Source: Clostridiales bacterium
GTDB lineage: Bacteria > Bacillota > Clostridia > Saccharofermentanales > Saccharofermentanaceae
Direction of reading: 5' to 3'
Assembly (NCBI GenBank): GCA_017527865.1
Contig: JAFXPN010000039.1
Location: forward strand, 62,001 to 126,000
DNA length: 64,000 bases
Below the pieces are notes generated by a model. It was given only the letters and a program-made list of their open reading frames with translations. It ran no database searches and had not been told where the DNA came from. This document shows, in pieces, positions 1 to 64,000 of the stretch (its first letter is position 1; every line of letters starts with the position of its first letter). A program made the position numbers and the translations under genes.

Positions 1-1
1 T

Positions 2-202
2 GTCGGCGGCGGTGTCTGCAATGAGGGCGATCCGCTCCTTATCCCTCTCCAGGAAAAGACCATGAGCCGTCCTTTCTTCGGTCCGGGTGTAAGAAAGACC
101 CGCATCGCACTCGCACAGATGGGCAACGACGCAGGTATCGTCGGTGCCGCCATGATGGGTATGAGCTGCGTCAACGAAAAGCTTGACGGAACAGCCTGCT
201 GA
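2..202 (+). CDS. ROK-family glucokinase, C-terminal end (partial)
   Basis: Only the last 66 codons lie in the window; the 5' part is off the left edge. The translated tail begins with a glycine-rich VGGGV segment and contains NDAGIVGAAMMG near its end, both typical of the C-terminal lobe of ROK sugar kinases such as glucokinase, which phosphorylate glucose with ATP in the cytoplasm. The stop is 21 bp before the truA start, so the two are probably co-transcribed. Family assignment is fairly safe; substrate cannot be judged from this fragment. Confidence 0.75.
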   Translation, partial: VGGGVCNEGDPLLIPLQEKTMSRPFFGPGVRKTRIALAQMGNDAGIVGAAMMGMSCVNEKLDGTAC

Positions 203-223
203 TCAACTGTCCCGCTGCCGCAG

Positions 224-988
224 ATGCCATCGATCGCGCTTGTCATAGAATTTGACGGAACCGACTTCGTCGGGTGGCAGATCCAGGACAACGGAAGATC
301 GGTTCAGGAAGCTGTTCAGACGGCTCTTTCCGAGCTTTACAAAGAAGATATCAAAGTGACGGGATCATCCCGGACAGATGCCGGCGTACACGCGCGCGGG
401 ATGGTCTGTTCGGCGAAGGTCCCGTTTAATATTCCCGCGGATAAACTTCCTCTCGCGTGCAATGCCCTTCTGCCTCCCGATGTCGCAGTTGTCCGTGCAA
501 TTGATGTTTCCGAAGGATTTAATGCGAGATTCGACTCTTTGGGCAAGAGATATGTTTACCGGATCGTTCACGATCGCGTCAGGCATCCGCTTCTTCGCCG
601 GTATGCCCATTTTGTGACCGGGAGACTTGATGTTGAGGCGATGAATGAGGCTGCCGCCTGCTTTGCAGGCGAGCATGATTTCACGGCTTTCTGCGCTGCC
701 GGCGGATCACAGAACACAACGGTGAGAAGGCTCAGGTCGGTTGAAGTCCGCGCTGATGAACAGACCGGTGTAATAGAGATCGAAGTGACCGGAGAAGCGT
801 TCCTCTATAATATGGTCCGCATAATCGCAGGTACTCTGCTCTATGTCGGTCAGGGAAAGATCGCGGCAGGAGACATTCCTGCGGTCATCGAATCCCGCGA
901 CCGCGAGAAGGCGGGAAAGACCTTGCCGCCTGAAGGGCTGACTCTTGAAGAAGTGTTTTACGCACCGGATCTCCATATAAATCCCTGA
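224..988 (+). CDS. truA: tRNA pseudouridine(38-40) synthase TruA
   Basis: A 254-residue protein of normal TruA length. It isomerises uridines 38-40 in the anticodon stem-loop of tRNAs. The family's catalytic motif is visible as SSRTDAGVHA with the nucleophilic Asp at about residue 52, and the N-terminus (ALVIEFDGTDFVGWQ) and the C-terminal GEAFLYNMVRIIAGTL segment are also characteristic. The ATG at 224 fits the family start although no strong Shine-Dalgarno sequence precedes it. It follows the kinase gene closely and is followed by a 100-bp gap containing a promoter for the next operon. Confidence 0.95.
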   Translation: MPSIALVIEFDGTDFVGWQIQDNGRSVQEAVQTALSELYKEDIKVTGSSRTDAGVHARGMVCSAKVPFNIPADKLPLACNALLPPDVAVVRAIDVSEGFNARFDSLGKRYVYRIVHDRVRHPLLRRYAHFVTGRLDVEAMNEAAACFAGEHDFTAFCAAGGSQNTTVRRLRSVEVRADEQTGVIEIEVTGEAFLYNMVRIIAGTLLYVGQGKIAAGDIPAVIESRDREKAGKTLPPEGLTLEEVFYAPDLHINP

Positions 989-1031
989 ACTGTCCAAAGT
1001 TTAAGAAATGTATAATTTGCCCCGGGATTCA

Positions 1032-1060
1032 TTGAACGGGGAAAACGGGGTGTTTATAAT
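1032..1060 (+). promoter_or_regulatory. Predicted sigma-A promoter for the nfeD-SPFH operon
   Basis: A -35 hexamer TTGAAC (1032-1037) and a perfect -10 hexamer TATAAT (1055-1060) are separated by 17 bp. The -10 lies 30 bp before the nfeD-like start codon, whose ribosome binding site (GGAAGGAGGG) follows directly. Confidence 0.65.
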
Positions 1061-1090
1061 CTGGATAGTTTTACGGAAGGAGGGAATACT

Positions 1091-1534
1091 ATGGAAATGT
1101 GGTTGCTCTGGCTGATACTCACGGTGGTATTCTCACTCGTTGAGGCGGCCACTTTAGGACTTACTACAGTCTGGTGCGCGATAGGATCCGGCGTGGCATG
1201 TATCCTGGCTTTGCTGGGTGCACCTGTTCCGGCACAGCTTGCATCGATGGTGATCGTGTCGGTAGTATGCTTTATCGTATGCATGATATGGATAAAGCCG
1301 AAGCTCGACGAACGGCACAGAATGAATGCAGAACACACCAATGCGGACCGTGTCCTTGGCAAGGAAGGGATAGTCATCAAGACGATCGATCCCCTCGCGG
1401 GCGTCGGTCAGGTCAAGGTCATAGGCCAGGTGTGGAGCGCTAAGGCCGATACGGTGATAGATGAAGGCACACTGGTTACGGTAAGATCGATGGAGGGCGT
1501 TAAGCTCATAGTCGAGAAGGCAGATAAGGGATAA
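1091..1534 (+). CDS. NfeD-like membrane protein
   Basis: A 147-residue protein: about three hydrophobic segments fill residues 3-72, followed by a soluble domain (about 85-145) with the GxEGIVIKTIDPLAGVGQVKV pattern of the NfeD C-terminal OB-fold (kept short here: GKEGIVIK, GQVKVIGQVWSA). NfeD proteins are partners of SPFH/stomatin proteins in membrane microdomains, and an SPFH gene follows 42 bp downstream, which supports the call. A strong Shine-Dalgarno GGAAGGAGGG precedes the ATG. This is the short NfeD form without a ClpP-like protease domain. Confidence 0.85.
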   Translation: MEMWLLWLILTVVFSLVEAATLGLTTVWCAIGSGVACILALLGAPVPAQLASMVIVSVVCFIVCMIWIKPKLDERHRMNAEHTNADRVLGKEGIVIKTIDPLAGVGQVKVIGQVWSAKADTVIDEGTLVTVRSMEGVKLIVEKADKG

Positions 1535-1576
1535 AATAGAACAGTAAAGACCAAACATTTTAAGGAGGATAAAACA

Positions 1577-2470
1577 ATGGGCGGTGGAGCAGTAGCAGGA
1601 ATAATCATAGCGGTAATACTTATCATATTCGCTATCTCTTGCATCAAGGTAGTACCTCAGGCGACGACATTCATCATCGAGAGATTCGGTACTTATAAGA
1701 CGACATGGGATACGGGTATCCACCTGAAGGTTCCGGTAATCGACAGGGTGGCCAAGAAGATATCGCTGAAGGAGAAGGTCGCGGACTTCGCGCCTCAGGC
1801 AGTTATCACAAAGGATAACGTTACGATGCAGATCGACACGGTCCTTTTCTATCAGATCGTAGATCCCAAGCTCTATACATACGGCATCGAGCGTCCCATC
1901 TCGGCTATCGAGAACCTGTCGGCAACGACTCTCCGTAACATCATCGGTGAACTCGAGCTCGACCAGACTCTTACATCAAGAGACATCATCAACTCCAAGA
2001 TGAGAGAGCTTCTCGACGAAGCGACAGATCCCTGGGGCATCAAGGTAAACCGTGTTGAGCTCAAGAACATCATCCCTCCGCGTGAGATACAGGTAGCGAT
2101 GGAGAAGCAGATGAAGGCTGAGCGTGAGAAGAGAGAAGCGATCCTCATCGCTGAAGGTAAGAAGGAAGCTGCCATCCGTGAGGCAGAGGGTGAGAAGGAA
2201 TCTGCCATCCTCCGCGCCGAAGCCCGCAAAGAGGCTGCCATCAGAGAGGCTGAAGGTCAGGCGGAAGCTATACTTAAGATCAATGAGGCTAAGGCTCAGG
2301 GTCTTAAGATGATCAAGGATGTCGAGGCTGATGAAGGCCTTGTCAAGATCAGATCACTTGAGGCAATGGAGAAGATCGCGAACGGTCAGGCGACCAAGAT
2401 CATCATCCCTTCGGAGATCCAGGGGATCGCGGGTCTTGCGACATCGGTCAAAGAGATCATCAAAGAGTGA
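1577..2470 (+). CDS. SPFH/Band-7 (stomatin-like, QmcA type) membrane protein
   Basis: 297 residues. One N-terminal membrane anchor (about 5-22), then a SPFH domain (about 25-180; VVPQATTFIIERFGTY, DNVTMQIDTVLFYQIVDP), then a long Ala/Glu/Lys-rich coiled coil (about 180-255) made of near-repeats such as KEAAIREAEG, and a short C-terminal tail. SPFH proteins oligomerise on the membrane and organise microdomains and membrane proteases. It follows the nfeD-like gene, the usual partnership, and has its own strong ribosome binding site (AAGGAGGA). A terminator lies just downstream. Confidence 0.92.
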   Translation: MGGGAVAGIIIAVILIIFAISCIKVVPQATTFIIERFGTYKTTWDTGIHLKVPVIDRVAKKISLKEKVADFAPQAVITKDNVTMQIDTVLFYQIVDPKLYTYGIERPISAIENLSATTLRNIIGELELDQTLTSRDIINSKMRELLDEATDPWGIKVNRVELKNIIPPREIQVAMEKQMKAEREKREAILIAEGKKEAAIREAEGEKESAILRAEARKEAAIREAEGQAEAILKINEAKAQGLKMIKDVEADEGLVKIRSLEAMEKIANGQATKIIIPSEIQGIAGLATSVKEIIKE

Positions 2471-2504
2471 CCGTAAATAAATCGTAACACTTTTATGTTA
2501 AAAT

Positions 2505-2535
2505 AAAGGCTCCGGGGGTAACCTCGGAGCTTTTT
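2505..2535 (+). terminator. Rho-independent terminator after the SPFH gene
   Basis: A 9-bp stem (2509-2517 with 2522-2530, one G-T wobble) closes a GTAA tetraloop and is followed by five T residues (2531-2535), with an A-rich stretch on the 5' side. It separates the nfeD-SPFH operon from pncB. Confidence 0.85.
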
Positions 2536-2560
2536 GCGATGTCTATCGAGGAGGTGCTAT

Positions 2561-4018
2561 ATGGAAGGCTGGAGTAACAGAACCAATATGACGATGCTCA
2601 CGGACTTTTATGAGCTTACGATGAGCAAGGGTTATCTTGACGGCGGCAACGAGAATAAGATCACTTATTTTGACGCTTTCTTCAGGAATGTTCCCGAACA
2701 GGGCGGATATGCGATCATGGCCGGTCTTGAGCAGGCCATTGATTATCTTAATGATCTGCACTTTACCGAAGAGGATCTTAAGTTCCTGAAAGGATACGGA
2801 TTCGATGACAGGTTCATTGATTATCTGAGGAACTTTAAGTTCTCCTGTGATGTATGGGCTATTCCCGAAGGCACTCCCGTCTTCCCGAGAGAACCTCTTA
2901 TCAAGGTCAGGGGACCGGTCCTGCAGGCACAGCTTCTGGAGACCGCCCTCCTTTGTACACTGAATCATCAGACCCTCATAGCGACCAAGACCGCGAGGAT
3001 CGTAAGGGCGGCCGAAGGACGCCCGGTCATGGAATTCGGCGCGAGAAGAGCGCAGGGATTCGATGCTTCCGTATTAGGCGCGCGAGCGGCTTATATCGCA
3101 GGCGCGGCCGGAACATCATGCACGATCTGCGGTCAGCAGTTTGATATCCCGCTGTCGGGTACGATGGCTCATTCGTGGGTAATGCTCTTTGACGATGAGT
3201 TCGAGGCATTCAAGGCATATGCACAGTCCTATCCGGATAAGTGCCTGCTGCTCGTAGATACATACGATGTACTGAAGTCAGGTATCCCCAATGCCATCAG
3301 GTGCGCGCACGAAGTCCTGGAGCCGATGGGCAAGAGACTTCTCGGCATCAGGATAGACTCAGGCGACCTTACGTACATGACACAGAAGGCGAGGAAGATG
3401 CTCGACGATGCGGGTCTTACGGACTGCAAGATCACTGTCTCGAATGCATTGGACGAATATCTTATAAGGGATCTGATCTCCCAGGGCGCCTGCATCGATT
3501 CGTTCGGTGTCGGCGAGCGTCTCATCACGTCGAAGGCGGAGCCTGTATTCGGAGGCGTTTACAAGATCGCTGCGGTAGAGGATGAGAACGGAAATGTCAT
3601 TCCGAAGATGAAGATATCTGAGACATCAGCGAAGGTTACGACTCCCTGCGATAAGGAAATAGTCAGATTCTATGACAAGGATACCGGAAAGGCTCTCGCG
3701 GATGTGCTTTTCGTGAAGGGGGAGAAGATACCTGAAGGAGAGCCGTATGAGATCTTCGATCCCGTTGAGACGTGGAAGGCGAAGACGCTTACCAATTACA
3801 CGACAAGAAAGCTTCTCGTTGAGATCTTCAGAAACGGCGAACTCGTTTACGAGAAGCCTTCGATCGCTGAGATCAGGAACTACTGCACAAAGCAGATCGA
3901 CACGCTGTGGGATTCGATCAAGAGATTCGAGAATCCGCATAATTATTATGTCGATCTGTCCCCCAAGCTTTGGAAGATCAGGGACGATATCCTGAGGGGA
4001 TACAGAAATAACAGATAA
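2561..4018 (+). CDS. pncB: Nicotinate phosphoribosyltransferase
   Basis: 485 residues from the ATG at 2561, chosen because GAGGAGGTG sits 7-10 bp upstream; an in-frame TTG further upstream lies inside the terminator T-run and is rejected. The enzyme makes nicotinate mononucleotide from nicotinate and PRPP in NAD salvage. Visible family motifs are NMTMLTDFYELTMSKGY at the N-terminus, FGARRAQGFDASVLGARAA, the GTMAHS loop with the active-site His at about residue 204, DTYDV, and the phosphate-binding IRIDSGDL. Length and C-terminal extension match the bacterial long form. It is followed at 14 bp by a cyclophilin gene. Confidence 0.95.
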   Translation: MEGWSNRTNMTMLTDFYELTMSKGYLDGGNENKITYFDAFFRNVPEQGGYAIMAGLEQAIDYLNDLHFTEEDLKFLKGYGFDDRFIDYLRNFKFSCDVWAIPEGTPVFPREPLIKVRGPVLQAQLLETALLCTLNHQTLIATKTARIVRAAEGRPVMEFGARRAQGFDASVLGARAAYIAGAAGTSCTICGQQFDIPLSGTMAHSWVMLFDDEFEAFKAYAQSYPDKCLLLVDTYDVLKSGIPNAIRCAHEVLEPMGKRLLGIRIDSGDLTYMTQKARKMLDDAGLTDCKITVSNALDEYLIRDLISQGACIDSFGVGERLITSKAEPVFGGVYKIAAVEDENGNVIPKMKISETSAKVTTPCDKEIVRFYDKDTGKALADVLFVKGEKIPEGEPYEIFDPVETWKAKTLTNYTTRKLLVEIFRNGELVYEKPSIAEIRNYCTKQIDTLWDSIKRFENPHNYYVDLSPKLWKIRDDILRGYRNNR

Positions 4019-4032
4019 AAGGAGCAACGGCA

Positions 4033-4518
4033 ATGGCTAATCCGGTGATCACGATCAAGATCAAAGATATGGGCGACATCAAGGCGGAACTCTATCCCGA
4101 TATCGCTCCGATAACAGTTGAGAATTTCATCAAGCTCGCGGGTTCGGGTTTCTACAACGGACTTACGTTCCACAGGATCATTCCGGGCTTCATGATCCAG
4201 GGAGGAGATCCCGAAGGAACCGGAATGGGCGGCCCCGGATATCAGATCAAGGGCGAGTTTGCAAGCAACGGCGTACCGAACAACCTGAATCACACAAGAG
4301 GCGTGCTGTCGATGGCAAGGTCCGCTATGCCCGATTCCGCGGGATCGCAGTTCTTCATCATGCACGAGGACGCCCCTCATCTGGACGGCTCTTATGCGGC
4401 GTTCGGCAAGGTCATCGAGGGCATCGAGGTCGTCGACAAGGTGGCGGCGGTGAAGACCGACTATAATGACAGACCTCTCCAGCCCGTTGTCATAGAGATC
4501 ATGACCGTCGAGGTCTGA
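4033..4518 (+). CDS. Cyclophilin-type peptidyl-prolyl cis-trans isomerase
   Basis: 161 residues forming a single cyclophilin domain with no signal peptide, so it should act in the cytoplasm. It catalyses proline cis-trans isomerisation. The active-site block TFHRIIPGFMIQGGDP, the GxGGPGYQIKGEF segment, RGVLSMARSAMPDSAGSQFF and the C-terminal HLDGSYAAFGKVIEG are all present. A good ribosome binding site (AAAAGGAGC) precedes the ATG, 14 bp after pncB. Confidence 0.95.
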   Translation: MANPVITIKIKDMGDIKAELYPDIAPITVENFIKLAGSGFYNGLTFHRIIPGFMIQGGDPEGTGMGGPGYQIKGEFASNGVPNNLNHTRGVLSMARSAMPDSAGSQFFIMHEDAPHLDGSYAAFGKVIEGIEVVDKVAAVKTDYNDRPLQPVVIEIMTVEV

Positions 4519-4557
4519 CGGCTGATACTGTCAAGAGTCAACAAAAGAAGGACATAA

Positions 4558-5982
4558 ATGGACGCCAAAGCAGATTCGAGGATAAAGCATCTTGATTTCA
4601 TAATCATAGATCTTTTCAGTATCGAGATGTCTTTCGTTCTCGCTATCATAACGAGATACGGTTTCTCCGATCTTGTCGGCATGCTGACTGACCCCAACGC
4701 CGACGCCTCGAAGGCATACCGTCTCGTTAATGTGGTGCTTATCCTGGCGTACCTTGTATTCATGCTGTTTACGGGTCCTCACACGGGGATCATCAAGCGT
4801 AACCATGCCAAGGAATTCTGGAACGTTGTCATCATCAATTCGGAGATGCTCTTTACGCTCTTCGCTTTCCTTTATGTGATCAAGGTTTCCGCGATCTACT
4901 CGCGTCTCATGATCGGATATTACTTCATATTCAATATCGCGGTCATGATGTTCCTTCGGACGTTCAGGAAGCTTGCTTTAAGGGTAAAGTTCCTGGACGA
5001 CGATGAATCTGCCGGAGTCCTTCTCGTTACGCAGACGGACACTGCGGAGGAGTTTGTAAACACTCTTAAGAACAATAACAGCGGCTTTTATCACTTCAAG
5101 GGCATAATCTTCACGGATAATTACGAGGAGCCTCAGTTCATGGGAATTCCGGTCGTAAGCAAGAGGGAGAAGGACATCCTTGAATATGTGAAGGATAATC
5201 CCATCAACGACGTGTTCATGCTGACAAAGCAGGGCGGCCGCCTGGCGTCGACATTCATCAACATGGGCATCACCGTGCACCGCGCGATGGACCTCGAGAC
5301 TCCGAACATGATCAACGCTTCGATCAATCAGGTCGGCAACTATACGGTCATAACATCGACGATCAGCAAGGCGACGATGGGAGAGCTGCTCGTTAAGAGG
5401 ATATTCGACATTTTGATCTCCGTCATCGGTCTGTTCTTTACGGCGATCTTAACGCTTATATTGACGCCTGTGATCAAGACGCAGGCTCCGGGTCCGGTAT
5501 TCTTCAAGCAAAAGCGCGTCGGCAAGAACGGCAAAGTCTTCACGATGTATAAGTTCCGTTCCATGTATGTTGATGCTGAAGAACGCAAGAAGGAACTGAT
5601 GGCGCAAAACGAGATGAAGGGGCTGATGTTCAAGATGGAGAACGACCCCCGCATATTCCCCGCAGGAAACTTCATGCGCAAAGCGAGCCTCGACGAATTC
5701 CCTCAGTTCTGGAATATCTTCAAGGGCGATATGTCGCTTATCGGCACGCGTCCGCCTACGCTCGACGAATACGAGCATTACAAGAGGCATCACATGAGCC
5801 GTCTTGCGATGAAGCCCGGACTTACCGGCATGTGGCAGGTCTCGGGACGGTCGGAGATCACCGACTTTGAGGAGATAGTCAGGCTCGACAACGAGTACAT
5901 AAGGAACTTCTCCATCGGGCTCGACATCAAGATCTTCATCAAGACGATCGGCACGGTCCTCGGCATGAAAGGCTCCAAGTGA
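4558..5982 (+). CDS. Polyprenyl-phosphate sugar phosphotransferase (initiating glycosyltransferase, WbaP/EpsE-like)
   Basis: 474 residues. Four or so N-terminal membrane helices (about 12-140), a middle Rossmann-like domain (about 155-260), then the catalytic phosphoglycosyltransferase domain (about 280-474) with KRIFDILIS, APGPVFFKQKRVGKNG, MYKFRSM, the Asp-Glu pair in SLDEFPQFWN, GDMSLIGTRPP and PGLTGMWQVSGRS. These enzymes place the first sugar phosphate on undecaprenyl phosphate at the inner face of the membrane. It opens the first polysaccharide operon and overlaps the next gene by 4 bp. The sugar transferred cannot be read from sequence. Confidence 0.93.
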   Translation: MDAKADSRIKHLDFIIIDLFSIEMSFVLAIITRYGFSDLVGMLTDPNADASKAYRLVNVVLILAYLVFMLFTGPHTGIIKRNHAKEFWNVVIINSEMLFTLFAFLYVIKVSAIYSRLMIGYYFIFNIAVMMFLRTFRKLALRVKFLDDDESAGVLLVTQTDTAEEFVNTLKNNNSGFYHFKGIIFTDNYEEPQFMGIPVVSKREKDILEYVKDNPINDVFMLTKQGGRLASTFINMGITVHRAMDLETPNMINASINQVGNYTVITSTISKATMGELLVKRIFDILISVIGLFFTAILTLILTPVIKTQAPGPVFFKQKRVGKNGKVFTMYKFRSMYVDAEERKKELMAQNEMKGLMFKMENDPRIFPAGNFMRKASLDEFPQFWNIFKGDMSLIGTRPPTLDEYEHYKRHHMSRLAMKPGLTGMWQVSGRSEITDFEEIVRLDNEYIRNFSIGLDIKIFIKTIGTVLGMKGSK

Positions 5983-7205
5983 CGAACCTTAAAAGCGTTG
6001 TCAAAGACGCGGGTCCCGTCACGGAAGCTCTGTATCTTGCGTGTTTTACGTGCTATGTGATCTTTTATTATCTTCAGACTACGACTTTTGCGTTAAGGGT
6101 CCCGGGCGCTCTTTATGCCGTGCTCCGCGGAGTGCTTACCGCGGTTGTTTTATTCAGGCTTTACACTTTGCGCAAAGGCTTGCCGAGGGGGACGGCAGCA
6201 GCCGTTGCCGCGTTCTTAGGGCTCGGCGTGTTTTTCCTTGCATCGAGAGGAGACACCATGGTGCTCGATGCGGCGCTGTTTACGGCGGGGGCTTACGGTG
6301 TTTCGTTTAAGAGGATCGGGATGCTGTATGTCTTTACGGGGTGCTTCATAAGCCTCCTCGCGCTCATCTTCTCGCAGACGGGATACATTCCGGACTACCA
6401 GTTCAACACTAACTTCGGCGACAAGTTCACGTTCAGGCATTCGCTCGGGATCATCTATCCCACGGACTGCTTCGCGCATATATTCTACCTTGCGGTCACT
6501 TACTTCCTGATAAGATGGAAGCGCGTGACCTATATTGAGATCGCGGCGGCAGAAGCAGTGTTCGCGGTGTTCTATTACCTGACACGCGCCAGGGCGGATA
6601 TGATCGCGGGGACCGCAATGCTTCTAATTATGCTTATCCTGAAGATCACGGGATTCCGTGAATTAAAGATCCCTGCCAAAGTCTCCAAGGCGCTGGCGGC
6701 GGTCTTTATGCCTGTGTGCGCCGCAGTATCCGTCGTCACGATCATGTTCTACGATGAGACGGTGCCGTGGCTCAACAATATCGACGCGAAGCTCTCGTAC
6801 AGGCTGTCTCTCGGCAAGGTCGGAATGGAACTTTATGGCTTTAAGCTCCTCGGGAACAGCAATTTCGCGGAGAACGGCAACGCCAACGGCGGCGTGCGCG
6901 ACTACGCATATGTGTTCTACGATTCGGCTTACGTGAAGTATCTCTATAAGTACGGGATCATACTCCTTCTCGTGCTGTTTGTTGTCTACGCGCTCATCGG
7001 ATCAAAGATGGTAAAGAGCGGCATGCAGTACGGATTGCTGTTCATCTTCCTTATCGCCTCGACGTACATCATCGAACACCATATGCTCGAGTTATCATAT
7101 AACATAACTTTGCTCGCTTTAACCGCCGATATTTCAACTATTTTACAGTCATCCCATAATATAAATAATAAAAGTTATAATGGTATAATCACAAAGACTA
7201 CATAA
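5979..7205 (+). CDS. O-antigen/capsule polymerase-like membrane protein (Wzy type)
   Basis: 408 residues with about ten hydrophobic segments and a longer loop between the later helices, the topology of Wzy polymerases. Starts with GTG overlapping the previous stop (GTGA). Wzy proteins lack strong sequence motifs, so the call rests on topology and position between an initiating transferase and a Wzz-like gene. The last 100 bp are much AT-richer than the rest and also carry the promoter for the next gene. Confidence 0.7.
   Translation: MTNLKSVVKDAGPVTEALYLACFTCYVIFYYLQTTTFALRVPGALYAVLRGVLTAVVLFRLYTLRKGLPRGTAAAVAAFLGLGVFFLASRGDTMVLDAALFTAGAYGVSFKRIGMLYVFTGCFISLLALIFSQTGYIPDYQFNTNFGDKFTFRHSLGIIYPTDCFAHIFYLAVTYFLIRWKRVTYIEIAAAEAVFAVFYYLTRARADMIAGTAMLLIMLILKITGFRELKIPAKVSKALAAVFMPVCAAVSVVTIMFYDETVPWLNNIDAKLSYRLSLGKVGMELYGFKLLGNSNFAENGNANGGVRDYAYVFYDSAYVKYLYKYGIILLLVLFVVYALIGSKMVKSGMQYGLLFIFLIASTYIIEHHMLELSYNITLLALTADISTILQSSHNINNKSYNGIITKTT
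7176..7189 (+). promoter_or_regulatory. Possible extended -10 promoter for the wzz-like gene
   Basis: Two TATAAT boxes lie at 7176-7181 and 7184-7189; the second is preceded by TGG, giving an extended -10 (TGnTATAAT). No clear -35 is seen. The site is inside the 3' end of the polymerase gene, 35 bp before the wzz-like start. Confidence 0.5.
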
Positions 7206-7223
7206 CCCCCTTCGGAGGAAAAC

Positions 7224-8819
7224 ATGAGCGCTAACGTTAACATGAATTACATCATCAACGAAGACGAGACCGAGATCAACATAAAGGATCTCCTTACATA
7301 CTGTTTCCTGCACTGGCGTAAGGCACTTGCTCTGATGCTTATAGCGGGCATCGGTTTAGGCGGCTTCATGGGAGCCCGTGAAGGCATAAAGACGGCCAAG
7401 CTTGCCGAGGCTTATCAGACTTATCTTAACGATCCTTCGGCGCTCCAGGCTAAGCAGAGCGCCACCAATGCCGCGCAGAAGGCGGGCATCGAACTTCCCG
7501 AAGACGAGATACTGACGGACGAGGAGCAGCAGATCCTGGAACAGGTCGCTACTCTCGACTCTATCAACAACATGAACGACCTTATCTATGTAACCAGACG
7601 TGACCTCATGGCCATGACCGACTACTACAACGATTCCATCCTCATGAACGTCGTTCCCCAGTATGTTCCTACTGCTGAGGCGGACATCATGATCACGGTG
7701 CCCGAGGGCGCTCCTTCCAATGCGGTAAACGTCCTCACGGCCGCATATGTGGATTATCTTATGAACGGTAACTATCTCGACGAATATGCCGAAGAACTCG
7801 GGATGGATGTTAAGTACCTTAAGGAGGCTGTCACAGTCTCCGACATGACATTCGGCAATCAGGACAATTCCGTTCCCTCGTCCTCTTCCGGATCGGGAAT
7901 GAACGTATCGACCGATGTGGATGTGAACTTCTCCGTGACAACGGGACTCGACGGCGCAAGGGTCGGTATCATCATGATAAAGACAGTCGGTACATCCGCA
8001 GAGAGCGCTCTCAACCTTCTTGAGTATGTGCTTAATGAGACGGAAACGTACAGAGCGGCTACAAGCGAGACTGTATGCGAGCATGAGCTTTCCACGGTCA
8101 ACTACTTCTTCAACATGGTAAAGGACGATCACATCCAGGCTCTCCAGACCGAGACGAGCGAACAGCTCATGGACCTTCAGGAGAACCTTGAGATATACAT
8201 CAAGAGCCTCAAGAACCTGCAGAAGCAGAACGGCGACATCATCGTAAATACAAAGCATGAGCTGCCGAATGCCATGCTTGAAGGCGCTAAGACGGGCATC
8301 AAGTTCGGCGCGGTTGCCGTTGCGGCAGTCTTTCTGTTCTACGCGCTGATCCTCATCGTCAAGTACATCGTAAGCGCGATCGCGCTCACGAAGTCACAGC
8401 TCATCAACAGATTCGCGATCTTTGACTTAGGTTCCGTAAGGGACGGCGAGAAGAAGCTCTATAAGAATAACGGCAGGTTCGATAAGTGGCTGCGCCGTAA
8501 GGGCAGATTAGGTGAAGGCAATGTCGATGCTGCCAAGGCTGCGGCTGCCAACCTTGCGGTTTACGGATCTGACATGAAGACTCTTCTCGTGATAGGTAAG
8601 AGTGAGACGGTCGACAAGCTTAAGAAGGAAGCTCCCGACAGGAAGTTCCATGCAGCAAAGAGCCTTATCGACGATCCTCTTGCCCGTAAGCTCCTGCTCG
8701 AGGTTGACGGTGTCGTTCTCGGCGTAGAGTACGGTGAGACCAAGTTCGAGGATATAAGGGATCAGATCAAGCTGATCCAGTTGTCCGGCAAGCCGATAAC
8801 GGGTTATATCGCATACTGA
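7224..8819 (+). CDS. Wzz-like chain-length protein with a degenerate tyrosine-kinase-like tail
   Basis: 531 residues. A cytoplasmic N-terminus with the Wzz-type EINIKDLLTYCFLHWRKAL lead-in, a first membrane helix (about 33-50), a large extracellular helical region, and a second helix (about 355-378), the layout of polysaccharide co-polymerases that set chain length. Unusually, about 150 cytoplasmic residues follow. Residues 440-531 resemble the ends of a bacterial tyrosine kinase (MKTLLVIGKSE; VDGVVLGVEYGETKFEDI; ITGYIAY) but lack Walker A, A' and B motifs and a tyrosine cluster. Ribosome binding site TTCGGAGGAAAA. A second gene of the same design is at 23299. Confidence 0.82.
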   Translation: MSANVNMNYIINEDETEINIKDLLTYCFLHWRKALALMLIAGIGLGGFMGAREGIKTAKLAEAYQTYLNDPSALQAKQSATNAAQKAGIELPEDEILTDEEQQILEQVATLDSINNMNDLIYVTRRDLMAMTDYYNDSILMNVVPQYVPTAEADIMITVPEGAPSNAVNVLTAAYVDYLMNGNYLDEYAEELGMDVKYLKEAVTVSDMTFGNQDNSVPSSSSGSGMNVSTDVDVNFSVTTGLDGARVGIIMIKTVGTSAESALNLLEYVLNETETYRAATSETVCEHELSTVNYFFNMVKDDHIQALQTETSEQLMDLQENLEIYIKSLKNLQKQNGDIIVNTKHELPNAMLEGAKTGIKFGAVAVAAVFLFYALILIVKYIVSAIALTKSQLINRFAIFDLGSVRDGEKKLYKNNGRFDKWLRRKGRLGEGNVDAAKAAAANLAVYGSDMKTLLVIGKSETVDKLKKEAPDRKFHAAKSLIDDPLARKLLLEVDGVVLGVEYGETKFEDIRDQIKLIQLSGKPITGYIAY

Positions 8820-8838
8820 CAGACCGGGTGATTTGACC

Positions 8839-9987
8839 ATGGGACTTAATGTCTTGCACATCTCGAAGTACTACTATCCTTTCTCAGGCGGGACCGAGCA
8901 GATCGCCCGCGATGTAGTGCTGGCATTAAAGGATATCCCGGGAGTGAAGCAGAAGATCTTCGCGTTCGATCACGGGACACCCGCCGAATCGAAGGACTCT
9001 GTCGATATAGTTGATGATGTCGAAGTCATAAGGTGCAGATGTTTTACTAAGATCGCCTCCCAGTCGCTGTCGGCGTCGTACGGGAAAAGGCTGAAAACGG
9101 TTTTCGATGAGTTCAAGCCCGATGTCGTGATACTTCATTATCCGAATCCGTTCGCGACGCGTTATGTGCTGAAGCAGCTTGCAAGATATACCGAGACGAA
9201 GCTCATCACCTACTGGCATCTCGACATCGTGAAGCAGAAGGTGCTGAAGATCTTCTTCAAGGGGCAGAACAGAAGACTTCTCGACAGATCCTCGAAGGTC
9301 ATCGCGACGAGCCCGAATTATGTCGAGGGCAGCGAGTGGCTTTCTTCCGTGCGCGACAAATGCGTGGTCGTGCCGAACTGCATCGATGAGAACCGTCTCG
9401 TGATCGACGATGAGGTGAGAGCGGCGGCGCAGAAGATGCGCGAAGAAGATGCGGGGAAGACCGTATGCCTTGCGGTGGGACGTCATGTCGAATATAAGGG
9501 ATTCAAGTATCTTATCGAAGCGGGCAGGATGCTGCCTGACAGCTTCAAGATCTATATAACGGGCAAGGGCCCTCTTACGGATGAGCTCAAGGCTCAGGCC
9601 GCCGGTGATGACAAGATCAGGTTCTTAGGTCTCGTGAGTGATGTCGAGCTCCGGGCGAGGCTTCTTACATGCGATATATTCTGTTTCCCGTCTATAACGA
9701 AGAACGAGGCCTTCGGGCTGGCACTCGCGGAGGGGATGTATTTCGGACATCCGGCGGTGACATTCACGATACCCGGGTCAGGCGTAAACTATGTGAACCT
9801 CGATAAAGTGACGGGCATCGAGTGCCCGAACGCAGATTCTAAGGCTTTTGCGGAAGCGCTCGTGACCCTTTCGGGCAACGCGGAACTTCGTGAGCAGTAC
9901 GGGCAGGCGGCAAAGCAGCGGGTGGAAGATAATTTCACCTATGAGATGTTCCGCAGGAATATCACGGATCTCGTGGAGACTTTGTGA
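8839..9987 (+). CDS. Glycosyltransferase family 4
   Basis: 382 residues in two Rossmann-like halves (GT-B fold). The N-terminus reads VLHISKYYYPFSGGTEQIARD, the donor half contains AVGRHVEYKGFKYLIEAG, and the conserved EX7E motif is present as EAFGLALAE. Such enzymes transfer a sugar from a nucleotide donor to the lipid-linked glycan at the cytoplasmic face. I take ATG 8839; an in-frame TTG six bases earlier is possible. The next gene overlaps its stop (TGATG). Confidence 0.9.
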   Translation: MGLNVLHISKYYYPFSGGTEQIARDVVLALKDIPGVKQKIFAFDHGTPAESKDSVDIVDDVEVIRCRCFTKIASQSLSASYGKRLKTVFDEFKPDVVILHYPNPFATRYVLKQLARYTETKLITYWHLDIVKQKVLKIFFKGQNRRLLDRSSKVIATSPNYVEGSEWLSSVRDKCVVVPNCIDENRLVIDDEVRAAAQKMREEDAGKTVCLAVGRHVEYKGFKYLIEAGRMLPDSFKIYITGKGPLTDELKAQAAGDDKIRFLGLVSDVELRARLLTCDIFCFPSITKNEAFGLALAEGMYFGHPAVTFTIPGSGVNYVNLDKVTGIECPNADSKAFAEALVTLSGNAELREQYGQAAKQRVEDNFTYEMFRRNITDLVETL

Positions 9988-11345
9988 TGGATATATCCCT
10001 GGTCAAGTTCAGTAAGGGATCGTCGATCATCAATGCGCTCATCTGGTTCTCGATACTGACCGCATCGTGTGACATCGTGCTCGCATTTGAAGTGGCGGGC
10101 CTGACCGTCAGAGTATCCCAGCTGGTTGCCATGGCGGCGATGTTCTTCTTTCTTCTGCGCATCATAAAATACGGCAACGTTAAGATACTGACGGCGTACT
10201 ACAACCTTCTCATCGTCATAGTGTTCAACACGATCTGCATCGTGAATTCCAAGACCATCTTTAATGCGGTGGGCTACGACCTGTGGCTCATCTTCGACTG
10301 CGTGATGGTGCTGACTTTCACTTATTTCCTTAGCAAGCAGGAGACGATCCATTCCATAGTCCGTAAGTACATCATGTGTTTTAATGCGCTTGCGGTTGTG
10401 GGCTTTGCCCAGTTCGCGCTGCAGTTTGCCGGGATCAATTTCTACGTCACGCAGTACAACGACCTTCACAGGAGCAACGGATTTTCGTTCGAGCCGTCGT
10501 TCTACGCGACCTACATGATCATGGGATCCATCATCTGCCTCTATCTTCTCGAGAGAAGAAACTATAAGTGCATGAAGAAGAAATGGCTCATCATCTCAAC
10601 TCTCCTTAATGTCGGAGCGGTCGTGATCTCCACATCGAGGATGGGACTTCTGATATTGCTTATCTACGTAGTTTACAGAGGCATCATGTGCCTTCGGGTC
10701 TATATCCACATGAAGGCATCGCTTATAAGGATACTGTTCACACTGATGCCCATCCTGGTCGGCATCGCTCTAATCCTGTTCATTCTCGCGATCGAATTCC
10801 AGGTGGACTTCGTTCTTCATTACTTAAGCGGACTCGGCATCGGCGGAACGGCATCCCACTCGACTGATGCGAGAAGCGCAGGATTTGAGGATATGTGGAA
10901 ACTGTTCCTCGACAGCCCCTTCTTAGGCTGCAGCTTAGGCGGCATAGACGCGGGCATCATCGAATACAAGGCCCGCAACTACACTGTTGCCAACAACGGA
11001 GGCGCATCCATGTGCATCTCGCTCGAGGCCCTCGCGGCATACGGGATCTTCGGAGCGTTCTTCTTCTTTAAGTATATGTATGACCTGACAGTCGGAGGAT
11101 ATCTGAAAGCCAAGAAGAGGCCGGGGGACAAGAGGGAGCGTGAGCCCGTATATGCGATGCTCATCGCCTTGTTCTTCGAGTTCCTTATTCTGCAGCTCAA
11201 CCAGAACGTGCTGAGACCTCCGTTCTGGGTGCACATCGCGCTTGTGTCCACAGTGCTCCAGATATATCTTCGAGATTCGCATAAGAACCATCGCAGCGAC
11301 TTTATCGCGGGAGAGTATTATGTCAACGCCCAGGATAATAGCTAA
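9987..11345 (+). CDS. O-antigen ligase/polymerase-like membrane protein
   Basis: 452 residues with about ten to twelve membrane segments and a large hydrophilic loop in the second half (about 275-340), as in Wzy/WaaL proteins. Segments such as SNGFSFEPSFYATYM and STSRMGLLILLIY are typical of the superfamily. The ATG overlaps the previous stop codon (TGATG). It is the second polymerase-like protein of this operon, so one of the two may act as a ligase or in a separate glycan. Substrate is unknown. Confidence 0.75.
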   Translation: MDISLVKFSKGSSIINALIWFSILTASCDIVLAFEVAGLTVRVSQLVAMAAMFFFLLRIIKYGNVKILTAYYNLLIVIVFNTICIVNSKTIFNAVGYDLWLIFDCVMVLTFTYFLSKQETIHSIVRKYIMCFNALAVVGFAQFALQFAGINFYVTQYNDLHRSNGFSFEPSFYATYMIMGSIICLYLLERRNYKCMKKKWLIISTLLNVGAVVISTSRMGLLILLIYVVYRGIMCLRVYIHMKASLIRILFTLMPILVGIALILFILAIEFQVDFVLHYLSGLGIGGTASHSTDARSAGFEDMWKLFLDSPFLGCSLGGIDAGIIEYKARNYTVANNGGASMCISLEALAAYGIFGAFFFFKYMYDLTVGGYLKAKKRPGDKREREPVYAMLIALFFEFLILQLNQNVLRPPFWVHIALVSTVLQIYLRDSHKNHRSDFIAGEYYVNAQDNS

Positions 11346-12432
11346 TTATCTGCCCCAGTACCACCGCATGCCCGAGAACGACAAATGGTGGGGAGAAGGC
11401 TTTACCGACTGGGTCGCGGTAAGGAAGGCTGTCCCGCAGTTCGAGGGGCATAACCAGCCGCGTGTTCCTGCCGGGGAGTACTACTACAGTCTCGATAATC
11501 CGGATGACATTGCGCGTCAGGTGAAGCTTGCAAATGAATACGGGATATACGGCTTCGGGATCTATCACTACTGGTTCTCCTCGGAGCAGCACTTCATGGA
11601 GACTCCCGCGAATATCTTCCTGTCACATAAGGAATTTGACATCCACTACATGTTCATCTGGGACAACACGTCCTGGATCCGCTCCTGGAGCGCCGTCAAG
11701 GGCAATAACTGGGCGCCTTCTTTTGAGGGTCAGAGCAACAGCGGTCCCGAGATACTGGCAGAGCTCAAGTACGGGGGCGAGGACGAGTGGCGTAAGCATT
11801 TCGAGTGGCTGCTTCCGTTCTTCAGGGACGAGCGTTACATCAAGATCGGCGGAAAGCCCGTGTTCTGCTTTATGCGCATGAACGCGGATCCCGAGATCGT
11901 AACGGAAATGGCGCAGTACTGGGATAAGCTTGCGAAGGAGGCGGATCTTCCGGGGGTGTGCGCCATGAGCAAATGCACCTACAAGGGCGTCGGGCTCGAC
12001 TATCGTTTCTATTACGAGCCGTTCCAGTTTAATGATACCCACGAGCTCCTTCGAAAAGGCTTAGAAGAGATCCTCATCCGCAAATTTAAAAAGCCGGGGC
12101 TGCGCTTCGCGGACTATGACAAAGAGTGGAAGAGCATACTTTATTCGGCAAAGCACTGCCGGCGCGAGAATACTTTCTACAGCGGCATCGTAGGATTCGA
12201 CGATACTCCGAGAAGAGGCGCCAAGGCGCGCATCATAAAAGGTCAGACACCGGAGAAGTTTGAGGAGTATATATATCAACTGCTTAAGATCAGCGCGGAT
12301 CAGGGGCGGGAGCTCATGTTCATAACCGCATGGAACGAGTGGAGCGAGGGCGCGTATCTCGAGCCCGATACGGTGAACGGGACCGCTTACCTCGAGGCTC
12401 TTAAGAGGGCGGCCGGAAGACTTGAAGGATGA
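11320..12432 (+). CDS. WbsX-like / GH99-like glycan protein
   Basis: 370 residues from ATG 11320, supported by GGGAG just upstream; it overlaps the preceding gene by 26 bp. The start PRIIANYLPQYHRMPENDKW, GFGIYHYWFS and the C-terminal ITAWNEWSEGAYLEPD are hallmarks of the WbsX family found in O-antigen and capsule clusters, which belongs to the GH99-like TIM-barrel group. Its exact reaction is unsettled: it may act on or transfer sugars. No signal peptide is present, so action in the cytoplasm is expected. Confidence 0.85.
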   Translation: MSTPRIIANYLPQYHRMPENDKWWGEGFTDWVAVRKAVPQFEGHNQPRVPAGEYYYSLDNPDDIARQVKLANEYGIYGFGIYHYWFSSEQHFMETPANIFLSHKEFDIHYMFIWDNTSWIRSWSAVKGNNWAPSFEGQSNSGPEILAELKYGGEDEWRKHFEWLLPFFRDERYIKIGGKPVFCFMRMNADPEIVTEMAQYWDKLAKEADLPGVCAMSKCTYKGVGLDYRFYYEPFQFNDTHELLRKGLEEILIRKFKKPGLRFADYDKEWKSILYSAKHCRRENTFYSGIVGFDDTPRRGAKARIIKGQTPEKFEEYIYQLLKISADQGRELMFITAWNEWSEGAYLEPDTVNGTAYLEALKRAAGRLEG

Positions 12433-13271
12433 AGATCGCAGCCTGTGTAGTCATATATAATCCCGGAGAAGACGCCGCAGATAACATCGCGACGTATGCG
12501 CCTCATGTTGATGAGGTGTTTGTAGTTGATAATTCAGATGTAGTTAATGATAAAGTATCAGAAAGGATACGTTCGGCTGCAGATAACGTGACGGTCATCC
12601 CGATGGGCGGCAACAAGGGTATTGCAGCGGCTTTGAATAAAGGTGTTAATGAGGCCTCGAAGGCGGGATTTACGCATCTTCTTACCATGGATGACGATTC
12701 GTATTTTACGGGTGATACACTCCCGCGGTATATCGAACGCTGCAGTGAGATCTTCTCGGAGGATGATAAGGTCATCGAAGTCGGGATACATAATTCGGGA
12801 GATCACGACGACGATAAGGTTGTGAATGATGAGACCCCCGACTGGGTGATCACATCAGGTTCGGTGATAGACATCGGTAAGACCGTGGCGGTCGGGGGAT
12901 TCCTCGAGAAACTGTTCATAGACGAGGTGGACCGTGAATTCTGCTACCGCGCTTCCGATAAGGGTTATAAGATCAGAAGGGTGCTCGATCTTACGATGCA
13001 GCATAATCTCGGCGCTCCCATAAAGGGGAAGATATTCGGTAAGAGCTTTGAGGCGATGGGACACAGCAAGATCCGTAAGTATTACATCTTCAGGAACTGC
13101 ACGTATGTAATGATGAACTATCCCCGGACCGTTAAGCCGTATAAGCATTTCCTCCGCGCGACTTTCATCAAGACTATACTTGCGGAAGACGATAAGCTCA
13201 ACAAGATAAGATACATGAGAATGGGAAAGCGCGACGCCCGCAGGGGCAAGTTCGGAAAGCTCGAGGTGTAA
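12429..13271 (+). CDS. Glycosyltransferase family 2 (rhamnosyltransferase-like)
   Basis: 280 residues, GT-A fold. The N-terminus ACVVIYNPGEDAADN, VVDNSD, GGNKGIAAALNKGV and the metal-binding TMDDDSYF (D-D-D) resemble rhamnosyltransferases such as WbbL. It overlaps the preceding gene by 4 bp (ATGA), placing it in the same operon. Sugar specificity is inferred only loosely. Confidence 0.88.
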   Translation: MKIAACVVIYNPGEDAADNIATYAPHVDEVFVVDNSDVVNDKVSERIRSAADNVTVIPMGGNKGIAAALNKGVNEASKAGFTHLLTMDDDSYFTGDTLPRYIERCSEIFSEDDKVIEVGIHNSGDHDDDKVVNDETPDWVITSGSVIDIGKTVAVGGFLEKLFIDEVDREFCYRASDKGYKIRRVLDLTMQHNLGAPIKGKIFGKSFEAMGHSKIRKYYIFRNCTYVMMNYPRTVKPYKHFLRATFIKTILAEDDKLNKIRYMRMGKRDARRGKFGKLEV

Positions 13272-13275
13272 GGCT

Positions 13276-14736
13276 GTGAGCGGCATGAAGGCGACTGTAG
13301 AAAAGTATATAGATAAGCTTAAGAAGATAACTTCCGGTTCGATCGCGAAGGGCAATTACCGCAAGGCTTTGGATGCCATGACCGCGGCGTCTTTCATCCT
13401 TGAGGAATGGAACCAGTATTATGTCGACGAGGATCTTGAAGGATTCCTGACGTCTGTCTCGGAGGCGCTCGTTCATCCCGGATTCAGCAAAGATGAGACT
13501 AAGGAGAAGACTGTTCTGTTCTACGATTCATTCGGATTCGATGTCAGGGCGCTGGCTCTTGTCTATATGCACGCCTTGTCGGATCTCGGTTACAGGATCA
13601 TCTATATCACAAAGACGGAATCAAAGGATTCACAGCCCGAACTTCACAGGGCGGTCGAAGGCGGCGAGGTCATCTGGAATTATGTCTCTTATGAGGACCG
13701 GGAACAGGAAGTCAGGGATATCGCGGCGTTGTTTGAGAAGTACAAGCCATCAAGGGCGATCCTTTATTCAACGCCCGATGATGCAGCCGCGATGAGCGTG
13801 TTTAAGGCTTATGAAGGTATAGTCGAGAGGTTCAAGATCAATCTTACCGACCATGCGTTCTGGCTCGGGAAAGACTGTTTTGACTATAATCTGGAATTCA
13901 GGAATTACGGGGCGAGCGTGTCTGTCAAATACCGCGGGATACCGGCATCAAAAGAGATAATAATGCCGTTCTATCCTTACCATCGTGACAGGGAGTTTCA
14001 GGGGTTCCCGTTCGATGCAGCGGGCAGGAAGGTGATGTTCTCAGGCGGGTCGCTTTATAAGACTCTGGGCGACCCTTCCAACAGCTACTATGTGATCGCG
14101 GGAAGGCTCCTTAAAGGTCACGAAGACCTTATCTTCCTTTATGCGGGTACCGGCGACGAGAGTGAGATGAATAAGCTTAAAGAGCAGTTCCCGGGGCGCG
14201 TGTACCGCATCGATGAGCGTACGGATCTTTATGAGATCATGGAACGATGCACGATCTACCTTAACACTTTCCCTCAGGTCGGAGGCCTAATGATGCAGTT
14301 CGCGGCAGATGCGAAGAAGGTCCCTTTGACTCTCCGCAAGAAGGGGAGCGATACGGAGAAGGAGATCCTCGCTGACCAGGACAGCGTCGAGTACGATACT
14401 ATAGAAGAATTGATCGCAGAGGCTGACAGACTCCTGGACGACGAAGCCTACAGGGAGGAAAGAGGGCAGAAGCTTAAAAGTGAGCTCATATCGGATGAGC
14501 TTTTCGAACAGGAGCTGGGGAAAGCGCTTACGGAGCACCGGAACAGGTACGAGGTTAAGATAAGGGATGTAAACACGGAAGATTTCCGGGCGCAATATAT
14601 GGTAAGATTTAATGATAAGACCTTCAGGCAGGTGATCGCTTCGGGGAATAAGAAGACGCTTATGACGGATTTCCCGGGGCTGTTCGCGAAGAAGGCGTTT
14701 AACAAGGCGGTAAAGAAAGAGAAGCTTAACGGGTGA
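13276..14736 (+). CDS. Putative GT-B glycosyltransferase
   Basis: 486 residues, no signal peptide or membrane helix. The middle of the protein (VLFYDSFGFDVRALALVYMH; YRIIYITKT) and a later donor-like half (KVMFSGGSLYKT, IFLYAGTGDESEM, YLNTFPQVGGLMMQFA) look like a two-domain GT-B enzyme, but I cannot assign a named family. The last 130 residues are charged and helical. Start is GTG 13276 because GAGGTG is 8 bp upstream; ATG 13285 is the alternative. Position among glycosyltransferases supports a role in the same repeat unit. Confidence 0.65.
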   Translation: MSGMKATVEKYIDKLKKITSGSIAKGNYRKALDAMTAASFILEEWNQYYVDEDLEGFLTSVSEALVHPGFSKDETKEKTVLFYDSFGFDVRALALVYMHALSDLGYRIIYITKTESKDSQPELHRAVEGGEVIWNYVSYEDREQEVRDIAALFEKYKPSRAILYSTPDDAAAMSVFKAYEGIVERFKINLTDHAFWLGKDCFDYNLEFRNYGASVSVKYRGIPASKEIIMPFYPYHRDREFQGFPFDAAGRKVMFSGGSLYKTLGDPSNSYYVIAGRLLKGHEDLIFLYAGTGDESEMNKLKEQFPGRVYRIDERTDLYEIMERCTIYLNTFPQVGGLMMQFAADAKKVPLTLRKKGSDTEKEILADQDSVEYDTIEELIAEADRLLDDEAYREERGQKLKSELISDELFEQELGKALTEHRNRYEVKIRDVNTEDFRAQYMVRFNDKTFRQVIASGNKKTLMTDFPGLFAKKAFNKAVKKEKLNG

Positions 14737-14743
14737 TGCTTGC

Positions 14744-15154
14744 ATGGAAGTAAAGACGTTTACATATACGCCTCACGGCGATGACAGAGGACAGCTGATA
14801 GCGCTCGAGGAATTCCGCGATTTTCCGTTCGCGGTGAAGCGCGTTTACTACATCTACGATACGCTTGCGGGAGTCGTGCGCGGACATCATGCGCACAAGA
14901 GCCTTAAGCAGATACTGATATGCGTTCACGGCAGCTGCAGCATACATCTGGACGACGGGCACGAGACGGCTGAAGTTCTGCTCGATGAGCCGACGAAGGG
15001 ACTTTATATCGAGAACGACATGTGGAGAGAGATGTACGATTTCTCGCCCGATGCCGTGCTCATGGTACTCGCGAGCGAGCTTTACGACGAGAGCGATTAT
15101 ATAAGGGATTACGATGAGTTCAAGGCTTTTGTCGCTTCCAAGGAGGGCAAGTGA
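14744..15154 (+). CDS. dTDP-4-oxo-6-deoxyhexose 3,4-ketoisomerase (FdtA/WxcM-like cupin)
   Basis: 136 residues, a single cupin domain. The motif block [19 protein letters not shown], with clustered histidines, followed by [10 protein letters not shown], matches FdtA/QdtA-type sugar 3,4-ketoisomerases, which move the keto group of dTDP-4-keto-6-deoxyglucose from C4 to C3. The next gene, overlapping its stop, is the expected 3-aminotransferase. Together they would make dTDP-3-amino-3,6-dideoxyhexose. The isomer (gluco or galacto) cannot be told from sequence by eye. Confidence 0.85.
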
Positions 15155-16263
15155 TGAGCGCTCAGGTGAAGGTGCCGTTTGTATCATTCAAGCCTCTTGA
15201 GCAGGAGCTCGACGGTGATCTTCGCGCGGCATTCGAGAGGGTCTATGAGAACTCGTGGTATATAGAAGGCAGCGAAGATGAGAAGTTCGAGGCTTCTTTT
15301 GCTGATTATGAGGGAGTGCCGTACTGCGTAGGATGCGGGAACGGACTTGATGCGCTGGTCCTGTCTCTTAAGGCATTTGGGATCGGGGAAGGCGATGAAG
15401 TCATCGTTCCTTCGAATACCTATATCGCGACTGCTTTGGCGGTGACTTATGTCGGATCAAAGGTCGTGTTTGTCGAACCCGATATCAACACCTATAATAT
15501 CGATCCGTCGCTGATCGAAGCTGCCGTAACACCGAAGACCAAGGCCATCATGCCGGTGCATCTTTACGGTCAGCCGTGTGACATGGATCCGATCATGGCT
15601 ATAGCTTCCGCTCACGGCCTCAAGGTGATCGAAGACTGCGCACAGGCTCACGGCGCATTGTATAAGGACCGCAAGATCGGGACCTTCGGCGATGCTGCCG
15701 GATTCTCGTTCTATCCGGGAAAGAACCTCGGCGCTTTAGGTGACGCGGGCGCGGCTGTTACTTTTGATGAGGAAGTCGCGGCTAAGATCAGAGCTTACGG
15801 AAACTACGGTTCGGATTATAAGTACCACCATATCTATAAGGGCAATAATTCACGGTTGGACGAGCTTCAGGCCGCGTTCCTGTCGGCGAAGCTGCCGCAT
15901 CTTGACAGGATGAATGAGGAGAGGCGCCGGGTCGCATCTTTGTATCTTGAAGGGATCAGGAATCCTTTGGTGACCCTTCCGTTTGTTGCTGATTATGCGC
16001 TGCCCGTATGGCACATCTTCGCGGTTCGCTGCGACCGCCGTGATGAGCTCGCTGCATTCCTGGCGGAGGCCGGGATCGGGACCAATAAGCATTATCCCAT
16101 TCCGATGCATCTTCAGGGCGCTTATGCCGATCTTGGCTTTAAGGAAGGGGATTTCCCGATCGCCGAACTGATCTCAAAGACTGAGCTGTCGCTTCCCATG
16201 TACTACGGCATGACGGACGAACAGATATCCTATGTTATAGAGAAGGTCAATGAGTTCGCTTGA
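15154..16263 (+). CDS. DegT/DnrJ/EryC1/StrS aminotransferase (FdtB-like)
   Basis: 369 residues of the PLP-dependent sugar aminotransferase family. [60 protein letters not shown] and the PLP-lysine region [16 protein letters not shown] are all clear. Pairing with the FdtA-like gene points to 3-amination of a dTDP-3-keto-6-deoxyhexose. The ATG overlaps the fdtA-like stop (TGATG); GGAGGG is upstream. RmlA/RmlB, needed to make the precursor, are not in the window and must be elsewhere. Confidence 0.9.
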
Positions 16264-17206
16264 GGTCTTTATCCTGACATATAACCGGGCTTCATATCTT
16301 CGCGAGAGCATCGCGAGTGTCTTAGCATCTTCGTTTACTGAATTTACATTGACGGTCGTGGATAACTGTTCGACCGACAATACCCGTGAAGTCGTGGAGT
16401 CGTTCGACGATCCGAGGCTTAAGTATGTCTGTCATCCGGAGAATATCGGCGGGATCAATAATATAAATTCCGGGATACATATGAGTCATGGTGACTATAT
16501 AGTGTTATTCCACGATGATGACCTCATGAAGCCGCTCATGCTCGAGAAGGAATATGAATTCCTCGAGTCACATCCCGATGCGGGATGCGTGTCGTGTCTT
16601 ACATCAGACTTCTACGATGACGGCAGGGTGATCGATTCAGAAGCTACTTATCAGGGTGAATATAAGATCTATAAGGGCCGTGAGCTGTTCGATGCCTACT
16701 TCGGCGCCGGAACAAATACCTGCTGCCCTTCTATCATGTACCGGGGGCAGATGCTGAGGTCTCATGATCTTATCTTCGATCCGGAAGTCGGACCCTGTTG
16801 TGACATAAAACTGCTTTTCGATATAGAGAAGCTCGGGTACGGAGTCGCGTCTCTTAATGAGTGCCTGATGATGACGAGACGGCACGCGGGACAGGATTCG
16901 ACAATGAACTATGTGCCGATGCACATTGAGTTATACGGATACCTGATGAACGATGAATACTACGGACCCATGCTCTCGGAGAAGCGGGAATGGGGGAAGG
17001 CGAAGTATCATGATTTCTCGAAGGCTCTGGCGAGCATGGAGATCAAAGGGATAAAGGATGCCAAGGTATTAAGGGAATATGAGAAGGTATTAAGGGACTC
17101 CTGCGGCTGCAGATTCACGGACAGGCTGAAGTATCTTATTGTTGTCACGTTGACCCGGATGTTCCCGGGCTTATCCTTAAAGGTGTATAAGAAGCATAAG
17201 GGTTGA
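16250..17206 (+). CDS. Glycosyltransferase family 2
   Basis: 318 residues. [41 protein letters not shown] and the metal-binding FHDDDLM mark a GT-A family 2 enzyme. It overlaps the end of the aminotransferase gene by 14 bp and is the last gene of the first polysaccharide operon; the first 76-bp repeat begins 14 bp after its stop and its hairpin could serve as the transcription end. Confidence 0.9.
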
Positions 17207-17220
17207 TCTTACCCGGATGT

Positions 17221-17296
17221 AGGATCATTCTTCGAATATCTACGATCTAATACCGGAAATCCGGTACTATTTTTTAAAAATCTGAATTCTGATCCT
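17221..17296 (+). repeat. 76-bp structured repeat, copy 1
   Basis: A 76-bp element running from AGGATC to GATCCT that folds as a bulged hairpin: outer arm 1-6/71-76, second arm 7-10/64-67, third arm 14-19/49-54, and an inner CCGGA-AA-TCCGG stem. It differs from copy 3 at 13 of 76 positions, several of them in paired sites so that pairing is kept. Same orientation as copies 2 and 3. It lies between the convergent glycosyltransferase and nuclease genes. Confidence 0.85.
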
Positions 17297-17307
17297 GAAA
17301 TCCTCCC

Positions 17308-18099
17308 TTATCTGAAGTGTGTGTCGATCATTTCGTCGAGGATCCTGGTGTCCAGAGGGGTTGTCAGTGTCTCGAAGGTTGCGAACAGATTATCGCCAAG
17401 AAGATATCCGTTTAATCCGTATTCGTGGAGTTTATCGACGTTGTCGGTTGCATAGTCGTGATCATCCATCTTCCCGAAGTGCTCATAATAGATGATCTTA
17501 CGATCGCTAATCCTTAATATCGTGAAGTCCGGGTGGAAGACTATACCTTTGAGGTAGATCGGACACTCGTATTTATATGGGATTCCTGCATGATATAGCC
17601 TGTCAGCGATAATCTGTTCGGACTTCGATCTGACGCGTTCGCCTTTCAAGGTCATGAAGACAGGGATGTTGTCACTGATATACTTATGCTTATAAGGCAT
17701 AGTCAGCCATTGCCTTATATAGTCATCCTCCAGAAGATCATAAGGTTCAATGAGAGCCTTCCGGTCGTCGGTCTCAGAATAATAGATTTCCTCAGCCGTC
17801 TTGGATTCATAACGCCTGACCAGAGGTTTGAGTAACTTCAATTCTGACGATGCGGCACTGAACACTGACTTAAGATAAGCTTTATTTGCAAGGCTCTTGA
17901 TTAAGGATAGATCCTTGATAACTTTTCCGTTCATGTCAGTGTTATCATTGATGTGATAGTAGGTAATGCAATTACCCTGACGTTTGATTCGAAGTCTCCC
18001 CTCGGGGCATCGTGACAATTGCCTCGTGCATGAGTCGATCAGTCTCTCAAGATGCTCATAGCGGAGCTTAACCAGAGATTTAAGCTCTTTGATCCTCAT
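17308..18099 (-). CDS. PD-(D/E)XK nuclease-like protein, accessory
   Basis: 263 residues from the ATG at 18099, picked because AAGGGAG lies 6 bp upstream; earlier in-frame starts lack this. The N-terminal two thirds are charged and helical and unrecognised. The C-terminal part (about residues 155-235) shows the nuclease-like order RSKSEQIIADRL (acidic residue), FHPDFTIL (PD) and YYEHFGKMDD (ExxxG), the pattern of PD-(D/E)XK enzymes. Biological target unknown; a role in DNA defence or repair is inference. It has its own promoter and sits between repeat copies 1 and 2 on the strand opposite its neighbours. Confidence 0.7.
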   Translation of the reverse strand: MRIKELKSLVKLRYEHLERLIDSCTRQLSRCPEGRLRIKRQGNCITYYHINDNTDMNGKVIKDLSLIKSLANKAYLKSVFSAASSELKLLKPLVRRYESKTAEEIYYSETDDRKALIEPYDLLEDDYIRQWLTMPYKHKYISDNIPVFMTLKGERVRSKSEQIIADRLYHAGIPYKYECPIYLKGIVFHPDFTILRISDRKIIYYEHFGKMDDHDYATDNVDKLHEYGLNGYLLGDNLFATFETLTTPLDTRILDEMIDTHFR

Positions 18100-18148
18100 T
18101 TTGGTCTCCCTTAATTCCATATAATGAGCCAATATAACGATTTGTGAG

Positions 18149-18182
18149 ATTATAACACCCTTGAAGCGAATCGAACAAGGGT
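18149..18182 (-). promoter_or_regulatory. Promoter and inverted repeat of the nuclease gene
   Basis: On the minus strand: -35 TTGTTC (18178-18173), 18-bp spacer, -10 TATAAT (18154-18149) preceded by TGT, giving an extended -10. A perfect 7-bp inverted repeat (ACCCTTG at 18157-18163, CAAGGGT at 18176-18182) covers the spacer and -35, the usual place for an operator. Confidence 0.6.
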
Positions 18183-18236
18183 TAAGATTATTATTCGTAT
18201 AAAAAGATGCTGACCTTGGACTTCGAGCCCTGCAAT

Positions 18237-18312
18237 AGGATCATCCATCAACAATCTGCGATCTGATCCCGGAAATCCGGTACTATTGTTTGCAATCCTG
18301 GATTCTGATCCT
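18237..18312 (+). repeat. 76-bp structured repeat, copy 2
   Basis: Identical to copy 3 at 75 of 76 positions (difference at element position 57). Similarity with copy 3 continues for about 25 bp beyond the element on the right (through AACACTG and ATCCCGG). It separates the divergently arranged nuclease and toxin-antitoxin genes. Confidence 0.88.
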
Positions 18313-18426
18313 GAGAACACTGTATCCCGGCAATGACTGAATATGCTCCCCGGGGTCTTTGATATCCGATACAGTGTTTCGACACTTGTTTGAAGAAATG
18401 GAAGATAGTGCGCTTGGATGTAGGGC

Positions 18427-18454
18427 TTGTCATTATTCGATAATGTGTTACAAT
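18427..18454 (+). promoter_or_regulatory. Promoter of the toxin-antitoxin pair
   Basis: -35 TTGTCA (18427-18432), 16-bp spacer, -10 TACAAT (18449-18454) preceded by TGT (extended -10). Confidence 0.65.
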
Positions 18455-18458
18455 ACAA

Positions 18459-18488
18459 GTGGGAAATCCCACGCAGGTTATATCCCAC
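18459..18488 (+). promoter_or_regulatory. Probable autoregulatory operator of the toxin-antitoxin pair
   Basis: The perfect inverted repeat GTGGGA-AA-TCCCAC (18459-18472) overlaps the expected transcription start, and a third half-site ATCCCAC recurs at 18482-18488. Antitoxins usually repress their own promoter from such sites; this use is inferred. Confidence 0.55.
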
Positions 18489-18518
18489 AAAGCTGAATAG
18501 TCTGTTAAGGAGGTTAAC

Positions 18519-18767
18519 ATGATTGGTGCAATAAAAGAATATGACGCTAAAATTGATTCAAAGAAAAGAATAACATTGAGAAGTGTTGCATTTGACTATT
18601 ATCACGTTATTGAAAGAGAGGATGGTACTATTATGCTGGAACCAAGAATCCTGACATCTCCTTATTCTGTGTCAGAGAATACTCTTAACATGATGGACAA
18701 ATCAGTAGAAAACATAAAGAGGGGGAAGGTATCGGAACCCATAGATCTATCAGATATAGAGGACTGA
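18519..18767 (+). CDS. Putative antitoxin, AbrB-like N-terminus
   Basis: 82 residues, acidic. The N-terminal part (YDAKIDSKKRITLRS) resembles the DNA-binding swapped hairpin of AbrB/MazE proteins, and the C-terminal helical tail (MMDKSVENIKRGK, SEPIDLSDIED) would be the toxin-neutralising part. It is followed after 3 bp by a RelE-type toxin gene, the normal antitoxin-first order, and preceded by an AAGGAGG ribosome binding site and an operator-like palindrome. Base composition is AT-richer than the flanking operons, suggesting transfer. Confidence 0.7.
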   Translation: MIGAIKEYDAKIDSKKRITLRSVAFDYYHVIEREDGTIMLEPRILTSPYSVSENTLNMMDKSVENIKRGKVSEPIDLSDIED

Positions 18768-18770
18768 AAT

Positions 18771-19151
18771 ATGTATTCAATTCATATGGGAGTGCCTGAG
18801 ATGAATGACTATTGGACTTCGTTGAATAGTAGAGTCAAATCAGGCGCGGCCTCTAAGAATGAAATAAAGCAGTATAAGCTTCTTGGGAAAGCAATTAAGC
18901 ATTTAGCAGCAGATCCCAGATACCCGGGTCTTCAAACACATGAGATATCTGAACTTACCAATAGATATGGAATGAGGGTATGGCAATCATATTTGTCAAA
19001 TAATACACCTTCCGCAGGAAGGATCTATTGGGTATATGGTCCGAATAAAGATAGTATTACAATAATTGGAATTGAACCACATCCGAACGATAAATCAAAT
19101 TCTTATAAGAAGATAACATTATCATCTTTGGGACAAGAAGCTGATAAATAG
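18771..19151 (+). CDS. RelE/ParE-family toxin
   Basis: 126 residues. The C-terminal strand-rich part (GRIYWVYGPNKDSITIIGI, EPHPNDKSNSYKKITLS) fits the RelE/ParE superfamily; the N-terminal half (helical, LLGKAIKHLAADPRYPGL) matches the toxin's first helices. RelE-type toxins cleave mRNA on ribosomes, ParE-type inhibit gyrase; I cannot separate these here. It is 3 bp after the antitoxin gene and 31 bp before repeat copy 3. Confidence 0.75.
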   Translation: MYSIHMGVPEMNDYWTSLNSRVKSGAASKNEIKQYKLLGKAIKHLAADPRYPGLQTHEISELTNRYGMRVWQSYLSNNTPSAGRIYWVYGPNKDSITIIGIEPHPNDKSNSYKKITLSSLGQEADK

Positions 19152-19182
19152 GTTTGTGGAATGAAACCAGCCGCGCGGTCAT

Positions 19183-19258
19183 AGGATCATCCATCAACAA
19201 TCTGCGATCTGATCCCGGAAATCCGGTACTATTGTTTGAAATCCTGGATTCTGATCCT
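19183..19258 (+). repeat. 76-bp structured repeat, copy 3
   Basis: Third direct copy, closing the island on the right. Same length and fold as the others. It is followed by about 140 bp in which I see no gene before the end of the flippase gene. Confidence 0.88.
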
Positions 19259-19402
19259 GAAAACACTGCATCCCGGGAAATGATAGTTATGCACTATTTG
19301 CATACAGGTTGGCAATTATGTGTAAATATATTCAACTCTTAAAGATGATATCCCGAATTTGTTGAACACATTGATTTCTTGTTTCAATCAGTATTATAGA
19401 GT

Positions 19403-20938
19403 TCATGCGCGTTGTTGTGGCGGCTTAATCTTGATCAACAATCCGGTCAGCTGCCGTCTGAAAGTCTTATCGGCTGCAGCTATGAGCATCAGAGCCCCTA
19501 AGGATACCGGCAGCGACAGGGAACCGTTGATCAACAGGCTTATAATATCGCTGTCATACGACTTTTTGATCAGATCCATAATGATTACACATATCACAAA
19601 CAGCGCGGTATAAGAATAATTACGGACATAGAACATCTTTGGCGACAGCCCGAAGACGTTATGGAAGACCACGTAAGGCTCGACAGTGTGACAAATAAAC
19701 AAGGCCGTTATAATTGTGGCGACGATCACTCCTGCTACCCGGTACTCATCGGGGAATATGTTCACGAACAGTAAAGATAAAAAGAGATTAGCAATACCTT
19801 CGATAACCGGCTTCCATCTGTCGTTATAGAAGGTTCCCGATGCGTTGCGGAACAGCAGCTGGGATTTTCTCATAAACTGAGTGAAATACTTAAGGGTGAT
19901 TATGAATACCAATGCCCGCGACAGCTTAAGATCACCGCCAAAGCAAAGAGAGACAACATTATCAATCACCGCATAGTATCCAAGAAAGAAAACAAGCCCA
20001 AGTACGAAGTTAATACTATAAAACTGACTGAAAATCACGCGTGCCTTAATAGGATCGTTCTTTGCACACAGATGTCCGATAATTGATGTCAGAGGGGAGA
20101 AAAACAGCCCGAGCGTTCCTGAAAGAACGCCCGCTATAAAGACATAGTTACTGTACTTTCCGAGAATAATGACACCGATAAAAGCGGATATGATTATGTT
20201 GTCTATGGCCCCGCACAGTATGGCCCCTATCTTGTGCATGAACATGGCTTTGACATTACGGGTAACCTCGGTCTTTTTATCATCTCCGAGCAAGTCTCTT
20301 CTGCCCAAGATGTCGCCGTGAAGATTCCTGACAGCTATTGTGGTGAGAAGCCATATGATGATCGTCTCGATGATACGGCAAACGACAAATAATGTGTAAG
20401 ACTGCCATATCAGAATGACTATTATCTGAGTTCCGTAGCAGATAAGGCGGGATACTGTAAGTATTCCTGTGGTGATGTAATTATCTTTATATGCTTCTAT
20501 GAGTGAAGTCTTTGCACTGTAAAGATAAGATAAAACAACTGCTGTCAGCGTAAGAAGATATGGCACATATACATTGATGTTGAGTAATTGGTAATCATTA
20601 ATAAGATGGGGGAGCATCGGCATTACGATCAATCCTGCGATCATGATAACCATGCCGATATATAGGTATGCTTTTCGATATAGCTGATATAGGGCTACTA
20701 CCTCTCCGGTATCGTTATTGACAATAGGGCTGTACATGGAGAAGACGATCGCACTGCCGACACCGAGTTCTGCTACCGATAACGCTCCTATTATGCTCGC
20801 AAAAAGTGATTCGAGTCCATTGGCATCATTCCCGATATATTTGATCAGAAGCCGTCTTACAACGAGTGCTGCTGTCAGTAGTATTACCCGGGAGATGACA
20901 GCGGCACTTATATTAAGAATGCTTCGCCTGCGATCCAT
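19403..20938 (-). CDS. Polysaccharide flippase (Wzx/MOP superfamily)
   Basis: 511 residues with about 12-14 membrane segments. The N-terminus (ILNISAAVISRVILLTAAL, RRLLIKYIGNDANGLESLF) and SVAELGVGSAIVFSMY are typical of Wzx-like exporters that move lipid-linked repeat units across the membrane. Start taken at ATG 20938; GTG 20947 is possible. It overlaps the upstream glycosyltransferase gene by 26 bp, so both form a minus-strand operon. It is the only flippase near the first two polymerases, and may serve that operon. Confidence 0.88.
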   Translation of the reverse strand: MDRRRSILNISAAVISRVILLTAALVVRRLLIKYIGNDANGLESLFASIIGALSVAELGVGSAIVFSMYSPIVNNDTGEVVALYQLYRKAYLYIGMVIMIAGLIVMPMLPHLINDYQLLNINVYVPYLLTLTAVVLSYLYSAKTSLIEAYKDNYITTGILTVSRLICYGTQIIVILIWQSYTLFVVCRIIETIIIWLLTTIAVRNLHGDILGRRDLLGDDKKTEVTRNVKAMFMHKIGAILCGAIDNIIISAFIGVIILGKYSNYVFIAGVLSGTLGLFFSPLTSIIGHLCAKNDPIKARVIFSQFYSINFVLGLVFFLGYYAVIDNVVSLCFGGDLKLSRALVFIITLKYFTQFMRKSQLLFRNASGTFYNDRWKPVIEGIANLFLSLLFVNIFPDEYRVAGVIVATIITALFICHTVEPYVVFHNVFGLSPKMFYVRNYSYTALFVICVIIMDLIKKSYDSDIISLLINGSLSLPVSLGALMLIAAADKTFRRQLTGLLIKIKPPQQRA

Positions 20939-21953
20939 CGATATCACCAGGTAACTTATAGGTCAAACGTCTTATTGATAAGTAGATTGGATAAGCTATT
21001 GTCAGCAGATTAGGACAATGACAGAGCATGAAGAAAGCGATCCTTGTCCGGCAGCTCATTGTATCGAGTCCGAGCTGCCGTCCTTTTTTTATTGATCGAT
21101 CGCGAAGTTCCACCGCAACCGCATCATTTTTATTCTTGTATTGGGCATATACAGATATAGTACGGTTAAGAGTAGCTTGCAGCCCTTGATTGAGATCATC
21201 GGCGCTGAAGACCGCGGGTGTATTCTTCTCAATATAATTATCAAGGCAGGAACAAGCGAGCATCTTATCTGACAGATTTGTCACTGTGTGTAAGTGTGTA
21301 ATGCTTCCTGGTCTTTGTCTGTGCAAATATAGTACATCATCTATTACGGTGACTTTGTTGCTGCGATCTATTACAAGGTATGTGGTAACGATATCTTCGT
21401 AAACATGGCCTTCGGGGAAACGCAGATCATTCCACAATTCACGTCTGTATATCTTGTTCCATACACCGAAATTGATCTCGTTTCTGACAAGAGCCCGAAG
21501 TGCTTCTGTGCGACTCATTGAGCAGTGACCTATTCTTGGTCTTAAAGCTTTTTTGTGATTACTGTTCAGTTTGCCGGTTTCTTTATAAGATATATATCTG
21601 CATACTACGATGTCTGATTCTTCCCGGATCTGAGTTTCAACAAGAGTCTTTACATATTCCGGATGATAAGTATCATCAGAATCCAGAAAGGCAACCCAGT
21701 CTCCGCTCATGGTATTAAGACCTGCGTTGCGGGCGCTACTTAGGCCTTTGTTTTCCTGATGGATAACGCGTATGCGGGAATCTTTCAGCGCGTATTCATC
21801 ACATATATTACCGGAATTATCCGTGGAACCGTCGTCAATCACTATAATCTCGAGATTCTCATACGTCTGACCGATCACGCTGTCCAAAGCCTCGCGCAGA
21901 TAAGCTTCTACGTTATAGACAGGAATAATCACACTTACCGGAATTTCAGACAT
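20913..21953 (-). CDS. Glycosyltransferase family 2
   Basis: 346 residues. VSVIIPVYNVEAYLREALD, IIVIDDGSTDNSG, NKGLSSARNAGL and the metal-binding AFLDSDDTYHPEYV are textbook GT2 motifs; the C-terminal third is helical. ATG 21953 chosen because AAGG lies 6 bp upstream; an earlier TTG lacks a site. It is the first gene of the two-gene minus-strand operon with the flippase. Confidence 0.92.
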   Translation of the reverse strand: MSEIPVSVIIPVYNVEAYLREALDSVIGQTYENLEIIVIDDGSTDNSGNICDEYALKDSRIRVIHQENKGLSSARNAGLNTMSGDWVAFLDSDDTYHPEYVKTLVETQIREESDIVVCRYISYKETGKLNSNHKKALRPRIGHCSMSRTEALRALVRNEINFGVWNKIYRRELWNDLRFPEGHVYEDIVTTYLVIDRSNKVTVIDDVLYLHRQRPGSITHLHTVTNLSDKMLACSCLDNYIEKNTPAVFSADDLNQGLQATLNRTISVYAQYKNKNDAVAVELRDRSIKKGRQLGLDTMSCRTRIAFFMLCHCPNLLTIAYPIYLSIRRLTYKLPGDIDGSQAKHS

Positions 21954-21983
21954 AGAATACCTTGGAATCAATGATTTTTAATT

Positions 21984-21989
21984 ATTATA
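21984..21989 (-). promoter_or_regulatory. Possible -10 box of the minus-strand GT2-flippase operon
   Basis: TATAAT on the minus strand, 31 bp before the glycosyltransferase start, in the 88-bp gap between divergent genes. No convincing -35 is seen. Confidence 0.35.
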
Positions 21990-22041
21990 ACAATAAAGAT
22001 GCTAAGTAGTGAGGATCACTGTTTTGTGTTAAACTCACACC

Positions 22042-23169
22042 ATGGTTACGGCTGAGTTTATACTGTTGATGATCAAGAGCGCTCCTGCGCTGATATTGAT
22101 GTTTATCATCTGGCCGATGACGCTCGGTGCCGCCTTGGGCGTAAAGAAGAATCTTGACCGTTATCTGATAGGGTTTGCAGCAGTCCAGGCATTGTTCTTT
22201 CTCGTTTATATACCGGCAATATTGTTCTCATGGACATCCCGTACGCTTTCATATTCCGCGGCGGTGTTAATAACGGCAGCGGGCATAGCAGGCACGGTCA
22301 TAAGATACATGAAAGCCGACAGCAAGTCTGCCTTCATTGCGTGGCACAGACCGGACTTCAGGTATCTTAAGAACCCGTGTTTTCTGATCGCCGTTGCCGT
22401 CATTCTCTATGAGGTCTGGATCAATGTTACCAGGGAGCCGTACATTTACGGTGATGATGTGTCGTTTATATCGATCATAACAAGATTTGTCGATACGAAT
22501 ACGATCTACACCAAGACTTGGTCAGGTCAGACCGATCCTATACCCTTTGCGGATCTCAACTTCAAGCGTGTCTTCACATCTTATTATCCGTTGCTTGGAA
22601 TGGAGTCGATCCTTTCAGGCCTTCATCCGCTTATCCTGTGCAAGACCGTTATCCCGGTGTTCTATATTCCGGTCCATTACCTGACTGTATGGAGGATCGG
22701 TGAATACCTGTTTGGAAGAGAGAAAGACGGGAAGGCAAAGATCGGGAAGCAGTCAATGTTCATGTTTTTCTACGCGATACTGATCGAATTCGGACACATC
22801 TCGTACTATACAATGAGCCGCCGGGTCACCATCTGGATCTACAACAACAAGTCAGACTGCTTTACCATACTTCTCCCAGTCCTTTTCTTCTATACATGCA
22901 TCTTTCTGATCGAGAAGGACATCAATGCCGAGACCCTTACCCTCACAAAGCTGTGGTACAGGCAGTTCCTTATCATGATCATCGCTCTTGCGAACAATTC
23001 GGCGACACTCATGGGGCTGCTGTTTACGGCGATCGTCATGGTCATATGGTACATTATCGCGGCCATCAAGCTTAAGAAACCGTTGGTCTTCTTCAGCAGT
23101 CTCTGGACTCTTATCCCGCATTTGATCGAGGCTGTGTTGCTGATAAGATTTGTAGGGTTCAGTTTGTAA
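22042..23169 (+). CDS. Polytopic membrane protein of unknown function
   Basis: 375 residues with about nine hydrophobic segments. A conserved-looking acidic loop (YIYGDDVSFISIITRFVD) follows the early helices and is followed by SYYPLLGMESIL; such an Asp-rich first loop recalls GT-C type glycosyltransferases, but I cannot assign a family. The protein ends abruptly after its last helix (RFVGFSL) without a soluble C-terminal part. Start is uncertain: the ATG has no good ribosome binding site. It lies alone between a divergent operon and the second wzz-like gene. Confidence 0.6.
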   Translation: MVTAEFILLMIKSAPALILMFIIWPMTLGAALGVKKNLDRYLIGFAAVQALFFLVYIPAILFSWTSRTLSYSAAVLITAAGIAGTVIRYMKADSKSAFIAWHRPDFRYLKNPCFLIAVAVILYEVWINVTREPYIYGDDVSFISIITRFVDTNTIYTKTWSGQTDPIPFADLNFKRVFTSYYPLLGMESILSGLHPLILCKTVIPVFYIPVHYLTVWRIGEYLFGREKDGKAKIGKQSMFMFFYAILIEFGHISYYTMSRRVTIWIYNNKSDCFTILLPVLFFYTCIFLIEKDINAETLTLTKLWYRQFLIMIIALANNSATLMGLLFTAIVMVIWYIIAAIKLKKPLVFFSSLWTLIPHLIEAVLLIRFVGFSL

Positions 23170-23223
23170 TGAATTCACAATTATTAATAGTTCTCAGACG
23201 TATTCTTATTCATTTGACCGTAT

Positions 23224-23252
23224 TTGATAAAGGCGCTGTGTTAGGGTATAAT
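23224..23252 (+). promoter_or_regulatory. Predicted sigma-A promoter for the second wzz-like gene
   Basis: TTGATA (23224-23229) and TATAAT (23247-23252) with a 17-bp spacer, 46 bp before the start codon. Confidence 0.7.
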
Positions 23253-23298
23253 TTCAAGATGCCACATTATATATAATTATTAATAAGGAGTCGTGGTT

Positions 23299-24756
23299 AT
23301 GAGTGATAATATGTCACAGGCAGTAGAGATAGATCTCAAGGATCTGCTATGCATCTTATTGAAAAAGACTGGTGTACTTCTGCTTGCGGGCGTGATATTT
23401 GCCATAGCAGCTTGCGGCTATCTGTTTATCGACACCAGGAAGGCTGCCGATAAGGTTGTTAAGAATAATAATGTGCTAGATCTGGAGACCAGACTTTCCG
23501 GCGAGAGTGATGATGAGTACGCGAACCGGATCAACAATGTAAACCGTGCGCATGATATCATGCTCAGCCTCGATACATTGAATGAAAAGGTCGAGGTACA
23601 GAACAGCTATCTTGCCGATTCACTTTATATGCATCTTGATCCGCTTAATGTCTCCAGATCTGTGGCATCAGTTGCGATAGCATTTACATATCCAACTGAC
23701 TACGCTGTAAAGGAGGCAGTGTGCAGCGCATATCAGCTGTATTTTACATCCAATTACGGACTTGCCGATGCGGCGGCAGAACTTGACGTATCCCCCGAGA
23801 ACTTGTGCGAACTTGTTTCATGTTCCAGGTCTTCCGGCGTTAATTCCGTCGGAGTCCTGATCGATGACAGCAACAACATTACCTGGGTGTTGACCATATC
23901 GGCGATCGGTCCTTCCGTTGATTTCACAGAGACGGTTCTGGACAGTATCATCTCCGGATTTGATGAAGCCAAAGACATGGTCGGGAACGATGTCGCGCAT
24001 CACACTTTGAATGTTATTAACAGGAGTAATACTGTTTCTTTCAGCGAGAAGGTTATGGCAGATCAGTTAAGTGCGGTCAAGACTCTTAACGATCTTCAGA
24101 CCCAAATAAAGAATCTTAACAGTAATCTCGATGACATAGGCAAACAACTTGGGTTCGAAGACAGGAACGGTTTCTATCAGCCTGCTGCTGCGGCGGGAAC
24201 AGCTGCTGTTTCTCCGGTGCCTTCAGTGTCCTCGATTATCAAATATTGCGGTCTGGGGTTCCTGCTCGGTATCATTGTTGCCTGTTGTTGTATTGCCGTC
24301 AGATATATCTATGGACGCAAGATCATGTCACAATACCAGTTTTTCTTATTCTTTGCCGGTCTGGATAAGATCGGTGTTTGCAAGCCCCAGGGCGACCGCT
24401 CCAAGTACATCTCGTTCTTTGATTGTCTCTCAGGTGATGACAGCGGTTTGTCAGAAGAGAATACTAACGGCATTATCTCCAATAACTACGCTAATCTCAC
24501 TTCCGGCATGAACAAGGTGCTCATTACCGGAACTGCAGAGGAAGAGACGGCGAAGAAGGTTATATCCGATCTTAAACTCAAGGGAGATGTTGAGCTTAAT
24601 ATGTTCAGCAATCCTGATGTGCTTAAGGATGCTGCGGAGTATGACGGCGTCGTCCTTATCGAGCAGCGCGGTGTATCGGATAAGAAGCTTGTAAGTGAAC
24701 AGATCAGGCTTCTTAAGAACAGCGGCAGGAAGATCATAGGAGCGATCCTTATCTGA
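23299..24756 (+). CDS. Second Wzz-like chain-length protein with degenerate kinase-like tail
   Basis: 485 residues from ATG 23299, with AAGGAG 8 bp upstream; the earlier GTG sits too close to that site. Layout mirrors the 7224 gene: EIDLKDLLCILLKKTGVLL lead-in, a first helix (about 18-40), a long extracellular region, a second helix (about 315-335) and a cytoplasmic tail. The last 90 residues (MNKVLITGTAEEETAKKV; YDGVVLIEQRGVSDKKLV; GRKIIGAILI) again follow the first and last strands of a CpsD/Wzc kinase domain without a P-loop. Probably controls chain length for the second glycan. Confidence 0.82.
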   Translation: MSDNMSQAVEIDLKDLLCILLKKTGVLLLAGVIFAIAACGYLFIDTRKAADKVVKNNNVLDLETRLSGESDDEYANRINNVNRAHDIMLSLDTLNEKVEVQNSYLADSLYMHLDPLNVSRSVASVAIAFTYPTDYAVKEAVCSAYQLYFTSNYGLADAAAELDVSPENLCELVSCSRSSGVNSVGVLIDDSNNITWVLTISAIGPSVDFTETVLDSIISGFDEAKDMVGNDVAHHTLNVINRSNTVSFSEKVMADQLSAVKTLNDLQTQIKNLNSNLDDIGKQLGFEDRNGFYQPAAAAGTAAVSPVPSVSSIIKYCGLGFLLGIIVACCCIAVRYIYGRKIMSQYQFFLFFAGLDKIGVCKPQGDRSKYISFFDCLSGDDSGLSEENTNGIISNNYANLTSGMNKVLITGTAEEETAKKVISDLKLKGDVELNMFSNPDVLKDAAEYDGVVLIEQRGVSDKKLVSEQIRLLKNSGRKIIGAILI

Positions 24757-24890
24757 TCTTCACAAGGTCAGCAGGGGACTGCGATCATCGCTTTGCCGTG
24801 TCGTTGTTTTCCTGTGGTTAGTAAGAGATTATAAAGGCAGACGATCGGATTCTGTCTTGGAAGGGTATACGAATTTAAGGAAAAAGACAT

Positions 24891-26813
24891 ATGGATAACT
24901 ACGAAGTGAAGACCTCCGGTTCCCATGCATGGGTTGTCAGGGCCTTTATTATTGCGCTGTTCGACGCGATAGTAATTGCGGTTGCATTTGGAGTTGCATT
25001 ACTGTTGCGGTTCGAGTTTGATTTCGAGTTGATAAAACAACAGTATCTGTCTGCCGTGCTGACTGTAGTATCAGTCTTTTCGATAGTAACGATAATAGTT
25101 TTTTATCTTCTTAGGCTCTATCACAGCATCTGGAGATTTGCGTCTGTCAATGAACTGGAAAGACTGATAATCGCATGGATGATAATTACTGTATTCGCGG
25201 TAATCTTTGCGAATATCGACGAATCTGTGAACGGGTTCAGGCGCATACCGATATCCATATGGGTCATGGGTATCTTTTTCAGTGCCATAGGAACAACAGC
25301 CATCAGGTTTGCCTTCAGATTCTTAAGGTTCATATCCAATTCCACGATAAGGGGCAAGAAGGATATTACCAATGTCATGGTTATAGGCGCGGGTGCGTGC
25401 GGCAAGGATGTAATCCACGAGTACCGAATGAGCGAGCATCTGCACGCAAGGATCTGCTGTGCCGTTGACGATAATCCTATCAAGAAGGGAAGAACTCTTG
25501 ACGGTGTCCTGATAGAGGGCAACCGTTACGATATACCAAAGCTTGTAGGTAAATATGAGATCGATGAGATCGTATTTGCCATCCCCGATGCACGCGGAGT
25601 GGATAAGAAGGATATTCTTGATATCTGCTCTTCCACCGGATGCAAGGTGAGAGTCATCCCCGGCATCTATCAGCTCGTTGAAGGTTCTGTTACGGTTAAC
25701 GCCTTAAGAGATGTGCAGATCGAGGATCTGCTCGGAAGAGATCCGATCAAAGCCAACATGGCGAGCATCAGACAATACATCACAGGCAAGACCGTCATGG
25801 TCACGGGCGGCGGCGGATCGATAGGATCAGAGTTATGCCGTCAGATCGCGAAGGCCGACCCTAAGCTGCTGATCATCTTTGACATCTATGAGAATAATGC
25901 CTTCTGGATCGAGAGGGAGCTCCGTGAGAAGTACGGCGATAAGCTCAATATGATCGCGCTTATCGGTTCCGTCCGTAACACGAATAGAGTCAACTCCGTT
26001 ATGGCCAAGTATCATCCCGAGATCATTTTCCATGCTGCTGCGCATAAGCATGTGCCGCTCATGGAGACGTCTCCTAATGAAGCGATCAAGAACAATGTCG
26101 GCGGTACATACAAGATGGCTGAAGCGGCAGTCAGATGGGGCGTCGAGAGATTTGTCCTCATATCCACTGACAAGGCCGTTAATCCGACGAATGTCATGGG
26201 AGCATCCAAGAGAATATGCGAGATGGTCATCCAGATGATGGATCGAAGAGCACAGAAGCTCTATGATTCAGGCAAGATCAAAGTGAGGACCAACTTTTCT
26301 GCCGTCAGGTTCGGCAACGTTATCGGTTCTAACGGATCCGTTCTGAAGATCTTCGAGAAGCAGATCGCAGCAGGCGGTCCGGTTACGGTTACGGATAAGA
26401 ATATTATCCGCTACTTCATGACTATCCCGGAGGCGGTAGCGCTCGTCATGGAATCAGGCGCGTATGCAAGGGGCGGCGAGATATTTGTTCTTGATATGGG
26501 AGAGCCTGTCAAGATCGATGATGTTGCAAGGAAGATGATCAAGCTGTCCGGACTCGTCCCCGATGTTGATATAAAAGTCGAATATACCGGCCTTCGTCCC
26601 GGTGAGAAACTCTATGAAGAGCGTCTCATGGACGAAGAAGGTTTAAGACAGATGGAAGAGAACAAAGAGATATCCATTGCAGAGCCCATCCCGATGGATG
26701 ATGAAGAATTCATGGATAAGCTTACAGAACTTGATGAAGCTGCCAAGGCGGAGACAGAAGATATCAGACACCTTGTGGCGGGAATAGTAAAGACATATAA
26801 GGTAAAGGATTGA
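24891..26813 (+). CDS. UDP-GlcNAc 4,6-dehydratase, membrane-bound (PglF/CapD-like)
   Basis: 640 residues. Four N-terminal membrane helices (about 17-150), a first nucleotide-binding domain (VMVIGAGACGKDVI), then an extended SDR domain from about residue 300 with KTVMVTGGGGSIGSELC, AAHKHVPLME and STDKAVNPTNVMGASKR. The Met in place of the SDR catalytic Tyr (MxxxK) is typical of this dehydratase family. It makes UDP-2-acetamido-4-keto-2,4,6-trideoxyhexose. With the next genes it forms a bacillosamine-type module. Length matches PglF/WbpM. Confidence 0.93.
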   Translation: MDNYEVKTSGSHAWVVRAFIIALFDAIVIAVAFGVALLLRFEFDFELIKQQYLSAVLTVVSVFSIVTIIVFYLLRLYHSIWRFASVNELERLIIAWMIITVFAVIFANIDESVNGFRRIPISIWVMGIFFSAIGTTAIRFAFRFLRFISNSTIRGKKDITNVMVIGAGACGKDVIHEYRMSEHLHARICCAVDDNPIKKGRTLDGVLIEGNRYDIPKLVGKYEIDEIVFAIPDARGVDKKDILDICSSTGCKVRVIPGIYQLVEGSVTVNALRDVQIEDLLGRDPIKANMASIRQYITGKTVMVTGGGGSIGSELCRQIAKADPKLLIIFDIYENNAFWIERELREKYGDKLNMIALIGSVRNTNRVNSVMAKYHPEIIFHAAAHKHVPLMETSPNEAIKNNVGGTYKMAEAAVRWGVERFVLISTDKAVNPTNVMGASKRICEMVIQMMDRRAQKLYDSGKIKVRTNFSAVRFGNVIGSNGSVLKIFEKQIAAGGPVTVTDKNIIRYFMTIPEAVALVMESGAYARGGEIFVLDMGEPVKIDDVARKMIKLSGLVPDVDIKVEYTGLRPGEKLYEERLMDEEGLRQMEENKEISIAEPIPMDDEEFMDKLTELDEAAKAETEDIRHLVAGIVKTYKVKD

Positions 26814-26817
26814 TCTT

Positions 26818-28104
26818 ATGGCATTTGATTTTACGATAAACTCAGAATCTTTTGAGAAGAAGGTCTGGCTGTCTTCGCCCACTATGCACGGAGAAGAACT
26901 CGAATATGTTACTGAAGCATATAAGACTAATTGGATGTCCACAGTGGGTGAGAACATTAATCAGATCGAGGCAAGTATCAGTGAGAAGATCGGCTGTAAA
27001 TATTCCGTAGCCCTTTCCGCCGGAACAGCAGCTCTTCATTTGGCGATGAAGCTTGCAGGGCAGGATCTTTACGGGCAGCCTAAGGTTGGTCACGGAAGTC
27101 TTGAGGGGCATAAAGTGTTCTGCTCCGATATGACTTTTGATGCCACTGTTAACCCGGTGGTCTATGAGGGCGGTGAACCTGTTTTTATCGATACTGAACC
27201 TGATACATGGAACATGGACCCTGTTGCGCTCGAGAAGGCATTCGGGATCTATCCTGAGGTCAGACTTGTGGTAATGGCTCATCTCTACGGTACTCCCGGT
27301 AAGATCGATGAGCTTAAGGCAGTTTGTGATAAGCACGGAGCGATGATCATAGAGGATGCAGCTGAATCTTTAGGCGCTTCGTATAAGGGAAGACAGACAG
27401 GTGTATTCGGTAAATACAACTGCATCAGCTTTAACGGAAACAAGATCATCACCGGCAGTGCCGGCGGTATGCTGCTTACGGACAGCGAGGAGGCGGCAAA
27501 CAAAGTCAGAAAGTGGTCTACCCAGGCAAGAGAGGCAGCTCCGTGGTATCAGCATGAAGAACTGGGGTATAACTACAGAATGTCGAATGTTATCGCAGGC
27601 GTAGTCAGAGGCCAGATCCCCTACCTTGAGGAACACATAGCACAGAAAAAAGCGATTTATGAGAGATATAAGGAAGGTCTTAAGGATCTTCCGGTCAAGA
27701 TGAATCCTTATGACGAAGCGAACAGTGAACCGAACTTCTGGCTCAGCTGTCTGATAATAGATGAAGATGCTATGTGCAGGCAGGTCAGATCTGAGAACGA
27801 GCCGTTATTCATTCCGGAGAAGGGCAAGAGCTGTCCTACGGAGATCCTTGACGCCATAGCATCGATCAATGCAGAAGGCAGACCCATTTGGAAACCCATG
27901 CACATGCAGCCGATATACAGATTGAATGGTTTTATTACAAGATCCGGCAACGGCAGGGCAATGACCAATGCTTATATAGACGGCAGATCTGTGGATGTGG
28001 GCATGGATATCTTTAACAGAGGATTGTGCCTGCCGAGCGATAATAAGATGACGCCGGAGCAGCAGGACAGGGTTATTGAGATTATTCACAGATGCTTTTT
28101 GTGA
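26818..28104 (+). CDS. Sugar 4-aminotransferase, DegT/DnrJ/EryC1/StrS family (PglE-like)
   Basis: 428 residues. SSPTMHGEELEYVTEAYKTN, ALSAGTAALHLAMKLAG, DMTFDATVNPVVYEGG, IIEDAAESLGASYKG and the PLP-lysine SFNGNKIITG define the family. Placed 4 bp after the 4,6-dehydratase and before a PglD-like acetyltransferase, it should aminate the 4-keto sugar. About 40 residues longer than typical PglE, mainly through an insert around residues 75-100 and the region 310-360. Confidence 0.9.
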   Translation: MAFDFTINSESFEKKVWLSSPTMHGEELEYVTEAYKTNWMSTVGENINQIEASISEKIGCKYSVALSAGTAALHLAMKLAGQDLYGQPKVGHGSLEGHKVFCSDMTFDATVNPVVYEGGEPVFIDTEPDTWNMDPVALEKAFGIYPEVRLVVMAHLYGTPGKIDELKAVCDKHGAMIIEDAAESLGASYKGRQTGVFGKYNCISFNGNKIITGSAGGMLLTDSEEAANKVRKWSTQAREAAPWYQHEELGYNYRMSNVIAGVVRGQIPYLEEHIAQKKAIYERYKEGLKDLPVKMNPYDEANSEPNFWLSCLIIDEDAMCRQVRSENEPLFIPEKGKSCPTEILDAIASINAEGRPIWKPMHMQPIYRLNGFITRSGNGRAMTNAYIDGRSVDVGMDIFNRGLCLPSDNKMTPEQQDRVIEIIHRCFL

Positions 28105-28144
28105 GAAGGACCGCATCAGGATTTGAGAGTAAAAGGATAATCGG

Positions 28145-28780
28145 ATGAAATTAACGATTCTCGGTGCTTCCGGTCATGGAAAGGTAGTTGCCGATATTGC
28201 AAAACTGAACGGATATGATGAGATCGAGTTCCTTGACGATGACGGGAGTCTTTCTTACTGCGGACGGTATCCTGTGACAGGAAAATGCATGCAGGCGGAA
28301 GACGTCCGAAATGATCTGTTCATTGCAATCGGCAACGCCGAATACCGCGAGAGATTCATGGAGAGATTCTCGGATAAACATATGCCGGCTTTGATCCATC
28401 CTGATTCGATAATTGCCGATGATGCAGTGATCGGAGACGGAACGGTCGTGATGGCGGGAGCAGTTATTAATCCGGGGACAGTGATCGGTAAAGGCGTTAT
28501 TGTTAATACCTGTTCATCCGTTGACCATGACTGCGATATCGGTGATTATGTCCACGTTGCCGTCGGCGCGCATTTGTGCGGAACGGTAAATATCGGAAAT
28601 AAGACATGGATCGGTGCGGGAAGCACCGTTTCGAATAATATCGATATCTGCGGAGGGTGCATGATCGGTGCCGGAGCCGTAGTGATAAGGAATATAGACA
28701 GTCCCGGTACATATGTAGGAGTACCGGTGAAAAAGATCAAACCGGATAACGGTAGATTAATGACAGGGAGCAGCAGATGA
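28145..28780 (+). CDS. Sugar O/N-acyltransferase, NeuD/PglD-like
   Basis: 211 residues: an N-terminal Rossmann-like subdomain (TILGASGHGKVVADIAK) and a left-handed beta-helix of hexapeptide repeats (about 85-190) with the catalytic-type NTCSSVDHDCDIGDYVHV. PglD-type enzymes acetylate the 4-amino group of UDP-4-amino sugars with acetyl-CoA. It lies between the aminotransferase and a deacetylase gene with which it overlaps by 4 bp. Confidence 0.9.
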   Translation: MKLTILGASGHGKVVADIAKLNGYDEIEFLDDDGSLSYCGRYPVTGKCMQAEDVRNDLFIAIGNAEYRERFMERFSDKHMPALIHPDSIIADDAVIGDGTVVMAGAVINPGTVIGKGVIVNTCSSVDHDCDIGDYVHVAVGAHLCGTVNIGNKTWIGAGSTVSNNIDICGGCMIGAGAVVIRNIDSPGTYVGVPVKKIKPDNGRLMTGSSR

Positions 28781-29442
28781 ACATATTGGTAATTGCACCT
28801 CACCCGGACGATGAAGTACTCGGATGCGGAGGAACAATAGCTAAAAGATCAGCCCAGGGCCACAATGTATATGTCTGTGTGGTGACTAAAGGGTGTGAAC
28901 CTCTGTTTCATGAGGACTTCGTGGAGCAGGGACGTGATGAGTGCAGACGGGCAGATGCTTTTCTCGGAGTAAAAGATACCTTTTTCCTTGATTTTCCCGC
29001 GGCCATGCTGGAAGAAATCCCCCGCTATAAACTGAATGACGGATTATTATCGGTTGTCCGTCGTGTTAAGCCGGATGAAGTATACATACCTCATCGGGGA
29101 GATATGCAGATAGACCATAAAATGGTGGTTGATGCGGCTATGGTTGCATTAAGGCCTAAGTATGAACACAAGGTAAAACGCATCTATGCCTATGAAACCC
29201 TGTCTGAGACCGGCTGGGATATTCCGAATACAACAAACGAATTTATACCGACTGTCTATGAAGACATATCTTCAACTCTCGATAAAAAGATGAAAGCAAT
29301 GGAAATCTTCAGGTCGCAGCTTGCTGAATTTCCTAATGCCAGGTCTGTCGGTGCAATAGAAGCACTTGCTAAATACAGAGGAAGCACAGTGACGGTTAAT
29401 GCGGCAGAAGCATTTGTCCTGATCCGAGAGATAAAGGATTGA
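28777..29442 (+). CDS. PIG-L/LmbE-family deacetylase
   Basis: 221 residues. The zinc-binding motif APHPDDEVLGCGG at residues 7-19 and the downstream HRGDMQIDHKMVVDAA are diagnostic of PIG-L deacetylases, which remove acetyl groups from N-acetyl amino sugars. Overlap with the acetyltransferase (ATGA) and closeness to the PglC-like gene place it within the bacillosamine-type module, where such an enzyme is not standard; it could deacetylate C2 or a later intermediate (inference). Confidence 0.9.
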   Translation: MNILVIAPHPDDEVLGCGGTIAKRSAQGHNVYVCVVTKGCEPLFHEDFVEQGRDECRRADAFLGVKDTFFLDFPAAMLEEIPRYKLNDGLLSVVRRVKPDEVYIPHRGDMQIDHKMVVDAAMVALRPKYEHKVKRIYAYETLSETGWDIPNTTNEFIPTVYEDISSTLDKKMKAMEIFRSQLAEFPNARSVGAIEALAKYRGSTVTVNAAEAFVLIREIKD

Positions 29443-29449
29443 ACCCCGG

Positions 29450-30103
29450 ATGTATGAAAATGTATTCAAACGCATTTTAGATATACTGTTGTGCACTGTC
29501 GCACTGGTGGTTTTATCGCCGGTCTTTCTGATAACAGCTGTTGCAATTAAGATCTCAAGTCCCGGTCCGGTATTCTATTACTCGGACAGAACAGGGAAAG
29601 ATCATAGACGTTTTCACTTCTATAAATTCCGGTCTATGCATGTGACCAATGCGGATAAGGGTTTATTTGTGGCTGATGCAGACAGATTGTTTACAGTAGG
29701 AAAGATAATACGGAGACTGAAGGTTGATGAACTTCCTCAACTGATAAATGTTATCCGGGGTGATATGAGCATTGTCGGGCCGAGACCGATGCCGTGGAAT
29801 TCTGTGGATACGACTTATTACGGGAAGTACCAGAAGATACTGTCGGTCCGTCCGGGTCTGACCAGCGCGGCCAGCCTGTATGACTATACAGTCGGAGATA
29901 CTTACAGCGATAATGATGCTTATATGAGAGAGGTTCTGCCGATCAAACTGGAGATGGAGATGCTGTATGTGGAAAGGCAGTGCTTCAGCTACGACTGCCG
30001 GCTTGTTTGGAGGACTATCGTGACGATACTGCAGGTGTTGTTCGGAAAGAAAAAATTTAAGGATCAGCCGGAGCTGATTGAGATTCAGAACAGGGGTATA
30101 TGA
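29450..30103 (+). CDS. Monotopic phosphoglycosyltransferase (PglC-like initiating sugar transferase)
   Basis: 217 residues, only the catalytic domain with one N-terminal re-entrant hydrophobic helix (about 8-33). KRILDILLCTVALVVLSP, SPGPVFYYSDRTGKD, YKFRSM, the Asp-Glu pair in VDELPQLINV, and GDMSIVGPRPMPW match PglC. It should transfer the sugar phosphate made by the preceding genes to undecaprenyl phosphate, and so start a second glycan distinct from that begun by the 4558 enzyme. Confidence 0.92.
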   Translation: MYENVFKRILDILLCTVALVVLSPVFLITAVAIKISSPGPVFYYSDRTGKDHRRFHFYKFRSMHVTNADKGLFVADADRLFTVGKIIRRLKVDELPQLINVIRGDMSIVGPRPMPWNSVDTTYYGKYQKILSVRPGLTSAASLYDYTVGDTYSDNDAYMREVLPIKLEMEMLYVERQCFSYDCRLVWRTIVTILQVLFGKKKFKDQPELIEIQNRGI

Positions 30104-30104
30104 G

Positions 30105-31262
30105 ATGGATTTTAAAGGGTTGAGGGTGCTTGTTTTAGATGCGGCAGGTAAGCAAACCCTTGCAATGGTACGAGGATTAAAAGAAATCGGCTGTAGTGTA
30201 ACTGTGCTTTGTAAATCAAAACAGGATGTCTGTTATGTGTCAAGACTTCCTGATAAGAAATTACTTATGCCGGAGATGGCTGTTATCGATGAAAAATATA
30301 TTGAGCGGCTAATTGAAATAGTATCAAATGGAGAGTACGATGTCCTGATGCCAATCGGTGAATTGAGCACAAATCCCGTAACTCAGCATGAAGATGAATT
30401 TAAGCCGTATGTCAAGATTGCCTGCGCTCCTCGTTCCACTTACATCCAAGCCTTTAATAAGCAGATAACCTTCGATACAGCAATCGAGAATGGTATCCCT
30501 TGTCCGTATACGAGACATAGTAAGCAAAGTATTGAGGATTACCTTGATACCTGCACATTTCCCATCATCATAAAGCCGCGGCAAGGGTTGGGGTCTATTG
30601 GTTTCCACAAGTTTGAGAATCGCGAAGACTTTTGGCCGTATATGAAGGAACATGAACTGGACCCTGACGATTATGTAGTGCAGGGTTTTATCGATTATGA
30701 AGACCGGATAAGTGCGAACATCTTTGTGGATCAGAAAGGGAATATTTGTACTTCTTATGCTGTAGATGCGCTTCGCTGGTTTCCGATTGACGCTGGTGCA
30801 GGTGTGCTCAGTAAGACCGTTGACGCGCACGAAGTGCTTGAAGCATCAGGGAAGCTGTTGAAGGCTCTTAATTGGAAAGGATTTGCCCAAGTTGCTTTCA
30901 TGATGGACAGGAAAACTGGAGAGCCGCGGCTCCAGGAAATCAATGGTCGTATCCCGGCAAGCATCAAGATGGCATATATGCTTGGATACAACATTTCCCG
31001 ACAGATGCTCGAGATGGTCTATGATGTGGAAGTAGTTCAGTATCCGGAGAATGATAGGTTTGGATTGTACATCCGTCATTTCGACACAGATATCGCATGG
31101 TTCCTGAAATCTCCGGATCGGTTCAGGGCTAATCCCTCCTGGTTCAGTTGGAAGAATACACAGGAAGTACTGTATAGCAAAGATGATAAAAAACCGTTTT
31201 TTGCGAACTTCTTCCAAAAAACGCTGGATTATAAGAAGATCATGAAAAGGAAGCAACATTAA
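30105..31262 (+). CDS. ATP-grasp ligase, glycan-cluster type
   Basis: 385 residues from ATG 30105, 1 bp after the preceding stop. The pre-ATP-grasp part (VLVLDAAGKQTLAMVRGLKE), the ATP-binding segment PIIIKPRQGLGSIGFHKF and the metal-ligand segment GEPRLQEINGRIPASI are visible. Such proteins in surface-sugar clusters probably ligate a carboxylate (for example an amino acid) to an amine or hydroxyl of a sugar, but the substrate is unknown. From this gene onward composition turns AT-richer. Confidence 0.82.
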   Translation: MDFKGLRVLVLDAAGKQTLAMVRGLKEIGCSVTVLCKSKQDVCYVSRLPDKKLLMPEMAVIDEKYIERLIEIVSNGEYDVLMPIGELSTNPVTQHEDEFKPYVKIACAPRSTYIQAFNKQITFDTAIENGIPCPYTRHSKQSIEDYLDTCTFPIIIKPRQGLGSIGFHKFENREDFWPYMKEHELDPDDYVVQGFIDYEDRISANIFVDQKGNICTSYAVDALRWFPIDAGAGVLSKTVDAHEVLEASGKLLKALNWKGFAQVAFMMDRKTGEPRLQEINGRIPASIKMAYMLGYNISRQMLEMVYDVEVVQYPENDRFGLYIRHFDTDIAWFLKSPDRFRANPSWFSWKNTQEVLYSKDDKKPFFANFFQKTLDYKKIMKRKQH

Positions 31263-31326
31263 TCATTCTTTCCCCGTTTGGAAAGAAGACGATAGATGAG
31301 CTGGTAAGAATAAGAGGAGATAAATA

Positions 31327-31896
31327 ATGACATTTAAGCGCCTTTGGCAGACATTCAGATTGTATACGATTCGCGGGAGTAAAGGTAGAACAGAGTATAT
31401 CAGGAAGCAGCATGTGTATGGATCAATTGGAGAGAATTGCACAATACAAAAACGCAAAGTGCCGCTCTATGCGAATCTGATCCGACTTGGGAACAATGTC
31501 CATATTGCTTCGAATGTATCTTTCCTTACACATGATGTCACATATTTGGTTCTCAATAACCTAGACTCCGTGAAATCTAGAGGTGAGGTGCAGGAGCGTA
31601 TAGGCTGCATAGAAATCGGAGACAATGTGTTTGTGGGAGCTGGTACTCGTATTCTGTATGACACAAAGATTGGAAGCAATGTGATCATCGGGACGGGAAG
31701 TATTGTTACTAAAGATATCCCGGATAATAGTGTGGTTGTTGGTACTCCGGCAAGAGTCATCGGAACATTTGATGATTACGTAAAGAAATATATAAGTAAA
31801 AAGCAATATCCCGATGAATTAAGGCCCCACGGGCAGGTTGTATCTTCAGATTTGGCAAAATATATGTGGGAAAAGTTTGATCAAGAGCATCAATAG
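31327..31896 (+). CDS. Hexapeptide-repeat acetyltransferase (LbH, CatB/maltose acetyltransferase-like)
   Basis: 189 residues dominated by a left-handed beta-helix (about 40-145): NCTIQKRKVPLYANLIRLG, NNVHIASNVSFLTHDVTY (acceptor His), GDNVFVGAGTRILYD, GTGSIVTKDIPDNSVVVG. Probably O-acetylates a sugar of the glycan. Ribosome binding site AGAGGAGAT precedes the ATG. The Cterminal 35 residues are charged and extend past the fold. Confidence 0.88.
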   Translation: MTFKRLWQTFRLYTIRGSKGRTEYIRKQHVYGSIGENCTIQKRKVPLYANLIRLGNNVHIASNVSFLTHDVTYLVLNNLDSVKSRGEVQERIGCIEIGDNVFVGAGTRILYDTKIGSNVIIGTGSIVTKDIPDNSVVVGTPARVIGTFDDYVKKYISKKQYPDELRPHGQVVSSDLAKYMWEKFDQEHQ

Positions 31897-32048
31897 CATT
31901 GATTTCTCGTTGTTTAGGATGTTTAAAGGAAGAATCAGAGGATTAATAATATTTAATAAGCTCTCTATATGGAATAAAAGAGTTATTGCTTTTATCAGTA
32001 ATATATCATAGTAAAGCGAATTAGAGCTTATTGGGGAATGAATGGCAA

Positions 32049-33239
32049 ATGACAATAAGAGGATCAAGACTAGTTTTTCAGCGATTAACAAGTAGTTCGT
32101 TAATGCAATGGCTACCGGCTTTGTTTTATCTGGTTAACTTGTTTATGAGGACTGGACATGGATCATTCGTATACACGGTAACCCTCTTTGTTGTTGGGGT
32201 GATTGGTCTCCTAACACTCTTAACATGTGAATTACACGGAAAGAGATTTATATTATTTACAATGTTGATTTATTTTATTTCCGGACTGCTTAATGTCATT
32301 ATCATCGGAAATATTACTTTGGTAGACCTGGTTAAAGATGCACTGTTATTTGGTGTTTTAATCCTAATGTTTGCCTATCCGATGGATCTAAAAAAAGGTA
32401 CATTATTCTTCTATGTCAGTATTTCTTTTTTCATTATTGCTTATTTTACCGGTGTGAAAGCGGCTATTGTGTTGACAAGCAGCAGTAATTATGTGTCAGT
32501 TCTTATGATTCTTTCTGCGGCACTATACTATATTAGCTTGTATAATTCTGGTGAAAAGATTAAACTAATCCATCTTTTCCCCGCTTTGATATGCTTCATG
32601 CTTTCGATTTGGGCAAGGGGAAGAGGAGGAATTTTGACCTGTACCATTTTGCTGGCTTTGCTTGTTTTATGTTACACAATAAACTTTGCACATTCGGGAG
32701 GGTCAATACGTTATTTCGTTATTGCCATCATAGTGATTGTTGCATTAGGGGGCTTGTATGTAGCTAATATTAATCCAATAGAAGATTATTTTAGCCTTGG
32801 TAAATGGTCAAACAAAGGTTTTAATAATAATGACAGAGAAATAATATGGGCTGCATATTATGAGAAGGTTAAAGAAAGCGTGATATATATAATGAATGGA
32901 GCCCCGTTGAATGATATTCCGATAATCCATTCATTTAATAACAATACACATAATAGTTTTATTCAATTGCATGCCAATAATGGACTGGTACCATTTCTTA
33001 TCTTTATGATTTTTATGGTTAAGTCATTAATTAGATATATCAGAGAGAATAAATATCTGATGGCTATAGTATTATTTACTCTGTTTATACGAGGGATGAC
33101 CGAAAAATTCATTTTCGGTCAGTATGGTATGCCGATTATGATGTATTTGGTATTAGAGCCTTACATATATCTCATCAAGGCATCGAAAAATGATGATAAT
33201 TTAGAAAACTTGATAGGACAGGAAGAACGAATACGATGA
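32049..33239 (+). CDS. O-antigen/capsule polymerase-like protein (Wzy type)
   Basis: 396 residues with about ten membrane segments and a hydrophilic loop around residues 250-310 that includes NNTHNSFIQLHANNGLVPF, a pattern common in Wzy/ligase proteins. Start taken at ATG 32049 with GGGGA 11 bp upstream; TTG 32031 is possible. Third polymerase-like protein of the window, within the AT-rich block that also has its own flippase. Confidence 0.82.
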   Translation: MTIRGSRLVFQRLTSSSLMQWLPALFYLVNLFMRTGHGSFVYTVTLFVVGVIGLLTLLTCELHGKRFILFTMLIYFISGLLNVIIIGNITLVDLVKDALLFGVLILMFAYPMDLKKGTLFFYVSISFFIIAYFTGVKAAIVLTSSSNYVSVLMILSAALYYISLYNSGEKIKLIHLFPALICFMLSIWARGRGGILTCTILLALLVLCYTINFAHSGGSIRYFVIAIIVIVALGGLYVANINPIEDYFSLGKWSNKGFNNNDREIIWAAYYEKVKESVIYIMNGAPLNDIPIIHSFNNNTHNSFIQLHANNGLVPFLIFMIFMVKSLIRYIRENKYLMAIVLFTLFIRGMTEKFIFGQYGMPIMMYLVLEPYIYLIKASKNDDNLENLIGQEERIR

Positions 33240-34321
33240 TAGAAGCTTGTTTTGCATGTACAACTCCGTATCAGATAATTGGTGCTATCAGTATTACTCT
33301 GGGGAAAAAGATTGATGCCGATCTTTTTGTGTTTGGCATGTTTCCTAACTATCAGGTTGTATGTGAGAATATTCGCAAACAGAATATTTTCCATGATGTT
33401 TATGATATAGATTGCTCTGATATTGGTTGGCCGTCCAGGGGGAAGGCTTTCTTTCAAATGGTGTTTGCTCCCAAAGTTGTTTCCTCTTTTCTTCCACCGG
33501 ATATTTCTTACAGAACTTACTACTCATCAAGCAGGGCGCATCCTAAAACTCTTTTGCAGTATGTTCTGTTAAAGAGAAATCCTTCTATGGAGAGGGTGAT
33601 CTATGAAGACGGATTGGGGACTTATGCAGGAAATTCGCATCCTTTGAATGCAACTAAGCTACGGAAGATATCAGAAACAATCTTGGGCTGGAAGCTTGAT
33701 GTACCTGAAAAAACCACAATGATGGCCAGTATTCCTGAATTAGTCGATATACCGGAGTATTTACAAGAACGTGAAGTTGTGCAAATGCCCAGGCTGAATT
33801 TTGATGCTACAACGAGTAATATGCTCAAAAGTATCTTCTCTGTTGATGACAGCAGGATAATAACCAGCAGGATTATTATATTTGATACATTACGCCCTAA
33901 TCCTGCATACCTAAACGAAGATGATTTTAGAATTATAGATGAATGCTATAGAATAATAGGCCAAGCAGTTGAATATAAAGATGTAATAGTAAAACCGCAT
34001 CCCAGAAGCAAGTACAACGGTGATCATGACATTGCATTGTATGAATATCAGGAAGTGCCTATGGAAGTGTTATACGCAGGTATGAAAGATCTCGATCAGC
34101 TAGTTCTTATTACATACACATCTTCTGCCGTTTTTACACCAAAGATAATGTTTGATAAAGAGCCTGTTGTTATAAGTTTGCATCGTATGCTAAGTAATAC
34201 TAAGAGCAGTATTATTTTTGATCCTATATATGAAAAGTTTAAAAACATTTATTCCGATAAAGAAAAAGTGGCTGCGCCAGAGACCCTAAATGAGCTTGAA
34301 TTATTGGTTGGAGCTATCTAA
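33236..34321 (+). CDS. Bacterial sialyltransferase-like glycosyltransferase (GT38/GT52 type)
   Basis: 361 residues, no membrane segment. The protein begins CFACTTPYQIIGAISI and contains the short motifs shared by bacterial sialyltransferase families: an acidic D/E-D/E-G motif (VIYEDGLGTY), the HP motif (VIVKPHPRSKYNG) and a paired serine (ITYTSSAVFTP). These residues bind the CMP-sugar. The downstream genes make a CMP-nonulosonate, which fits. It could add legionaminic acid or a related sugar to the glycan. Overlaps the polymerase gene by 4 bp. Confidence 0.75.
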   Translation: MIEACFACTTPYQIIGAISITLGKKIDADLFVFGMFPNYQVVCENIRKQNIFHDVYDIDCSDIGWPSRGKAFFQMVFAPKVVSSFLPPDISYRTYYSSSRAHPKTLLQYVLLKRNPSMERVIYEDGLGTYAGNSHPLNATKLRKISETILGWKLDVPEKTTMMASIPELVDIPEYLQEREVVQMPRLNFDATTSNMLKSIFSVDDSRIITSRIIIFDTLRPNPAYLNEDDFRIIDECYRIIGQAVEYKDVIVKPHPRSKYNGDHDIALYEYQEVPMEVLYAGMKDLDQLVLITYTSSAVFTPKIMFDKEPVVISLHRMLSNTKSSIIFDPIYEKFKNIYSDKEKVAAPETLNELELLVGAI

Positions 34322-34362
34322 CAGGCTTTTTTTCATAGAGTGTTGTCAATTGGAGGACTTAC

Positions 34363-35772
34363 ATGGATAAGAATGCTAAGGCATTAAAATCCGGCGTTTG
34401 GTATATATTAGCAAATGTTATTGTAAGGGGAATGACACTAATTACAACGCCGGTATTCTCTCGACTTCTTACGCATGAGCAATATGGTGATTATAGTAAC
34501 TTCCTTTCGTGGACTAATATAGCAGTAATACTGGTTTCGATGAGAATGGACGCCAGTCTGATAAGTGCTAAGTTTGATTACAAAGAAAGATTGAATAGTT
34601 ACAATCGTTCTCTTGTTAGTCTTACTATGGTTCTGACAGCAGGGTGGGCAGTGGCAGTTAATGTGTTTTCCCATCGATTTACAAACTTGTTCGGTTTTGG
34701 GAGATTGTATACAAACTTGATGCTTGTTTACTGTCTCTTCAATGCAATTATTAACATCTTTCAGATTAATGAAAGATATGCATATCGATATAAGAAATCT
34801 GTTTTTGTTGCCTTGTTAGTAGCTGTTAGTACAACAATTGTATCTATTATTCTTGTTGTTTATATGAACGATAAGCTGACCGGCAGAGTAATTGGTGGAG
34901 TTTTACCGGTTGCTGTGATAGGCTTGGTCCTTTTATTTCTGTTTTTTAGAAACGAAAGATCCATTGACGTACATATGTGGTCTTATACTTTAAAGATTTG
35001 TATACCGTATATTCCACATCTTTTATCATTACAAGTCCTGAATTCTGTTGACAGAATAATGATTACAAAAATATGCGGATCTGCCGATAATGCTCTCTAT
35101 ACAATTGCATATACCTGTGGGCATATGGTAACTCTTTTGATGACTTCAATGAACAGTGCCTTTGCTCCGTGGTTGGGTGATAAACTGAACGAGAAGTCTT
35201 ATGGTGAAATAAAAAAGGTCACCAAATATTATGTACTGTTGTTTTCAGGACTTGCGACTATTATGATGCTTCTTGCTCCTGAAATCCTATTAATTATGGG
35301 AGGCAGATCATATTTGGAAGCTAAATATGTAATGACACCGGTCGCAATGGGTTGTGTATGCCAATTCCTATATACATTATATGTAAATGTCGAACAGTTC
35401 AAAAAGAAAACAATTGGAATGGCAGTAGCAAGTGTTTTAGCAGCATTGTTGAATTATGGATTGAACCTTTATTTCATTCCACGATATGGGTATATTGCGG
35501 CCGCATATACTACATTAGCCGGATATGTGTTCTTACTTTTGTCACATATTATAATAATCAGGATAATAGGAGAGCATAAAACATTTGACAATAGGTTTAT
35601 AATCGGTTTAATGCTTGTAATGTGTTTGGTCACCGTTGGTGTTAATTATTTATATACAACGCCAATGATACGGTATATTGTCATTGGCATAGTAACAATT
35701 GTTATTGGTGTGTTTTCATTATTTAGGTGGGATATGATAAAAAGAATAATAAATAAAATCATTCATGCATAA
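34363..35772 (+). CDS. Oligosaccharide flippase (Wzx-like)
   Basis: 469 residues with about 14 hydrophobic segments. The start SGVWYILANVIVRGMTLITT followed by TPVFSRLLTHEQYGDYSN is the standard opening of polysaccharide exporters of the MOP superfamily. It would move the lipid-linked unit of the nonulosonate-containing glycan. Good ribosome binding site (TTGGAGGA). Confidence 0.92.
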   Translation: MDKNAKALKSGVWYILANVIVRGMTLITTPVFSRLLTHEQYGDYSNFLSWTNIAVILVSMRMDASLISAKFDYKERLNSYNRSLVSLTMVLTAGWAVAVNVFSHRFTNLFGFGRLYTNLMLVYCLFNAIINIFQINERYAYRYKKSVFVALLVAVSTTIVSIILVVYMNDKLTGRVIGGVLPVAVIGLVLLFLFFRNERSIDVHMWSYTLKICIPYIPHLLSLQVLNSVDRIMITKICGSADNALYTIAYTCGHMVTLLMTSMNSAFAPWLGDKLNEKSYGEIKKVTKYYVLLFSGLATIMMLLAPEILLIMGGRSYLEAKYVMTPVAMGCVCQFLYTLYVNVEQFKKKTIGMAVASVLAALLNYGLNLYFIPRYGYIAAAYTTLAGYVFLLLSHIIIIRIIGEHKTFDNRFIIGLMLVMCLVTVGVNYLYTTPMIRYIVIGIVTIVIGVFSLFRWDMIKRIINKIIHA

Positions 35773-35785
35773 TGAGGTTATAGAT

Positions 35786-36991
35786 ATGTTTAACTTGGAC
35801 AATTTTATTGCACAGTATGTTACAAAACGACAATCCTCGATGTTTTATTCTGACATAGAAGCAAACAGAGATGTACTGGCTGACAAAATACAGGGTAAGA
35901 CTGTGCTTGTCATCGGCGGCGCCGGGTCCATAGGATCATCTTTTATAAAAGCGCTTCTTCCGTTTAAACCGGCAACGCTTGTAATTGTAGATTATAACGA
36001 GAATGCTTTAGCTGAACTAACAAGAGATCTAAGATCTACAAAAGGGATGTATGTTCCTGCGGATTATATTACTTACCCGATGGATTTTGCTTCGCCTGTA
36101 TTTGAAAAAATGTTTAGAGTACGAAGTGGATTTGACATAGTCGGTAATTTCAGTGCACACAAGCATGTTCGGTCAGAAAAAGATATCTATTCTGTAGAAG
36201 CACTGCTTCAAAATAATGTTCTCCATGCCAAGATTCTGCTTGATTTGCTTTCGGAATATCCTCCTGAGGAGTATTTCTGCGTATCTACGGATAAGGCAGC
36301 CAATCCTGTAAATATTATGGGCGCTTCCAAGCGAATTATGGAGGATGTAATTTTCAGCTACTCCGATATATTTCCGGTAAAGACCGCAAGATTTGCCAAT
36401 GTTGCATTTTCAAACGGTTCTCTTCCAGCGGGGTTCTTGGCTCGTCTTTCAAAGCAACAGCCGCTTTCAGCTCCCTGCGATGTTCGCAGATACTTTGTCA
36501 GTCCGGAGGAATCAGGGCAGATTTGTTTGCTCTCTTGTATCCTTGGGGAGAATCGTGCAATTTTTTTCCCGAAATTGGAAGAAGCGCAAATGGGGACTTT
36601 TGACGGTATTGCGCGAGATCTTTTGAAAGCTCATGGCTATGAGGTTTTGGAATGTAATTCAGATGCCGAAGCAGTTGACATGAGCGAGAACCTGAAAAAC
36701 GGGAGCAAGGAATATCCGGTTTATTTCAGTAATTCTGACACTTCCGGAGAAAAGGCTTTTGAGGAATTCGTAACGGAGACTGAGACTGCGGACTATGACA
36801 GGTTTTCTTCTTTGGGTGTGATTACCGGAAAACAGATTCCGGACAAAGAGAATGTAATAAAGTTGTTTGACGATCTTAATGACGCTTTTTCTTCAGAGAC
36901 TACAAAAGACAGGATCGTTCAGATTATTAAGGATTATTTACCCAATTTTGATCATATCGAAACCGGTAAATCCTTAGACAGCAAGATGTAA
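35786..36991 (+). CDS. legB: UDP-GlcNAc/GDP-GlcNAc 4,6-dehydratase, legionaminate type (LegB-like)
   Basis: 401 residues from ATG 35786 (GAGG 8 bp upstream). A soluble extended SDR: KTVLVIGGAGSIGSSFIKAL binds NAD(P), NFSAHKHVRSEKD and STDKAANPVNIMGASKR form the active site with Met replacing the SDR Tyr as in 4,6-dehydratases of this kind. First step toward legionaminic acid. Followed by a LegC-like aminotransferase and a PtmE-like nucleotidyltransferase, so the natural substrate may be GDP- rather than UDP-GlcNAc, as in Campylobacter. Confidence 0.88.
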   Translation: MFNLDNFIAQYVTKRQSSMFYSDIEANRDVLADKIQGKTVLVIGGAGSIGSSFIKALLPFKPATLVIVDYNENALAELTRDLRSTKGMYVPADYITYPMDFASPVFEKMFRVRSGFDIVGNFSAHKHVRSEKDIYSVEALLQNNVLHAKILLDLLSEYPPEEYFCVSTDKAANPVNIMGASKRIMEDVIFSYSDIFPVKTARFANVAFSNGSLPAGFLARLSKQQPLSAPCDVRRYFVSPEESGQICLLSCILGENRAIFFPKLEEAQMGTFDGIARDLLKAHGYEVLECNSDAEAVDMSENLKNGSKEYPVYFSNSDTSGEKAFEEFVTETETADYDRFSSLGVITGKQIPDKENVIKLFDDLNDAFSSETTKDRIVQIIKDYLPNFDHIETGKSLDSKM

Positions 36992-37017
36992 TGATTGACG
37001 AAAAGGAAGGTATAATA

Positions 37018-38196
37018 ATGCGTAAGTTTATTCCACTGTCGATTCCAAATTTTGAAGGAAATGAAAAAAAGTATGTCGATGATGCGATTGATCAAGGCTG
37101 GGTATCGACCGGTGGCGCATATATAACTAAGCTGGAACAGGAAATGGCAAAATTTCTTAATGTTGAGAATGTTGCTGCCTGCCAGAGTGGAACATCTGCT
37201 CTTCATCTTTCTTTGGTCGAAGCAGGCGTGAAGCCCGGCGATGTTGTACTTGTTCCACCGCTGACCTTTATTGCAGCAGTCAATCCCGTGAAATACCAGT
37301 TTGCAATACCAGTGTTCATTGATTGTGACGATAGCTTTTGCTTAGATCCAATTAAGCTGCGCTCTTTCTGTGAAGAAGAGTGCGAATGGGATGGAGAAGT
37401 CCTTAAGCATAACGGGGGGACTGTAAAGGCTCTTGTGGTTGTTCATGTTTTCGGAAACATGGCTGACATGGAGTCCATCATGGACACTGCAAAGAAGTAT
37501 AATCTTAAAGTAATTGAAGATGCTACAGAAGCCCTTGGAACCCATTATACAGAAGGACGGTATGCAGGAAAGTACGCCGGAACAATCGGTGACTTCGGTT
37601 GCTACAGTTTTAATGGGAATAAGATTATTACGACCGGCGGTGGCGGAGCCGTAACCAGTAATAATCCTTCCACTGTGGATCACATTCGTTTCCTTTCTAC
37701 ACAGGCAAAGACTGATCCGCATTATTATATTCACGATGAGGTGGGCTATAACTATCGAATGACAAATCTGCAGGCTGCTCTCGGTGTGGCACAGATGGAG
37801 GAATTACCTGAGTTCATTAGAAGAAAACAGAAGAATTACGAGAAGTATAAGGAACTATTCGATGGCTTCGAGTACGGTGCACTGATGCCGTTCAGAGAAG
37901 GGACAAGTTCCAATAAGTGGTTCTATTCTATCAATATTGACCGTTCCAAAATCACGGCTGCAATGCGTGAAATAATAATTGCCTGTCATGATAAAGGCTT
38001 CGAGACTCGCGCTATCTGGGGGCTCATAAACGAGCAGAAACCTTATGAAGGAGAGGAAACCTATAAGCTTGAGAAGGCGCCGTATTATGCAAGCAGAATT
38101 CTGAATATACCTGCTTCAACACAGATTACAGAAGACGAAATACAGTATGTGGCTGAGCAAGTGAAGCTGTTACTTGGGAGTTTAGCAAATGGATAA
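37018..38196 (+). CDS. legC: LegC-family sugar aminotransferase
   Basis: 392 residues from ATG 37018, supported by AAGGAAGG 7 bp upstream; the ATG at 36991 lacks this. Family motifs: PNFEGNEKKYVDDAIDQGWV, ACQSGTSALHLSLVEAGV, VVPPL-like PPLTFIAAVNPVKY, VIEDATEALGTHY and the PLP-lysine SFNGNKIITTGGGGA. It aminates the 4-keto group from LegB. Overlaps the next gene by 8 bp. Confidence 0.9.
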   Translation: MRKFIPLSIPNFEGNEKKYVDDAIDQGWVSTGGAYITKLEQEMAKFLNVENVAACQSGTSALHLSLVEAGVKPGDVVLVPPLTFIAAVNPVKYQFAIPVFIDCDDSFCLDPIKLRSFCEEECEWDGEVLKHNGGTVKALVVVHVFGNMADMESIMDTAKKYNLKVIEDATEALGTHYTEGRYAGKYAGTIGDFGCYSFNGNKIITTGGGGAVTSNNPSTVDHIRFLSTQAKTDPHYYIHDEVGYNYRMTNLQAALGVAQMEELPEFIRRKQKNYEKYKELFDGFEYGALMPFREGTSSNKWFYSINIDRSKITAAMREIIIACHDKGFETRAIWGLINEQKPYEGEETYKLEKAPYYASRILNIPASTQITEDEIQYVAEQVKLLLGSLANG

Positions 38197-39235
38197 CATG
38201 GAGCAGTTTCTTGCAAAACAGAATATAACAGTTTCGGAAGCAATGCAGCAGATTGATAAGAATGCTTCCGGAATTCTTTTTCTTGTCAACAACGATGGTA
38301 AATTGATTGGCTGCATCACGGATGGAGATATTAGAAGATATTTACTGTCCGGCGGGAGGATGACTGATTCGGCTTATGAGGCAGCTAATAAGAAACCAAG
38401 ATTTGCCAGAACACCGGACGAAGCTATAAGTTTCTATCATAAGAAAAACTATATAGTGATTCCTGTAATAGATGAAAAAGGAAAAGTTGTTGATTTATAT
38501 AGCGGTGAGGCAGGAATTAAAAAGAAGCAGCGTAATCCGCTAAACATACCTGTGGTAATTAATGCAGGCGGAAAAGGGACAAGACTCGATCCGTACACCC
38601 GGGTGCTTCCCAAACCGTTGATCCCAGTTGGAGAGCTGCCGATTATAGAACATATCATGCAAGAATATCAGACTTATAGTTGTGATGAGTTCCATATTAT
38701 TGTGAACTACAAAAAGGAGCTGATGAAGGCTTATTTCGCAGATAATGAGCGAAATTATAATATCACATGGTATGATGAGATCGAGCCTCTTGGGACAGGT
38801 GGCGGGTTGAGCCTCCTAAAGGGTAAATTCAATTCAACATTTTTCTTTGCTAACTGTGATGCTTTGCTTACTGCTAATTATGAAAGCATGGTTAAGTTTC
38901 ACAAGGAAAATGGGAATGTCATCACGATGATATGTGCCTATAAAAACATTAATATACCTTATGGCGTGGTTGAGATTGGCACTAATGGTATCATTAAGGA
39001 GATGAAAGAAAAACCACTCATGTCATTTCTTACTAATACAGGCATATACATCGTTGAACCTGATGTTGTTGATGATATGGCGGATGGAGAAGCAATTGGT
39101 TTCCCGGATATTATTGAGCGCCAGAGGCAAAAGGGAAAGAGGGTTGCCGTATTCCCTGTCAGTGAGAATGACTGGATGGATATGGGGCAGATTTCCGAGT
39201 TAGAAAAGATGCGGATAAAACTCTACGGAGAATGA
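38189..39235 (+). CDS. ptmE: PtmE-like glucosamine-1-phosphate guanylyltransferase with CBS domains
   Basis: 348 residues. Two CBS motifs (about 10-110; GILFLVNNDGKLIGCITDGD) precede a nucleotidyltransferase domain (about 120-348) with VVINAGGKGTRLDPYTRVLPKPL and the later FANCDALL and GVVEIGTNG. This domain order is that of Campylobacter PtmE, which makes GDP-glucosamine for the GDP-sugar route to legionaminic acid. The presence of this gene between legC and legH is the main reason to prefer legionaminate over sialic acid for the cluster. Confidence 0.85.
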   Translation: MDNMEQFLAKQNITVSEAMQQIDKNASGILFLVNNDGKLIGCITDGDIRRYLLSGGRMTDSAYEAANKKPRFARTPDEAISFYHKKNYIVIPVIDEKGKVVDLYSGEAGIKKKQRNPLNIPVVINAGGKGTRLDPYTRVLPKPLIPVGELPIIEHIMQEYQTYSCDEFHIIVNYKKELMKAYFADNERNYNITWYDEIEPLGTGGGLSLLKGKFNSTFFFANCDALLTANYESMVKFHKENGNVITMICAYKNINIPYGVVEIGTNGIIKEMKEKPLMSFLTNTGIYIVEPDVVDDMADGEAIGFPDIIERQRQKGKRVAVFPVSENDWMDMGQISELEKMRIKLYGE

Positions 39236-39879
39236 ATGATATGGATGCTGGCGGAAGGCTGTTGCTGATCGGAGGCGGAGGACATTGCAGATCAATATTA
39301 GATTGTGTCCTTTCAAGAGGCCTTTATGAAAAGGTTGGAATAGTAGACTTTGATCAAGCAGCATCAGCTTTGGGTATTCCTGTTGTTGGTACGGATGATG
39401 ATCTGCCACATTTGTTAAATGATGGATGGACGAACGCATTCATTTCGGTGGGAAGCGTTGGCTCAACAGGATTGCGGAGAAAACTCTATAAAATGGTAAA
39501 ACAAATAGGCTTTACGATTCCCGGTATTATTGATCCAACGGCGGCTGTTTCACGTGACGTGATTATTGATGAAGGTGTATTTATAGGTAAAGGCGCAATA
39601 GTTAATACCGGTTCAAGGATTGGAACATGCGCTATTATTAATACGGGAGCAATCATCGAACATGACTGCGAAATAGGAGCGTTTGCTCATATAAGTCCTA
39701 GGGCAACATTGTGCGGACAGGTTAACGTAGGTGACGATACACACGTTGGCGCCGGTTCAGTTGTTAGGCAGGGTATTAAGATCGGAGCTTGTTCATTATT
39801 AGGTGTTGGCAGTGTGGTTGTGAAAGACATCCCGGATAGTGTTAAGGCATATGGAAATCCTTGCAGGGTGGTAGAGTAA
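39232..39879 (+). CDS. legH: NeuD/LegH-like sugar acetyltransferase
   Basis: 215 residues: Rossmann-like N-terminus LLLIGGGGHCRSILDCVLS and a hexapeptide beta-helix (about 95-210) with NTGAIIEHDCEIGAFAHIS as acceptor motif. Expected to acetylate the 4-amino group of the nucleotide sugar (LegH step). Starts inside the ptmE stop (ATGA). Confidence 0.87.
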   Translation: MNDMDAGGRLLLIGGGGHCRSILDCVLSRGLYEKVGIVDFDQAASALGIPVVGTDDDLPHLLNDGWTNAFISVGSVGSTGLRRKLYKMVKQIGFTIPGIIDPTAAVSRDVIIDEGVFIGKGAIVNTGSRIGTCAIINTGAIIEHDCEIGAFAHISPRATLCGQVNVGDDTHVGAGSVVRQGIKIGACSLLGVGSVVVKDIPDSVKAYGNPCRVVE

Positions 39880-40872
39880 ATGAGTGTATATATAATCGCT
39901 GAAGCCGGCGTTAATCATAATGGAAGTTTTGAACTTGCATGCCAGCTTGTTGATGCGGCGAAAAAAGCGGGCGTAGATTGCATTAAGTTTCAAACCTTTA
40001 AGTCAAAGAACCTTGTTTCTCACAGCGCTCAAAAGGCGGATTACCAGAAAACCACAACGGGAGACGGTTCTCAGGTAGATATGCTTAAGAAACTCGAATT
40101 GTCATATGATGAGTTTATAGCCTTGAAAGAATACTGCGATAAGGTTGGAATTACCTTTTTATCCACACCGTTCGATTTTGAAAGTATAGAGTTTTTAAAC
40201 TCGATTGATATGCCCTTCTGGAAGATACCTTCAGGTGAGGTAACGAATATGCCATACCTCATTGCCTTGGCAAAGACAGGCAAACCTGCGGTGATGTCCA
40301 CTGGGATGTGTGAGATGGATGAGATTGAAGCGGCAATAAAGGTTTTGAGGGAGAACGGAACTACTGACATTAAGCTGCTTCATTGTAATACTGAGTATCC
40401 GACTCCATTTGAGGATGTAAACCTCAAAGCTATGCAGACTATTAGGGATGCATTTGATTTGGAGGTAGGATACTCCGATCACACAAAGGGAATTGAAGTG
40501 CCTGTTGCGGCTGTTGCGTTAGGAGCTACGGTGATTGAAAAGCATTTCACACTGGACAGAAACATGGAAGGTCCCGATCACAAGGCCAGTCTTGAACCGG
40601 ATGAACTTACGGCTATGGTATCCAGCATCAGACATATAGAACAGGCTTTAGGCAATGGTGATAAAACACCTTCACCGTCAGAAAAGAAAAATATCGCAAT
40701 CGCAAGAAAGAGCATTGTTGCAAAAAGAGCTATTAAAGCAGGAGAAGAATTGACAGAAGAAAATATCACGGTAAAACGTCCGGGAAATGGAATCAGTCCA
40801 ATGAGATGGTTTGAAGTTATTGGATCGAAAGCTGTTAGAGATTTTGAAGAGGATGAATTGATAGAGCTATGA
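39880..40872 (+). CDS. legI: Nonulosonate synthase (LegI/NeuB family)
   Basis: 330 residues. A TIM barrel (about 1-265; IIAEAGVNHNGSFELACQLV, CIKFQTFKSKNLVS, FLSTPFDFESI, YSDHTKGIEVPVAAVALG, EKHFTLDRNMEGPDHKASL) plus a C-terminal SAF domain (about 275-330; ARKSIVAKRAIKAGEEL). It condenses phosphoenolpyruvate with a six-carbon amino sugar to give a nine-carbon acid. Neighbours indicate legionaminate rather than NeuAc synthesis. Confidence 0.92.
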   Translation: MSVYIIAEAGVNHNGSFELACQLVDAAKKAGVDCIKFQTFKSKNLVSHSAQKADYQKTTTGDGSQVDMLKKLELSYDEFIALKEYCDKVGITFLSTPFDFESIEFLNSIDMPFWKIPSGEVTNMPYLIALAKTGKPAVMSTGMCEMDEIEAAIKVLRENGTTDIKLLHCNTEYPTPFEDVNLKAMQTIRDAFDLEVGYSDHTKGIEVPVAAVALGATVIEKHFTLDRNMEGPDHKASLEPDELTAMVSSIRHIEQALGNGDKTPSPSEKKNIAIARKSIVAKRAIKAGEELTEENITVKRPGNGISPMRWFEVIGSKAVRDFEEDELIEL

Positions 40873-42023
40873 AAAAGATAGCTGTAGTAACGGCGACAAG
40901 GGCAGAATACGGGCTTTTATCTCCGGTGATTCGGAAATTGAGAGAACGAGAGAACGATGAGCTGCGGGTTGATCTTATAGTCACGGGGACTCACCTTAGT
41001 GAAAAGTACGGGATGACTATTGATGAGATCAAGGAGAGAATCGACTATAAGATTCCCATATCGGTAAAGTCAGATAATGAATTGAATATCTCTGAGAATC
41101 AGGCTGAGGTACTCGTTAAGTTTACTGAATTGTTCCTGCGAGAGCATTACAATGCAGTATTGCTTCTCGGTGACAGATATGAGACATTAGCGATTGCAAT
41201 TGCTGCCGGCAATACAAGAACACCGGTCTTTCATTTATGCGGTGGGGATACTACAGAGGGTGCTCTGGACGAGTGGATCCGCCACTCAATCACAAAGATT
41301 AGTTATTTGCATTTTGTGACGAACGAAGAGAGCAAGAAGCGTGTTATTCAGCTTGGAGAAGATCCCCAAAGAGTATTTAATTATGGCTCTACCAGCATCG
41401 ATAATATTCTTATGGTTGCGGATATGACTAAGGATGAAGCTCTGGAGAGTGTAGGATTATCTGATAGCAAGTATGCCGTTTGCACTTATCACCCTGTAAC
41501 AATGGAAGGCGGCAGTGTTGATAAACAAATAGAGGCTTTCCTGAATGCAATTAAGTCATTTCCTGAGATACAGTTTATCGTAACCAAATCAAATGCCGAT
41601 CAGGGTGGAGCAAGGATTAACGAGCTTCTAGATGAAGCGAATGAAGTGATAGAGAACTTACATGTATTCACATCTTTAGGGGTTCGCAGATATCTTTCTT
41701 TGATGAGATATGCTGAATTTGTTCTCGGCAATTCATCCAGCGGCATTATCGAAACCCCGGCATTTCATGTCCCTACTGTCAATATAGGGGATAGGCAGAA
41801 AGGCCGGTTACAATCGGAAAGCATAATTAATTGTGAATCGGATATTGATAGCATTAGGAATGCGATACAAATTGCTCTATCTGATAAACACAAAGAAACA
41901 TGCAATCTTGTAGTGAGTCCTTATGGAAATGGACATGCTTCTGAACAGATAGCTGAGAAAACCATAGAGATCATCATTTCCGGGGAAATAGATTTGAAGA
42001 AGAAATTCTATGATTTAAAGTGA
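40869..42023 (+). CDS. legG: Hydrolysing NDP-sugar 2-epimerase (LegG/NeuC family)
   Basis: 384 residues, GT-B-like fold. IAVVTATRAEYGLLSPVI, TGTHLSEKYGMTIDEI, LLLGDRYETLAIAIAA, HLCGGDTTEGALDEWIRHS and GNSSSGIIETP are the family signature. It releases the NDP and inverts C2 to give the free 2-epimerised sugar used by LegI. Overlaps legI by 4 bp. Confidence 0.92.
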   Translation: MKKIAVVTATRAEYGLLSPVIRKLRERENDELRVDLIVTGTHLSEKYGMTIDEIKERIDYKIPISVKSDNELNISENQAEVLVKFTELFLREHYNAVLLLGDRYETLAIAIAAGNTRTPVFHLCGGDTTEGALDEWIRHSITKISYLHFVTNEESKKRVIQLGEDPQRVFNYGSTSIDNILMVADMTKDEALESVGLSDSKYAVCTYHPVTMEGGSVDKQIEAFLNAIKSFPEIQFIVTKSNADQGGARINELLDEANEVIENLHVFTSLGVRRYLSLMRYAEFVLGNSSSGIIETPAFHVPTVNIGDRQKGRLQSESIINCESDIDSIRNAIQIALSDKHKETCNLVVSPYGNGHASEQIAEKTIEIIISGEIDLKKKFYDLK

Positions 42024-42032
42024 GGAAAAGCA

Positions 42033-43001
42033 GTGAACATTGTTGTTATCGGATTAGGTTCCATGGGCAAAAGAAGGATCAGACTTATTAAAGAAATGTA
42101 TCCAGAATATGCTATCTGCGGAGTGGATGGAAGAGAAGACAGAAGAGAAGACGCTGCTAAGCTGTTCGGCATCACTTGCTATTCTTCTACATCAAATGTT
42201 GAGGGGGCAGTTAACTGCGCTTTTATCTGTACATCTCCGTTGTCACACGCTGCTATAATCACCGATTGCCTGGGAAGAGGATGGCATGTGTTTACTGAAC
42301 TGAATCTCGTTCCAGATGATTATGATAAGAATATACAGCTTTCAAAGGAGAAGAATTGTACACTTTTTTTATCATCCACCTTCTTTTATCGTGAGGAACT
42401 AAAATATATCAGTTCCAGAATCACAAAGGATAAAAAGTGGAATTACATCTATCATATAGGTCAATATCTGCCGGATTGGCATCCCTGGGAAAATTATAAG
42501 GATTTCTTTATAGGGGATAAGCGTACAAACGGATGCCGTGAGATTATGGCGATAGAACTGCCTTGGCTGACGGGTGCGTTCGGCGAGATCAGTACAGTGC
42601 ATAGTCTTTCGGATAAGATGACTGATTTGAACATTGGGTTTGATGATAACTATATGATTCAGATAAATCACAAGAATGGAAATAAAGGTACACTTATTGT
42701 TGATGTTGTTTCGCCAATAGCTGTAAGAAAACTGGAAGCCTATGCTGAGAAAGCCTATATTTCCTGGGATGGAACCCCTGAGAGTATTAACGAATTTGAT
42801 CCACAGACAAAAGAACTGAAGAAAGTAGAATTGAAGGAATCAACGGAGCATAAAGAAGGGTATAGTGCCTTTATCGTAGAGAATGCTTATAAGAATGAGA
42901 TAAAAGAGTTCTTCGATGTTGTTCAGAAGCGCAAAGAGCCTTTATATGGCTTTGAGCAGGATAAGAAAACACTTAGTCTTATAGATTCTATGGGAGCATA
43001 G
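42033..43001 (+). CDS. Gfo/Idh/MocA-family oxidoreductase, first of a tandem pair
   Basis: 322 residues from GTG 42033 (GAGGAAAAGCA upstream). NAD(P)-binding VVIGLGSMGKRRIRLIKEM, then the C-terminal alpha/beta domain with the motif YLPDWHPWENYKDFF and NGCREIMAIELPWL. The following gene shares this motif, so both come from one ancestor. Members occur in legionaminate/nonulosonate clusters, where they may oxidise or reduce a sugar precursor; the reaction here is unknown. Confidence 0.85.
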   Translation: MNIVVIGLGSMGKRRIRLIKEMYPEYAICGVDGREDRREDAAKLFGITCYSSTSNVEGAVNCAFICTSPLSHAAIITDCLGRGWHVFTELNLVPDDYDKNIQLSKEKNCTLFLSSTFFYREELKYISSRITKDKKWNYIYHIGQYLPDWHPWENYKDFFIGDKRTNGCREIMAIELPWLTGAFGEISTVHSLSDKMTDLNIGFDDNYMIQINHKNGNKGTLIVDVVSPIAVRKLEAYAEKAYISWDGTPESINEFDPQTKELKKVELKESTEHKEGYSAFIVENAYKNEIKEFFDVVQKRKEPLYGFEQDKKTLSLIDSMGA

Positions 43002-43002
43002 T

Positions 43003-43938
43003 ATGAATCAAATGAAAGTATGCTTCGCAGGTATTGGTTCAATTGCAAAAAGACATATAAGAAATCTTCATACGGTTTGCGATGAAAGAGACATTCATCT
43101 TCAGGTAGATGCTTATAGGAGAAGACCTGATGCTGTAGAAGGCGTTAATACTATATATAATGACATGGATGTTGTTCCCGATGATTATGACGCGGTATTT
43201 ATCACCAATCCTACTGAACTGCACTTGGAAACTTTGAAACAGTTTCATAACAAGGGAAGGCATTTTTTTATAGAAAAACCTGTCGTTTCATTGGCTCAAT
43301 TATCCTCTGCTAGAGAGTTTAAGGTTCGTGATAACTCGGTATATTATGTAGCTGCGCCCTTAAGATATAATGCTGTAATTCAATGGATCAAAAATAATGT
43401 TGATGTAAATGATGTATTCAGCATTCGCAGCATTTCATCAAGCTATTTACCTGATTGGCGTCCGGGACAGGATTATAGAGAAACATATAGCGCACATAAA
43501 GCTATGGGCGGAGGAGTAAGCATCGATCTTATTCATGAGTGGGACTATCTTACTTATCTGTTCGGATGGCCGGAGACTGTAAATAGCTTAATAGGAAAGA
43601 AGTCAGATTTGGAAATTGACAGTGACGATTATGCTGTTTATATAGCAGAATACTCCAACAAAGTCGCCGAGTTACATCTTGATTATTTTGGAAGAAAAAC
43701 CATTCGTGAAATCCAACTATTTACAAAAGAGGATACTATAGTTGGCGATATTTTTAACAATAAGCTTCGGTTCTTGGTTACAGGAAAGGAATTAGATTTC
43801 CACGAAGAACGCGATGATTATCAGAAAAGGGAATTAAGGTATTTCCTTGATATGATTATCGGAAAAACAGAAAGTGAAGATGGATTCCATCACGGCATTG
43901 ATGTTCTGAGTCTGACACAGGGGGATAATAACACTTGA
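43003..43938 (+). CDS. Gfo/Idh/MocA-family oxidoreductase, second of a tandem pair
   Basis: 311 residues, starting 1 bp after the previous stop. VCFAGIGSIAKRHIRNLHTV binds the cofactor; FFIEKPVVSL is the usual EKP motif, and YLPDWRPGQDYRETY with GGGVSIDLIHEWDYL matches the substrate domain and parallels the preceding gene. The first copy has a changed EKP region (VFTELNLVP), so only this copy keeps the canonical Lys. Confidence 0.87.
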   Translation: MNQMKVCFAGIGSIAKRHIRNLHTVCDERDIHLQVDAYRRRPDAVEGVNTIYNDMDVVPDDYDAVFITNPTELHLETLKQFHNKGRHFFIEKPVVSLAQLSSAREFKVRDNSVYYVAAPLRYNAVIQWIKNNVDVNDVFSIRSISSSYLPDWRPGQDYRETYSAHKAMGGGVSIDLIHEWDYLTYLFGWPETVNSLIGKKSDLEIDSDDYAVYIAEYSNKVAELHLDYFGRKTIREIQLFTKEDTIVGDIFNNKLRFLVTGKELDFHEERDDYQKRELRYFLDMIIGKTESEDGFHHGIDVLSLTQGDNNT

Positions 43939-44600
43939 AGATAGCTGTTGATAGTATTGAAGAGATAGTCCTTCATCAGTTGAAGAATTATTGGACACAG
44001 ATTGATGAAGAAGCGATTATCTATGCCGTACCATTAGCTTTGAAGGCAATTGAAGATAATTATAAAGGAATGCCGAATAAGAGGCTATGGGATGGAGAAG
44101 ACGTTGTATTTTCGCCATATATTAGCGTTCAATGGATGAACTTCCTTTATAGGCTGTCACACGCTTTATACCAAAATGGGGAAGGTGCTTCGGCGGATCA
44201 GGTATATTACTTGAACAAAATAATGCATTGTAATGATTGGTTTTATGCTATCGACTTACCCGTGCATTTTCATTGTGAACATCCGCTGGGTAGTGTGCTT
44301 GGAAGAGCCAAGTATGGGGATTACTTATTTGTATACCAGGGAACAACAGTGGGCGGTAATAGATCACATGGTGAATTAGCATACCCCACCATAGGGAATA
44401 ATGTAATTCTCTTTGCAAATGCAACAGTGTTAGGGAATTGTAAGATAGGAAATAATGTTGTTGTGTCATCTGGCACATACTTGATAAATGAAACAATTCC
44501 AGATAACTGTATAGTTTTCGGTCAATCGCCGAATATTATTATAAAAGAAAAGAGCGAAAGTGATATTATGCAATACACACAGCATATATGGGGGTGGTGA
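43935..44600 (+). CDS. Serine-acetyltransferase-like hexapeptide transferase
   Basis: 221 residues from TTG 43935, which overlaps the preceding stop (TTGA). An N-terminal helical part (about 1-90), then a short beta-helix: FHCEHPLGSVLGRAKYGD, VYQGTTVGGNRSHGELAYP, NNVILFANATVLGNCKIGNN. This is the arrangement of serine acetyltransferases, but the context suggests acylation of the nonulosonate or its precursor. Confidence 0.8.
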   Translation: MKIAVDSIEEIVLHQLKNYWTQIDEEAIIYAVPLALKAIEDNYKGMPNKRLWDGEDVVFSPYISVQWMNFLYRLSHALYQNGEGASADQVYYLNKIMHCNDWFYAIDLPVHFHCEHPLGSVLGRAKYGDYLFVYQGTTVGGNRSHGELAYPTIGNNVILFANATVLGNCKIGNNVVVSSGTYLINETIPDNCIVFGQSPNIIIKEKSESDIMQYTQHIWGW

Positions 44601-44604
44601 GATT

Positions 44605-45354
44605 ATGAACATACTTTTTACAATTTGCGGAAGAGCCGGATCTAAAGGTATAAAGAATAAAAATCTTCGCATGTTTTGCGATAAACGTCTGGCACATTAT
44701 ACGGTATCTGTCATAGATTTGTATCTTAACAAGCATCCCGAAGTAAATGCTGATATTGTTGTCAATTCGGATAGCATAGAACTTCTAGAGCTTGTTGCAA
44801 ACAATGGCCTCAGAGGGGTTGACAAGATTGTTAGAGATGAAAGTCTATCAGGAGATACCGTCGGAAAAATAGCTGTCATTAATGATTGCCTTTCAAGAAT
44901 GGAAGAACGAAAGAGCAGGCATTATGACATGGTAGTGGATCTTGATATCACATCTCCATTGAGAACGGTTGATGACTTGGAGAAAGTTATTAATCTGCAG
45001 AGTGAGAAAAAGGCAGATGTGACGACAACAGTAGCAACGGCAAGAAGAAATCCATATTTTAATCAGGTCAAGAGAACAGAGCATGGTGTAAAAAAAGTAA
45101 TTGAATCCACCTATACTGCTCGTCAGCAGGCACCTGAAATCTTCGATATGAATGCTTCAATCTATGCTTATAATCCAATATTTCTGTCGTCAGGGAAGGG
45201 TGTCCTTGACGGATATTGCGAAATAGTTGAGATGTATGATACGGGGATTCTGGATTTGGATCATGAGAATGATTTTATTCTAATGGAAATAATCGCGCAC
45301 TATTTGTTTAAGGAAGTATCCGGTTACAAAGAAGTCTTTGAGAATTTAAAGTGA
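44605..45354 (+). CDS. legF: CMP-nonulosonate synthetase (LegF/NeuA family)
   Basis: 249 residues from ATG 44605 with GGGGGTGGTGAG upstream. The N-terminal nucleotide-binding loop CGRAGSKGIKNKNLRMF and DLDITSPLRTVDDLE match acylneuraminate cytidylyltransferases, which activate nine-carbon acids with CTP. It closes the pathway and supplies the donor for the sialyltransferase-like protein at 33236. Confidence 0.9.
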   Translation: MNILFTICGRAGSKGIKNKNLRMFCDKRLAHYTVSVIDLYLNKHPEVNADIVVNSDSIELLELVANNGLRGVDKIVRDESLSGDTVGKIAVINDCLSRMEERKSRHYDMVVDLDITSPLRTVDDLEKVINLQSEKKADVTTTVATARRNPYFNQVKRTEHGVKKVIESTYTARQQAPEIFDMNASIYAYNPIFLSSGKGVLDGYCEIVEMYDTGILDLDHENDFILMEIIAHYLFKEVSGYKEVFENLK

Positions 45355-45413
45355 AGTAGCGAGGCATATAGAACGAAACGGATAATAAATATATAGTTAA
45401 CTACGGATAAAAT

Positions 45414-46586
45414 ATGAAGTTAAAACGAAGAATCCTGTTAATTATTTTAGTATCGGTTGCTTTATTTATGACCTGTTGTGGACATGTTGCCGAAGTCGAT
45501 GATAACAGCAACAATTTCGATGCTCAGCAAAATCTATACTATGATTTTCAGATAAGTGAAGATAATCCAAGAAACAGCGAAGGTGCGTTTATTGACATAT
45601 CTGAAAACGAATTATTGTTTGTATATTCCAAGTTCACTGAAGCAGACAGGGATTATTCGCCTTCGTCTATTGTTTCTGTAAGGTCGTATGATAATGGTGA
45701 AACTTGGACTGATTATAGTGAGATCAGAAACGAGTTTGATGGAACGGATGATTTGATGAGTGTATCTTTGTTGCGGCTAAACAACGGGGATATTGGACTA
45801 TTTTATTTGGCACGATATAGCATGGATGAAACAAAGATCATTATGCAACGGTCATCTGATAATGGGCATACATGGTCAGAACCACATGTATGTTCGACCA
45901 GGGAAGGTTATTTCGTTGTTAATAATGATAGGGTAATAATGACTTCTAATCATCGCATCATTATTCCTGCATCTGAACATGAAGCCGTTTATAACAGCCA
46001 AGGGGAATATAGATATATGACCCCCGGAGCAGTTACTTTTTTTGTGTCTGATGATGATGGTATTACCTGGAACGAAGTGGATTGTCCGATTACACTTAAT
46101 CTATCAATCTCATCATCAGGATTACAGGAACCCGGGGTAATTGAATTATCTGAAAATGAGCTCTGGGGATGGGCTCGCACAGATTTAGGCCGTCAATATG
46201 AATTCTTCTCGCACGATAATGGTCAAACATGGACTATTGCAACGCCATCCAGATTCACATCGCCTCGTTCCCCTCTGAGTATGAAAAGGATTTCTGAGAC
46301 AATGATTATAGCTGTATGGAATCCTGTTCCTATGAACAATATCACTGTTGAAGATAAGAACACCAAAAGCAGAACACCTCTGGTATTCAGCATTAGTGAG
46401 GATAATGGGCTAACTTGGGGTGAACCTATAGTACTAGAAGATAATGAACAAGCTGGATTTTGTTATACCGCTATATTCTGTAATGAAGATCACAGTATCC
46501 TTCTTGCATATTGTGCAGGTACTATAGATGATGGTTCGTGCATGAATCGTTTAAGGATCCGTCGATTATCTATTACTAACCAATAA
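45414..46586 (+). CDS. Exported sialidase-like protein with Asp-box repeats
   Basis: 390 residues. A signal sequence (about 1-20) ends at CCG; the lipobox is imperfect, so lipoprotein attachment is uncertain. Five Asp boxes (SYDNGETW, SSDNGHTW, SDDDGITW, SHDNGQTW, SEDNGLTW) mark a six-bladed beta-propeller of the sialidase/BNR type. It may cleave or bind nonulosonate-containing glycans at the cell surface. It follows the CMP-nonulosonate synthetase gene by 59 bp in the same direction. Confidence 0.8.
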   Translation: MKLKRRILLIILVSVALFMTCCGHVAEVDDNSNNFDAQQNLYYDFQISEDNPRNSEGAFIDISENELLFVYSKFTEADRDYSPSSIVSVRSYDNGETWTDYSEIRNEFDGTDDLMSVSLLRLNNGDIGLFYLARYSMDETKIIMQRSSDNGHTWSEPHVCSTREGYFVVNNDRVIMTSNHRIIIPASEHEAVYNSQGEYRYMTPGAVTFFVSDDDGITWNEVDCPITLNLSISSSGLQEPGVIELSENELWGWARTDLGRQYEFFSHDNGQTWTIATPSRFTSPRSPLSMKRISETMIIAVWNPVPMNNITVEDKNTKSRTPLVFSISEDNGLTWGEPIVLEDNEQAGFCYTAIFCNEDHSILLAYCAGTIDDGSCMNRLRIRRLSITNQ

Positions 46587-46814
46587 GCTTCTGGTATTTT
46601 AACGCTTATAAAAGCAACGTAAGTGCTATCTTTGTGATTGAGAAGTGGGAAAAAGGTATTATGGTATTTATTTATGACACGGTTTATTTGAGAAAACTGT
46701 AGCGAAATTAACCAGCATGCATCTTCAATTATGATTGCAGAGGATTAGATAAACAATTCGGTAAAGTTGATTCTCTGTTGGATATGGCCAGTATTGAGGT
46801 GTGCTACGGAAATG
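46587..46814. other. Intergenic stretch without recognisable gene
   Basis: Apart from the promoter further right, the 309-bp gap between the sialidase-like and PrpD-like genes shows no open frame above 40 codons, no hairpin followed by T residues and no repeat I could find. Confidence 0.6.
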
Positions 46815-46842
46815 CTGACTGCTTTTAGGTGAATAGTATAAT
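46815..46842 (+). promoter_or_regulatory. Predicted promoter for the acid-metabolism block
   Basis: CTGACT (46815-46820) and TATAAT (46837-46842) with a 16-bp spacer; the PrpD-like start codon lies 54 bp downstream. Confidence 0.5.
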
Positions 46843-46895
46843 CAAAGAATTATCAAACATATTAAGCTAATGTCTGCGAACAAGGAGGACAAGCA

Positions 46896-48230
46896 TTGAA
46901 CAAGTCGATAGAGTTTTTTGAAGCTGTTAATAGCTTGTGGAATAAGGAGATACCGGAAGAGGTAATGAGCCGGGCGAAACGCAGTTTATTGGACTACCTC
47001 GCCGTTACTTGTGCCGGAGCAGCATTTCAAGGAAAAAAACTGCAGAAATACTTCGCCTTTGCCCAGCCAGAAGATGGCAAGTTCAGGGTAATAGGGACAG
47101 GAAGAGACTTGGCACTCAAAGAGGCTGTGTTCCTTAATGGCCTGAATGGTCATGCTTTGGACTTTGATGATGGCACGAATAGCGGGATCATACACCTTGG
47201 ATCTCCTATCTTTTCTCTCCTCATCCCCCTTGCTCAGCGGTATGATATAAAAATAGACGATATGCTCCACGCTGCGATTATTGGTTATGAAGCCTCTTAT
47301 ACCATGGCTGTCTCCATTCAGCCAGTACACAAGGCGATGGGCTTTCATGCAACCGGGACCTGCGGCACTCTGGGGGCGACCATAGCGGCGAGTTATATGC
47401 TTGGCTTTTCAGATGAAGAGCGGTTCCAGGCTTTTTCAATCGCATCTGTGGCGGCTAGCGGGATGCTGAAGGTGCTGGATGATGGCAGTGAGCTGAAGCC
47501 GTATAACGTGGCGAAGACCGCATTGCTCTCCTTGACTGCTCTACAGTTGGCAAAGTCCGGATTTCATGGTAATGCCGATCCTCTAGGAGGCAGAGGTTTC
47601 TTTAAAATGATGTCTGGGAAAGAGGATGTAGAGCTAAAGCCAGTATTGTTGAACGGGACATATGCGATCATGAAGTCCTATACCAAGCCTTACGCCTCCT
47701 GCCGATACACACACCCCGCTGTAGAAGCAGCGATTCATATGAGGGAGCAGATTTCTACTGATGACGTGGAGCGCATCGACATTAAGACCTACGACCTTGC
47801 TGTTGCCGGACATGACCACACTGACATTCTCGGTAGCTACAGCGCTAAAATGAGCATTCCTTATGCAACAGCTGCAGGGTTATTGTTCGGGAAAGCTGGG
47901 TTGCAGGAGTTCTCAGAAGAGGCAGTGAAGGGGACCACTATACTGAACTTGACAAAAAAGGTACATGTTACTGCTGACGAAGAGCTTAGCTCCTTGTTTC
48001 CAGGTATCCAGGCAGCTATCGTGACCATTAAAACAAAAGATGGAGAACTGAGTGACCGTGTGGATTTTCCGAAAGGAGAACCGGAGAACCCCTTGGATGA
48101 TAAGGAGTTCCGTGACCGTTACGACGGTTTGATGGAGTATGGTGGAGTTGGTTCTGAGGTAGGCGGTGTGGTATATGATACCGTATATAGAAAGAACGCA
48201 ACTGTAGATGAGCTGGTAAAGAGATTATAA
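46896..48230 (+). CDS. MmgE/PrpD-family protein
   Basis: 444 residues from TTG 46896, well supported by AAGGAGGA 6 bp upstream. Family motifs: AKRSLLDYLAVTCAGA, NGLNGHALDFDDGTNSG, FHATGTCGTLGATIAAS, KPYASCRYTHPAVEAA. The family includes 2-methylcitrate dehydratase and cis-aconitate decarboxylase, which act on tricarboxylates. No methylcitrate synthase or lyase of the classical pathway is nearby. It may dehydrate or decarboxylate another polyacid here. Composition is less AT-rich than the preceding block. Confidence 0.88.
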   Translation: MNKSIEFFEAVNSLWNKEIPEEVMSRAKRSLLDYLAVTCAGAAFQGKKLQKYFAFAQPEDGKFRVIGTGRDLALKEAVFLNGLNGHALDFDDGTNSGIIHLGSPIFSLLIPLAQRYDIKIDDMLHAAIIGYEASYTMAVSIQPVHKAMGFHATGTCGTLGATIAASYMLGFSDEERFQAFSIASVAASGMLKVLDDGSELKPYNVAKTALLSLTALQLAKSGFHGNADPLGGRGFFKMMSGKEDVELKPVLLNGTYAIMKSYTKPYASCRYTHPAVEAAIHMREQISTDDVERIDIKTYDLAVAGHDHTDILGSYSAKMSIPYATAAGLLFGKAGLQEFSEEAVKGTTILNLTKKVHVTADEELSSLFPGIQAAIVTIKTKDGELSDRVDFPKGEPENPLDDKEFRDRYDGLMEYGGVGSEVGGVVYDTVYRKNATVDELVKRL

Positions 48231-48296
48231 GCGTAGCGGAGGTTTTACACTTTTTTCGAAGAAGTTGTAGAAGATAAGGAATAAAGCATTATTCTT

Positions 48297-49316
48297 ATGA
48301 ATCGTATTACATGGATTGATTATTACAAAGCCATATCAATTTTACTGGTGGTTATTAGTCACTCTCATTGTTTCAATTTCTTGTACCTTTGGACATGCAG
48401 CTTTATTATGCAAGCATTTTTCTTTGAGTCAGGATTTTGGCTGAAGAGTTCCGGGAGTATATCAGTTAGAGAACTTGCCAGTGAAGTGCATAGAAAGTTT
48501 AAGCGTCTTATGGTGCCATGTTATTTGTGGGCTATTATTTTTGCATCGTTTTCTATACCAAGTTTGACACGTATTATTTATGGCAGTTATCCTATGCTAA
48601 AGGCAGCTCATTCTTATGCATCGCCGTTGTGGTTTCTCCCTGTTCTTTTCATCACCATAGTATTGTTTTTCTTTTGCCGATTTATCTTTCAAAAAAGCTT
48701 TTCAATACCCATTAAGCTGTGTACTGCGTGTTGTGCTTTTCTTGTAGCAGGGTTCCTGCCCAAGGTCGAGATTGGCTATCCCTTTGGTATTAATGTTTCA
48801 ATAGCGGCATTCGGTTTTTTATTGATGGGTAATATTTGTTTTCCATATCTGCAACAAATCCGACGTTTTCTGGATGGAAAAGAGAACAAGCTGAAGATAT
48901 GCTTATTACTTGTGGGAACAGTAGTATTAGGTGTGGGCAGCTATCTCCTATGTCGTTTGAACTCTCAGTATGTAGATCATGTGCTGATGGGAAATGCACA
49001 ATATGGAAATTATTGGTTATTTTTGATTGTTTCGCCTATAGGTATTCTGTTCACTATTGCTTTGGCATTTTTGCTGGATTTGTTACCACAAGGACCCATC
49101 CACAGTTGTATGAACTATATTGGTCAAAATACATTTTTGAACTATGTGCTGAATAAGCCAATTATTGCAGGTGTTAAAAGCGTGCTTGAGATCATTCCGG
49201 TTTCTATATTTATCGAGCAGATCATCATAATAATAGCAGTATTAATGGTGTCATGTGCGGTAAATGAGCTGATCAAACGATATGCACCGGTGCTTTTGGG
49301 GCTATATCGTCAATAA
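48297..49316 (+). CDS. Acyltransferase-3 (OafA-like) membrane protein
   Basis: 339 residues with about ten membrane helices. RITWIDYYKAISILLVVISHSH carries the family's N-terminal His, and SPLWFLPVLFITIVLFFF is typical of the second region. Such enzymes transfer acyl groups onto surface glycans from the cytoplasm to the outside. Clearly AT-richer than both flanking genes. Its place inside the organic-acid gene block suggests the acyl donor may come from it (inference). Confidence 0.85.
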   Translation: MNRITWIDYYKAISILLVVISHSHCFNFLYLWTCSFIMQAFFFESGFWLKSSGSISVRELASEVHRKFKRLMVPCYLWAIIFASFSIPSLTRIIYGSYPMLKAAHSYASPLWFLPVLFITIVLFFFCRFIFQKSFSIPIKLCTACCAFLVAGFLPKVEIGYPFGINVSIAAFGFLLMGNICFPYLQQIRRFLDGKENKLKICLLLVGTVVLGVGSYLLCRLNSQYVDHVLMGNAQYGNYWLFLIVSPIGILFTIALAFLLDLLPQGPIHSCMNYIGQNTFLNYVLNKPIIAGVKSVLEIIPVSIFIEQIIIIIAVLMVSCAVNELIKRYAPVLLGLYRQ

Positions 49317-49400
49317 TTCTTCGTAATGTAGGGATTCTGTTTATTATATGAATTATTATATATAGTTTATATATAAAGATTACCAAAGGAATGCGATGTT

Positions 49401-50387
49401 ATGAAATCAAAACCAATAAACTTAGTGTTAGGTACTATGACGTTCGGGGAATCAGTGTTCCAACCTCAGGTGGGAGAGTTTATTAATGCTTTCCTGGATG
49501 CCGGATATGACGAGCTGGACACGGCTTATGTCTATAACGAGGGAAACTGTGAGCGTTTTCTCGGAGAGGTGCTTCCGGGTATTAACCGGCCTTTCAAGAT
49601 CGCTACAAAGGTAAATCCGAGGATATCAGGACGCCTTGATGCCGATGCGGCATATAAACAGGTCAGTGAAAGTCTTGAGAGGATGCGGTTGGACAGTGTG
49701 GACACAGTCTTCCTTCACTTTCCTGATCCGGCAACACCGGTGGAAAGTGTACTCGGGGCTATGGCCGATCTGCATGATCGCGGAAAGTACAGGGAACTGG
49801 GGTTAAGCAATTTCCCTGCGTGGATGGTCGCCGATGTATGGCACATCTGTGACAGGCACGGCTGGGTGAGACCCACAGTGTATGAAGGCGTGTACAACCC
49901 GCTGACCAGGGGAGCTGAGACAGAACTCAACGACTGCATCAACAACTACGGTCTCCGCTTCTACGCTTATAACCCGACTATGGGCGGACTGCTCACAGGG
50001 AAGTATAAGAGCGTGAATGAAGCTCCGGCTGACGGCAGGTTTACGCACCGTCCGGGTTATCAGGACAAGTATTGGAATAAGACGAATTTCGATGCCATAC
50101 AGGTTATAAGGGAAGCAACGGAACAGTGCGGCATGACTATGGTTGAAGCAACATACCGGTGGCTTGCATATCACTCCATGCTCGATGGAGACCGGGGTGA
50201 TTCGATCCTGATCGGCGCATCGAAGCTTAACCACCTGATCAGCAACATGGAGACGGTGAAGGCCGGACCGCTCCCGGAGACAGTAACGGATGCATTTTCG
50301 CACGCCTGGGAGATTGCCCGCGGCAGCAGCAGGGTGTACTTTACTTTGTACAAAGGAAAGGGTAGTGTAGGAGGCGAGAAGAAGTAA
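49401..50387 (+). CDS. Aldo/keto reductase
   Basis: 328 residues. A TIM barrel with the family tetrad: Asp and Tyr in DELDTAYVYNEGNCE, Lys in IATKVNP and His in TVFLHFPDP; the C-terminal cofactor region has SILIGASKLNHL. It resembles the AKR7-type reductases that reduce small aldehydes such as succinic semialdehyde. It precedes a 2-oxoacid decarboxylase gene by 1 bp, so it could reduce that enzyme's aldehyde product. Confidence 0.9.
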   Translation: MKSKPINLVLGTMTFGESVFQPQVGEFINAFLDAGYDELDTAYVYNEGNCERFLGEVLPGINRPFKIATKVNPRISGRLDADAAYKQVSESLERMRLDSVDTVFLHFPDPATPVESVLGAMADLHDRGKYRELGLSNFPAWMVADVWHICDRHGWVRPTVYEGVYNPLTRGAETELNDCINNYGLRFYAYNPTMGGLLTGKYKSVNEAPADGRFTHRPGYQDKYWNKTNFDAIQVIREATEQCGMTMVEATYRWLAYHSMLDGDRGDSILIGASKLNHLISNMETVKAGPLPETVTDAFSHAWEIARGSSRVYFTLYKGKGSVGGEKK

Positions 50388-50388
50388 A

Positions 50389-51519
50389 ATGTTGGATCAG
50401 AAGAGAGTATTTGAATCGCTTAAAGTCCACAATGTGACTTATTATGTCGGTGTGCCGGATTCTTACCTTAACGGGTTCTGCAATTATGCCCTGGCAAACT
50501 GCGGCGACAGGAATGTTATAACGGCAAATGAAGGTAATGCGGTAGCACTCGCGGCCGGGCACTATCTGGCTACGAAAGAGATCCCTCTTGTCTATATGCA
50601 GAACAGCGGCGAAGGAAATGCCGTGAATCCGTTGGCAAGCTTGGCGGATAAGGATGTCTACGCAGTACCGATGATACTCCTCATCGGCTGGCGCGGGCAG
50701 GGTGACAGTGAGCCCAACCATCCGCAGCATTGGAGACAGGGTGAGATCACAACTTCTTTGCTGGATATTCTCCACATCCCCTATTCCATACTTACAGATG
50801 ACGATGATGCGTTTGATAAAGAGGTGGATAAGGCAGTCAGATATTGTGAGGGAGAAAGAGGTGTGTATGCCTTTGTAGTACCCAAAGGCGTCATGGCTGA
50901 TCCGGATAAGCCCAATAATGTGGATGATGTGTATCCCATGAGCAGGGAAGAAGCCATTGAGGTTATCATGGATCACATGCCGGAAGATACGATATACAGT
51001 GCTACGACCGGCCGGGCAACCAGAGAGCTGTTCTTCCTCAGGGAGAAGAGAAATGAAACGAAAGCCCACGACTTTCTGAATGTCGGTTCGATGGGACACG
51101 CATCTTCTGTGGCACTTGGGATCGCACTGTCGAATCCGGATAGAAAAGTAGTTGCCCTTGACGGCGATTCTGCGGCCATTATGCACATGGGAGCCATGAC
51201 GATGGCAAGCAAGGTGAAGGCACCGAATTTTCTGCATGTCGTGCTTAACAACGGTTCACATGAATCTGTGGGAGGGCAGCCTTCCGCAGGACATCTTATC
51301 GACTGGACAGAAATTGCTTCAGCATGCGGATACGAGACGGTCGGAAAAGCCGTGACTTCTGAGGCGGAATTGATCGATGCGGTTGAGAAACTCAGTAACT
51401 GCGGCAGGGCAGCCTTCATCGACTGCCGTATTCATAAGGGATTAAACCGGAAACTTCCTCCGATCATCTTCGACCACAGAGAAGCAATCGATGCTCTTAT
51501 CGATGATCTGAACGGGTAG
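50389..51519 (+). CDS. ThDP-dependent decarboxylase, phosphonopyruvate/sulfopyruvate-decarboxylase-like
   Basis: 376 residues. The N-terminal pyrimidine-binding domain (YYVGVPDSYLNGFCNYAL, ITANEGNAVALAAGHYLA with catalytic-type Glu, QNSGEGNAVNPLASLAD) and C-terminal ThDP domain (VGSMGHASSVALGIALS, ALDGDSAAIMHMGAM, VVLNNGSHESVGGQP) match AepY/Ppd. No phosphoenolpyruvate mutase is found in the window, so phosphonate synthesis is not supported; a different 2-oxo acid is likely. Confidence 0.88.
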   Translation: MLDQKRVFESLKVHNVTYYVGVPDSYLNGFCNYALANCGDRNVITANEGNAVALAAGHYLATKEIPLVYMQNSGEGNAVNPLASLADKDVYAVPMILLIGWRGQGDSEPNHPQHWRQGEITTSLLDILHIPYSILTDDDDAFDKEVDKAVRYCEGERGVYAFVVPKGVMADPDKPNNVDDVYPMSREEAIEVIMDHMPEDTIYSATTGRATRELFFLREKRNETKAHDFLNVGSMGHASSVALGIALSNPDRKVVALDGDSAAIMHMGAMTMASKVKAPNFLHVVLNNGSHESVGGQPSAGHLIDWTEIASACGYETVGKAVTSEAELIDAVEKLSNCGRAAFIDCRIHKGLNRKLPPIIFDHREAIDALIDDLNG

Positions 51520-51560
51520 TTTCCCTTTCAATTGTAAATCCACAGGTGTCCAGGACAGGA

Positions 51561-51566
51561 TATAAT
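51561..51566 (+). promoter_or_regulatory. Possible internal -10 box
   Basis: TATAAT 35 bp before the next start codon, in an 82-bp gap; no good -35 at normal spacing. Confidence 0.35.
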
Positions 51567-51601
51567 AAACTAAAGCTCATTATGCGGAAAGGAACATCAC
51601 A

Positions 51602-52525
51602 ATGAACAGTATGGATAAAACAAGAGAATTTTTACGTTCCGTCGGTCAGCCCGGAGGAGATGCATACGATCTGCCTGCCAGCACCAAACGTTTCGCCGAT
51701 GGCGGACAGTACAGATTTGAGGTTCCCGGAATCCAGGGGCCCAAGGTTATGAAAGCTTTGCTTGAGGCCATGGACAGCTATGGTCTTTACCTGCACCGTG
51801 TAACCCAGACACAGGGTATCATGCGTTTGACAGACGAAGAGATCAGCAAGATGGTAGAACTCGCTCATGAGTATCAGACTGACTTGATCCTTGCCATCGG
51901 ACCGAGAGCTACAACGGACACTTCTGCTTCTGTCCATACCGAGGAAGGTGTCAGGATGGGGTACCGACTTCGCGGTCAGGAGCAGATCGTCAGAGCCATA
52001 GAAGATGTTAAGCGTGCAGCAAGATTAGGCTGCCGGGGTTTTCTTGTCTATGACGAAGGTTGTCTGTGGATCCTGAACGAGATGCGCAAGGCAGGCGAGA
52101 TACCGGCCGATTGCCACTTCAAGGTTTCTGCCCACGCCGGTCATGGCAATCCGTGTTCGGCAAAAGTTCTGGAGATGCTGGGTGCAGACTCCATCAATCC
52201 CGTGCGTGATATTCAGCTCCAGATGCTGGCGGCTATGCGTCAGGCAGTGGACTGCCCGATCGATATCCATACTGAGAACCCCAAGTCTACGGGCGGATTT
52301 ATTCGTCACTATGAGGTTCCGGATATGATCCGTATTGCAGCTCCGATCTATCTGAAGACCGGAGGCTCCGTAGCGGCAACCCACAGCTGGGACAGCACCG
52401 AAGATGATGCAAGGAAGCGCGCAAAGCAGTGCAGCCTGGTTAAGCGCATGATAGACGAGTACTATCCTGAAGCAGTGTGGAGCCCTAAGGGCAGTTTGAC
52501 ACAGGAGGCGGTCGTAACATTATGA
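51602..52525 (+). CDS. TIM-barrel protein of unknown function (U32-peptidase-like)
   Basis: 307 residues, no signal peptide. The alternating strand-helix order, with GYLRL-like strands YGLYLHRVTQTQGIMRL, TDLILAIGPRATTD, GCRGFLVYDEGCLWILNEM and CPIDIHTENPKSTGGF, suggests a TIM barrel, loosely reminiscent of U32 peptidases. It is not a phosphoenolpyruvate mutase: the EDKxxxxxNS motif is absent. It overlaps the next gene by 4 bp, and I expect the two products to work together. AAAGGAA precedes the ATG. Confidence 0.6.
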   Translation: MNSMDKTREFLRSVGQPGGDAYDLPASTKRFADGGQYRFEVPGIQGPKVMKALLEAMDSYGLYLHRVTQTQGIMRLTDEEISKMVELAHEYQTDLILAIGPRATTDTSASVHTEEGVRMGYRLRGQEQIVRAIEDVKRAARLGCRGFLVYDEGCLWILNEMRKAGEIPADCHFKVSAHAGHGNPCSAKVLEMLGADSINPVRDIQLQMLAAMRQAVDCPIDIHTENPKSTGGFIRHYEVPDMIRIAAPIYLKTGGSVAATHSWDSTEDDARKRAKQCSLVKRMIDEYYPEAVWSPKGSLTQEAVVTL

Positions 52526-53667
52526 GACACCATTTGTATAATCCCGATTTCAAGTTTGTAGTTGAACCTGAGCACTTTGATAAGAATACTGACCGTGAAC
52601 TGCTGCAGTATTGCCTGGGGGCGGCGATGTATATGCCGGGGTTTAAGGATTTTGCCCCGAAGATCCTGAACAATTCCATGCCGGGTCTTACGACTATGGT
52701 CATGTGCTGTGAGGATGCATGTCCGGAAGAACGTGTATCGGAAGCCGAGGAGAATATTCATAAGACACTGGATATCATTACAAGCGCAGTTGAAGACGGA
52801 ACGCTGGATGCCGATAAGGTTCCGTTGATCTTTGTGCGTATCCGTAATCTGGAGCAGTTCAAACACTTCGGGGAGAACCTTACGGCACATCAGGTAAAGA
52901 GTCTGTGCGGGATCAATTTCCCGAAGTTCAATGCAGAAAACGGCTACGAGTACTATGCGTATCTGAAAGATCTGAACGACAGATTCGGCGAGATCATTTA
53001 TGGAATGCCGATTATCGAGGATTCCGAAGTTGCATATAAAGAGACCCGTATACAGGAACTGCTCGGCATTAAGAGGATCCTCGATAAATATAAGGAACTT
53101 GTACTGCAGGTGCGTGTCGGCGGAACTGACTTCAGTTCCGTATTCGGCGTCCGCCGCGGTGTCGGTTATTCAATATACGATATTATGACGGTCCGGGAGT
53201 GTCTCTGCGATATCATCAATGTATTCGGGCGTGATAATGATTACGTCATTTCGGGTCCGGTCTGGGAGTATTTCCGCGCTCCGAAGGAGCTGATGTTCGA
53301 GGAACTTCCGCACTATGGACTTGAGGATTATCTGTCCAGACATGAGTCTATCGTGAATCCCGAGATTGACGGTCTGCTCCGTGAGGTTATCCTGGACAAG
53401 GCGAACGGCTTTGTAGGCCGTACCGTTATCCATCCTACTCACGTTAAATTTGTTAACGCCATGATGGCGGTTACGAAGGAAGAGTATGATGATGCGGTCC
53501 AGATCCTCGGAACAGGCGGCGGTGTGGTCAAAGGCTCGGGCGGCAATAAGATGAACGAGATCAAGCCTCATACCAATTGGGCCAGGAAGATCTATAACCG
53601 GGCAAGAGCCTATGGTGTCATTCGTGATGAAAGCGGACATGTAAAGCTGTTTGCGGTTAATGAATAA
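52522..53667 (+). CDS. HpcH/HpaI-type C-C lyase (citrate-lyase beta-like)
   Basis: 381 residues. TIM barrel with TTMVMCCEDACPEERVSEAE, IFVRIRNLEQF (substrate Arg), IYGMPIIEDSE, RVGGTDFSSVFGVRRG, FVVSGP-like YVISGPVWEYF and the C-terminal TVIHPTHVKFVN. These match the CitE/HpcH superfamily, especially the longer C-C bond lyase branch. Such enzymes cleave or form bonds in hydroxy-acids or their CoA esters. No CoA ligase gene accompanies it. Confidence 0.82.
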   Translation: MRHHLYNPDFKFVVEPEHFDKNTDRELLQYCLGAAMYMPGFKDFAPKILNNSMPGLTTMVMCCEDACPEERVSEAEENIHKTLDIITSAVEDGTLDADKVPLIFVRIRNLEQFKHFGENLTAHQVKSLCGINFPKFNAENGYEYYAYLKDLNDRFGEIIYGMPIIEDSEVAYKETRIQELLGIKRILDKYKELVLQVRVGGTDFSSVFGVRRGVGYSIYDIMTVRECLCDIINVFGRDNDYVISGPVWEYFRAPKELMFEELPHYGLEDYLSRHESIVNPEIDGLLREVILDKANGFVGRTVIHPTHVKFVNAMMAVTKEEYDDAVQILGTGGGVVKGSGGNKMNEIKPHTNWARKIYNRARAYGVIRDESGHVKLFAVNE

Positions 53668-53684
53668 GGTCAAGGAGTATACGT

Positions 53685-54206
53685 GTGATCGAGTTAAAAA
53701 CACCAATAACCGATGAGGATATCAATAAACTGAAAGTAGGGGACACTGTTGAGATCAGCGGTTATATCCTCTGCGGCCGTGATGCCGTTCTTCCGAAAGT
53801 GCTGAAGATGATCGAGAACGGGACAGCCGGGGAACTTGGAATTGACTTGAATGGTCAGGTTATCTTTCACACAGCTGTAAGTCCTGCAGGGGTTGGACCG
53901 ACCAGCTCCAATAAACTGGAGATCGAGAGTTCCATCGAACCGTTGAGCGCAGCGGGTATAAAGCTGCATCTGGGAAAAGGCGAACTGCATCCGGAAACTA
54001 TCAGCGCACTGGATAAACACAATTCCGTTTATGCGGTTATCCCGCCTGTGACAGCATTGCTTGGCAGTAAGACGAGTGAGGAGAAGGTCGTTGCTTTTCC
54101 GGAACTTGGCATGGAAGCTCTCCATATGATCATGGTGGATAAGTATCCGGCTATCATTGCCTCAGCTCACGGGAAGAGCATCTATTCGCAGGAGGATCAG
54201 GGATGA
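53685..54206 (+). CDS. Class I fumarate/tartrate hydratase, beta subunit
   Basis: 173 residues from GTG 53685 (CAAGGAG 7 bp upstream). GDTVEISGYILCGRDAVLPK, VSPAGVGPTSSNKLE and the LHLGKGELH segment match the C-terminal domain/beta subunit of Fe-S fumarase, tartrate dehydratase and mesaconase. It precedes the alpha gene, the reverse of the common alpha-beta order, and overlaps it by 4 bp. Confidence 0.9.
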   Translation: MIELKTPITDEDINKLKVGDTVEISGYILCGRDAVLPKVLKMIENGTAGELGIDLNGQVIFHTAVSPAGVGPTSSNKLEIESSIEPLSAAGIKLHLGKGELHPETISALDKHNSVYAVIPPVTALLGSKTSEEKVVAFPELGMEALHMIMVDKYPAIIASAHGKSIYSQEDQG

Positions 54207-55063
54207 GTAAGACTTATGAGGAGATCGTCGCTCTTGTGAGAGATACGCTGGTGGAGGCCGGGTCTACGTTCAGGCCTGACAAGAAGGCTGCTTATGAACG
54301 GGCGATAGAGAAGGAACGCAATCCGCAGGCCAGGTGGGTGCTTGAGCAGATCCTGGCAAATGCCGAAGTTGCCGGGAATAATAAAACCCCGTTATGTGAT
54401 GATTCCGGTATTCCGCATATGGTTCTGGAAGTCGGAGAAGACTGTGCGGTAAGCGGAAAGATGCTGGATGCGATTAGGGAAGGAGTTGCTCAGGGGCTTC
54501 GGACACTCCCGGGCCGCCCCATGGGCATCATGGGCGATGACAGCCAAAGGATCGACCAGAGCGGCGGCCTGAACCCGGATTCTGCCGGTGTTGAACCGGC
54601 GCCTGTATTACTCCGCAGATGCCCTGACAATGTGATACGGCTTCATATATTGATGTTCGGAGGCGGTCCCGCTATCCGGGCAAAGACATACAGGGTATTC
54701 CATAAGCACAATACGCAGGTTGTTCTGGATGAGATCGTGAAGTGGGCGACAGAGGGCGTTGCGCAGCTTGGATGTTCTCCGTGTACACTTGCCGTCGGCA
54801 TCGGAAGGTCGCACTTTGAGGCGGCGTCCATGATGCTCCAGGCACAGGCGGACGGGAAGTACGACGAGCAGTCTGAGATGGAAGCGGAGATTACCAGAAG
54901 AGTTAATGAGGCCAATATCGGTCCTCTCGGGCTGCGCGGTGATACGAGCGTCATAGCGACGTTTATGAAAGTCGGTCCGCAGAGAGCTTCCGGAGTGCGG
55001 ATTGTTTGTGTTCGTCCGACCTGTTGCTTTGAGCCGAGAATCGCAACGATAGAATTGAGTTGA
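54203..55063 (+). CDS. Class I fumarate/tartrate hydratase, alpha subunit
   Basis: 286 residues. Candidate [4Fe-4S] ligands are in TPLCDDSGIPHMVLEVGED, QLGCSPCTLAVGIGRSHFEA and the C-terminal RPTCCFEP. The enzyme reversibly hydrates a trans-dicarboxylate such as fumarate or mesaconate. Last gene of the acid-metabolism block. With no other citric-acid-cycle gene nearby, a substrate other than fumarate is plausible. Confidence 0.9.
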   Translation: MSKTYEEIVALVRDTLVEAGSTFRPDKKAAYERAIEKERNPQARWVLEQILANAEVAGNNKTPLCDDSGIPHMVLEVGEDCAVSGKMLDAIREGVAQGLRTLPGRPMGIMGDDSQRIDQSGGLNPDSAGVEPAPVLLRRCPDNVIRLHILMFGGGPAIRAKTYRVFHKHNTQVVLDEIVKWATEGVAQLGCSPCTLAVGIGRSHFEAASMMLQAQADGKYDEQSEMEAEITRRVNEANIGPLGLRGDTSVIATFMKVGPQRASGVRIVCVRPTCCFEPRIATIELS

Positions 55064-55075
55064 AATAATTACTTC

Positions 55076-56320
55076 GTGGTTGAGTGGTTGGCAAATAATA
55101 TGGGAGTCATGAGCGAACACTTTAAGTGGGCGTTATGGAGCTTTTTTGAAAACAATTATGTATATCTGATCCTGGTTATGGCTGCCGCTGCCGCCATCGT
55201 CTTATTCCGCAGGAAAGCGCCGCAGGCATACTGTCTTCTGTTTTTATTCTCTTTGCCTGTGTTGCTCATTATCTTTAATCCCTATATTGTCGAATATCTT
55301 GAATCATTTCCGAAATTCAACGAACAGGTGTCTTCCAGACTCTGGATAATCGTCCCGGTCTGGATCGCCGTAGCATTCTTTATCTCTGTCAGTCTGTCGA
55401 AGATCAAGGATCTGAAGATCCGTTATCCGATCGCTGCTGCTGTTGCCGCGATATTGATATTTGCCGGAACATCGACGCTTGGGATGGGTTATTATATCGG
55501 AGCGGAAGGCCGCTATAAGATAAGGGCAGAAGCGGTAAGACTTGCTGATATGATCATGTTGTTAAACGACGGGGAGCCTGCAAGCGTGTTGATGGTTATT
55601 CCGGAGGAAGGTGTAAAAGGTAATTTCATTCCGGCCGGGACGGTTGTCGAAGGGATGCATCAGTACACAGGCGATATTATCGTCCGCAAATGCAATTATT
55701 CGACTGAGATGTGGAACGACTATTTCATGTCTGATATTGTGCCCGGTGATAAGGAGCAGACATCTGAAGCGTACCTGGGATCTTTGCTTTACTGGTATTA
55801 CTGTAATAACGTTTATGACTATGTCATATGGCCTGCCGATGACATCATCCTGGAGAAGATGGGTTACTGCGGATATGAACTTGCAGGTCAGACCGAAGAA
55901 TACTATATATATCGATACAGCCCGAGGCCCGAAGCGGCACAGATTGCAAGTGAGCTGCTCAGGTTAAGCGAAGGGCAGCAGGTGTCGGTAATGGTGATGG
56001 ATTTTGTCCAGGAAGATACTTTTAATTCTGTAAACGGCGGATCTCTGAACAGCAGCATAAGATACTATTCAACCGATATAACGGCAAAATGCGCCGGTAT
56101 GACTGATAGAAGATGGGAGATATTCACTTCTGAATCCAACCCGGAGGAGGATGACGGATCTGTCCGGTATATGCGTGCGATTTTCGACAGGTTTGCAGAG
56201 TCTTTTGATTATGAATATGTCGTTATTCCGGAAGATGAGCGCATTGCACGCAATATGGAATACATCGGATTTGAACCGGCAGGGAATGCCGCGGGATACA
56301 GTATCTTTGTTGAACCGTGA
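55076..56320 (+). CDS. Membrane-anchored protein of unknown function
   Basis: 414 residues. About three or four N-terminal membrane helices (about 25-140; EQVSSRLWIIVPVWIAVAFF), then a long extracellular soluble domain (about 150-414) containing two similar halves, each with an IIWP/VVIP element (YVIWPADDIILEKMGYCGY; YVVIPEDERIARNMEYIGF). The two halves look like an internal duplication. I recognise no family. Start uncertain: GTG 55076 with no clear site; ATG 55100 is possible. Confidence 0.6.
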   Translation: MVEWLANNMGVMSEHFKWALWSFFENNYVYLILVMAAAAAIVLFRRKAPQAYCLLFLFSLPVLLIIFNPYIVEYLESFPKFNEQVSSRLWIIVPVWIAVAFFISVSLSKIKDLKIRYPIAAAVAAILIFAGTSTLGMGYYIGAEGRYKIRAEAVRLADMIMLLNDGEPASVLMVIPEEGVKGNFIPAGTVVEGMHQYTGDIIVRKCNYSTEMWNDYFMSDIVPGDKEQTSEAYLGSLLYWYYCNNVYDYVIWPADDIILEKMGYCGYELAGQTEEYYIYRYSPRPEAAQIASELLRLSEGQQVSVMVMDFVQEDTFNSVNGGSLNSSIRYYSTDITAKCAGMTDRRWEIFTSESNPEEDDGSVRYMRAIFDRFAESFDYEYVVIPEDERIARNMEYIGFEPAGNAAGYSIFVEP

Positions 56321-56335
56321 TGGAGCTCGGGTAAT

Positions 56336-57658
56336 ATGAAGTTTATGGGCCGGTTTGTTTCCATAATGCTGACGGCGTCGATGCTGTTCCTGCTGCTGAC
56401 TGCGTGTGCGGCAGGAGATTCCGGACCGTTATCGGGAAGTTACAGGTTGCGCGGGGATTCTGCCGCGAAAAGGGCGCGTTTAAGTGACGGAGTCCTTACC
56501 GTCGGGAAAAAGGGATCAGGGAAAGTTCTCGAGGAGTTCACGATCGGTATTGATGTGCCCGATGACAAGGACATCAGTCTTGCATATCGTTCGCATATGG
56601 CAGATGACGGATGGTGCGGATGGACGCCTTCCGGGACTAAAGTCATAAGTGAGGACGGTCACGATATAGATACGATACAGCTGATGCTGATCGGCAGGGA
56701 TGCGTTTATGTACGACATCGAGTACCGCATCGCAGCCGTGGGAGAAGACTGGCAGGAATGGGGAAGCAACGGGATCCAGTTGGGAATTCCCGATGCGCAA
56801 AGGCCGATCGAAGCAGTCGAGATAAAGCTTGTCGAACATGAGTCTTATGAACCGCATACCTGGACAGTCATTGAATTCGGTGACGATGACGGACGCCAGG
56901 CCATGTTCTATACCATGCATAATAACGATGACGGTACTTTGATCGTGATAGACGGCGGATGGCCGCTTAATGAAGGTCAGGTAAGATCGGTGATCGAACT
57001 CTACGGCGGGCACGTGGATCACTGGTTCCTGACCCACTACGACGAGGACCATGCCTCTGCATTCAATGCGATATATGCCGACCCCCGCGGTATCACCATA
57101 GATAATATTTATGCTACGCCGCTGGACCTGGAGCTGTATCTGGAATGCGCAGCGGAACGCTATTGGGATACGCCGTATGTATATGAGACATTTATCGAGC
57201 AGACAGAAGGCGATGAGACGGTCCGTTACCTGAACAGGGGAGATTCGTTCGGGATAGACGGACTTCAGGTCGAAGTGTTTAACGCATACGATCAGATAGT
57301 TGTTGATACGGGAAGCCGTGATGTGGCTAACGGCGCTTCACTGGTATTCAGGATAGAGGGAAACGAGGACAGTATCCTCTTCTGCGGAGATATGATCAGC
57401 AGACTGGGACAGCCTCTTCTTGACCTGTACGGCGATCGCCTCGTATCTGAATATGTTCAGGCTGCACATCACGGAAACAACAAGTTGCCGACTGATTTCT
57501 ATGCTGAATTGGGGGCGGAAGTTATGTTCTTCGATGGCCCTCCCTGGCTTACGGAGTCAGATGATTATACTGCGAAGGCGCTTATCGAATGGTGCCACGA
57601 CAATGGGATCACAACATATGAATATGCGACCGCACCGAATATCATAGGATTTGACTGA
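56336..57658 (+). CDS. Lipoprotein with ChW repeats and metallo-beta-lactamase domain
   Basis: 440 residues. Signal peptide with lipobox LLTAC, Cys at residue 24. Residues about 65-175 hold two clostridial hydrophobic (ChW) repeats with conserved Trp (SHMADDGWCGWTPSG, EYRIAAVGEDWQEWGSNG). The rest is a metallo-beta-lactamase fold: WFLTHYDEDHASAFNAI (HxDxDH-type zinc site), ILFCGDMI and VQAAHHGNNKLP, closest in style to ComEC-type hydrolases. Target unknown; a surface phosphodiesterase-type role is possible. Convergent with the next gene, 2 bp apart, no terminator between. Confidence 0.85.
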   Translation: MKFMGRFVSIMLTASMLFLLLTACAAGDSGPLSGSYRLRGDSAAKRARLSDGVLTVGKKGSGKVLEEFTIGIDVPDDKDISLAYRSHMADDGWCGWTPSGTKVISEDGHDIDTIQLMLIGRDAFMYDIEYRIAAVGEDWQEWGSNGIQLGIPDAQRPIEAVEIKLVEHESYEPHTWTVIEFGDDDGRQAMFYTMHNNDDGTLIVIDGGWPLNEGQVRSVIELYGGHVDHWFLTHYDEDHASAFNAIYADPRGITIDNIYATPLDLELYLECAAERYWDTPYVYETFIEQTEGDETVRYLNRGDSFGIDGLQVEVFNAYDQIVVDTGSRDVANGASLVFRIEGNEDSILFCGDMISRLGQPLLDLYGDRLVSEYVQAAHHGNNKLPTDFYAELGAEVMFFDGPPWLTESDDYTAKALIEWCHDNGITTYEYATAPNIIGFD

Positions 57659-57660
57659 AA

Positions 57661-59301
57661 CTACCTTGCGAGTGCGAAATATCTGGTGAGCCTGTCCATG
57701 TAGGCCGTGGCTTCTTCCCATGTAAGATCCCTTAATTCATCTCCGTCTGTCTTGACCTGCCAGCCGCTGTCGGGGACGCAGAAGACTGTCTCCATGAAAG
57801 GATCCCGCGCTGGGAGGAAAAGAGAACTTCCCAGGAAGAAATTGGACGCATCGACATCAATGTAATCAAGGATAGTCGGAACAAGATCGAGCGAGTTGCG
57901 TCCCTGTGCATCAAGGACTTGAGGTTCGATTCCCTCATAATAGATAAAGAAGGGGATTGTATCGCAGAAACAATCCGTCCTCGGGTTGTCGAAAGACATA
58001 ACATAGTCGTCATCAGTATAAGTCGCGTGATCCGCCGTATAAATGATGATGGTATCATCGGCGAGTCCCGCTTCTCCCAGTCTGCTCATAAAATCACCGA
58101 AAGCCGCATCGCTGCTGCGGAAGCGGTTGAGCAGATGGTTGTTGCCGTCTCCGAACTCCTCACCGCCCAGATCAAGTGACACGTGAGTCCCGTATGTATA
58201 CACGGCGATAAACACGGGATTGCCCTGCTCGATGCCTTCGGAAAGCTCGCGGTAAACGAGATCATATGTCTCCCCGTCAGTAAGAGGTCGGTCCGTTATA
58301 TCCCCGCTAGTAAGTTTCTCAAAATCAAATGTTGCCAGATAAGCCGTGAAGGGTTCATTGTTGGGTTCGGCATTGATGAATACCGTCTCGTATCCCCTGC
58401 TTGCGAGGATCTCCTGTATGGAAACCAGTCTGTTGGAGTCGAGATTGTCATACTGGTGCGACGAGTACAGCTGTCCTATGAGACCGCGGAGCGTCGCGGC
58501 CGTGTGGTCATAGTAATTCTCAAAGTATAAGCTTCGTTCCATATAGCTCTCGACGTTAGGCATGATGTCTCTCGGATCGGAGATTATGTGCCGGGACAGA
58601 CCTTCCGTAAAGATCAGAACGATGTTCGGATCGGAAGGGAGGTTTGAAGGCTTTACGATACCGTCGCCGACAGATTCCGAATAGAATTCTTCATAGGCAA
58701 GCTCGGGATCGGGATTATCGCGCATCAGTTCCTCGATCCTTGCATCGATCCTGCGGCGGTTGACCGCATCCCCGGCAAGGGATACCGCATTAGCGTAAGC
58801 CGAATAACGGGATAATATCACAGGGACGGGAAACAGGATGATAATGCAGATGCACATGATCAGAATGCACTTTTTGTCTTTGTGGCCGATATACCTTACG
58901 GGCAGGAAAAGAACGATCAGGGCAGCAGCGACCGCAGATCCGTAGAGAACCCCTTTTCCGCTTAAAGCTTCAAGTGAATCGAGGTTGGTCAGCATGATCA
59001 TCTGGATATATCTGCCTGCGAAGCACAGGACGACCGACTGCGCATATACGATGAACAGAAGGATCACTCCGGTTATGTATGAAGCGATGACCGACCGCTT
59101 TGCCATAAGATCGGTGACGAGGAAGATAAGAGCCGATTCGGCCAATATCGTCAGCAAAAAGCGCGGATCGCCCATTATCCTCAGCGCGCAGGCTGCGAAC
59201 ACTGAAGGCAGAAGAAATTTTACCGCAGTTGTTATGGCAAGTGGGGTGCGATGTGTTTCCATATCAATTATTATAAGAGGGACATCATTCCTTTTCCACA
59301 T
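57661..59301 (-). CDS. LTA-synthase-like membrane phosphotransferase/sulfatase
   Basis: 546 residues. Five N-terminal membrane helices (to about 165), then an extracellular alkaline-phosphatase-superfamily domain: NIVLIFTEGLSRHII with metal-binding Glu, the DHTAATLRG nucleophile Thr region, and IIIYTADHATYTDDDY. The family includes lipoteichoic acid synthase and phosphoethanolamine/phosphoglycerol transferases that add phospho-groups to surface polymers. The ATG at 59301 is uncertain; ATG 59262 (13 residues shorter) is equally likely, neither has a good site. Confidence 0.88.
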   Translation of the reverse strand: MWKRNDVPLIIIDMETHRTPLAITTAVKFLLPSVFAACALRIMGDPRFLLTILAESALIFLVTDLMAKRSVIASYITGVILLFIVYAQSVVLCFAGRYIQMIMLTNLDSLEALSGKGVLYGSAVAAALIVLFLPVRYIGHKDKKCILIMCICIIILFPVPVILSRYSAYANAVSLAGDAVNRRRIDARIEELMRDNPDPELAYEEFYSESVGDGIVKPSNLPSDPNIVLIFTEGLSRHIISDPRDIMPNVESYMERSLYFENYYDHTAATLRGLIGQLYSSHQYDNLDSNRLVSIQEILASRGYETVFINAEPNNEPFTAYLATFDFEKLTSGDITDRPLTDGETYDLVYRELSEGIEQGNPVFIAVYTYGTHVSLDLGGEEFGDGNNHLLNRFRSSDAAFGDFMSRLGEAGLADDTIIIYTADHATYTDDDYVMSFDNPRTDCFCDTIPFFIYYEGIEPQVLDAQGRNSLDLVPTILDYIDVDASNFFLGSSLFLPARDPFMETVFCVPDSGWQVKTDGDELRDLTWEEATAYMDRLTRYFALAR

Positions 59302-59375
59302 TCAATTTGCTTCAGAATGTGTTATATTGCAAGAGATACCGATTGGTATAACCCGATAATGAACGAGGTGACGGT

Positions 59376-61715
59376 ATGAAGGTTTTTGAGTCAGGCAGGA
59401 TCAGGATCGTCTCAATGCTTTTGTCGATGATCTTGCTTCTTGGCATAATCCCCGCGATCCCGAAGCAGGAAGTCATTGCCGATGTGGCATCGGTCGACAT
59501 GTACAGGCTCTATAACCCGAACAGCGGTGAGCATTTCTATACATCGAGTACCGGTGAACGCGACGTGTTGATCGGTCTGGGTTGGAATTATGAGGGGATC
59601 GGCTGGGTCGCGCCTTCGACGTCGAATACACCAGTCTATAGATTATACAATCAGTATGGAGGTGAGCATCATTATACGACCAGCCTGAGCGAGCGTAATA
59701 ATCTCATCAGACTCGGCTGGAACGACGAGGGTATCGGCTGGTATTCCGATGATTCGCACAGCGTGCCTTTGTACAGAGAGTATAACCCTAACCAGTTCGC
59801 CAACAATCACAACTATACGACTTCAAGAAACGAGCATAATTATCTCATATCGATCGGATGGCGGGATGAGGGCATCGCCTGGTATGGCATAGGAGGGGGA
59901 AGCCCTGTTACGCCTACGCCGCCTCCCACTGATACCGGTATCGAGGGATACAGCTATGAGATAATCCCATTGCTCGCTCCTTTTAATCAATACTTTTATA
60001 TCAGGACTGATAATCCTGATCCCGAGTCCTTCAGGTTCGCCGATGTATCAAGTGTGTATGCCGAGGGCTCTGATAACCCCGGAAGCATTACACCGGTAGA
60101 TACGGTTTTCGCTGATGTCAGGTATGAAGACGCAAGTATAGCGCGCGTAAACGGCGGGTATATAGCTGCGGGTTCCCTGACGGATGGCGGTACCATGAGG
60201 CTTCAGAAAGTCGTGGTAACGGGATCGTACCCCGTAACAAATATCACCACGGGACAGGTAACCATACAAAAGACGTATCAGTATATTGATACAAACATAA
60301 CCAAAGAAGTGTCTGCGGTCATGAGCAATCTGGATTACGTGATACGGAACTATACAACGTCCGGAGCCGCATTCTTCGATAATATGGATTCAGCTCAGGC
60401 GGGATTCGGGAGCATCTGCCTTTACAGCGGCACATATGTGTTGGGCGAACTCAAGAAAAAAGAGGGGCTGTACTTCGGATTGTCAACGTCCCCTCATGCG
60501 GATCAGACTTTCTATATCCAGGATCCTTATTACAGAGAGGATTCACAATCGATGCTTACGGGAGCACTGTATCCGTTCAGATATGATTCTCTCGGATTCC
60601 CCAGCTTTATGGTGAGCGTAGCCAAAAAGCTCGATCCTTCCGCTACTTACCAGTGGGACAGCTATAATCACTATATAGTCCACATTACATGCAACGGGGA
60701 GACGAGATCCTACGGAGGCGCGGGAACCGGCGGCGGACAGGGTATCGAGCGCAATATGATAAGCCGTTACTTTAAGTTTAACGGAAGTTCAGGAGATCTT
60801 TACGGGAACTATACGTTGACATCTCTTGCGCAGCTTAACAACGAATACGGCGCACTTGAGATCCCTGACAGGCGCGAAAACATCCTTACCTGCCAGCAGG
60901 TAAGAAACAGCGTCGGCACGGAAGGAAGATATGTGAGGTTGATCCTTATCACGTCGATATTCGGAGGATCTACGACGGGGTATACATATCTTTATGACAA
61001 TGGCGCAACCGGCGAAAGTTCAAATAGAACCCTAAACATCGGTCATTTCTCTAATGCATGGTTTGAGGGAAGATACTATAACACAAGGGAATACTGGTAT
61101 CCGGGCGCAGGCCTTGCGGATACGGCACAGAATGTTCAGCCCGCTCTCGTATTCAGGGATTTCCATATGCCGCTGCCGGCATCGAGCGCAGGCATCTATG
61201 CCCTTATAGGAACTCCCATCGGGTCTTCCGCGTGGAGTGTTCGTAAATCACAGATCACTTCGGCATGCGGATATGATCCTGCTACCGGAAACTGGAACGG
61301 ATTTACTTATTTTAAATACAATTCCACGACGGGCAACTGGGAATTGGATTATTTCGAGAGTTATAACCGTTACAGGGTCTACTTCTCGAGCGGCGTCTTC
61401 GTGGGTAATACAGACACCCGGGTAACGGATGCGGATTTTGTCAATGCAAGTGTGATAACGCTTGCGGAGGGTACTGCTATGGGCGTTGATGCCAATACGA
61501 ATACGGAGCCTGCGAGTTTCCTTATCTACGACCGGACTGTTGAGCCCGGAACAGAAGGGACATTGTCGAGCCCGTCGGCATATGCGGTGGATGTGTCCGA
61601 TCCGAGAGCAGACTTTGATCCCGCGGCAGGACCTTCCGCAACGGATGAGAATGTGTATATCAATTACAACCGGATTGACCCGGATCCTGTAAATGAAGAG
61701 ATTGAAGAGAACTAA
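59376..61715 (+). CDS. Large secreted protein with N-terminal DUF5648-type repeats
   Basis: 779 residues with a signal peptide (about 1-36; good site GAGGTGACGG). Residues 40-175 hold three DUF5648-like repeats (MYRLYNPNSGEHFYTSS, VYRLYNQYGGEHHYTTS, LYREYNPNQFANNHNYTTS, each ending with a GWxxEGIxW element). The remaining 600 residues are rich in beta strands, Gly, Ser and Thr and I recognise no family. No sortase or S-layer anchor is seen; probably secreted or bound through the repeats. Confidence 0.82.
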   Translation: MKVFESGRIRIVSMLLSMILLLGIIPAIPKQEVIADVASVDMYRLYNPNSGEHFYTSSTGERDVLIGLGWNYEGIGWVAPSTSNTPVYRLYNQYGGEHHYTTSLSERNNLIRLGWNDEGIGWYSDDSHSVPLYREYNPNQFANNHNYTTSRNEHNYLISIGWRDEGIAWYGIGGGSPVTPTPPPTDTGIEGYSYEIIPLLAPFNQYFYIRTDNPDPESFRFADVSSVYAEGSDNPGSITPVDTVFADVRYEDASIARVNGGYIAAGSLTDGGTMRLQKVVVTGSYPVTNITTGQVTIQKTYQYIDTNITKEVSAVMSNLDYVIRNYTTSGAAFFDNMDSAQAGFGSICLYSGTYVLGELKKKEGLYFGLSTSPHADQTFYIQDPYYREDSQSMLTGALYPFRYDSLGFPSFMVSVAKKLDPSATYQWDSYNHYIVHITCNGETRSYGGAGTGGGQGIERNMISRYFKFNGSSGDLYGNYTLTSLAQLNNEYGALEIPDRRENILTCQQVRNSVGTEGRYVRLILITSIFGGSTTGYTYLYDNGATGESSNRTLNIGHFSNAWFEGRYYNTREYWYPGAGLADTAQNVQPALVFRDFHMPLPASSAGIYALIGTPIGSSAWSVRKSQITSACGYDPATGNWNGFTYFKYNSTTGNWELDYFESYNRYRVYFSSGVFVGNTDTRVTDADFVNASVITLAEGTAMGVDANTNTEPASFLIYDRTVEPGTEGTLSSPSAYAVDVSDPRADFDPAAGPSATDENVYINYNRIDPDPVNEEIEEN
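59493..59894 (+). repeat. DUF5648-type repeat block A
   Basis: A 402-bp segment encoding about 134 residues that recurs with high protein similarity at 62811-63212, at the other end of the neighbouring gene. Confidence 0.8.
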
Positions 61716-61736
61716 TGATAATAGGGAGGTACTTCG

Positions 61737-63215
61737 ATGAAGAGGATTAAGCTGATTGCGGCAGTACTGTCGGTGACCTTTGTTATGGGAATGATCCCGT
61801 TGTCTAAGGTCAGGGCGGATGATAATGAATATAATACAGGGCTGGAGCCTCTCGAAGCCGTCAGGATCCCGGATGAAGAAGCCGGCGAACTGTTTGAGGA
61901 AGTCGTATTTGACCGGGCAAGTCATGCGACTGCCACGAACAGTACATACGGCAAGTATACCTGTGACGCTTTCTATGATCAGATGTCAGCTGATGAGAAG
62001 CAGCTGTATGATAATCTGTATGCAGCTTGTGAGACAGCCCTTACGGGGAATGCCGATCTGAGCGTTTATTTTAATCATACCGTTGTCGGACCTGCGGAAT
62101 ACAGTAACCTTACGGATGATGAAGTAGCTAATGTGATATGGATCTTTATGAACAGTAATCCGCAGTTCTATTTCCTCAGCAACGGTTATATGTTTTCTTC
62201 GAGCAGCATACTCATAATGTGCTTTGACGAGTTTAAGACAGGTTCTGCAAGGCGGGAAGCTACGAATGCATATTTCAGTGTCGTTAATGAGATCATGACC
62301 GCGGTGAATACGGGATCGACTCCTTATGCCAAGGTCAAGATCGCGCACGATGAGCTTAGTGACCGTGTTACTTATAACCTTGATGCTGATTTCAATCAGA
62401 GCAGCTACAGCGCATTTGTTCTGGGGCAGACCGTTTGCGCCGGATACGCGGAGGCCATGGAATGCCTTTGCAATGCAGCAGGAGTACCTGCGATAGCGGT
62501 TACCAGTACCGGACACGAATGGAACGAGGTATGTTTGAACGGTTATTGGTATGTTGTGGATGTAACGTGGGACGATGGTGATCCCGGAACAATATATGAT
62601 TACTTTTTAAAGAGCTATGCTACGGTCAAGGGTTACAGTGATTATGCAAGCCTGCATCATACATTAGAGGCATTCTGGACACCCTGCGGCTGTCCCGAAT
62701 GTCTGTACGACTGGCCGGAACCCAATCCCAATCCGAATCCCGATCCCGATCCCAACCCTGATCCTGATCCGAACCCCGATCCGGATCCCGATCCCGCGCC
62801 TGCAGGTTCGGTCAATATGTACAGACTTTATAATCCCAACAGCGGGGAGCATTTCTATACATCGAGTTTAGGAGAGAGGAATAATCTCATCAGTCTCGGC
62901 TGGAACGATGAAGGCATCGGATGGATCGCTCCCAGGACTTCTGACACTCCCGTATACAGACTATACAATCAGTACGGCGGAGAGCATCACTATACGACCA
63001 GCATAGCCGAGCGCAATCATCTTATCAGTGTCGGCTGGAATGATGAGGGGATAGGATGGTATTCTGATGATGCACAGACGGTTCCTTTATACAGGCAGTA
63101 CAATCCGAATGCATTTGCAAACAACCATAACTACACAACATCTTTGTCTGAGAACAACTGGCTCGTATCTATCGGTTGGCATGCTGAAGGCATCGGCTGG
63201 TACGGCGTAGGCTGA
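61737..63215 (+). CDS. Secreted transglutaminase-like protein with C-terminal DUF5648-type repeats
   Basis: 492 residues. Signal peptide (about 1-27), linker, a transglutaminase-like domain (about 150-325) with the triad visible as VCAGYAEAMECLCNAAGV (Cys), GHEWNEVCLNGYWYVVD (His) and DVTWDDGD (Asp), then an Asn/Asp-Pro linker (about 328-355), then three DUF5648-like repeats (about 359-492). Transglutaminase-like enzymes act as peptidases or cross-linkers on proteins or peptides; its substrate is unknown. GGGAGGT precedes the ATG. Confidence 0.85.
   Translation: MKRIKLIAAVLSVTFVMGMIPLSKVRADDNEYNTGLEPLEAVRIPDEEAGELFEEVVFDRASHATATNSTYGKYTCDAFYDQMSADEKQLYDNLYAACETALTGNADLSVYFNHTVVGPAEYSNLTDDEVANVIWIFMNSNPQFYFLSNGYMFSSSSILIMCFDEFKTGSARREATNAYFSVVNEIMTAVNTGSTPYAKVKIAHDELSDRVTYNLDADFNQSSYSAFVLGQTVCAGYAEAMECLCNAAGVPAIAVTSTGHEWNEVCLNGYWYVVDVTWDDGDPGTIYDYFLKSYATVKGYSDYASLHHTLEAFWTPCGCPECLYDWPEPNPNPNPDPDPNPDPDPNPDPDPDPAPAGSVNMYRLYNPNSGEHFYTSSLGERNNLISLGWNDEGIGWIAPRTSDTPVYRLYNQYGGEHHYTTSIAERNHLISVGWNDEGIGWYSDDAQTVPLYRQYNPNAFANNHNYTTSLSENNWLVSIGWHAEGIGWYGVG
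62719..62800 (+). repeat. Imperfect hexanucleotide repeat encoding an Asn/Asp-Pro linker
   Basis: Successive variants of AATCCC and GATCCC encode alternating Asn-Pro and Asp-Pro. Such tracts change length easily by slippage, in steps that keep the frame. Confidence 0.8.
62811..63212 (+). repeat. DUF5648-type repeat block B
   Basis: The C-terminal counterpart of block A, with the same three-repeat order. Confidence 0.8.
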
Positions 63216-63223
63216 AGAGGATC

Positions 63224-64000
63224 ATGCCGGAAGACCGGAGTTTTTACATTTTGACGGTCCTGTATAACAGGAAGATCGAAGACATCAGATCGATCGATGT
63301 TTTTATGGGATTTACAGAAAAACACCCGGACACTGCTCTGATCGTTGCCGACAATTCGACCGATGAAGCGGTAAAGGCGCACAACGCGGCATCAGACCTT
63401 TCGTTAAAGTATATCGACTGCGGAGGGAATGCCGGTTTGAGCAGGGCATATAACCTCGCATTGAATACGATAGAAGACCGGGAATTCAGGGTTATGACGG
63501 CTGATGATGATACGCTTTTCGAAGCTGAGTATGTGGAGAATGTTTACGCGGCCTCAAAAGAGGAAAGCAACCGGGACAGAGTGATCTGCGGTGTTGTCGA
63601 TGCGGGCGGTAAGTGGATATCTCCGCGGACAACAGGGACGGCGAACGCGGCCGCTTCATTCCTTCTTAAGAGGCCGGAACCCGGCGTATATGTGAACAGG
63701 GATCCCATCAACAGCGGGATGTGCATACCGGGCGGATTGATAAGAAAGACCGGCGGGTACGATGAGAGGCTTTACCTCGACGGGGTCGATTATCTGCTTA
63801 TGTATAAGTTAAGGCAGTCAGGTTACGGTGAAGTCCTGGTAGTCCCGGGGAAGATAACCCAGGAGTTCTCGGGCGATTCCGCTGATAAGGGGTCAGTATT
63901 AAGACGGTGGGAGATCTATCGGAAAGACTTTAAGACTTACTGTGAGATAACGCATAAGTCTGCGTTTTATAAGTATTATTATCTGGCAAGAAGAGCGCTC
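63224..64000 (+). CDS. Glycosyltransferase family 2, truncated by window end
   Basis: 259 codons are visible, open to the right edge. YILTVLYNRKIEDIRSIDVF, IVADNSTDEAVKAH, GGNAGLSRAYNLAL and the metal-binding TADDDTLF identify a GT2 enzyme, similar in style to rhamnosyltransferases and the 12429 gene. ATG 63224 with GAAGAGG upstream follows the transglutaminase-like gene by 8 bp. Suggests that glycan genes continue beyond the window. Confidence 0.88.
   Translation, partial: MPEDRSFYILTVLYNRKIEDIRSIDVFMGFTEKHPDTALIVADNSTDEAVKAHNAASDLSLKYIDCGGNAGLSRAYNLALNTIEDREFRVMTADDDTLFEAEYVENVYAASKEESNRDRVICGVVDAGGKWISPRTTGTANAAASFLLKRPEPGVYVNRDPINSGMCIPGGLIRKTGGYDERLYLDGVDYLLMYKLRQSGYGEVLVVPGKITQEFSGDSADKGSVLRRWEIYRKDFKTYCEITHKSAFYKYYYLARRAL

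What the first reader, a model, noticed from the sequence alone, without database searches (positions are those of the whole stretch)
17221..19258. Three 76-bp hairpin repeats with compensatory changes delimit cassette-like defence genes
Seen: copies at 17221-17296, 18237-18312 and 19183-19258 are direct, exactly 76 bp, start AGGATC and end GATCCT. All fold into the same bulged hairpin. Between copy 1 and copies 2/3, paired positions change together: arm 7-10/64-67 is ATTC/GAAT in copy 1 and ATCC/GGAT in the others; pair 16/52 is A-T versus C-G; G14-T54 replaces A-T. One pair (17/51) is lost in copy 1 and one (32/45) is gained. Loops are asymmetric (3 versus 9 nt), so the strands differ, as in folded single-strand recombination sites. 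The two intervals are about 940 and 870 bp, each with one self-promoted unit (nuclease; toxin-antitoxin). Inference: an integron-like or other structure-recognised cassette array, or a REP-type element family. No integrase is in the window, and the attC core consensus is not met.
Basis: partly seen in the sequence, partly recalled or inferred. Interest (0 to 1): 0.85.

Follow-up and report, generated by a model that had tools for sequence, protein, structure and literature searches.

The report
Nuclease flanked by private hairpin repeats
Three copies of a 76-base folded repeat surround a DNA-cutting enzyme gene whose relatives in sister species each sit beside, and in some genomes are accompanied genome-wide by, their own private, precisely spaced DNA arrays, which points to an undescribed nuclease-and-repeat system rather than an integron.

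Summary
The three 76-bp repeats are real and correctly placed. They occur nowhere else in this genome or in 84 same-genus genomes, except a 23-bp core palindrome elsewhere. They are not integron attC sites: no integron integrase over its cut-off, no attC boxes, no further array. The gene between copies 1 and 2 changes the picture. It belongs to a multicopy PD-(D/E)XK nuclease family (111 of 115 genomes of the taxonomic family have a match; up to 15 matches per genome). Its relatives lie beside private arrays of typically eight alternating inverted half-sites with a 52-bp period (45 of 69 loci, against 0-1 at control periods). For two nucleases the motif is dispersed as 31 and 58 inverted pairs through the cognate genome and is nearly absent from the other species. 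This resembles REP/RAYT logic, with a different enzyme and geometry; I found no description of it. The window's nuclease is an exception: no 52-bp array, but 76-bp repeats on both sides, copy 1 starting 11 bp after its stop codon, where sister nucleases start theirs. Best explanation: the repeats are this nuclease's cognate elements in atypical form (about 50%). Main rival: an unrelated local repeat duplicated when the toxin-antitoxin-like unit arrived.

The parts
17221..17296 (+). Copy 1 of the 76-bp quasi-palindromic repeat; 11 bp downstream of the nuclease stop codon; contains a terminator-like hairpin TACCGGAAATCCGGTA-CTATTTTTTA
17308..18132 (-). PD-(D/E)XK nuclease, 270-274 aa (TTG 18132, ATG 18120 or ATG 18099 as start); N-terminal helix / beta-hairpin / helix, C-terminal nuclease domain; member of the array-associated nuclease family
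18237..18312 (+). Copy 2 of the 76-bp repeat, 104 bp upstream of the nuclease TTG start
18313..18336 (+). Right-hand extension shared by copies 2 and 3 (GARAACACTGYATCCCGGSAA...)
18316..18378 (.). 11-bp inverted pair AACACTGTATC / GATACAGTGTT next to copy 2
18519..18767 (+). Small protein of 82 aa, antitoxin-like by position; no Pfam, NCBIfam or PADLOC match
   Evidence: a two-gene unit of the same layout on a Lactobacillus plasmid
18771..19151 (+). Toxin-like protein of 126 aa; only copy among 115 genomes of the taxonomic family; homologues on plasmids
19183..19258 (+). Copy 3 of the 76-bp repeat, between the toxin-like gene and the convergent flippase-like gene

Best explanation
The 76-bp repeats are most likely the cognate DNA elements of the nuclease they flank, in an atypical form. 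Shown: the nuclease belongs to a large family whose members usually lie next to their own array, typically eight short half-sites alternating in orientation, dyads about 26 bp apart, period 52 bp (five helical turns), with mostly unconserved spacers. For two nucleases the same motif is dispersed as separate arrays through the cognate genome and is almost absent from sister species. Inferred: each nuclease binds the half-sites of its own array as double-stranded DNA through a multi-subunit complex; the array serves as operator and as a substrate that the nuclease cuts or copies, spreading elements by cut-and-repair, and motif and nuclease change together. In the window lineage the 52-bp array is missing and its place is taken by three quasi-palindromic 76-bp elements, copy 1 directly behind the nuclease stop codon. 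Copies 2 and 3 arose by a more recent duplication that now brackets a probably horizontally acquired toxin-antitoxin-like unit.
For: All three copies lie within about 1.1 kb of the single full-length nuclease of this family in the genome; CM and DNA searches find no further full copy in this genome or 84 same-genus genomes. Family arrays: 45 of 69 relatives have a 52-bp alternating array within about 0.5 kb of the gene, 0-1 of 69 at seven other periods, 0 elsewhere in the same loci; the commonest length is 8 slots, 21 of 47. Dispersal: the motif of nuclease L022 gives 31 pairs in its genome, 1 in one other genome and 0 in the rest, dispersed sites showing the same 31/22/31/20/31/22/31 spacing, at most with single sites lost; the motif of L057 gives 58 pairs in its genome and 1 each in two others. 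Copy 1 sits 11 bp after the nuclease stop; eight relatives with downstream arrays start them 2-14 bp after their stops. The window nuclease is sister to L011/L012 (93/87), whose motif ACAGTACC shares AGTACC with the conserved core AATAGTACCGG; L011's array is the best match of the 76-bp model among 66 nuclease loci (E = 0.045).
Against: The window nuclease has no 52-bp array, and 460 kb of its genome shows none at eight periods tried. The 76-bp elements have a different geometry; my four-slot reading (period 42) rests on copies 2/3 and fails at slot 2 of copy 1 and at slot 3 of all copies. Sequence similarity to the sister arrays is weak: L011 ranks 5th and L012 16th of 138 flanks. Copy 3 bounds the toxin-like unit, not the nuclease. 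Nuclease binding, cutting and element spread are inferred only; homing, operator and immunity roles are not separated by sequence.
Confidence: 0.5

Rival explanations
1. The 76-bp repeats are an ordinary local repeat (terminator-like or MITE-like palindrome) unrelated to the nuclease. It was duplicated when accessory genes entered the polysaccharide cluster; copies 2/3 (96% over about 99 bp) are the direct repeats left by insertion of the toxin-antitoxin-like unit.
For: Copies 2/3 share about 24 bp beyond the right edge. Copy 1 holds a terminator-like hairpin between convergent genes. A 23-bp core palindrome lies in another intergenic region (G000:C34:29823) and a weaker, 77-bp match follows a gene at C27 (L124, E 0.01-0.04). 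The toxin-like gene is absent from 114 related genomes and has plasmid homologues.
Against: Copy 2 lies between divergent genes, where a terminator is not needed. All three copies stay near the one family nuclease, and paired positions are kept more often than random substitution predicts.
Confidence: 0.35
2. A cassette array with folded recombination sites (integron-like): each interval plus one repeat is a mobile unit moved by a tyrosine or Y1 recombinase acting on the folded strand.
For: Regular repeat-gene-repeat-gene-repeat layout, asymmetric hairpin with two compensatory pairs, accessory-type genes in both intervals.
Against: Three copies in the whole genome and none in relatives; integron integrase only as a sub-threshold match of the kind seen in all control genomes; no attC boxes; the two intervals have opposite gene orientations; similarity of copies 2/3 overruns one edge.
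Confidence: 0.06
3. Simple homologous recombination: direct repeats 2 and 3 let the 946-bp toxin-antitoxin-like segment enter or leave by crossover; the repeats have no function of their own.
For: 99% identity of copies 2 and 3 over 76 bp and 96% over 99 bp, direct orientation.
Against: Does not explain copy 1, the dyad symmetry or the pairing-preserving changes.
Confidence: 0.09

Closest known systems
REP/REPIN elements with their RAYT (TnpA-REP) transposases
   Same: Short private palindromic elements linked to a specific nuclease-like gene, dispersed through one genome, mostly intergenic, fast turnover between species
   Different: The enzyme is a PD-(D/E)XK nuclease, not a Y1 HUH transposase; arrays of about eight half-sites at 52-bp period with mostly unconserved spacers instead of one or two hairpins; no conserved GTAG/CGTC foot in the 76-bp repeats
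Integron attC sites and gene cassettes
   Same: Bulged hairpin with asymmetric loops between accessory genes in a repeat-gene-repeat layout
   Different: No integron integrase over its cut-off, no R boxes, three copies only, mixed gene orientation
TnsA of Tn7 and the homing endonuclease I-Bth0305I (PD-(D/E)XK nucleases)
   Same: Among the closest listed nuclease structures for residues 137-270 (Z 8.3 for TnsA, 8.7 for I-Bth0305I, both middling); Tn7 ends also carry arrays of protein-binding sites (general knowledge)
   Different: No TnsB/C partner seen in the loci examined; N-terminal helix/beta-hairpin/helix domain of its own; gene-adjacent and dispersed 52-bp arrays
PADLOC candidate PDC-S68
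   Same: C-terminal about 130 residues match (E 7e-24)
   Different: PDC-S68 models are of about 1200-1270 positions; the window protein is a stand-alone 270-274 aa protein

Membership tests
Integron (attC array) | Integron integrase (IntI) gene in the genome | tested here: not met
   TIGR02249: best 55.8 bits against a cut-off of 265; the same weak ring in all 14 control genomes. The assembly is in 41 contigs and 94.5% complete.
Integron (attC array) | attC R boxes GTTRRRY / RYYYAAC | tested here: not met
   None in any copy with 10-bp flanks on either strand
Integron (attC array) | Multiple cassettes with recurrent sites | tested here: not met
   Three copies in the whole genome, none in 84 same-genus genomes
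REP / REPIN with RAYT | Conserved foot tetranucleotide (GTAG or CGTC) at the palindrome base | tested here: not met
   GTAG at the foot of copy 1 only; no CGTC
REP / REPIN with RAYT | Many copies dispersed in the genome | tested here: not met
   76-bp repeat: three clustered copies. The arrays of sister nucleases do meet it
REP / REPIN with RAYT | Linked Y1 HUH transposase (TnpA-REP) | not tested
Array-associated PD-(D/E)XK nuclease family (defined here) | Full-length homologous nuclease with conserved SKSE...D...ExH residues | tested here: met
   36-55% identity to 66 members; S165, K166, E168 and D198 invariant, E213 and H214 nearly so; tree
Array-associated PD-(D/E)XK nuclease family (defined here) | Adjacent alternating half-site array of 52-bp period | tested here: not met
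   Window locus scores 2 of 8 on either side, against 45 of 69 relatives at 5 or more
Type II toxin-antitoxin unit (18519-19151) | Toxin and antitoxin of known families | tested here: inconclusive
   No Pfam, NCBIfam or PADLOC match for either, and no solved-structure sequence match for the larger; two-gene layout on a plasmid

The most novel reading that the evidence does not exclude
The window belongs to an undescribed class of nuclease-and-repeat systems. A PD-(D/E)XK nuclease assembles on an array of about eight phased half-sites of its own private motif, controls itself through it, and spreads such arrays through the genome, so that motif and enzyme are replaced together between species. 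The 76-bp repeats would be a reduced four-site form of the same element.
Probability: 0.35. Interest if true: 0.9.

Novelty: categorically new. Interest (0 to 1): 0.75.

Why it matters
If right, an entire genus, and at least one other family of the same class, carries many copies of a nuclease that co-evolves with its own phased DNA array, a natural series of DNA-binding specificities with a ready-made target record beside each gene. It would add a second enzyme class to the REP/RAYT type of repeat-enzyme partnership, make the origin of dispersed intergenic palindromes directly testable, and give a set of enzyme-motif pairs from which a recognition code might be read.

Tried and rejected
Integron reading: rejected. 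Genome-wide REP-like dispersal of the 76-bp repeat: not found; an 18-mer core in 84,980 species genomes gave five hits, all in unrelated taxa, about the number expected by chance, and a 19-mer in viral contigs gave none. Known structured RNA: no Rfam match at E up to 1. Other CM hits in relatives (L120-L122) look like chance; L123 is itself a 52-bp-type array of motif GGTATACT. AGTACC pairs of the L011/L012 type in the window genome: none. Unbiased period scan of 460 kb of the window genome: no array. Precise insertion boundary by synteny: flippase homologues at 56-59% in G020, G047 and G063 have other downstream neighbours, so no usable empty site was found. Direct similarity of the 76-bp copies to sister arrays: suggestive only. 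Virus-borne relatives: nine viral contigs share essentially only the C-terminal nuclease domain; one unannotated 4.2-kb faecal phage-labelled scaffold holds a fuller relative at 29% identity. Structure search: no Foldseek match at E 0.001 or better; VIA-align puts residues 154-270 among PD-(D/E)XK nucleases at middling Z. Literature: eight searches of the open-access library gave no description of a 52-bp inverted array linked to a nuclease; most subscription papers and all preprints are missing from it. A fold of the toxin-like protein was not attempted.

Full report
What was checked. Copies 2 and 3 differ at one base; copy 1 differs from copy 2 at 14 bases. Placing 14 random substitutions gives as good an outcome in 0.3-0.9% of trials, a modest argument because the structure was drawn from these sequences. 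Folded alone as DNA the copies do not take one common minimum-energy shape. Copies 2 and 3 stay alike for about 24 bp past the right edge, so the element that was duplicated there is nearer 100 bp.

Distribution of the repeat. DNA and covariance-model searches of the whole genome (2.15 Mb, 41 contigs) find only these three full copies. A 23-bp core match, part of the palindrome AATAGTACCGG-ATTT-CCGGTACTATT, sits in an intergenic region of C34 and a weak full-length match lies at C27 (L124; E 0.01-0.04). None of 84 same-genus genomes has a convincing copy. So the repeat is private to one locus, not scattered and not part of a larger cassette array. An integron-integrase model gives only the weak ring seen in every control genome, and the attC boxes are absent.

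The gene between copies 1 and 2. The 270-274 aa protein has no Pfam or NCBIfam match. The AlphaFold model (pLDDT 94) has an N-terminal helix, beta-hairpin and long helix, and a C-terminal PD-(D/E)XK nuclease domain whose closest listed structures include I-Bth0305I, TnsA and Bax1, at middling Z of 7.5-8.7. The search found matches in 111 of 115 genomes of the same taxonomic family, up to 15 per genome, part of them to the nuclease domain only. The own genome has one full-length member and five weak domain matches. In a broad sample of the phylum, 6 other genomes matched, 4 of them with full-length members, all in one other family of the same class.

The arrays. Reading the flanks of 69 relatives showed that most lie beside an array of a short motif that alternates in orientation, a different motif for each nuclease. 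A strict scan finds such an array at period 52 in 45 of 69 loci within about 0.5 kb of the gene, in 0-1 of 69 at seven other periods, and in none elsewhere in the same loci. Chains extended from the best motif have 8 slots in 21 of 47 cases. The middle gap is often a base or two shorter than its neighbours, as if two halves met there. Spacers are mostly not conserved, so the sites behave like phased double-stranded binding sites rather than hairpins; that last step is inference. Some loci in the other family also show periodic arrays.

Dispersal. The motif of nuclease L022 forms 31 pairs in its own genome and is seen once in one of 84 other genomes. Dispersed copies show the same 31/22/31/20/31/22/31 spacing at intergenic sites with different spacers, at most with single sites lost. 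The motif of L057 forms 58 pairs in its genome and one pair each in two others. An unbiased scan of 400 kb of that genome finds two strong arrays, one next to nuclease L018 and one of the L057 motif more than 570 kb from that nuclease; the shuffled control has none. A third genome shows a GGTATACT array, the motif of its nuclease L025, on another contig. The prmA-hisS intergenic site (gene names from my own reading of the proteins) holds a TTTACCCC array in one species and TGTATCGA pairs in another, without alignable spacers: the sites recur while the motif turns over.

How the window fits. The window nuclease groups with L011 and L012 (93/87). It has no 52-bp array, and 460 kb of its genome has none at eight periods tried. 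Instead it has the 76-bp repeats: copy 1 begins 11 bp after its stop, while eight relatives with downstream arrays start them 2-14 bp after theirs; copy 2 is 104 bp upstream of its TTG start. The conserved core AATAGTACCGG shares AGTACC with the L011/L012 motif. L011's array is the best match of the 76-bp model among 66 nuclease loci, but only at E 0.045, and direct alignment ranks L011 5th and L012 16th of 138 flanks. Copies 2/3 can be read as four alternating sites at period 42 (GGATCA, TGATCC, a diverged site, TGATCC), but copy 1 has lost site 2. I take this as suggestive, at about even odds.

The second interval. Two small genes, 82 and 126 aa, look like a toxin-antitoxin pair by layout. 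The larger is absent from 114 related genomes and has homologues on plasmids; on a Lactobacillus helsingborgensis plasmid it follows a gene of similar size to the smaller one, next to a tyrosine recombinase. No family model names either. The near identity of copies 2 and 3 fits acquisition of this unit together with a repeat. Flippase homologues in three relatives have other downstream neighbours, so no empty site could be read.

Verdict. Observation confirmed; integron reading not supported; REP-like reading closest in kind but not met as a membership. The well-supported new result is the nuclease family with private phased arrays, and the novelty grade refers to that system. The link between that system and the 76-bp repeats is likely but unproven.

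Noticed in passing
L022, L057 and their genomes (G056, G006); L096 and G006:C1:235850-236320: Dispersed eight-site arrays at 52-bp period; the prmA-hisS intergenic site carries arrays of two different motifs in two related species.
   Followed up: partly
L083, L085, L078, L140, L133: Other nucleases have arrays of other periods: 74-75 bp (L083, L085), 41 bp (L078), 63-64 bp (L140) and 83 bp (L133).
   Followed up: no
L030 and L031: Closely related nucleases at what looks like the same locus in two species (similar downstream sequence) have different array motifs (TGTATCTG and TGTGCCCC), as if motif and enzyme were replaced together.
   Followed up: partly
window 59502-63142: Direct-repeat families of 105 and 254 nt and a CCCGATCC-type repeat at 62715-62804, probably repeated protein domains with a Pro-Asn/Asp linker.
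   Followed up: no
window 18316-18378: 11-bp perfect inverted pair AACACTGTATC / GATACAGTGTT between copy 2 and the toxin-antitoxin-like unit.
   Followed up: no
G006:C1:129640-130080: The intergenic site that holds a TTTACCCC array in G056 has instead repeated direct CCGACAA units in G006.
   Followed up: no
L124 1501-1577 (G000:C27:23552-23628): A weak match to the 76-bp model after a gene end in the window genome; possibly a diverged fourth copy.
   Followed up: partly
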